Part shown: one piece after another, positions 1 to 23,498 of the stretch
Layout: each line of letters begins with the position of its first letter
Numbering within the stretch: the first letter of the stretch is position 1
Virus record (IMG/VR): IMGVR_UViG_3300047557_004377
Location: 1 to 23,498 of that record
Direction: 5' to 3' (one strand)
DNA length: 23,498 nt
Source: a virus
The notes under the pieces: generated by a model
Databases searched by the model: none
The model's input: the letters and a program-made list of their open reading frames with translations, nothing else
What the model was told of the DNA's origin: nothing
Position numbers and translations under genes: made by a program

Positions 1-88
1 ATTAAAATCTCCAGAGGCCCTGGCTGCCCCAAAAGAATTAATCGCAGAAATCAACTCAGATTTTTTGCAAGCCATATTGAAGCAATAA
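1..88 (+). CDS. C-terminal end of an unknown plus-strand protein (partial)
   Basis: The frame beginning at base 2 stays open from the window edge to a TAA at 86-88. It gives about 28 residues with a normal helical composition (…ALAAPKELIAEINSD…LKQ). The segment is too short to assign to a family. It converges on the tail-fibre gene that ends at 176, with an AT-rich gap of 87 bases between the two stops. It could be chance, but the protein-like composition and the absence of a better minus-strand frame favour a real gene end. No function can be given. Confidence 0.45.
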   Translation, partial: LKSPEALAAPKELIAEINSDFLQAILKQ

Positions 89-175
89 TTTCAAACAGTA
101 TAACAAAAATCACCATCCTAAAACAGCGAATACTGAATATTTTTTAGTATATCAATAATGATTAGTGAGTAGGAC

Positions 176-1534
176 TTAGATGCCTGCCGCAGTTAAACGA
201 CCCTCCAGATCTTCAATCTTCTGAAGTGCTTCCTGCAACGCAGCCGTCAGCAACGGAACAAGCTTGGATTGGTCAATGCCTTGGTAAACGGGGTTACCTT
301 CGTCATCAACTTCGTCCTTCGTGCCGGTGACGCACTCGGGGACGACTTCTTGCGCTTCGTGGGCAAGGAAACCATCGACGGTCTTACTGGGATCAGCAAT
401 GAAGTTGAAGCGGTGAACCTGGAGTTGATTAACCCTATCTGTAGCGCCAGTTAGCGGGACAACGTTTTCTTTTAGGCGATAGTCAGATGAAGTGTTGTAG
501 GAAGTAGATGACCCATTCATTTGAATAGAACCTACAACTCCGTTGCCATTCTGAAAAATGGCGCAGTTTTTTAAGCTTGTCAGTGCTGATTTGATTTTAT
601 AAACTGGCGCGTATATGCTGTCTGCCACAAAACCGCAAGCTTCCGTACCAACAAGATCCGCACCTGTGGCTTGCGGTGAGCAACTTACCGCTCCGCCATT
701 GGTAATTCTGAGCGCCTCAGTTGGTGATGACTGGCCATCGCGTGTAACGGAGAACACTAGTCTCGACGGATAGTCATTTGTTCCAGTTGCTCCGTCGGCT
801 TCACAACCTATGACTGCATAGTTAGAACCTACGTTGTCTCCAAAGATTATGTATCCCATTGCAGCGCCTGCTGTAAGACCGCTACTGGAGGTGTCCCTTT
901 GAATTAAAATAATTCCTGGTTGACCACTAGAAAAACTATTGCCTTGGAATACAGCTCTTGCCGAGCCAGTGCTCGAAGACGTGCCAACTAACAACCTGCC
1001 GGAGCTGTCGATGCGGGCGCGCTCAGTGCTTCCTACGGAAAAGTTTATTGAGTTAGTAGTAGTACCAAACGTTTTAAGATCTAGTGTTTGGTTTTGATCG
1101 TAAGTCTGGATTGATCCGCCAGATGCTGTTGTAGCAATATCAATACCTTGTGTCCCATTACTAAAACTTCCAACGTTGACGCTACCCGTCCCGCGTACAT
1201 CTAGAGGTTTGCCCGGGCTAGTAGTGCCCAGACCTACCCTGTTATTCGTGGCATCAATGTAGAGCGTATTGCTGTCGATGTTTACATTACCGCTCGCATC
1301 AATCAGCAGTCGCTGAGAGGAGTTGGTCGAGATGGCTACGTTATTTGAGGAGGGTAGATAAAGTCCGTTTGTTGGAACAGAACTTCCGGTTGGAATAAAG
1401 CTGGCGCCACTTACTGTACCGCTTGCAGAAATATTATTAAAACTACCGCCAACGAGACCGCTTACAGACGTACTGGCATCCAATCCACCAGACGTGTAAA
1501 CAAGGGTATCTAATTTTATAATCCCGTATGGCAT
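176..1534 (-). CDS. Tail fibre with C-terminal S74 intramolecular chaperone
   Basis: This 452-residue protein is probably a trimeric receptor-binding fibre. Residues 1-45 share the opening pattern (M-x-Y-G-x-x-x-x-D-x-x-x-Y-T, then a GTVSG motif) of the proteins starting at 4178 and 7637, so this part probably docks to the same tail site. The middle is Ser/Thr/Gly/Asn-rich, as expected for a beta-helical shaft. From S350 (SDYRLKENV) to the end it matches the peptidase S74 / endosialidase-chaperone family: the Ser that cuts itself, then GFLAHEAQEVVP, then a C-terminal coiled coil (LQEALQKIEDLEGRL). In that family the chaperone drives trimer folding and is then released. ATG start at 1534 with an AAAGAA-type upstream sequence. 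It is the last gene of the fibre block. The S74 call is firm; receptor and anchoring are inferred. Confidence 0.9.
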   Translation of the reverse strand: MPYGIIKLDTLVYTSGGLDASTSVSGLVGGSFNNISASGTVSGASFIPTGSSVPTNGLYLPSSNNVAISTNSSQRLLIDASGNVNIDSNTLYIDATNNRVGLGTTSPGKPLDVRGTGSVNVGSFSNGTQGIDIATTASGGSIQTYDQNQTLDLKTFGTTTNSINFSVGSTERARIDSSGRLLVGTSSSTGSARAVFQGNSFSSGQPGIILIQRDTSSSGLTAGAAMGYIIFGDNVGSNYAVIGCEADGATGTNDYPSRLVFSVTRDGQSSPTEALRITNGGAVSCSPQATGADLVGTEACGFVADSIYAPVYKIKSALTSLKNCAIFQNGNGVVGSIQMNGSSTSYNTSSDYRLKENVVPLTGATDRVNQLQVHRFNFIADPSKTVDGFLAHEAQEVVPECVTGTKDEVDDEGNPVYQGIDQSKLVPLLTAALQEALQKIEDLEGRLTAAGI

Positions 1535-1585
1535 TTCTTTTGTGCTTTCCTATTAATTAGTTTAATTCAGGATGCACATTTATTA

Positions 1586-2056
1586 TCAATTTGAACCAGG
1601 CTCAGGTGGCCACTGTACGTTCCAGGGGAAGCCAGCTTGCTGGGGGATCATACGCAAAGTTTCCCGATACAATGCCCAGGCTGCTTTGCCGTCTGGATCC
1701 AGGGGACTGTCAGCAAGTTGGGTCCAATCGCAAGCAGCGAGCTTTTGGTTGCGGATCGAACGTACTTCAGCTGCTTTGTTATCCGTGCGTTCTGCAATTT
1801 CTTCTGGAGTTGCAGGCGTACTGATCCATTCCTCTACCCATTGGTCGCCTTGCTTAATGGCAGTGCGATCCAGGTTGACTGTGTAGTCGTAATCAGGTTG
1901 AGGAGTGGACTGTACAGGGTAAGCACCAAATTCTTCTGCAGTTTCATCACTGATGGTTTGCGTGAAGCTGGTATTTGGATTGTCCAGGCGCAGATCCGTG
2001 AGCGTATATGGATAACGCTTCAGGGTGCCATCGGGATTGAGTAGGGTGTAAAACAT
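1586..2056 (-). CDS. Phage tail assembly chaperone-like protein
   Basis: 156 residues. The C-terminal third carries the pattern of the phage tail assembly chaperone family (Phage_tail_APC type): IRNQKLAACDWTQLADSPL at residues 101-119, then W-x-x-YR-x-x-LR-x-IP-x-Q, and GFPWNVQWPPEP at the end. The N-terminal part (FYTLLNPDG…RYPYTLTDLR) is the fibre-assembly style seen in many tail operons. The likely role is to help fold or attach a neighbouring fibre. The ATG at 2056 overlaps the TGA of the upstream gene by one base (TGATG), and an AGAGGAAG ribosome-binding site lies inside that gene's end, so the two are translationally coupled. The fibre that follows at 1534 is a plausible client. Confidence 0.75.
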   Translation of the reverse strand: MFYTLLNPDGTLKRYPYTLTDLRLDNPNTSFTQTISDETAEEFGAYPVQSTPQPDYDYTVNLDRTAIKQGDQWVEEWISTPATPEEIAERTDNKAAEVRSIRNQKLAACDWTQLADSPLDPDGKAAWALYRETLRMIPQQAGFPWNVQWPPEPGSN

Positions 2057-2307
2057 CAGGCTTCCTCTATTTCTTTGAGTTGATCAACGATGACATCACG
2101 GATGATGATGGTCTTGAGCTGCTCAGTTTTATGAGACTCAAGCATATCAATCAACTGATCTCGAAACTTCAAGATCTCAGGTTTGTCAGTGTGTTCTTTA
2201 TTGATTTTAGCAATAGCACGTTCATAGTTATCAATATTGATCTGATAACCGAGGATTTCATCGTTGCGGGCTTCTACGGCGCCTTTTAGGGTTTCAAGCT
2301 TGTTCAT
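2056..2307 (-). CDS. Small coiled-coil protein of the tail-fibre block
   Basis: 83 residues from the ATG at 2307 (MNKLETLKGAVEARNDEI). A longer reading from a TTG at 2337 would add ten residues, but a TTG start without a clear ribosome-binding site is less likely. The sequence is almost wholly helical and highly charged, with heptad-like spacing (ILGYQINIDNYERAIAKINK … IIIRDVIVDQLKEIEE), so a coiled coil is expected. It has no signal peptide or membrane segment. It is coupled to the chaperone-like gene at 2056 and sits behind a copy of the recurring AT-rich box (2351-2385). The family is not recognised; a structural or assembly role is inferred from position only. Confidence 0.7.
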   Translation of the reverse strand: MNKLETLKGAVEARNDEILGYQINIDNYERAIAKINKEHTDKPEILKFRDQLIDMLESHKTEQLKTIIIRDVIVDQLKEIEEA

Positions 2308-2350
2308 GGAGATTGGTGGCTCTTGGTAAGTATACAAATAAAAAGTACGC

Positions 2351-2385
2351 CAGGGTTTCTAGTTAAGACAATTCTAATAAATGTT
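2351..2385 (-). promoter_or_regulatory. Recurring AT-rich box, copy 1 (promoter-like, TAGAAT)
   Basis: On the plus strand the core is CTAGTTAAGACAATTCTAAT. It closely matches copies at 4191-4225 and 7653-7685. On the minus strand it shows TAGAAT (2376-2371), close to a sigma-70 -10 hexamer, about 64 bases before the ATG at 2307. No convincing -35 is visible, so a phage-specific or extended -10 promoter is possible. It lies in the 128-base gap between 2308 and 2435, which holds no gene. Confidence 0.5.
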
Positions 2386-2401
2386 TTTAAAACAAACATT
2401 T
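2379..2401. repeat. Inverted repeat AAATGTTT/AAACATTT
   Basis: A perfect 8-base inverted repeat (2379-2386 and 2394-2401) with a 7-base spacer lies just beyond the stop of the beta-propeller gene (2436) and overlaps the edge of the AT-rich box. It has no G+C-rich stem or clean T-run, so it is a weak terminator candidate or an operator. Confidence 0.4.
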
Positions 2402-2435
2402 TGAGCAAATCAATTATTGATTAAGGATAAATACT

Positions 2436-3554
2436 TCAAGCCGAAGAACAGAAAGCTATACTAGTTGCACCAAAGGTTAATGCTTGCGAAGGGTCATTGA
2501 CTTTTGCTCCAAATCCTGTGCCAGAGTTGAAATTGTAAACAGAAATATAAGGTGAAGAATTATAGCCTATTGCAATAAGTTTTCCACTTGATGAAAAGTT
2601 CACAGAAAAACCAATTCCTGTTGGCAGGGTAGTGGGGTCTGCATATTTTGTGCCAAATCCTGTACTTGTATTAAAAGGATAGCAATATATGTAAGGACTT
2701 AAATCATAACCAAATACAACATCTGCACCATTAGGACTTATAGCAACATCTCTAGATAAGTTTCCGGTAGGAGCTCCCCCAGGCGTGGAATATAGGGTTC
2801 CAAAACCGGTGCCTGAAGTGTATCGATAGGCTTGAAAAGCTGAAATAGCTATTACGCTTCCGCTGAATGTATTGCCTGAATTCGTTTGTAAAACAGCATT
2901 TCCACTAGTGTGAAAACGACACGCTTTTCCAGAAGCATTTAATGTGCCATTGGTGTATTTAGTTCCAAACCCTGTAGAAGAATTCCAGGCGTAGGCATCT
3001 ATAGCCCTTGCCCCAATGGCCCCGCCATTGCTATATGCAATATCATTGCCACCAGGAGAGAAAGATACTCCAGATACGTTGCCAGTAGGAAAACTAGATG
3101 GATTTGAATACTTTGTTCCAAACCCAGTAGTTGAGTTCCATTGATATGCGTGTATTTGGCTGCCTGTGCCGGCAAATGGTTGATTTCCTAGAAGAACCGC
3201 ATTGTTGTTGGGGTGGATGCTTATGTCAAAACATTGCGAGGCATCTGCGGGAAGCGTAGAGGGATTTGAATATCTAGTACCAAATCCAGTGCCTGCTAAG
3301 TACTGATAAGCTACGCAAAAAGGGCTACTATCTACAGCCAATAAAATTGCATCTTTAGTTGGTGTGACTACAATCTTATTTACCATTCCTGGTGGAAGGG
3401 TTGCAGGGTTTGAGTATCTAACTCCAAATCCTGCTGAAGATATTGGATAAGAATAAATATACGGAGAAACACCTAAGCCTATGATTATGTCTTCTGCCGG
3501 TCCTACGGCGGCACCCGCTGCTCCCATCGCAACTCTTGTCGAAATAGGGTCCAT
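2436..3554 (-). CDS. Seven-repeat beta-propeller-like adhesin
   Basis: 372 residues. After a short N-terminal segment (about 1-30) the protein is built of seven imperfect repeats of roughly 50 residues. Each carries a G-F-G-x-K/R-Y-S/T-N-P-x-x-L-P-x-G motif followed by a short strand pattern such as VSFSPGGNDIAY and then an aromatic strand such as SPYIYCYPFN. Seven units with an SP-x-G/N-x-x-(V/I) strand are typical of WD40/YVTN-like beta-propellers. The ATG at 3554 follows the TAA of the short anchor protein (3558-4178) after three bases, so the pair is probably made together, with the anchor joining the propeller to the tail. The role as receptor-binding or glycan-binding adhesin is inferred; the repeats are seen directly. 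Confidence 0.75.
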   Translation of the reverse strand: MDPISTRVAMGAAGAAVGPAEDIIIGLGVSPYIYSYPISSAGFGVRYSNPATLPPGMVNKIVVTPTKDAILLAVDSSPFCVAYQYLAGTGFGTRYSNPSTLPADASQCFDISIHPNNNAVLLGNQPFAGTGSQIHAYQWNSTTGFGTKYSNPSSFPTGNVSGVSFSPGGNDIAYSNGGAIGARAIDAYAWNSSTGFGTKYTNGTLNASGKACRFHTSGNAVLQTNSGNTFSGSVIAISAFQAYRYTSGTGFGTLYSTPGGAPTGNLSRDVAISPNGADVVFGYDLSPYIYCYPFNTSTGFGTKYADPTTLPTGIGFSVNFSSSGKLIAIGYNSSPYISVYNFNSGTGFGAKVNDPSQALTFGATSIAFCSSA

Positions 3555-3557
3555 GGC

Positions 3558-4178
3558 TTATGTCGTGTAGTTAATCAAGGAAGACCCACGCCAACGGCTA
3601 CCACCATCATCTGTTAAAAACATGAATAGGTGTGTCTTGCCTGTTGTGAGTGTTGGTGCGGTACCGCCGGGCCATTCTAAACCGCTGAACCAGGTAATCG
3701 TACCACTGGTATGAACCACTTCTAATGTAAAGGAATAAGCAGATCCAGAGGCTGGTGCATTAGATACTGTAAATGTACTACTGCCTGTGATTGTTTTGAT
3801 GTAGTAATTACCAGATGTGCAGTCAATGTTTAATGCAGAAACAGTTCTTGCAGTTGCTTGATAAGCGGCGCTCACGTTTAATTGACCAGATTCACTAACT
3901 GTTAAACGACTAACCCCACTGGAACTTAATCCAACTTGGTTTGTCGCTGGAGAATATAAACCGTTTTGCGGTATACCAGAACCGGTGACAGTTATGCCTG
4001 AAGCGGTAACCAAATTAGAAATTGTTCCGCTTGTACCAACAATGTGTCCGCCGCTTACTGTACCTGTTGTTGTTACACCTGGGAATTGACCATTAAAAAC
4101 ACTACTGATTGTTGCAGTCGTATCCGTGCTATTTGAAGTATAGAGAATATAGTCAACCGCTAAAGTTCCGTAAGCCAT
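3558..4178 (-). CDS. Short tail-fibre anchor protein B
   Basis: 206 residues. The N-terminus (MAYGTLAVDYILYTSN…GTVSGG) is shared with the proteins starting at 1534 and 7637. A second shared motif with the 1534 protein is the x-x-NGLYxPxxNxVxxS stretch near residues 90-110. The C-terminal 70 residues (EWPGGTAPTLTTGKTHLF near the end) resemble the end of the 7637 protein (a PGGS…PSLTATSG motif), a pattern common in phage tail tip and fibre proteins. It starts with ATG at 4178, 35 bases below the TAGAAT of an AT-rich box, and is followed at once by the propeller gene. The likely role is a virion adaptor that holds the adhesin. Family-level function is inferred from composition and context. Confidence 0.7.
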   Translation of the reverse strand: MAYGTLAVDYILYTSNSTDTTATISSVFNGQFPGVTTTGTVSGGHIVGTSGTISNLVTASGITVTGSGIPQNGLYSPATNQVGLSSSGVSRLTVSESGQLNVSAAYQATARTVSALNIDCTSGNYYIKTITGSSTFTVSNAPASGSAYSFTLEVVHTSGTITWFSGLEWPGGTAPTLTTGKTHLFMFLTDDGGSRWRGSSLINYTT

Positions 4179-4190
4179 TTCTTAATTTAT

Positions 4191-4225
4191 GCCATGGTTT
4201 CTAGTTAAAACAATTCTAACCAATG
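4191..4225 (-). promoter_or_regulatory. Recurring AT-rich box, copy 2 (promoter-like, TAGAAT)
   Basis: The plus-strand core is CTAGTTAAAACAATTCTAAC, near-identical to copies 1 and 3. The minus-strand TAGAAT (4218-4213) is 35 bases before the ATG at 4178. Copy 3 keeps exactly this spacing to its own gene, which supports a promoter or leader function. Confidence 0.55.
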
Positions 4226-4242
4226 ATTCAAAACACAGCATT

Positions 4243-4704
4243 TTAAATTTCTGTAGCAGACCAATTACTATAGGTTGTACTGGTAATATATGCGGCTAAT
4301 TCATCGGTGGTATTAGTGGCTTCAATAGCTGTAATTTTTTCACCACATTTTTCGCGTACCAACTGACGATGTTCTTTTACATCCAGGGGTACAGCAATGC
4401 CGTTGTCTGCTTCGCGGATGACCATCCAATCACTTGGCTGAAGCAGTGTGTTGGCTGTAGTGCGTGTTTGATCGCTCCACAATCTAACTAAATCTGTGTG
4501 ATCTTTAGGAATTAAATTACCTTCGGAATCGTAGTTCCAGTAGAAGCGCTGGTCATAAGGTATTGGATCCGGAACTTCCGTAATTCCAATCGCCTCACGT
4601 TCTTCTAGGCTAGAAAGACGCAACCAATTTGCTGGATATTGAGTGCCATCAGGCGTTGTAAATGCAACATCTGGGCTTAGGGGTTTGCCGTCAAGAATGA
4701 ACAT
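4243..4704 (-). CDS. Tail-fibre assembly chaperone-like protein
   Basis: 153 residues. The N-terminus (LDGKPLSPDVAFTTPDGTQY, then PANWLRLSSLEEREAIGI) and the following P-x-x-YDQRFYWN stretch are typical of small tail-fibre assembly or chaperone proteins next to fibre genes. A degenerate form of the R-x-x-x-N-x-L-L-x-x-x-D-W motif is present at TTANTLLQPSDWMV, followed by a helical C-terminal region. The ATG at 4704 is 20 bases after the stop of the LamG-type adhesin (4724-6991), the probable client. It is the second protein of this kind in the window (the other is at 1586-2056), one per adhesin group. The chaperone call is moderately secure; the client is inferred. Confidence 0.65.
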   Translation of the reverse strand: MFILDGKPLSPDVAFTTPDGTQYPANWLRLSSLEEREAIGITEVPDPIPYDQRFYWNYDSEGNLIPKDHTDLVRLWSDQTRTTANTLLQPSDWMVIREADNGIAVPLDVKEHRQLVREKCGEKITAIEATNTTDELAAYITSTTYSNWSATEI

Positions 4705-4723
4705 GGCTCGTTAGGTGGCTTGT

Positions 4724-6991
4724 TTACCTGGCACGAGCCAGGGAAAAGGGCGATTCGGCAAACGCGGCATAAATGTAGGTAATGCCACTGCCATTGATAT
4801 TGTTAAACGTGTCAGCTCGACATTTAAAGCCATTAGAAAGTAGGTCTAGCGCGGAGTTATTTGCATCTTCTGCATTTGATAGGTTAGCGTATAGCTGGTT
4901 AAATGTCTGATTGTAAGTGCTGCGAGTAGCATCAATTAACAACCAATGGCTGCCTGATGCACTAGATGCTTTAATCATCACCCACTTTGGCCTAAACCCG
5001 GTATAAACAAACGGCCCATCCGTGCTGCCGTTGCCGGTGTAGCTGCCAAAGGCGCTGTAGGAACTGACAGGGGCGAAGCAGTAGAGCAGATAACTCCCTG
5101 CCGAAGCATTTGACGAAGTAGAATTGCCAACATAAACCAAAGAAGATGTTGGTGAGGAGGTAAATAAATCTGCAGCACTTCCTGCAGCAATAGTTTCAAG
5201 ACGTAAGAAGTTCTTTGATAGACTCGGCAAAGATAGATGCCAGACATTCCATGGTTCGGTTCCGGTATTTCTCCTCTTTTGTATAACCATGCCAATCGGC
5301 GCGTTTAGGCCATGTCCAACTGTTGCTCCATTGACACCATTTCCAGTGTAAGTGACTATTGAAAAACCTGCACTTGCATTTGCTCTGACGCTAGAGGTGA
5401 TATTGCCATCTGTGTTTGTTACGGTAGTGCTACCTGCATCCCAGGCCCAGCTCACATACGTTGCAGCATTTGTATTTACCTGCGCCAGTGTGCCTAGTGT
5501 AAAACCATTACTGTTAAATGCAGTCAGGCCGTTGTCGCTGGTAACTTCACCATCAAGGGTATTGCTCTCTAAACGAGCCTGAGCACCACGCACACTGTCA
5601 TACAGAGTGTGATCTGTAGCGGCAGAACGCGACTTAATCCAAACCAGATCAGGGTTAAAACCAAGTGAGCTGGTAGGTGTCAGCGTCGATCCAGTGCCTG
5701 TGTAGGTCACCACATCAAATACGCTACTAGGCTTGACTACGGGAAGAGGCAGGTTGGCCGTGCACAGCGCCTTGAAGCCACTGGGGGATGTTTCAACAAA
5801 TGCTCTTTGTCCAGCATTGATTGAGGCTGTAACCCCTGAACCGGTACTTGCGTAAGGAAACCGAGTGCCTGTCAGGCCAGTAGTGATGCTCGTCCAGCTA
5901 CCAGAATCAGTGATATTCTTGTATTCCAAAGCACCAGCAGTGCTGAGCTTAAAGCCATAAGTCTTGCCGTTGGCAATCGTCGTCGTGTTTGTGGTACCAG
6001 TGTCTGAGACAACTCCAGCAGTAGATGTTCCACCTGTGGATGTGATTTCCCAGTAAGCATCAAAGTTAAGAAGATTCTGGGTGCCACGCGCCGTGTCATT
6101 TGTGACATCCAGATTTCCGTTTGCTGCACTATCTCCGTTAATAAGTGGATTCCAAGTGCAGTAATTTCCCCTGACCTCACCGCCCACTCCGGTGTCAGTG
6201 CCGTAATTAGTGGGAACGTCTACTAGCGAATCATTGCCAGCACCAGCCGTAACGCTCAGGTTATTGGGCGTGAAATTATTGCCGTTGCCGCTCGTGTCCT
6301 TGCCCAGTGTCGTTGCGGTGTTGCTGCTGTTGTCCGCAAAATCAAGTTTGAACCCGTTGGTGCCGTAGGTACCGCTGTAGCGCTTTGGTTGCCAGATGCC
6401 GTTGGTGTCAAATTCACCAAAGCTGGTAGGAGTTAATGCTTGGCCGTCTATTAGATAACTTTCAGCAAGATACAAATTGGCCGGAGAAACCGCTGGTCCA
6501 GTAGACCCCATCGTGTGCTGAACCGTGTTATTAACATCAAAATCAGTATTCTGGTTTGGAAAAGTTCCTGAAAGCGTTTGCTGTATGCCGTTAACAAATA
6601 TTTTTACTCGGTTTGAAGAAGTTGCCTGTGTTGTATCAAAAGAAAAAACAATGTGATACCAGGCGGATAAATCTCTAAAGCTGCCAGCAGTAACAACGTT
6701 AATGGCGCCAAGGTTGGCGTAGATCTGAAGTGAGTTAGTTGTTGAATCAAAACCACAAAATAAACGTGTATTACCATCTGTTCTGGCTGACAAAATAGCA
6801 GTTTCTTCACTTATTTTTGCACGTTTGACCCACCCCGCCCAGGTCCACGTCCTGCGGTTGCCAGCAGATGCAGGTGTTCTTGATAAATAAGCGGAGTCCG
6901 CTGAATTGAAACGCAGCGAACGTGAAATTTGATAGCCGGTTTGGGCTGAAGAACCCAAAAAACCTAATAAATTACTAGAAATATTGGTCAT
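4724..6991 (-). CDS. Large LamG-domain adhesin with SPRY-like and repeated C-terminal modules
   Basis: 755 residues. Residues about 25-185 fit a LamG-like jelly-roll (RSLRFNSADSAYLSRTP, WTWAGWVKR, AWYHIVFSFDTT, VKIFVNGIQ), a carbohydrate-binding fold. Residues about 280-420 resemble a SPRY-like sandwich (YCTWNPL…, NGKTYGFKLSTAGALEY, FPYASTGSG). From about 425 on, a module opening with VVTYTGTGS…LGFNPDLVWIK recurs with variation (SIVTYTGNGVNG; FGSYTGNGSTDG … FRPKWVMIK), the DUF7483-type layout of marine phage fibres. The ATG at 6991 follows the anchor gene's TAA after one base (TAAAATG), so the two are coupled. The protein probably binds a surface polysaccharide; specificity is unknown. Confidence 0.8.
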   Translation of the reverse strand: MTNISSNLLGFLGSSAQTGYQISRSLRFNSADSAYLSRTPASAGNRRTWTWAGWVKRAKISEETAILSARTDGNTRLFCGFDSTTNSLQIYANLGAINVVTAGSFRDLSAWYHIVFSFDTTQATSSNRVKIFVNGIQQTLSGTFPNQNTDFDVNNTVQHTMGSTGPAVSPANLYLAESYLIDGQALTPTSFGEFDTNGIWQPKRYSGTYGTNGFKLDFADNSSNTATTLGKDTSGNGNNFTPNNLSVTAGAGNDSLVDVPTNYGTDTGVGGEVRGNYCTWNPLINGDSAANGNLDVTNDTARGTQNLLNFDAYWEITSTGGTSTAGVVSDTGTTNTTTIANGKTYGFKLSTAGALEYKNITDSGSWTSITTGLTGTRFPYASTGSGVTASINAGQRAFVETSPSGFKALCTANLPLPVVKPSSVFDVVTYTGTGSTLTPTSSLGFNPDLVWIKSRSAATDHTLYDSVRGAQARLESNTLDGEVTSDNGLTAFNSNGFTLGTLAQVNTNAATYVSWAWDAGSTTVTNTDGNITSSVRANASAGFSIVTYTGNGVNGATVGHGLNAPIGMVIQKRRNTGTEPWNVWHLSLPSLSKNFLRLETIAAGSAADLFTSSPTSSLVYVGNSTSSNASAGSYLLYCFAPVSSYSAFGSYTGNGSTDGPFVYTGFRPKWVMIKASSASGSHWLLIDATRSTYNQTFNQLYANLSNAEDANNSALDLLSNGFKCRADTFNNINGSGITYIYAAFAESPFSLARAR

Positions 6992-6992
6992 T

Positions 6993-7637
6993 TTACGCCT
7001 TAATATCTTGTACTAAACGATAAGCAATAGTACTTGAATTAATAACATAATACGCCAGAACATCAACTGCTCCACTGGTGGCAGTTAATGAGGGAACGCT
7101 TCCGGATCCCCCTGGATATCGCCAGTTAGAGCCAAAGGCCATTGTGTTGCCCGAGCTGCCTTGAATAATTGTAAGTATCCCTGCTTGTCCTGAAACTAAA
7201 TTGGATGGATTTTGAAGAGTAGTATTACCTGTCAATGTTAATTGAAAATTATTTCCACTGTTTAAATCAATTGCAACCCCAGTCGAATACGTAAGCGTAT
7301 TAACTAATCCCCTCTGTCCTCCACTAAAAGTTTGAGCTCCAGATAAAACCGCATAACCAGGTATAGATGTTGCGTTAATAGTTCCAAAGTTACCGGTTGT
7401 ACCAGTTACTGTATTAAAAGTTCCTGTTGTACCAGTTACTGTACTAAACGAACCAGTTGCACCGGTTACTGTTCCTACAAATGCGCCACTATTTGCAGTA
7501 AGGTAATGACCACTCAATGTGCCAGTTGTGGACATGTTGGGGAACTGTCCATTAAAAAGGCCGCTAAAAGACCCTGTTACACCAGTGCCATTGTTTGTAT
7601 ATCTAATAAAATCGACCCCTAGTGTTCCGAAAGACAT
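6993..7637 (-). CDS. Short tail-fibre anchor protein C with 10-residue repeats
   Basis: 214 residues. The N-terminus (MSFGTLGVDFIRYTNNG…FNGQFPNMSTTGTLSG) is clearly related to the protein starting at 4178 (FNGQFPGVTTTGTVSG) and more distantly to that at 1534. Residues about 54-90 are three to four copies of a 10-residue unit like F-x-T-V-T-G-T-T-G-x, encoded by 30-base DNA repeats. The end (GSNWRYPGGSGSVPSLTATS, then AVDVLAYYV) is a beta-rich tail-protein motif shared with the 4178 protein. It starts with ATG at 7637, 35 bases below a TAGAAT box, and is coupled to the LamG adhesin. The likely role is as virion anchor for that adhesin. Confidence 0.7.
   Translation of the reverse strand: MSFGTLGVDFIRYTNNGTGVTGSFSGLFNGQFPNMSTTGTLSGHYLTANSGAFVGTVTGATGSFSTVTGTTGTFNTVTGTTGNFGTINATSIPGYAVLSGAQTFSGGQRGLVNTLTYSTGVAIDLNSGNNFQLTLTGNTTLQNPSNLVSGQAGILTIIQGSSGNTMAFGSNWRYPGGSGSVPSLTATSGAVDVLAYYVINSSTIAYRLVQDIKA
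7391..7478. repeat. 30-base in-frame tandem repeat
   Basis: Three units with a 30-base period, each containing GTTG(T/C)ACC(A/G)GTTACTGT, start near 7396, 7426 and 7456. They encode the T-V-T-G-x-T-G decapeptides of anchor protein C. Because the period is a multiple of three, slippage would change shaft length without breaking the frame. Confidence 0.75.
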
Positions 7638-7652
7638 TTCCTTATCTGCGCT

Positions 7653-7685
7653 TTGGTTTCAATTTAAAACAATTCTAACCAATAT
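7653..7685 (-). promoter_or_regulatory. Recurring AT-rich box, copy 3 (promoter-like, TAGAAT)
   Basis: The plus-strand core is AATTTAAAACAATTCTAACC. The minus-strand TAGAAT (7677-7672) lies 35 bases before the ATG at 7637, the same distance as copy 2 before 4178. It fills the gap between the long fibre gene and the first anchor-adhesin cassette. Confidence 0.55.
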
Positions 7686-7693
7686 TCTAAATA

Positions 7694-9508
7694 TTAAACT
7701 ACAACCCAATAACTACCACTGGGAATAGTGATGTCAATACCAGAAGTAATAGCGATAACACCAGCTGTTACTGCGTTTTTATTTGTTGTGATTGTGTAGT
7801 TTGCAGTTACAACTTGATCGTTCTCATAGAAAATCTCATCAGTGCCACCACCTGTGGCACCTCCCCCACCTGCTTCTCCCCAAGTCAAATTACCGGAGGC
7901 ATCACTGATTAGGGCGTAACCAGAGACAGCTGCATCCCCAGATGGTAGTGTCCATGTTACGTTAGACGGAACAACGGATGCTGACCTGAAGGCAACCCAG
8001 TTACTTGCGTCTGCATCAGGGAAAACAATGCCGCTACCAAATGTTCCACTGCCTGAAACAGCTAAAGATCCGCTGGTTAGCAATCCTGAACCAAAGATGC
8101 CACTGCCACTTGCGGTGACATTGCCTGTAAAAGAACTCTGAGCAATAGGTGTGCCCCAGGAAAGATTTCCAGATGTGTCACTGATTAATGCATAACCTGA
8201 TACAGCTGCATTTCCAGAGGGCAATATCCAGATAACGTTAGATGGGACAACAGGCGCAGATTGAAATGCAACCCAGTTACTCTTATCAGCGTCTAAGAAA
8301 ACAATGCCGCTACCAAATGTACCGCTACCAGAAACGGTGAGATCTCCACTGGTCAATAGACCAGAGCCAAAAATGCCACTACCACTGGCGGTCATGTTAC
8401 CAGTGAAGGTGGAGTTAAAGTTAAATACGTTTGCGTTTAACGTTTCAAAACTTGCAACAGTTCCGTTAAAACTATTACCTGTAATTGTTGCTCCGGAAAG
8501 ATAATTAAATGTTCCCGAGACGCCTGTTACAACCGAAAACAGTGCCGATGTTCCTGTAATATTCGTGCCACTTAAGGTGCCAGTGACTTGAATTCCCGAC
8601 TCAAAATAACTGTTTCCTGAAACAATTAAATTACCGCTGTAAACAACAAAATCACCGCCTATATAACCAGCGCCACTTGGCACAACCCAATTTGTTGTGC
8701 CATCTGCATTGGTTGAAAGAATGTAGCCTGCAGTGCCAACACTGCTTGGGAAGGAAAATAAACCCCTTGGTCTAACATCACCAGAACCACTGACGAAAGT
8801 AACGCCATTTGCAATGAATTGATTTCCGGATACGGTTGAGAAAGTACCGGTTGTCCCTTGAACTAAATTACCAGTAATCGTTTGTCCGGATAATCTAGAT
8901 GTAAATATGCCAGTGACACCACTAATTAAGGCACCAGATAAAGATTGATAAATACCGGTGGCACCACTAATTGTGGTTCCAGTGATGCCGACAGCATATA
9001 AATAATCACCGCTAATAACCTGACCAGTTATTCCACTTGCTCTGATTACATTACCGGTAATTGTTGCACCACTAAAATTAGTTGCAGTCGCAGATACAAA
9101 TGCCGCGTTGGTTGCGCTAAGCGAATTAAAAGTGCCAGTATTTCCGTTTACGTTTACACCAAGAATGGATGTCCCGGTAATCGTTACACCACTGATTAAA
9201 CCGGTGCTTACAATACCGCTGGTTACAAAGTTATTAATAAATGCAGTGCCTGAAACATTCAGGTCATGCTGCAGGTTTGCATTGCCAGATACGTTAAGAG
9301 TTCCACCAACAACTAAATTGTTGGTAATGGTGCCCCCAGTGAGTTGTAGATAGTAATTATTTAAATAAGCCTTATGTTCTGCTACAGTAAACTTCTTATT
9401 CTTGAGACCTGGATCAACTTCAGAAACATCAACTACGGTAAATAGGTCGGCATCGTCGATGTCGACCGAAGTGATTCCTGGTAATTCAGTGATCCGCCTG
9501 TTGGCCAC
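7694..9508 (-). CDS. Long Gly/Ser/Thr-rich tail fibre
   Basis: 604 residues from a GTG start at 9508 (MANRRITELPGI). The N-terminal 60 residues (DIDDADLFTVVDVSEVDPGL, then KNKKFTVAEHKAYL) match the start of phage fibre proteins that dock to the tail. Residues about 60-370 are a run of short strand repeats such as SGxTGxFxSLSGxxITG, expected for a beta-helical shaft. Residues about 370-560 hold two copies of a 92-residue module (SGSGIFGSGLLTSG … WVAFxSAxVVPSNVxWxLPS … GYALISDxSGNLxWG). The C-terminus is a short beta domain after a glycine hinge (GGGGATGGGTDE). It is the first gene of the fibre block. A TATAAT (9542-9537, minus strand) lies 29 bases upstream. It is probably a long fibre; the target is unknown. 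Confidence 0.8.
   Translation of the reverse strand: MANRRITELPGITSVDIDDADLFTVVDVSEVDPGLKNKKFTVAEHKAYLNNYYLQLTGGTITNNLVVGGTLNVSGNANLQHDLNVSGTAFINNFVTSGIVSTGLISGVTITGTSILGVNVNGNTGTFNSLSATNAAFVSATATNFSGATITGNVIRASGITGQVISGDYLYAVGITGTTISGATGIYQSLSGALISGVTGIFTSRLSGQTITGNLVQGTTGTFSTVSGNQFIANGVTFVSGSGDVRPRGLFSFPSSVGTAGYILSTNADGTTNWVVPSGAGYIGGDFVVYSGNLIVSGNSYFESGIQVTGTLSGTNITGTSALFSVVTGVSGTFNYLSGATITGNSFNGTVASFETLNANVFNFNSTFTGNMTASGSGIFGSGLLTSGDLTVSGSGTFGSGIVFLDADKSNWVAFQSAPVVPSNVIWILPSGNAAVSGYALISDTSGNLSWGTPIAQSSFTGNVTASGSGIFGSGLLTSGSLAVSGSGTFGSGIVFPDADASNWVAFRSASVVPSNVTWTLPSGDAAVSGYALISDASGNLTWGEAGGGGATGGGTDEIFYENDQVVTANYTITTNKNAVTAGVIAITSGIDITIPSGSYWVVV
7878..8411. repeat. 276-base tandem duplication inside the long fibre gene
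   Basis: The block 7878-8153 is repeated from 8154 to about 8411 at an exact 276-base (92-codon) offset, for example CCCCAAG/CCCCAGG at 7878 and 8154 and the shared AAAACAATGCCGCTACCAAA. Many differences are synonymous or conservative, so the duplication is not recent. Confidence 0.85.
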
Positions 9509-9536
9509 GTATACGCCTGCAAACCTTATAACTAAA

Positions 9537-9542
9537 ATTATA
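9537..9542 (-). promoter_or_regulatory. Candidate -10 box before the long fibre gene
   Basis: A perfect TATAAT on the minus strand lies 29 bases before the GTG at 9508, in the 52-base gap after the membrane-protein gene. No good -35 hexamer is seen at the usual distance. Confidence 0.35.
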
Positions 9543-9560
9543 GTTTAGGTTTGCCGTATT

Positions 9561-9905
9561 TTATTTTACCTTTATCTCGATCTGTGGCAACAAACGAGAA
9601 CCAACTCCCCACAAGGCTTGCACGCCAGTTACCAGACCGCAAGCCAGTAAAATCACAAGCAATAGCTCTGCAACAGTGAAGTTACGCCTTAGGTAAATAA
9701 TCTGAGGTTGTTGTGGCTGAGGTATCGATGGACGCATGGATGGGGGTGGTTCAACCAGGCGTTGAGGCTGTGGTTCGGCAGCGGCTTGAGCAATGGCACG
9801 CTCCCTAGCTACGGCTTTAAGCATCTCGATTTGCTCAGCCGATAGCTTGACTGGTTGCTGAAATGCTGTTGGGATATTGTCTTGGACTTGTTCGTCCATG
9901 GTCAT
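9561..9905 (-). CDS. Single-pass membrane protein with Pro/Gln-rich linker
   Basis: 114 residues. The N-terminal 45 residues are soluble and helical (LSAEQIEMLKAVARERAIAQ). A Pro/Gln-rich linker follows (PPPSMRPSIPQPQQPQ), then a basic RRN, one hydrophobic segment at about 78-97 (VAELLLVILLACGLVTGVQA) and a short C-terminal tail ending EIKVK. Basic residues before the segment suggest the N-terminus faces the cytoplasm. The ATG at 9905 has a second ATG two codons later. It lies between the fibre block and the divergent plus-strand operon. A lysis or virion membrane role is possible, but one membrane segment and position alone cannot tell; the family is not recognised. Confidence 0.7.
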   Translation of the reverse strand: MTMDEQVQDNIPTAFQQPVKLSAEQIEMLKAVARERAIAQAAAEPQPQRLVEPPPSMRPSIPQPQQPQIIYLRRNFTVAELLLVILLACGLVTGVQALWGVGSRLLPQIEIKVK

Positions 9906-9953
9906 AACAACTCTTGTTCAAATACATTAGCATTTAACCAAAACAGTTGAGGT
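9906..9953. promoter_or_regulatory. Divergent intergenic region with small dyad
   Basis: These 48 bases separate the minus-strand membrane gene from the plus-strand HTH operon, so they should hold promoters for both directions. A dyad AACAA-CTC-TTGTT sits at 9906-9918, touching the minus-strand start codon. TTGAGGT precedes the plus-strand ATG almost directly. No full sigma-70 promoter is clear. Confidence 0.35.
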
Positions 9954-10430
9954 ATGTCTTACGGAATTCGCAAAGGCCTGGAGGATGTTGCGCAAGAACT
10001 TAAAGGAATTCGCAACATTCTCTCCAGTATGTGGGCCTTGCAAAAAGGTGCGGACGATAAGGGTGCGACAAACCCCGAGGTCTACGCCGATGAATATATC
10101 TCGACAGATGAGTGTGCCAGGCGACTGTCTGTCTCGGATCAAACAATCCGTAACTGGATCTCCATCGGCAAGAACAGCACCAGGATAGGTGGATGGGTGG
10201 AAGGAATTCATTACGTCAATATCGACCCTGGCACTAACAAGAAAAGCAAAATTCGCATCCCTTGGAACCATCTGGTGCGATCCTTTGCCAAAAATCCCGA
10301 GACGGCCTTAAGCAATTATAAAGAAACCGATCACAGTAGCTACAGGGTAAATAAGTACTCCATTGATGCTTACTTAAACGAATTAGAGCAAAATCAAGAT
10401 GCAGAAGAAGAGAATACCCCTGGCTCATAG
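9954..10430 (+). CDS. Helix-turn-helix DNA-binding protein, first gene of the metabolism operon
   Basis: 158 residues. Residues 47-72 (DEYISTDECARRLSVSDQTI then RNWISIGK) form a MerR/excisionase-type helix-turn-helix. Next come a wing-like stretch (GGWVEGIHYVNI) and RIPWNHLVRSFAKNP at about 101-115, a layout often seen in phage HTH_17-type proteins. The N-terminal 30 residues (RKGLEDVAQELKGIRNILSS) look like a dimerising helix. The ATG at 9954 has GAGG very close upstream, so the spacing is short. Being first in a plus-strand operon opposite the structural genes, it may be the operon's regulator. Target sites are unknown; excisionase function cannot be excluded. Confidence 0.7.
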   Translation: MSYGIRKGLEDVAQELKGIRNILSSMWALQKGADDKGATNPEVYADEYISTDECARRLSVSDQTIRNWISIGKNSTRIGGWVEGIHYVNIDPGTNKKSKIRIPWNHLVRSFAKNPETALSNYKETDHSSYRVNKYSIDAYLNELEQNQDAEEENTPGS

Positions 10431-10881
10431 GTTTGAAAGCTTCTCAATCGAGGAGGTAACAATCTGCAATTACCAGGAGATACTTCCGGTTTCTCTGGCT
10501 TTGCAGGTGGAGTGCTTCATGCCACCAGAAGGATCTTTTGATGACGAATGCCTGCGTCGTTACCTTGAGATCATTCGGAACTACGAAGAAGAAGACGTTA
10601 ACTCAAACATGACTCTCGCCAACCGTCTTCGTGTCGCATTCAGGGATATGAAGCCGGACACTATTTGTAGCAAATTCCCAGCGGCGGAGCTTCCCCTTAA
10701 GCGGAGGCTGCGTTGCGTAGCTGAGTATCTGATTCGTTCCGGGGAGTTCGACAAATTACGGGACGAAAAAGGTAAACTGATTAAAAAACGTGGAGTCCTT
10801 GGCAAACTGGTGGTTATCTACCAACCACTACCAAAGCTCCAAGAAGTATTACAAAAGCAAGGATTGACATCCAATGAATAG
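10399..10881 (+). CDS. Unknown basic helical protein of the metabolism operon
   Basis: 160 residues from the ATG at 10399, which overlaps the preceding gene by 32 bases. I do not recognise the family. The middle is rich in charged helices (ECLRRYLEIIRNYEEEDVNS) and the C-terminal part is basic (KLRDEKGKLIKKRGVLGK, then LVVIYQPLPKLQEVL). It has no signal peptide or membrane segment. A strong GAGGAGGT at about 10450 lies inside the reading frame without a suitably spaced start after it, so it is probably only codons for E-E-V. The end overlaps the next gene's ATG by eight bases, which supports expression as part of the operon. Function is unknown. Confidence 0.65.
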   Translation: MQKKRIPLAHRFESFSIEEVTICNYQEILPVSLALQVECFMPPEGSFDDECLRRYLEIIRNYEEEDVNSNMTLANRLRVAFRDMKPDTICSKFPAAELPLKRRLRCVAEYLIRSGEFDKLRDEKGKLIKKRGVLGKLVVIYQPLPKLQEVLQKQGLTSNE

Positions 10882-11260
10882 AAGAGAAAAGCTCATTGCC
10901 CAGGCACTTGGTCCCGATATCGATGACACCAAAGTCAGGATGCTGGATGCAACCGTGCGCCTAATCCTTGGTGATATGGGTGAGCACTACTTCAAAATGT
11001 GGGAAGCTGAAGGGCCAGGGGTGATGGTCTTTCAACCGAAAAACAAAGAACGTTCGATGTTCTTCTGGACACTCAAAGAGATTCACTCAGCCCAAGAGGA
11101 GTGTGAGCGCTCGAACGATGGGGACTTGGCCGAGAGCTTCCGTCGTATTCTTTCTGCGGCACAGAAGATTGATCCAACAGAAAAAGCTGGATATGTCATC
11201 AACGATGATGAGGGTATCCGCTATTTTGAAATCGACTATAACAAGGCAACTGATTCGTAA
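10874..11260 (+). CDS. Unknown acidic protein of the metabolism operon
   Basis: 128 residues, ATG at 10874 overlapping the previous stop by eight bases. The protein is acidic and mixed alpha/beta: REKLIAQALGPDIDDTKV, RLILGDMGEHYFKMWEAEG, and a C-terminal strand region (AGYVINDDEGIRYFEIDYN). It has no membrane segment, signal peptide or Cys/His metal cluster. Its TAA and the ATG of the methyltransferase-like gene share one base (TAATG), so the two are translationally coupled and may act together. I cannot name the family. Confidence 0.65.
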   Translation: MNRREKLIAQALGPDIDDTKVRMLDATVRLILGDMGEHYFKMWEAEGPGVMVFQPKNKERSMFFWTLKEIHSAQEECERSNDGDLAESFRRILSAAQKIDPTEKAGYVINDDEGIRYFEIDYNKATDS

Positions 11261-11847
11261 TGGCAATTACCAAAAGCGGCATGCGCCGTGAGGATCTAGA
11301 GCTCATTACTAATGCAGATCTTGTTGCGGCAGCGCATGGCTTAATGGGTCACATCGACTTGGATGTGGCCAGCTCTGAGTTGGCAAATGAGTATGTCAAT
11401 GCAAAAAACTTTTTCACACCCACCGATGATGGCTTGAACGATCAACAGTGGTTCGGAAAGGTTTACTTATTCCCACCCAGTGGTACTTACTTCTGGGATA
11501 AGGCGAATGAACGATGGAAGATGACAAGGGCTTGCTCGCCAACTTTGACATCGTCTCATGCAGTGTGGTTCCGGCGTCTCTTCAAAGCCTGGTACCACAA
11601 TGAAATTGAAGAGGGATTGTATTTTTCCAACTGTCCTGACATGTTTCGTTACGAACAGCGGCTATTTGATTTCCCGGTGTGCATTTTGCGTACTGTGCCA
11701 ACACTTGTTGCAAGAACAAACGAGGGAATTAAGAAGCACAACACCTGTACTTCATTCCTAGTTTATCTGCAACCCAAGGACAATATCGGTGAGGCGACCC
11801 AGAGATTTGTCGATATTTACTCCGAAAAAGGCCGTGTTCTTTGCTGA
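11260..11847 (+). CDS. Phage Dam-type N6-adenine methyltransferase family protein with altered motif
   Basis: 195 residues. Residues about 15-60 follow the phage Dam-like N6-adenine methyltransferase layout: IDLDVASSELANEYVNAKNF, then FTPTDDGLNDQQW-G. In that family the next element is a catalytic (D/N)PP(Y/W). Here it reads YLFPPSGTYFWDK, so the usual acidic/amide residue and aromatic are replaced. Later parts (LTSSHAVWFRRLFKAWY, YFSNCPDMFRYEQRLFDFPV, then TSFLVYLQP) resemble the family's remaining core. It may methylate phage DNA against host restriction, or may be a non-catalytic relative. The ATG at 11260 is coupled to the preceding gene; dCTP deaminase follows 32 bases after the stop. 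Confidence 0.7.
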   Translation: MAITKSGMRREDLELITNADLVAAAHGLMGHIDLDVASSELANEYVNAKNFFTPTDDGLNDQQWFGKVYLFPPSGTYFWDKANERWKMTRACSPTLTSSHAVWFRRLFKAWYHNEIEEGLYFSNCPDMFRYEQRLFDFPVCILRTVPTLVARTNEGIKKHNTCTSFLVYLQPKDNIGEATQRFVDIYSEKGRVLC

Positions 11848-11879
11848 ATCATTTATATTGAAAAAGCTTCAAAGGGTTT

Positions 11880-12467
11880 ATGAGCGTTCTCTGCGATAAA
11901 GAAATCCGCCGTCTTGCGGAAGAAGATGAGATGATTGTTCCGTTTCAGGATCATCTCGTTAGCAAAGAAGATGGTCGTCGTATTCTCAGCTATGGACTTA
12001 GCTCCTATGGATACGACATTCGTTTATCGCCCGAGCAATGCCTGATCTTTGGACGCATCTCAGAAGGAGAGTGTGATCCAAAGGATTTCAAGCCTGAAAT
12101 CTTAACAAAAGCTGAACTCTTGGAAGACGAAAAGGGTAAGTATTTCCTTCTGCCGCCCTATGGCTATTGCCTGGGAGTTGCACGTGAGCGACTGAAACTG
12201 CCACGGGATGTGACTGTGGTTGCCGTTGGTAAATCTACTTATGCCCGATCGGGAATCCTGGTTAATATCACGCCTGCCGAAAGTGGTTGGGAGGGATACC
12301 TGACACTTGAGATTAGTAACTGCACGGGATTATTTAACCGCATCTACGCAGATGAAGGTGTGACTCAGCTCCTTTTCTATCGCGGTAATCCTTGCGAGGT
12401 CAGCTACCAGGACCGTAAGGGTAAATATCAGAACCAGGCGCCTGAAGTTGTGTTCAGCAAAGTCTGA
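11880..12467 (+). CDS. dcd: dCTP deaminase
   Basis: 195 residues, the usual length. Deaminates dCTP to dUTP, feeding dTTP synthesis in the cytosol. Family motifs are in order: SSYGYDIRLSPE (about 39-50), VAVGKSTYARSGILVNITPA (about 114-133), the SGWEGYLTLEISN strand with the glutamate that corresponds to the catalytic residue, then GVTQLLFYRG and the C-terminal DRKGKYQNQ. The S/T-x-A-R pattern that binds the nucleotide is intact, so it should be active. A bifunctional dCTP deaminase/dUTPase cannot be excluded. The ATG at 11880 comes 32 bases after the methyltransferase-like gene. It is last in the operon, and its TGA abuts the stop of the convergent gene (TGATCA). Confidence 0.92.
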   Translation: MSVLCDKEIRRLAEEDEMIVPFQDHLVSKEDGRRILSYGLSSYGYDIRLSPEQCLIFGRISEGECDPKDFKPEILTKAELLEDEKGKYFLLPPYGYCLGVARERLKLPRDVTVVAVGKSTYARSGILVNITPAESGWEGYLTLEISNCTGLFNRIYADEGVTQLLFYRGNPCEVSYQDRKGKYQNQAPEVVFSKV

Positions 12468-12929
12468 TCAACCGAAACCATCCAGGTAGTTGTAGGCACG
12501 GCCAGTGCGTGGCTGAGGTTTGTCGGGGTAGTTCACGCTGCCCCTGGCACCTGGCGCATCACCCAAGCTTGGCAATGTAACACCACGACGTGATGCTTCT
12601 TGCCTGCTAACAGTATTGCCAATGATTGGATACCTGGTATCTGCTTGGGACCGATATTTACCAGCGACTCTTGCTGCACTTAGAAACCTAGCTACACGAT
12701 TCTGTTGTACAGCATTTTCTGTATCAGCGGCTGCTGCAGTATTTCTCTCTTGTGGATCTAATCTACGAAGGTCAACATCGTATTGACGTTCTGGCGTCAG
12801 ATCACTGACTTCACCACCGGAAGAACCAGAGTCTTGCCTTGGGTCGTACTGAAGACGACCACGAAAACCAACCGGAGTATCTACCGGTTCGTTGATGTTT
12901 TCGCGACGTGGGTTATAGAATCTTGCCAT
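12468..12929 (-). CDS. Unknown Arg-rich hydrophilic phage protein
   Basis: 153 residues. The protein is basic, rich in Arg, Asp, Gly and Pro, and looks largely disordered (ARFYNPRRENINEPVDTPVG, TPERQYDVDLRRLDPQERN, PDKPQPRTGRAYNYLDGFG). A central helical stretch (AVQQNRVARFLSAARVAGKY) is the only compact-looking part. There are no catalytic motifs or membrane segments. Its stop touches that of dcd, so the two genes converge without a spacer. The start is ATG at 12929, with a short divergent gap to the plus-strand gene at 12971. Such composition is common in minor virion proteins; function is unknown. Confidence 0.65.
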   Translation of the reverse strand: MARFYNPRRENINEPVDTPVGFRGRLQYDPRQDSGSSGGEVSDLTPERQYDVDLRRLDPQERNTAAAADTENAVQQNRVARFLSAARVAGKYRSQADTRYPIIGNTVSRQEASRRGVTLPSLGDAPGARGSVNYPDKPQPRTGRAYNYLDGFG

Positions 12930-12970
12930 GTTAATATTGTAATCGAGGCAATTTAGGCCAGGATATTCTC

Positions 12971-13327
12971 ATGCATAGCTCTGCTGATTACCGCGACGGT
13001 CTCGGTCAAAACATCATTGACGAAGTAATGTGCCGTTGTCTGAACCAGGCAACATTCGGTACTCAACTCGACAATGAAGAAAATGATGTGCCATTATATG
13101 ATCAGTACAATCGCGGATTGACGTTATGCGAGGACGGAATTCCAAGGCGGAGCCTGGAGATCGAGGGGGCACGGCCTGGAATGACGGGATTTATTCCGTC
13201 GATGGAGGAAGCAATGGAGATGTACCCAGCTTCATCGCCACGACCGAAGACGATGATGATGGACTTGGGCGAAGCACCGGAAATGGAAATGATGCTGTCG
13301 CAGAAAAGACGTGGTTTGCTCCGGTAG
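12971..13327 (+). CDS. Unknown Met-rich protein overlapping the DUF3310 gene
   Basis: 118 residues from ATG at 12971, with AGGA about ten bases upstream. The first half is ordinary (SSADYRDGLGQNIIDEVMCR, LDNEENDVPLYDQYNRGL). The second half is rich in methionine and proline (GMTGFIPSMEEAMEMYPASS, KTMMMDLGEAPEMEMML) and ends in a basic tail (QKRRGLLR). Its last 200 bases overlap the frame of the DUF3310 gene as opened from 13126. Either both frames are used or DUF3310 begins further in. I do not recognise the family. It is the first plus-strand gene after the convergent pair. Confidence 0.6.
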   Translation: MHSSADYRDGLGQNIIDEVMCRCLNQATFGTQLDNEENDVPLYDQYNRGLTLCEDGIPRRSLEIEGARPGMTGFIPSMEEAMEMYPASSPRPKTMMMDLGEAPEMEMMLSQKRRGLLR

Positions 13328-13668
13328 ATGATACCGTTTTTGCTCTAACCGATACTGCTGTCGATCTTTCTATCTTGCCTGGATTTTCTTCTGAATGTAA
13401 AGACGGTATATGCCCAGTGCCCTGGGCCGTCAAGGAAGAGGCACCCTTGGTTCAGCCGGACCAGGTGAATCGTCCTCCGCACTATACCGATGGCGGTATT
13501 GAAACAATTGAAGCGATTGAGGCACAGTTGTCCCAGGAAGAGTATGAAGGTTATTTGCGGGGAAACTGTGTAAAATATCTTTGGCGCTGGCGGAACAAAG
13601 GCGGTGTACAGGACCTTGAGAAATGCCGCTGGTATTTAGACAGGTTGATACAGACACAAGAAATCTAG
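13126..13668 (+). CDS. DUF3310 (SaV-type nucleotide-kinase-like) protein with replaced C-terminus
   Basis: The C-terminal 70 residues are a clear DUF3310 domain: VNRPPHYTDGGIETIEAIEA, then GNCVKYLWRWRNKGG and DLEKCRWYLDRLIQ. Such small phage proteins are associated with nucleotide metabolism and DNA modification, though their reaction is not settled. The first 100 residues of this open frame (from an ATG at 13126) are acidic and low-complexity and overlap the previous gene by 200 bases, so the true start is uncertain; a TTG near 13447 behind AAGGAAGAGG is an alternative. The last codons (TQEI, stop at 13668) appear to have come with the HNH gene behind it, because a second, differently coded WYLDRLIQ lies at 14239. 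The domain call is firm; the start is not. Confidence 0.75.
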   Translation: MRGRNSKAEPGDRGGTAWNDGIYSVDGGSNGDVPSFIATTEDDDDGLGRSTGNGNDAVAEKTWFAPVDDTVFALTDTAVDLSILPGFSSECKDGICPVPWAVKEEAPLVQPDQVNRPPHYTDGGIETIEAIEAQLSQEEYEGYLRGNCVKYLWRWRNKGGVQDLEKCRWYLDRLIQTQEI

Positions 13669-13719
13669 TTTTATTGATGGGCAGGCTGTGGTACTATGTG
13701 TTGATCGGCAAAAATCTCT

Positions 13720-14235
13720 GTGAAACACAGACCACTACCATCTCAAGAGGAATTAAAAAATCTTTTTATCTACGATGAAACCAATGGGAGGTTAATATAC
13801 AAAAAACCTCCCTGCCCTAATTTAAAAAATAAAGAAGGAAAACCTGCTGGATCAAAACATAAAGAAGGTGGTTATCAAGTTTGTTACAAACGCAATGTTT
13901 ATTTGCACTGTCGACTTGTTTGGGTTTATGTGCACGGCACTGATCCTGCAGAATTAGAAATAGATCATATAAATGGAAATAGAGCTGATGATCGAATTCA
14001 AAATTTACGTCTTTCTACAAGGGTAGAGCAGCAATGGAATGTTGGGAAAACCAAAAGAAACACAAGTGGTTACAAAGGGGTAAGCTTTTACAAGCGTCTA
14101 AACAAATGGCGTGCCGATATCAGAATAGAAGGTAAGCAGAAAAATCTAGGTTATTTTGAAACTATAGAAGAAGCCAATAACGCTTACCAAAAAGCAGCTG
14201 AAGATTTACATAAACATTTTAAAAACAATAAATAA
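13720..14235 (+). CDS. HNH homing endonuclease with C-terminal AP2 DNA-binding domain
   Basis: 171 residues from a GTG start at 13720. Residues about 60-100 hold an HNH_3 core (CRLVWVYVHGTDP, then EIDHINGNRADDRIQNLRL) with the paired H and N ligands. Residues about 112-165 form an AP2 domain (SGYKGVSFYKRLNKWRADI, then GYFETIEEANNAY). This HNH-AP2 pairing is typical of free-standing phage homing endonucleases, which cut a phage gene lacking them and spread by repair. The coding sequence is visibly more AT-rich than its neighbours, a sign of transfer. It sits exactly between the DUF3310 gene and a displaced copy of that gene's end, so it is a mobile insertion. Catalysis is inferred from the intact motifs. 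Confidence 0.88.
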   Translation: MKHRPLPSQEELKNLFIYDETNGRLIYKKPPCPNLKNKEGKPAGSKHKEGGYQVCYKRNVYLHCRLVWVYVHGTDPAELEIDHINGNRADDRIQNLRLSTRVEQQWNVGKTKRNTSGYKGVSFYKRLNKWRADIRIEGKQKNLGYFETIEEANNAYQKAAEDLHKHFKNNK

Positions 14236-14238
14236 TTG

Positions 14239-14286
14239 TGGTACCTGGACCGTCTCATTCAGTTTGACGAAGCTCAAAAAGGCTGA
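14239..14286 (+). pseudogene. Displaced ancestral C-terminus of the DUF3310 gene
   Basis: Three bases after the HNH stop, the plus strand reads WYLDRLIQFDEAQKG and a TGA at 14284-14286. WYLDRLIQ is the same octapeptide found at the end of the DUF3310 protein (13630-13653), but six of the eight codons differ, all synonymously (the TGG, GAC and CAG codons are unchanged or nearly so). There is no start codon, so it is a remnant. It overlaps the stop of the convergent NblA-like gene by 13 bases, probably the original arrangement. Confidence 0.8.
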
Positions 14287-14573
14287 AGTTCATCGTCGTC
14301 GTCATCGTCATCAATAAGGCATGCGGCGGCGAGTTCCGCTAGTTCCAAGTCGGTGGGAATGTCAAATTCAATATTGACATTCTCATCGGCCATTAAAGAT
14401 TTAACGGCGTACCATTCCATCAGGCGTTGGTGGTACAGATTCAATAGTGCGGCATATAGTTGCTCCCAGGTCATCTCTTGCGCCTGAAGCTCTGCTTTGC
14501 GCATTGAGAATTGAAGCTCTAAAGGAAGCTCAAATTGGTGTGGTTCAACCGATCTGTCCATTCCTGGTTTCAT
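14274..14573 (-). CDS. NblA-like phycobilisome degradation protein with acidic tail
   Basis: 99 residues. Residues about 14-62 (FELPLELQFSMRKAELQAQE then MTWEQLYAALLNLYHQRLM, AVKSLM) follow the NblA pattern: L-x-L/V-E-x-QF, a helix, M/L-S/T-x-E-x-L, a second helix with a Q-x-x-M/L stretch, and a basic residue near the end. NblA is a small two-helix adaptor that binds phycobilisomes and brings them to Clp protease; phage versions are known. Unlike host NblA of about 60 residues, this one continues with an acidic 37-residue tail ending in seven aspartates. It lies between the DUF3310 remnant (convergent, 13-base overlap) and endolysin. The similarity is from memory of the family, not a search. 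Confidence 0.6.
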   Translation of the reverse strand: MKPGMDRSVEPHQFELPLELQFSMRKAELQAQEMTWEQLYAALLNLYHQRLMEWYAVKSLMADENVNIEFDIPTDLELAELAAACLIDDDDDDDELQPF

Positions 14574-14575
14574 AC

Positions 14576-14598
14576 TTCAATTGAAACTATTCTAAGAC
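14576..14598 (-). promoter_or_regulatory. Recurring AT-rich box, copy 4 (diverged)
   Basis: The plus strand TTCAATTGAAACTATTCTAAG resembles copy 3 (TTCAATTTAAAACAATTCTAA). The minus-strand TAGAAT (14594-14589) is 16 bases before the ATG at 14573 of the NblA-like gene. It fills the 24-base gap after the endolysin stop. Confidence 0.4.
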
Positions 14599-15263
14599 TA
14601 AATGTCACAGATGCCTTGGAGGCCAAATTCTTCGTACTCGGAAGAGCACCAGGGATCCTCATCGATTTTGAAGCAGTTGGCAAATTCAGAAAGCGTATAA
14701 GGATTAATGGATTCTTCTAGCATACGGATCGCGCGTACTTGGTGTGGCGCTGCGCTGTAGTTACGGAATGCCGTCAAGAGAATCTCAGTTGAGATCCAGG
14801 GATTGTCATTGACCTGACGCAGGAAAAGATTGACCTCTTCTTGCCTGCGATGCAGAAGTGCACCAACCATTTTGTGGTCTTGATCAAAAACCCACTTGGG
14901 AATCTCTTGGCTTGCTCCCCGCCAATCTTCCTGTTCAAGGCAATCGATAATATTGCTGTACAGAAAAGAGTTCCAACCTACGGAGTGAACAAAAGAAAGT
15001 AGGGCTTGATGCATCGAGTCATCAAGGCCCAGGTTTAGTTTCTTCAGCTCTGTATCCAGTACTTCTAACTCGTGGTACAGATACTCCAGCGCTTTGCGTT
15101 TGGTGCAGAGATGACCGCTTCTTACTGGAGAGCCGTCTGGATAAAACTGCGTGCCATAACCAATTGTGTATGGTTCACATCCAGTGTTTGGATCTGGGTA
15201 AGCCTTTTCGTTATACCCTTCGTACTTTCTGATTAGTTCAATTGCTGCAGAAAAATCAGACAT
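14598..15263 (-). CDS. T4-type endolysin (GH24 lysozyme) with C-terminal extension
   Basis: 221 residues from the ATG at 15263 (MSDFSAAIELIRKYEG). A TTG at 15287 would add eight residues but lies inside a hairpin. The T4-lysozyme site is intact: E15, eight residues, D24, then T33 in YTIGYGT, so it should cut the glycan of peptidoglycan. The second helical lobe follows (LGLDDSMHQALLSFVHSVGW, RRQEEVNLF). The last 60 residues (INPYTLSEFANCFKIDEDPW) are an unassigned extension, perhaps a cell-wall or regulatory tail. No signal peptide is visible, so export would need a holin. It is downstream of two small phage genes. Confidence 0.88.
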   Translation of the reverse strand: MSDFSAAIELIRKYEGYNEKAYPDPNTGCEPYTIGYGTQFYPDGSPVRSGHLCTKRKALEYLYHELEVLDTELKKLNLGLDDSMHQALLSFVHSVGWNSFLYSNIIDCLEQEDWRGASQEIPKWVFDQDHKMVGALLHRRQEEVNLFLRQVNDNPWISTEILLTAFRNYSAAPHQVRAIRMLEESINPYTLSEFANCFKIDEDPWCSSEYEEFGLQGICDI

Positions 15264-15285
15264 GGGGGTAACTATTATTACCCCC
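15264..15285. promoter_or_regulatory. Perfect hairpin directly before the endolysin start codon
   Basis: GGGGGTAA (15264-15271) and TTACCCCC (15278-15285) form an 8-base stem with a 6-base loop. On the minus strand the hairpin ends at the base before the ATG at 15263 and occupies the ribosome-binding region. It could restrain endolysin translation or end upstream transcripts; no T-run follows. Confidence 0.55.
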
Positions 15286-15300
15286 AATCATACATAAAAA

Positions 15301-15426
15301 TTACTTACCTTGTCCCCTCATCTTCTTGCGACCGTGATTGGGAAGTGAATGCATTCCCTGGCCCTGACGTGTTTTTTTGGGTTTGGATTCGACTTTGATG
15401 GAGCTGGAGGATTTGGGTTTTGCCAT
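15301..15426 (-). CDS. Small basic phage protein (41 residues)
   Basis: ATG at 15426, TAA at 15303-15301. The protein reads MAKPKSSSSIKVESKPKKTR followed by QGQGMHSLPNHGRKKMRGQGK. It is strongly basic, and the ending H-S-x-P-x-H-G-R-K-K-x-R-G-Q-G-K looks like a conserved short phage protein pattern. It begins four bases after the stop of the gene at 15431-15718, so the two are expressed together, and ends 37 bases before the endolysin ATG. It probably binds nucleic acid or is a small virion component; function is unknown. Confidence 0.7.
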   Translation of the reverse strand: MAKPKSSSSIKVESKPKKTRQGQGMHSLPNHGRKKMRGQGK

Positions 15427-15430
15427 GAGG

Positions 15431-15718
15431 TTACCAGTTGTAGTTGCAGGCCCACCATCCGGGAGTCAGTTTGTTCTTCTTCTCGGAGCAGTTGTGCCTG
15501 GCCTTGAAGTTAGCACGTCTTCCCTCGTCCTTATGCTGAAGATAATCTTTATATCCCCTGGCACCAAACCGGACAATTGCCTCCTTGCCGTCTTGGCAGG
15601 CCTTGACCACATACTTATGCTTATCGCCTTTTGGCGCGCGCTGGGGTTTGTTGCATGCCATCTTATCCTTCTGATACCGCTTGGCAGCTGCAACTGCTTT
15701 CTTCGGTTTGTCTGCCAT
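15431..15718 (-). CDS. Small conserved phage protein (DUF5754-like)
   Basis: 95 residues. A basic N-terminus (ADKPKKAVAAAKRYQKDK) is followed by a conserved-looking core KHKYVVKACQDGKEAIVRFG and GYKDYLQHKDEGRRANFKAR, ending HNC…TPGWWACNYNW. The core fits a small protein family (DUF5754-like) found in many phages and giant viruses with no known function. The closely spaced Cys and Trp residues at the end suggest a compact fold. The ATG at 15718 lies inside the 3' end of the HNH gene (56-base overlap). The family name is from memory and moderately sure. Confidence 0.7.
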   Translation of the reverse strand: MADKPKKAVAAAKRYQKDKMACNKPQRAPKGDKHKYVVKACQDGKEAIVRFGARGYKDYLQHKDEGRRANFKARHNCSEKKNKLTPGWWACNYNW

Positions 15719-16088
15719 AGCTAATCGGTACTAAAGAATGTTTTCTATCTTCTTCCCAATGCAATAACTGGAAAGGATCCTGATCAATCCATCTTTCAAT
15801 TCTATTTAACCTAGCTTTGGAAAAAAAATCTTGGTTAATATACCATTCGTGCAATTTGTACGATGCCTTCGAAGCATTGCAACGGCGGCATGCGGGAACA
15901 AGGTTCTTACGTGTGGTCTCACCTGACTTGTGCCTTGGCACAACATGGTCTAAGCTTGTTGCACTTTCGCCGCAATAAGCACATTCGTGGTTCCAGGATT
16001 TGTATATCTCATCTCTGAATCTTTTCTTTGCTAACTTTGGAGTGACTTCAACGAGTAGGGCAATGGGCTCATGCTCGCTGTAATACAT
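15663..16088 (-). CDS. Free-standing HNH endonuclease
   Basis: 141 residues. The HNH site is complete: C36-x-x-C39, D47-H48, H53, N62 and C67-x-x-C70-N71 (ECAYCG, SLDHVVPRHKSG, KNLVPACRRCNASKA), so a zinc-stabilised beta-beta-alpha nuclease is expected. The C-terminal part (LHEWYINQDFFSKARLNRIE, then RWIDQDPF) is helical. The last 18 residues, read across the next gene's start (QTEESSCSCQAVSEG), look unlike protein core and may be a chance run-on. This layout suits a homing-type or packaging-associated nuclease. The ATG at 16088 is 23 bases below an AT-rich box. It has no AP2 domain, unlike the nuclease at 13720. Confidence 0.85.
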   Translation of the reverse strand: MYYSEHEPIALLVEVTPKLAKKRFRDEIYKSWNHECAYCGESATSLDHVVPRHKSGETTRKNLVPACRRCNASKASYKLHEWYINQDFFSKARLNRIERWIDQDPFQLLHWEEDRKHSLVPISYGRQTEESSCSCQAVSEG

Positions 16089-16096
16089 GCTCTTTA

Positions 16097-16121
16097 GTTG
16101 CCGTTAACTTATTCTAATTTC
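16097..16121 (-). promoter_or_regulatory. Recurring AT-rich box, copy 5 (diverged)
   Basis: The plus strand GTTAACTTATTCTAATT holds ATTCTA at 16111-16116, read as TAGAAT on the minus strand, 23 bases before the ATG at 16088. Only the core agrees with copies 1-3. Confidence 0.35.
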
Positions 16122-16170
16122 CTTAAGCTTTACAGTTCTTAACGCAAGTCTTAAAAAACTATGAATGCCA

Positions 16171-16199
16171 TTGACGGCGGGTCTTAACCCGTTACCGTA
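16171..16199 (+). promoter_or_regulatory. Candidate promoter with operator-like palindrome before the HTH gene
   Basis: TTGACG (16171-16176) could be a -35; the -10 at the right distance is weak (TACCGT, 16193-16198). Between them lies a perfect dyad CGGGT-CTTA-ACCCG (16178-16191), a typical operator position. The start at 16229 lies about 30 bases on. Confidence 0.35.
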
Positions 16200-16228
16200 C
16201 AGGAGTTGTTCACCCTGACGCTCAAGTC

Positions 16229-16447
16229 ATGGCTCAAAACACAGGCTGGGTCTCGGTCGCCCGCGCAGAAGAACTCCTTGGTATTGATCGCAAGGAACTC
16301 TTTCGTATGCGAGACAACGGTACCCTAAAGCTCGGTCCGCACTTCGCTGCTTTTCCAGAGACCCGATCCAGGGATGGTTATCGCTGGAACGTGAACGCTG
16401 TCAGAAAGCACCTGCGTAAGCAGGAGATGATGGCTGATGCTGCCTGA
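16229..16447 (+). CDS. Small HTH protein, excisionase-like
   Basis: 72 residues. Residues about 6-30 (GWVSVARAEELLGIDRKELF, then RMRDNGTLKLG) form a MerR/Xis-type helix-turn-helix, followed by a wing (RSRDGYRWNV) and a basic helix (AVRKHLRKQE). That is the size and shape of a phage excisionase or a small transcriptional regulator. Its 3' end overlaps the end of the convergent recombinase-like gene by 47 bases. The AGGAG at 16201 is too far from the ATG at 16229 to be its ribosome-binding site. Partner choice (recombination or transcription) is not decided by the sequence. Confidence 0.7.
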   Translation: MAQNTGWVSVARAEELLGIDRKELFRMRDNGTLKLGPHFAAFPETRSRDGYRWNVNAVRKHLRKQEMMADAA

Positions 16448-16823
16448 TGGACTTGTAATGCTGCTTTCGTAGCCTATGAGCCAAAATTAAATCCGTGACA
16501 TTGACTCCAACGCCCTCATGGGCCATGAGTCGATACAACTGGGAGGTAAGAGCTGGGATACGGTCTTGCATATCGCAGGGCCGTTTTTTCTGTAATTCAA
16601 AAAGGAATACCCACTGTGGGTGTAGTGGTCGGATCGGACGCTTTTTGTTGTTGAGTACCAAGGCGCCGTCTTGTCCCCATTCAAAAGAATGGAGATCTTC
16701 TGGCTTGATGCCATAGGTCGCAATCATACCAAACAACCAGGCGACAGGCTTCTGGCTGCGTTGGCAGTTCAACTGGAAAAAGTCGTCAACAATCCGCTGG
16801 TCAACAGGGATGGGCTGAGTCAT
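16401..16823 (-). CDS. Truncated, probably inactive tyrosine-recombinase-like protein
   Basis: 140 residues, whereas phage integrases have 300-400. Residues about 26-70 (WLFGMIATYGIKPEDLHSFE, then ALVLNNKKRPIRPLHPQW) follow the start of a tyrosine-recombinase catalytic domain. The first active-site Arg (GLR-x-x-E-L in the family) is a lysine here (GIKPEDL, K40). A degraded box II can be read at H116-R-L-R-K, but no nucleophilic Tyr in the usual context follows. No N-terminal core-binding domain is present. It could be a decayed integrase or a reused DNA-binding fragment. It is convergent with the excisionase-like gene and starts beside a palindrome cluster. ATG at 16823. Confidence 0.55.
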   Translation of the reverse strand: MTQPIPVDQRIVDDFFQLNCQRSQKPVAWLFGMIATYGIKPEDLHSFEWGQDGALVLNNKKRPIRPLHPQWVFLFELQKKRPCDMQDRIPALTSQLYRLMAHEGVGVNVTDLILAHRLRKQHYKSIRQHQPSSPAYAGAF

Positions 16824-16834
16824 GGTTTAACAGT

Positions 16835-16945
16835 CCCGTGACCAGAACCTAGGAATGGTACCTCACGGGGTGCGTTTTCTTAAGGAATTCCTAACAAGTC
16901 TCGTGAGACTTAAGATAAGTATACCTTATTGAGAATTATCTTAAG
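16835..16945. repeat. Cluster of inverted repeats (candidate attachment, operator or terminator region)
   Basis: This gene-free stretch (16824-16940) holds four dyads: CCCGTGA/TCACGGG (16835-16841, 16863-16869); AGGAATTCCT (16883-16892); AAGTCTC-GT-GAGACTT (16896-16911); and CTTAAGATAA/TTATCTTAAG (16909-16918, 16936-16945), the last overlapping the stop of the structural gene. CTTAAG occurs three times (16879, 16909, 16940). The final hairpin could end minus-strand transcripts, but no T-run follows. Confidence 0.65.
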
Positions 16946-18470
16946 GTTTGTATTTATTACCGTTCTTATCAATCATTGTGAAACCTTCCATCACAATCAT
17001 GTCAGACGGCATATTGAATAACTTCTGCATCATTGGCATCATCATTGGACTTTGCATGTTGTAAGGGGGTACATCCATATTTGCAAGTGCATTGGTTGTC
17101 ATGATGAACGAAGCAATTTCTTTTTGCTGGTTTTCGGTATCTTCAACTAATTTCTGCTCCCACGCCGTCATACTACCTACTTCTACAGGGAAGTCTGATG
17201 GTTCGGGAGGGAAGGTTTCATCTTTAAATTTAAGTGCGTAAACATGTTTGCAATAACGCATCTCATCAAGAACAGGAGTCCAGTTGTCTGTGATTGAAGT
17301 AATAACGCCTTGTTCAGTTGAGTAATCGTTATAACGTGGCATGCCATCAGGCTTAGAACCTGGTATGGCTGGGTTCGATGTCCCACGGGTATACGTGGAT
17401 CCAAAGTCGACGTAAACACCTGGGTTATCTCTGGTTGAATCGTTTTTAACTGTATTGATATAAGAGCCAGATGCACCAACCACAAATCCCGATGGAGCAT
17501 AAACATCCATTTTTCTGTTGACATTTGCCGAGGTCATGGCATTATTATCGACAACTCCACTGAGAGTAATGACTTCATGGCGACCTGGCTTCACATAAGC
17601 TAAGCGGTTCCTTGGGAAGAACTTTCTATCGCTTGCTGAAGGGTTTGTCAAGAACGCATAGTCACGATGAGTAAAATCTTGACAAGAACAGCAGAATCTA
17701 GAGCCAGTAATAAGATATCTACCTGGTGTAAAACTTACGTTTGAAGGAGTTATATATTCTTTATCGGGAGTTACCCGGACAGAACCTGCTTTTTTAAAAG
17801 TCAATATTCCTGTGTTTTCATTGATTGCAGTTAAAACTGCTTGGAGATATCCATATCTTTTTTGATTGCTCGGATTGATCGTATCTTTATCAATAATGTC
17901 TCCACCTACAGAAATAACTCTGTCTTCCATGATCTCTGTGATCAAGGGCTTCAGGCCATCTGGCTGACCTGATACGGGCACGTAGAAGGGTGGCGGAAGT
18001 TTATTGGATGGGCTCCAGGATCCAGCAAGTTTTACATACCAATTAGTATTGTCTTCTGTTATCGATTCAATATATAGTTTATTGTTGGTTACGGGATCTA
18101 CGTAATTATCAGTTCTAATTGACCCAGCCTTACGCCATCCGGCCCAGTGCATACCGAACTCTTTGCTGATTGTAGGGAAACCAACAAAAGAACCCGAAAC
18201 TACTGGGTTTAAATTGACAGGTGCGCCTGTTGTGTCTGGGGTTTGATACTCGAAAGGATAAGAAAAATCATTGTCATAAAAGGCTGCGGTTGCTAATTCA
18301 AACCCACGACGCCAACGTGACCATGCTGATTCACGGTTGGCACTATAGATGGAATCAGGAACTGCGCCTTTTGAAAACTCTGTTTTTATCGGCGTTAAAC
18401 GAAAAGGATCCCTATCTTTTTCTTTTGTAAAAGAAGAGAAGGATCCAAAATTATTTTTGGACTTGGCCAC
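16941..18470 (-). CDS. Probable virion structural protein (509 residues)
   Basis: 509 residues with no signal peptide or membrane segment. It is beta-rich with many Pro, Gly and Asn (KEKDRDPFRLTPIKTEFSKG, PNPVVSG-type turns), and has an aromatic N-terminal part (ESAWSRWRRGFELATAAFYD). Around residue 260 is a Cys-rich stretch (GSRFCCSCQDFTHRDYAF) that could bind metal. The C-terminal 60 residues are Met-rich (PPYNMQSPMMMPMMQKLFNM). ATG at 18470, seven bases after the stop of the next upstream gene (18477). The position in a long minus-strand run with a tail lysozyme suggests a tail or baseplate component. The family is not recognised. Confidence 0.65.
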   Translation of the reverse strand: MAKSKNNFGSFSSFTKEKDRDPFRLTPIKTEFSKGAVPDSIYSANRESAWSRWRRGFELATAAFYDNDFSYPFEYQTPDTTGAPVNLNPVVSGSFVGFPTISKEFGMHWAGWRKAGSIRTDNYVDPVTNNKLYIESITEDNTNWYVKLAGSWSPSNKLPPPFYVPVSGQPDGLKPLITEIMEDRVISVGGDIIDKDTINPSNQKRYGYLQAVLTAINENTGILTFKKAGSVRVTPDKEYITPSNVSFTPGRYLITGSRFCCSCQDFTHRDYAFLTNPSASDRKFFPRNRLAYVKPGRHEVITLSGVVDNNAMTSANVNRKMDVYAPSGFVVGASGSYINTVKNDSTRDNPGVYVDFGSTYTRGTSNPAIPGSKPDGMPRYNDYSTEQGVITSITDNWTPVLDEMRYCKHVYALKFKDETFPPEPSDFPVEVGSMTAWEQKLVEDTENQQKEIASFIMTTNALANMDVPPYNMQSPMMMPMMQKLFNMPSDMIVMEGFTMIDKNGNKYKP

Positions 18471-18476
18471 TGTTAC

Positions 18477-19256
18477 TTAGAACATTCCGCCTTGCGCGTA
18501 GATATGGGCGCCTGGGGTATAGCCAGAAATATTAGGGCCATCTGCGAATACACCAACATAAATGCGATCACCACGCTCAAGGTAAATCCCTTTATTGCGA
18601 AGAGGTGCCCCCGAACCTAAACCAGATGTATTGCCTGCAGTTGGCATAGGTACTGCAAGTTGCGGCATCACATCCGAGCAGTCAACAATCCCAACATTGA
18701 ATGGAACTGTTTTTGTGAAAAGAACCTTGTAATCACCGCTTGCAGGAATGGGTGTAACTGTATTTCTGGTTTGATAGAAAACAAAAGTTACAGCAGGTTG
18801 ATGACCATATCCAACACCCTGGAACTGGAATCCACTGGCCGTACTACCAGAATAGTTCAGAGCTGTATTGACACCAGTCAAAGTGCCAGAGCCGGTGTAT
18901 GTGTAATAACCAACGCCACTTGCTGTGCCATTGGTAAGAACACCGGTTGATTGTAAGTAAACAATCTGACCGCTTCTTACTTCAATCGGAGTGCCAGAGG
19001 TACCGCTATTGACCGTATAGTCCGCCGCACGATAAAAATCATTTCGAACAATTGTGATCGAATCAACAACACCGCCATTGTTATTATCTTCGCTAAGAGC
19101 AGCATCCATATCAACAAGAATGGATGGAGCTTGCCCGCCCTGGACAAAGATAGTATTGGCGGCCTGACTGCCAACAGTCTGTGTTGTTACTCTTACCGAA
19201 TCAAACAACGGACGATCAATAAATAGGGGCTGCTTGTTCGAGCTGGTCGATGACAT
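18477..19256 (-). CDS. Probable virion structural protein (259 residues)
   Basis: 259 residues, Gly/Ser/Thr/Asn-rich and beta-stranded (SVRVTTQTVGSQAANTIFVQ, GIYLERGDRIYVGVFADG near the end), with no charged helices or enzyme motifs. The composition suits a tail-tube, decoration or spike protein. The C-terminal APLRNKGIYLERGDRIYVGV is the type of strand pair seen in virion surface proteins. It lies directly before the 509-residue gene (six-base gap) and behind an intrinsic terminator, so the two form one transcription unit. ATG at 19256. A CATTAAAATAG stretch about 50 bases upstream could be a weak -10. Function is not assigned. Confidence 0.65.
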   Translation of the reverse strand: MSSTSSNKQPLFIDRPLFDSVRVTTQTVGSQAANTIFVQGGQAPSILVDMDAALSEDNNNGGVVDSITIVRNDFYRAADYTVNSGTSGTPIEVRSGQIVYLQSTGVLTNGTASGVGYYTYTGSGTLTGVNTALNYSGSTASGFQFQGVGYGHQPAVTFVFYQTRNTVTPIPASGDYKVLFTKTVPFNVGIVDCSDVMPQLAVPMPTAGNTSGLGSGAPLRNKGIYLERGDRIYVGVFADGPNISGYTPGAHIYAQGGMF

Positions 19257-19332
19257 ATGCGTTCTCGGTTACTAAGCTTTATGCAATCAATGCCTTTAAA
19301 ATCTATTTTAATGTAAACAGTCCTTATTTGTT

Positions 19333-19360
19333 AAAAAGGGCTCCGTTTAATTGGAGCCCT
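19333..19360 (-). terminator. Rho-independent terminator after the tail lysozyme
   Basis: On the minus strand AGGGCTCC, an 8-base loop and GGAGCCCT form a G+C-rich stem (19360-19353 pairing with 19344-19337), followed by a run of T (19337-19333). It begins six bases after the stop of the gene at 19366-20055. The rest of the gap (19257-19332) has no gene and only an AT-rich stretch. Confidence 0.85.
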
Positions 19361-19365
19361 CTGCG

Positions 19366-20055
19366 TCAAAATTGAGTTAATGAATCCAGGAATGGACTCC
19401 TTGGCGTGTACAGAGAAGAAGTCGTTATGTCTTCCTCTAATGCAGTCATTGGCCGCTGAAGAGCAGACTTAAGCAACTGCTGTACAGGAGAAGCAGAAGT
19501 CATCTGGGATCCTGTCAATAAATTCTCAAGAAGATAACCCTTGAGGAAATCTTTGACATTAGTACCAGAAGCCTGTGGTGTCTGCTGTGCTTGGGGCGAC
19601 TGAGCTCCAAGGTCAAGTCCACCGAGCTTCTCGTAGATCGAACGAGCTGCCTGCTGTCGTTGTTCCGTTTTAGGAATGCCGGCACGTTCAAAGTCCACCA
19701 AGAAACGGCGAGCTGATTCCTCTGGGGATACTGCGCCCTTCAGGGATTCAAACGCACGCTTCTCTGGGCCTTGCAGCTCATAAGCCAGGAAGTCAGCTTG
19801 GGCTTCTACCGAACCGGGATCAAGTCCTTTCTTTTTGGAGAAGTCAAGCAGCGCCTTCTGGCGACCGCCTGTCCATTGAGCGAGACCGAATCCGCCTACA
19901 CCTGCTGGAGCACCAACCTTACCGCCTTCGTTAACACGCGTGTTAAATCCTGATTCCAGTTGGAAGTTGCCAAGGACACCAGCGATCTGTGCACGTGTTA
20001 AGCCAAGGTTCTGAAGGCGTTGAGCTACAGCAATGGCATTAGGATTCAGTGACAT
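19366..20055 (-). CDS. Phage tail lysozyme
   Basis: 229 residues. Residues 5-145 match the phage tail lysozyme domain: QLESGFNTRVNEGG with the probable catalytic E34, GVGGFGLAQWTGGRQKALL, then LDFSKKKGLDPGS and ESARRFLVDFERAG, RQQAARSIYEKLGG. The domain is lytic-transglycosylase-like and opens peptidoglycan locally when the tail meets the cell. The C-terminal 85 residues (LKGYLLENLLTGSQMTSASP) are unassigned and may anchor it in the virion. ATG at 20055, with AAAGAGAAT and AGGAG upstream. A structured 220-base gap precedes it and a terminator follows, so it is a monocistronic unit with its own leader. Confidence 0.88.
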   Translation of the reverse strand: MSLNPNAIAVAQRLQNLGLTRAQIAGVLGNFQLESGFNTRVNEGGKVGAPAGVGGFGLAQWTGGRQKALLDFSKKKGLDPGSVEAQADFLAYELQGPEKRAFESLKGAVSPEESARRFLVDFERAGIPKTEQRQQAARSIYEKLGGLDLGAQSPQAQQTPQASGTNVKDFLKGYLLENLLTGSQMTSASPVQQLLKSALQRPMTALEEDITTSSLYTPRSPFLDSLTQF

Positions 20056-20091
20056 TTTTTTATTCTCTTTGTTCTCCTACCCAGTTTGAAC

Positions 20092-20177
20092 TTGCCCTAA
20101 GGCCAGGAACGAATACTGTCTGTAATGCGAGAAGTGTCGATAGAAACAGAAGGGTTCGTTTGACGTACTTAGGGCAA
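20092..20177. other. Nested inverted repeats: candidate structured RNA or leader element
   Basis: An 86-base block with three nested pairings in the right order for one long stem: TTGCCCTAAG/CTTAGGGCAA (20092-20101, 20168-20177, ten perfect pairs), AACGAA/TTCGTT (20108-20113, 20155-20160) and TCTGT/ACAGA (20119-20123, 20146-20150). It lies in the leader of the tail-lysozyme gene. No open frame and no tRNA cloverleaf are visible. Confidence 0.55.
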
Positions 20178-20202
20178 AGAATCATGGGTTTAAAGCAACA
20201 AC

Positions 20203-20265
20203 ACTGGCCCCCGTGAATCAAGAGATTCGTGTCCAGTCGGCTGGGCTTACATGCAAAGCAAAGCC
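20203..20265. other. Two further hairpins in the same gap
   Basis: Hairpin one pairs ACTGG/CCAGT (20203-20207, 20233-20237) around GAATC-AAGA-GATTC (20215-20228). Hairpin two pairs CTGGGCTT (20241-20248) with AAGCCAG (20261-20267) with one bulged G. They start ten bases beyond the stop at 20276 and may end that gene's transcript, though no T-run follows. Confidence 0.4.
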
Positions 20266-20275
20266 AGTTGATAAA

Positions 20276-21184
20276 CTATTGTACAGCCAAGGTGTTATTC
20301 AATAAACGCTGAAACAATTCACCGCGCCGTTTTTCGGCTGGTGTATTGAAAGAGAATGCATTCAGATTAATATCACCGATTGGCTGAACGTTAGCTGCGG
20401 TAGCGTATGTGGCTTCTGCTGGATTGGTGGCAGGTGCTTGGCTAGAACCAGCGTAAGGACCGGTCATGAATCGGTTATACATTTGAGCGGTCGCCTGGTT
20501 CTGTGGAGTATCGAACTGAGTGCGTGGCAGTGGTGTTCCAACAGGTTGCAGATCGGAAATGCCGCCGTAAGAGGGGACGGACTCAATGGCATTGCCACCC
20601 AGGAGGGACACTGGATTGAAGGGAATTTCCATTGGGGCACCCATGGCACCCTGATTCAACACACCCTGAATGGCTTCGTAACCAGACTGACCAGGCTTTA
20701 CTTTCTTGGCAAGTTCTGGGTTTTTCTCGGCCCAGATGCGCATGCCTTCATCACGGACTGCATTCATCTTTGCCTGATCACCTGTGGCAACGGCAGCTGC
20801 GCGATTACGCTCGTACTGGGATAAAGCAGGGTCCTGAGCAACCTGCTGCGCAACGCGAGCACGCTCTGCTACATATGCACGTTCTGCTGGATCCGCAGGT
20901 ACTGAAGCTGTAGTAGCGGCAGTAGACGTAGATGGGTAAACAGAGCCAGGGGGCATGTAAGTAGGCCGACCCTTGGCGATGTCGTACTCGATGCCCCCAA
21001 CAGTATATGTACCGTAAGTTGAGTAGCCCTCTGGACGTTTTGGAGTTTGGCTTTTTTTGGCGCCGCCTGTTCCAATACGTGCTCGGTTTAGGAAATCTGC
21101 TGCGCCTTGCAAGCCACGCTCTCCTGCCCTGCCCAACTGAGCCAGATTAAAACGATTCAGATAATCGTAAAGATTGTCAGCCAT
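20276..21184 (-). CDS. Probable virion protein with disordered Pro/Ala/Gln stretches
   Basis: 302 residues from the ATG at 21184, two bases after the previous stop (TAATCATG). A TTG at 21196 would overlap that stop and is less likely. The N-terminus (ADNLYDYLNRFNLAQLGRAG) is helical. The middle is Ala/Pro/Gln-rich (STSTAATTASVPADPAERAY), with a helix (AERARVAQQVAQDPALSQYE) and a K/E-rich part (EGMRIWAEKNPELAKKVKPG). The C-terminal half is Gly/Asn/Pro-rich. It has no enzyme motif or membrane segment. Coupling to the gene at 21187-21648 points to joint expression. Composition fits a minor virion or internal protein; I do not recognise the family. Confidence 0.65.
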   Translation of the reverse strand: MADNLYDYLNRFNLAQLGRAGERGLQGAADFLNRARIGTGGAKKSQTPKRPEGYSTYGTYTVGGIEYDIAKGRPTYMPPGSVYPSTSTAATTASVPADPAERAYVAERARVAQQVAQDPALSQYERNRAAAVATGDQAKMNAVRDEGMRIWAEKNPELAKKVKPGQSGYEAIQGVLNQGAMGAPMEIPFNPVSLLGGNAIESVPSYGGISDLQPVGTPLPRTQFDTPQNQATAQMYNRFMTGPYAGSSQAPATNPAEATYATAANVQPIGDINLNAFSFNTPAEKRRGELFQRLLNNTLAVQ

Positions 21185-21186
21185 GA

Positions 21187-21648
21187 TTAACGCCAAACCT
21201 CATTAAGGTAAATACGAGAGCCCACTGCAGTATCAGCAGGACCAGGTAGAGCTTGAATAAATTCCGCACCTGAGCGTTCATAACGATAACGAGCCTGTCC
21301 CGGATCTTTATAGTTAGGAACGTAAAGGATGTAAGCAAGTCGGTTTGTTTCGTAGAGATAAATCTCATCCCAAACCTTTAATGCCTCTCGGGCATTGCTT
21401 GAACGAATCGTACGATCAACGTCACCGAGGATACTTTCGATTCGAGTGGACGGAGACGATGCAACTTCTGTTTTCTTTTCAGCCGTATCACAACGGCCAA
21501 TCTGAATCACAATCTTGTCGTAAAAGAACGAATCAGGGATCGTGTTCATAGCCTCTTCAAGACGGGCGAAGTCACCCGCAGGAACAGACACAGTAAAGTA
21601 GCCCAGGTGATACCTGACTCTACTTTTATCAAACTCAGATAACTGCAC
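21187..21648 (-). CDS. Probable virion assembly protein (153 residues)
   Basis: 153 residues. Residues 1-25 (MQLSEFDKSRVRYHLGYFTV) and the stretch AGDFARLEEAMNTIPDSFFY are typical of small alpha/beta connector proteins. Near the C-terminus YRYERSGAEFIQALPGPADT precedes a GSRIYLNEVWR end. There is one Cys and no enzyme motif. The layout resembles small head-completion or head-tail connector proteins of marine phages, but I cannot place it in a named family. ATG at 21648. A TATAAT (minus strand, 21676-21671) lies 23 bases upstream. The stop is two bases before the next gene's ATG. Confidence 0.65.
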   Translation of the reverse strand: MQLSEFDKSRVRYHLGYFTVSVPAGDFARLEEAMNTIPDSFFYDKIVIQIGRCDTAEKKTEVASSPSTRIESILGDVDRTIRSSNAREALKVWDEIYLYETNRLAYILYVPNYKDPGQARYRYERSGAEFIQALPGPADTAVGSRIYLNEVWR

Positions 21649-21670
21649 GTCTACCGTTCGTTATTGTTTA

Positions 21671-21676
21671 ATTATA
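21671..21676 (-). promoter_or_regulatory. Candidate -10 box before the gene at 21648
   Basis: A perfect TATAAT on the minus strand in the 39-base gap after the M23-type gene, 23 bases before the ATG at 21648. No clear -35 is seen. It is one of several AT-rich -10-like boxes before transcription units here. Confidence 0.4.
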
Positions 21677-21687
21677 AAGTATTCAAT

Positions 21688-22359
21688 TTACTCCATTCCA
21701 GGTAACGGAGAGTTCATGTAATCAGCCAGGAACTGTTGCGCCATGCTTGGTTGAGGAGTAAATAACTCACCCAAAGATTGTTCAAGTAATGTTTCTTTAA
21801 GTGTTTTTTGTTTTGGTTGTGTCATTTGCATTAATGACATCAACATAGAAACATCATTATCACCTGGTACTGTTTGGCTTTGATCAACAGGTAAAGTTGT
21901 GGCAGGCACATCAGAAGCGCCGCCAAGCGTCTTCATATGACCAAAGCCAATCTCATACTTATTGTCACCGGTTACCAGGGTTGCAAGGTTGCCATAGCCG
22001 CCTTGGTTGGCCTTGGGCATGAACTTGCCACCACCTTCATAGTAGACGGGTGTGCCCTCTGGTAAAGCCCAATCTTCGCCTTGGTGAAAGGTACTGGCAC
22101 CAGCAGTGGGAGCTTTACGGTTTCCGTATTTTGATGTAACTGTAATTCCAGCGGCAGGATTGAAATCAATCATGCCTTGCTCATTTTTAACAAAAGCAGG
22201 AATCTTGCTTTCACCTACGCGCACGCCAAGTAATGGCGTACGAATGGTTGATGGATCAAGGTATTTACCTGTGGCCAGCTCTTTTACATAAACGTGTTTA
22301 TGCGGACCAGTAGCCGTGCCTGTCTGGCCAACCTGGCCAAGATATTGAATACCTGCCAT
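21688..22359 (-). CDS. M23-type peptidase domain with permuted motifs
   Basis: 223 residues. M23 (lysostaphin/LytM) enzymes cut peptidoglycan cross-bridges with zinc held by H-x-x-x-D and a later H-x-H. Here the later motif comes first: GQTGTATGPHKHVYVKELAT with H20 and H22, then YLDP. The zinc-site front half follows: TSKYGNRKAPTAG, FHQGEDWALPEGTPVYYEGG with H92 and D96, then GGYGNLATLV and GFGHMKTL (H151). The usual order is reversed, as in a circular permutation. The C-terminal 70 residues (SMLMSLMQMTQPKQKTLKET) look like a helical virion anchor. ATG at 22359. It is downstream of a terminator and belongs to the structural block, with a role in cell entry inferred. Confidence 0.75.
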   Translation of the reverse strand: MAGIQYLGQVGQTGTATGPHKHVYVKELATGKYLDPSTIRTPLLGVRVGESKIPAFVKNEQGMIDFNPAAGITVTSKYGNRKAPTAGASTFHQGEDWALPEGTPVYYEGGGKFMPKANQGGYGNLATLVTGDNKYEIGFGHMKTLGGASDVPATTLPVDQSQTVPGDNDVSMLMSLMQMTQPKQKTLKETLLEQSLGELFTPQPSMAQQFLADYMNSPLPGME

Positions 22360-22384
22360 ATCTTTTTCTTTTTATTTTAAAACG

Positions 22385-22408
22385 AAAAAACCCCTGGTCT
22401 CCCAGGGG
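22385..22408 (-). terminator. Rho-independent terminator after the HhH gene
   Basis: On the minus strand CCCCTGG-GAGA-CCAGGGG (22408-22391) forms a 7-base G+C stem with a 4-base loop, followed by six T (22390-22385). It comes 19 bases after the stop of the gene at 22428 and separates it from the M23-type gene. Confidence 0.92.
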
Positions 22409-22427
22409 CGTGTCTTTGTGTAATGGA

Positions 22428-22847
22428 TCAAACCCTGATTAAGTCGGCGGCAAGCACAGCTTCCCAATCCACACGCTTAATCTGTTTTAACTGCTCAAGG
22501 CTATTAAACTTCTCACCCGATAAGGACATCTGAAGATCTTTGATCTCTCGAGCTGTCTTAAGACCGATACCCTTGATATGATCAGCGATCATTTGTGGGG
22601 TAGCGGTATTGATGTTTAAACGTGTTTCGGGTGGGAATTTACGGGGCTCTTCTTGGGCTGCCTTATCTTTCACCTGAAGAGTGGCAACTTTTTTGGTTGC
22701 GGCTTCATCAGGGGTCAATTCATTTTTGTAAGCGGTGAAAAGGCGACCGTCCTGATCTTCGACCATGAACCAATCGCCGTTATCCCATTCGCTTACAACT
22801 TTGACGCGAGCGCCGGTTTTGCGATGCTGGTAAAGCATAAGGACCAT
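22428..22847 (-). CDS. Helix-hairpin-helix protein with N-terminal SH3-like segment
   Basis: 139 residues. Residues about 5-50 (QHRKTGARVKVVSEWDNGDW, FMVEDQDGRLFTAYKNEL) look like a small SH3-like barrel. Residues about 75-135 are a ComEA-type helix-hairpin-helix domain: LNINTATPQMIADHIKGIGL, KTAREIKDLQ, FNSLEQLKQIKRVDWEAV, a fold that binds DNA backbone without sequence choice. The linker is Lys/Glu-rich. It lies inside the structural block, between a virion protein and the M23-type gene, so a packaging, connector or DNA-ejection role is plausible but unproven. ATG at 22847 lies within a 7-base inverted repeat (22841-22864). A terminator follows the stop. Confidence 0.8.
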   Translation of the reverse strand: MVLMLYQHRKTGARVKVVSEWDNGDWFMVEDQDGRLFTAYKNELTPDEAATKKVATLQVKDKAAQEEPRKFPPETRLNINTATPQMIADHIKGIGLKTAREIKDLQMSLSGEKFNSLEQLKQIKRVDWEAVLAADLIRV

Positions 22848-22864
22848 TTTTTTAATTATGGTCC
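22841..22864. promoter_or_regulatory. Hairpin enclosing the HhH gene's start codon
   Basis: GGACCAT (22841-22847) and ATGGTCC (22858-22864) are perfect inverted repeats with a 10-base AT-rich loop. On the minus strand the ATG at 22847 lies in the 3' arm and the AGGA of the likely ribosome-binding site in the 5' arm, so folding would hide both. Confidence 0.5.
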
Positions 22865-22873
22865 TAGTTTAAC

Positions 22874-23498
22874 TCAATCGCTAACAGTACGGGCGAGAAG
22901 ATACTCTTCAATATCTTCGTAGCCAGGTGCATCATCTGGTTGGATGTAGCACACTTCAACCACAAGGTAACCCTTGAGGCCAGCGCTGTAATCAGCATTA
23001 GCCAGGTAGATGCCACCGGATACGCCAGTATCGGTGTTGGTACCACGGGCAAACACCTTGAAGGTGGTTGCGCCAGTCAGGGACTTGTAGACGCCGGAAG
23101 GACCAACGCCGGTGGCACCGGTAGCGGTCAGGAAAGGAGTCGAGCTCAGGGCCTGAGTACCAGCAGCGAAGAAGATCTTGGTAGCTGCGTCACCAGAGGT
23201 GGTGGAGGTCAGGTTGGCCTGGGCAATAGGCTCGCCAACGCCGGTCACAGCCACAGGGCCGCTGTCGTTACGACCGAAGGTGATAACGTTACCGGTGGCA
23301 GCATAGATTCCGGTAGCAACGCGGTTGTCACCCCAACCAGAAGCAACCGAGATCGCGGCGCGATACACGAAAGCAGGTTGAGTGGCATTACCAGAGATCA
23401 CCATGCCGGTGATGTCAGGACGGGTGTCATCCTGGCGGTAAGGCGAGGGGACGATCACGTCCATGGTTTGACCCTTGGTGGCTGCATCACCAGAAGTC
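22874..23498 (-). CDS. Virion structural protein, 5' end beyond the window
   Basis: An ATG at 23464 gives 196 residues (MDVIVPSPYRQDDTRPDI), but the frame stays open to the window edge and encodes SGDAATKGQT just before it. SGDAATK recurs inside the protein (TSTTSGDAATKIFFAAG), so the upstream codons are very likely part of the gene and the true start is off-window. The protein is Gly/Ala/Thr/Val-rich and beta-stranded (VYRAAISVASGWGDNRVATG, ATGATGVGPSGVYKSLTGAT) with an acidic end (DDAPGYEDIEEYLLARTVSD). The composition suits a capsid decoration or major structural protein. Its stop is 26 bases before the HhH gene's ATG. The family is not named. Confidence 0.65.
   Translation of the reverse strand, partial: TSGDAATKGQTMDVIVPSPYRQDDTRPDITGMVISGNATQPAFVYRAAISVASGWGDNRVATGIYAATGNVITFGRNDSGPVAVTGVGEPIAQANLTSTTSGDAATKIFFAAGTQALSSTPFLTATGATGVGPSGVYKSLTGATTFKVFARGTNTDTGVSGGIYLANADYSAGLKGYLVVEVCYIQPDDAPGYEDIEEYLLARTVSD

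Follow-up and report, generated by a model that had tools for sequence, protein, structure and literature searches.

The HNH-AP2 unit located behind the DUF3310 gene of the window (the whole stretch of DNA analysed, 23,498 nt) probably represents a homing element that exchanges the 3′ end of the host gene for its own version, a reading to which we assign a probability of roughly 0.83. The insertion, its direction, its exact junctions, the exchange of the 3′ end and the occurrence of several independent events can be read from comparison of the sequence with that of nuclease-free relatives. The mobile unit would comprise a class II DUF3310 3′ part together with the HNH-AP2 gene and extend from 13497 to about 14237.

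Gene organization of the locus

The window comes from an uncultivated virus record (IMG/VR IMGVR_UViG_3300047557_004377) and all loci compared were metagenome-assembled contigs; the element was found in no isolate. The local gene order (dCTP deaminase, a small reverse gene, DUF3310, a convergent nblA-like gene and lysozyme) matches that of the freshwater Synechococcus phage S-EIV1, and the virus is a cyanophage of the freshwater type. The DUF3310 gene (13126–13668, forward strand; PF11753, PHROG 'nucleotide kinase' families) is chimeric: its 5′ part is the phage's own, and its 3′ part (13497–13668, forward strand) is imported class II sequence, which ends in WYLDRLIQTQEI and forms the left part of the mobile unit. 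It is followed on the same strand by a leader reaching from the DUF3310 stop to the nuclease start (13669–13719), an intact HNH_3 + AP2 nuclease gene with a GTG start (13720–14235), the right junction (14238–14239) and the displaced class I 3′ end of DUF3310, i.e. the remnant (14239–14286), which reads WYLDRLIQFDEAQKG-stop. The last 13 bases of the remnant overlap the convergent gene (14274–14573, reverse strand), an overlap that had been noted before; this gene is NblA-like (phycobilisome degradation protein), with a PF04485 match just above the cut-off. The S-EIV1 gene in the nblA position (L246, KJ410740, 1403–1723) is annotated only as 'hypothetical'.

Empty-site relatives and the exchanged 3′ end

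Relatives were found by scanning viral contigs with the DUF3310 protein. Two of them, L003 and L005, lack the nuclease and carry a single-copy, uninterrupted DUF3310 gene. The results showed that their left flanks share 94–95% identity with the window as far as position 13496 or 13520 and that identity resumes on the right at 14238, at 96–97%. In L003 an identity of about 95% stops after 13496, and in L005 identity over the exchanged stretch falls to 47–67% per 30 nt. Between the matching flanks, both contigs hold only a continuous DUF3310 3′ end of the other sequence type, and the proteins end in ...KKAQWYLDRLIQFDEAQNG or ...WYLDRIIQFDEAQNG. An uninterrupted gene in relatives without the nuclease is what the sequence-only reading had predicted, and the gene ends FDEAQNG there; no TQEI end occurs among the distinct insert-free alleles listed. 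The remnant shares 45 of 48 bases with the tails of L003 and L005, in agreement with the earlier proposal that the ancestral end had been pushed downstream, and identity with the empty relatives starts at the G of CAG|TGG in the empty site. The nuclease was therefore gained and not lost, since the remnant corresponds to the tail that is intact in the empty relatives.

The short repeat from which the locus was first recognized was confirmed by direct reading. The DUF3310 gene ends at 13630–13668 with WYLDRLIQ, TQEI (ACA CAA GAA ATC) and the stop codon TAG. The octapeptide returns three bases past the nuclease stop (TAA at 14233–14235, then TTG), and there the second copy (14239–14286) continues with FDEAQKG (TTT GAC GAA GCT CAA AAA GGC) and TGA. 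The two octapeptide stretches have the codons TGG, GAC and CAG in common and differ, exactly as reported, in five (TAT/TAC, TTA/CTG, AGG/CGT, TTG/CTC and ATA/ATT), so that 16 of 24 bases agree; the similarity is above chance, with a local alignment score of 49 against a mean of 24.4 and a maximum of 35 for shuffled sequences.

The idea that synonymous recoding had kept the target protein intact did not survive the comparison. Instead, about the last third of the protein, including most of the DUF3310 domain, has been swapped for that of another allele class. The difference from the ancestral gene starts at 13497, just 3′ of the conserved motif VNRPPHYTDGG, spans the approximately 45 codons preceding the octapeptide with many amino-acid changes and takes in the remaining DUF3310 domain. 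Class I (ancestral, ..CKGNLIKYGWRERMKGGTESLKKAQ) and class II (present, ..LRGNCVKYLWRWRNKGGVQDLEKCR) agree at about half of the residues of this stretch. The sequence-only reading had thus caught the tail of a larger allele swap, and the eight identical residues are the most conserved motif of that swap. Its suggestion that the mobile gene brought along a divergent target end of its own is supported; the difference is, however, not confined to eight synonymous codons. PF11753 scored above the cut-off in carrier and empty alleles alike (67.5 bits in the window, 66.7 in L005 and 63.2 in L086).

The same replacement in other phage lineages

The same nuclease, with 76–95% protein identity, was found in three further lineages (L006, L038 and L085/L086/L087), and all carrier lineages have a class II DUF3310 end 5′ of the nuclease and a class I-type remnant 3′ of it. 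The L038 remnant is identical to the tail of the empty L211 (48/48), the flanks of the two being 98.6% and 98.2% identical. Likewise, the L086/L087 remnant equals the L173 tail (48/48), with flanks at 93–97% in the related empty phages L167–L173, and the L006 remnant agrees with the L093 tail at 46 of 48 bases. The right junction lies at the identical base in all four carrier backgrounds: L038 and L086 are perfectly identical to the empty allele from ACAG|TGG onward towards nblA, and the window matches from the same G. Comparison of the window with the other carriers gave identities for the DUF3310 3′ end and the nuclease of 0.93/0.93 (L006), 0.80/0.82 (L038) and 0.71/0.72 (L086), and for the two flanks of 0.85 and 0.87, 0.69 and 0.74, and 0.60 and 0.69, respectively. 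These near-equal values, above those of the flanks, imply that the DUF3310 3′ end and the nuclease travel together.

Trees were built from 1.2 kb of upstream flank, 1.15 kb of downstream flank and the 129-nt 3′ part. The upstream tree required at least four changes for nuclease presence and the downstream tree at least five, and a single carrier clade was rejected by both (p-AU 4.6e-51 and 6.6e-46, respectively). In the 3′-end tree, the AU test rejected grouping of the window with L003/L005 (p = 5.7e-07), of L038 with L211 (p = 2.1e-05), of L086/L087 with their own empty relatives (p = 0.0015) and of L020, which carries a different nuclease (see below), with L026 (p = 9.9e-05). The comparisons show that the 3′ end was replaced independently at least four times among these related phages.

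A single ancestral insertion followed by vertical inheritance, with the two octapeptide copies diverging in place after a local duplication, would fit the identical layout of all four carriers. It is refuted by the flank trees, in which one carrier clade has a p-AU under 1e-45, together with the match of the remnants to their own empty relatives (48/48, 48/48 and 45/48); uninterrupted relatives at 95–98% identity also speak against it, and we give this explanation hardly any credence. As every record is a metagenome contig, an assembly chimera of two phage strains was also considered; since the same junctions were seen in contigs of several independent metagenomes (L002, L006, L038, L085, L086 and L087), such an artefact is extremely improbable. 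L086 and L087 are 99% identical upstream, and downstream L086 groups with the empty L170 and not with L087; recombination to the right of the element seems to be ongoing there.

Distribution of the nuclease over the allele classes

Among 139 distinct DUF3310 ends, inserts were found in 0 of 98 class I alleles whose nblA junction was visible and in 15 of 37 class II alleles (Fisher p = 3e-10, a value that ignores relatedness and query choice, as the counts are not independent and some of the queries were carriers). Seven bases near the junction that are 92–100% conserved in class I (at −18, −17, −12, −6, −5, −1 and +12 relative to the W codon) are changed in every HNH-AP2 carrier, the pattern that would be expected of a resistant donor allele, short of proof. 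The nearest relatives of L006 by flanks, the L013 group, have a class II end without the nuclease, indicating that class exchange also occurs with no nuclease present now. In the pairs L006/L013 and L020/L026, flanks are 93–99% identical and the DUF3310 ends differ, sometimes with no nuclease.

Exchange between class I and class II ends in near relatives that lack the nuclease, as in L006 versus L013, and the existence of 22 distinct class II alleles without an insert would be in line with ordinary homologous exchange between co-infecting phages, the nuclease being a passenger behind some class II alleles and not the driver of its own transfer. However, such exchange would put the right crossover anywhere within the tail or nblA, whereas the observed junction falls at one base in four backgrounds, with the recipient's tail directly behind the nuclease. 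Purifying selection on the nuclease and the presence of at least three nuclease types at one spot further weigh against a passenger role, and we consider it unlikely. Class II alleles that lack a nuclease may represent resistant variants that spread by themselves.

The nuclease gene and its leader

The HNH_3 domain of the nuclease scored above the Pfam cut-off and its DHINGN motif is intact; the AP2 domain reached 32.9 bits against a cut-off of 33.3. With a dN/dS of 0.08–0.14 among carriers, the gene is intact and, as judged from this ratio, under purifying selection. No relatives of the nuclease were found in the PDB by sequence, an NCBIfam search gave no hits, and a consensus scan detected no sigma-70 promoter 5′ of the gene. 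Behind the related HNH-AP2 genes of three annotated phages checked (Klebsiella RCIP0045, KpV52 and Felix O1), no such remnant layout was seen.

The leader contains a 7-mer, GTGGTAC (13688–13694), that is the same as the 7-mer at the insertion point (14238–14244). This 7-mer is kept in all four lineages though the rest of the leader has diverged, with a chance expectation of about 0.2–0.4% per leader. It could be a putative binding site for self-repression, by analogy with what is known for I-TevI, or it could be what remains of an older insertion.

The arrangement had been described as intron-free, and this was borne out: Rfam gave no match at all at E up to 1 across 13100–14700, and the approximately 90 nt outside the nuclease reading frame are too little for a group I core. 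The second copy might otherwise have been regarded as a downstream exon or readthrough extension, with an intron or stop-codon readthrough joining WYLDRLIQFDEAQKG to a longer product, since in all four carriers the remnant shares the frame of the nuclease stop and is free of internal stops. However, the domain is already completed by the upstream copy and the nuclease has a stop codon in all carriers. The intron was dropped because nothing was found in Rfam, and the readthrough product because it had no support; either is a very remote prospect. Recent insertion accounts for the intactness of the remnants.

Proposed route of homing

From the sequence pattern we infer that class I is cut, that class II is resistant and that repair takes the following route. 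In a mixed infection, the nuclease would cut a class I DUF3310 allele near the codons KAQ|WYL, and the carrier genome would serve as the template for repair of the break. On the left side, resection would proceed back about 130–170 bp, so that the class I 3′ end of the recipient would be lost and the class II end of the donor copied along with the nuclease, the left join falling in the conserved stretch 3′ of VNHPxHY. On the right side, repair would resume at the cut, the displaced class I tail and nblA serving as homology, and the recipient's own tail would consequently persist 3′ of the nuclease as a remnant. The outcome would be a full-length chimeric DUF3310 gene plus an unused remnant. 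Because the cut site in this gene differs from that of class I, it would presumably no longer be cut; as the DUF3310 gene of the carrier runs uninterrupted through the presumed site, resistance would have to arise from sequence difference and not, as in inteins, from interruption of the site. The presumably sensitive class I and presumably resistant class II alleles offer a ready target for cleavage tests of HNH-AP2.

Other nucleases at the DUF3310/nblA junction

L020 and its relatives carry an endonuclease VII-type gene (PF02945; L020:5486–5938) whose start overlaps the DUF3310 stop. Compared with the empty class I L026/L027, the flanks of L020 are 99.4% and 99.8% identical and the 3′ end is exchanged; besides the DUF3310 3′ end, about 120 nt of nblA are converted too. 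On this comparison, a gene unrelated to HNH-AP2 has made the same replacement in L020. A further HNH type (phrog_3106) is found at the same spot in L043 (5447–5908) and L196, and in antisense in L180 (3315–3746) and L204, so that at least three nuclease types occur at this junction. In L203, the junction is occupied at 3360–3677 by phrog_507, a protein of unknown function. The closest empty relative of L196, L047, is of class II; this hints, short of proof, that the nucleases differ in the alleles they attack.

Comparison with known homing systems

In the WHO elements of Torulaspora and Lachancea yeasts, the nuclease lies behind the host gene and its cleavage is proven; homing swaps the 3′ end of the host gene for a resistant donor version, and the old end persists as a fragment downstream (Coughlan et al. 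2020, PMC7282813). The FBA1 fragment has been proposed as the right homology, and resistance through sequence difference has been shown for WHO6 and FBA1 (PMC7282813). The window shares with these elements a nuclease gene directly behind a full-length chimeric host gene, the displaced former 3′ end downstream of the nuclease, discordant 3′-end and flank trees, and the coexistence of empty and filled alleles. WHO elements encode an HO-like intein-zinc finger (LAGLIDADG-type) nuclease at a nuclear aldolase gene, whereas the window has HNH-AP2 at a phage DUF3310 gene, and, unlike in WHO, the remnant is only 48 bp long and overlaps a convergent gene. The window element appears to resemble WHO in its working; by its nuclease domains (HNH_3 + AP2) it is not a member of the WHO family.

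Mobile ORFs of fungal mitochondria also swap gene 3′ ends, as in atp6 of Allomyces and in atp6, atp9, cox2 and nad3 of Glomus (PMC3630166). As in the window, a foreign C-terminus is in frame, followed by a nuclease gene and the native C-terminus displaced downstream; the native copy clusters with relatives and the inserted copy does not, and nucleotide divergence far exceeds protein divergence. They differ in residing in mitochondrial genomes and encoding LAGLIDADG or GIY-YIG nucleases (PMC3630166).

The free-standing seg and mob genes of T4-type phages are, like the nuclease of the window, phage nuclease genes near conserved genes, and by the account of 'intronless homing' in PMC2988022 they are passed on during mixed infection, flanking DNA being co-converted. 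The same account gives one-sided conversion tracts for the intron enzyme I-TevI, which remains attached to DNA on one side of its cut, a precedent for the one-sided conversion proposed here. As set out in its passages on these genes, the cut site typically lies away from the insertion site of the nuclease and the layout described has no displaced host-gene 3′ fragment, both unlike the window. F-CphI of cyanophage S-PM2 is described in PMC6083498 as an endonuclease VII-type free-standing homing endonuclease that targets psbA; it shares the Endo VII motif with the L020 nuclease, whereas the window's own is HNH_3-AP2. It is generally assumed that recipients turn resistant through the replaced sequence (PMC12724721).

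In the open-access literature searched, no phage precedent was found in which the 3′ end of a gene had been replaced and its former end displaced as a remnant. The earlier statement that the layout is not often recorded is thus apt for phages within that literature, but not beyond them, the same layout being known from the yeast WHO elements and fungal mitochondrial genes. We lean, by a modest degree, towards the view that phages independently evolved WHO-type elements made up of a nuclease and a resistance-conferring host-gene 3′ end, and that several nucleases (HNH-AP2, endonuclease VII-type and another HNH type) compete for the DUF3310 3′ end, which would lead to continual C-terminal replacement and to nuclease-free 'resistant' alleles spreading alone. 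Such elements would extend to viruses a homing design of yeast nuclear and fungal mitochondrial genes and would explain the mosaic evolution of the C-terminal part of one phage gene. The locus constitutes a natural experiment that has preserved filled as well as empty alleles, base-exact junctions and several independent events.

Other features of the window

A second HNH gene (PF01844, reverse strand, 15663–16088) lies beyond the lysozyme gene, and the segment 15428–15638 gave no alignment to the near relative L005, though both sides align. In the tail-fibre-like region, the predicted proteins at 176–1534, 3558–4178 and 6993–7637 resemble one another in an N-terminal stretch (MxxGxxxxDxxxYT and then a G/S/T-rich part) and look like paralogues with swapped C-terminal parts.
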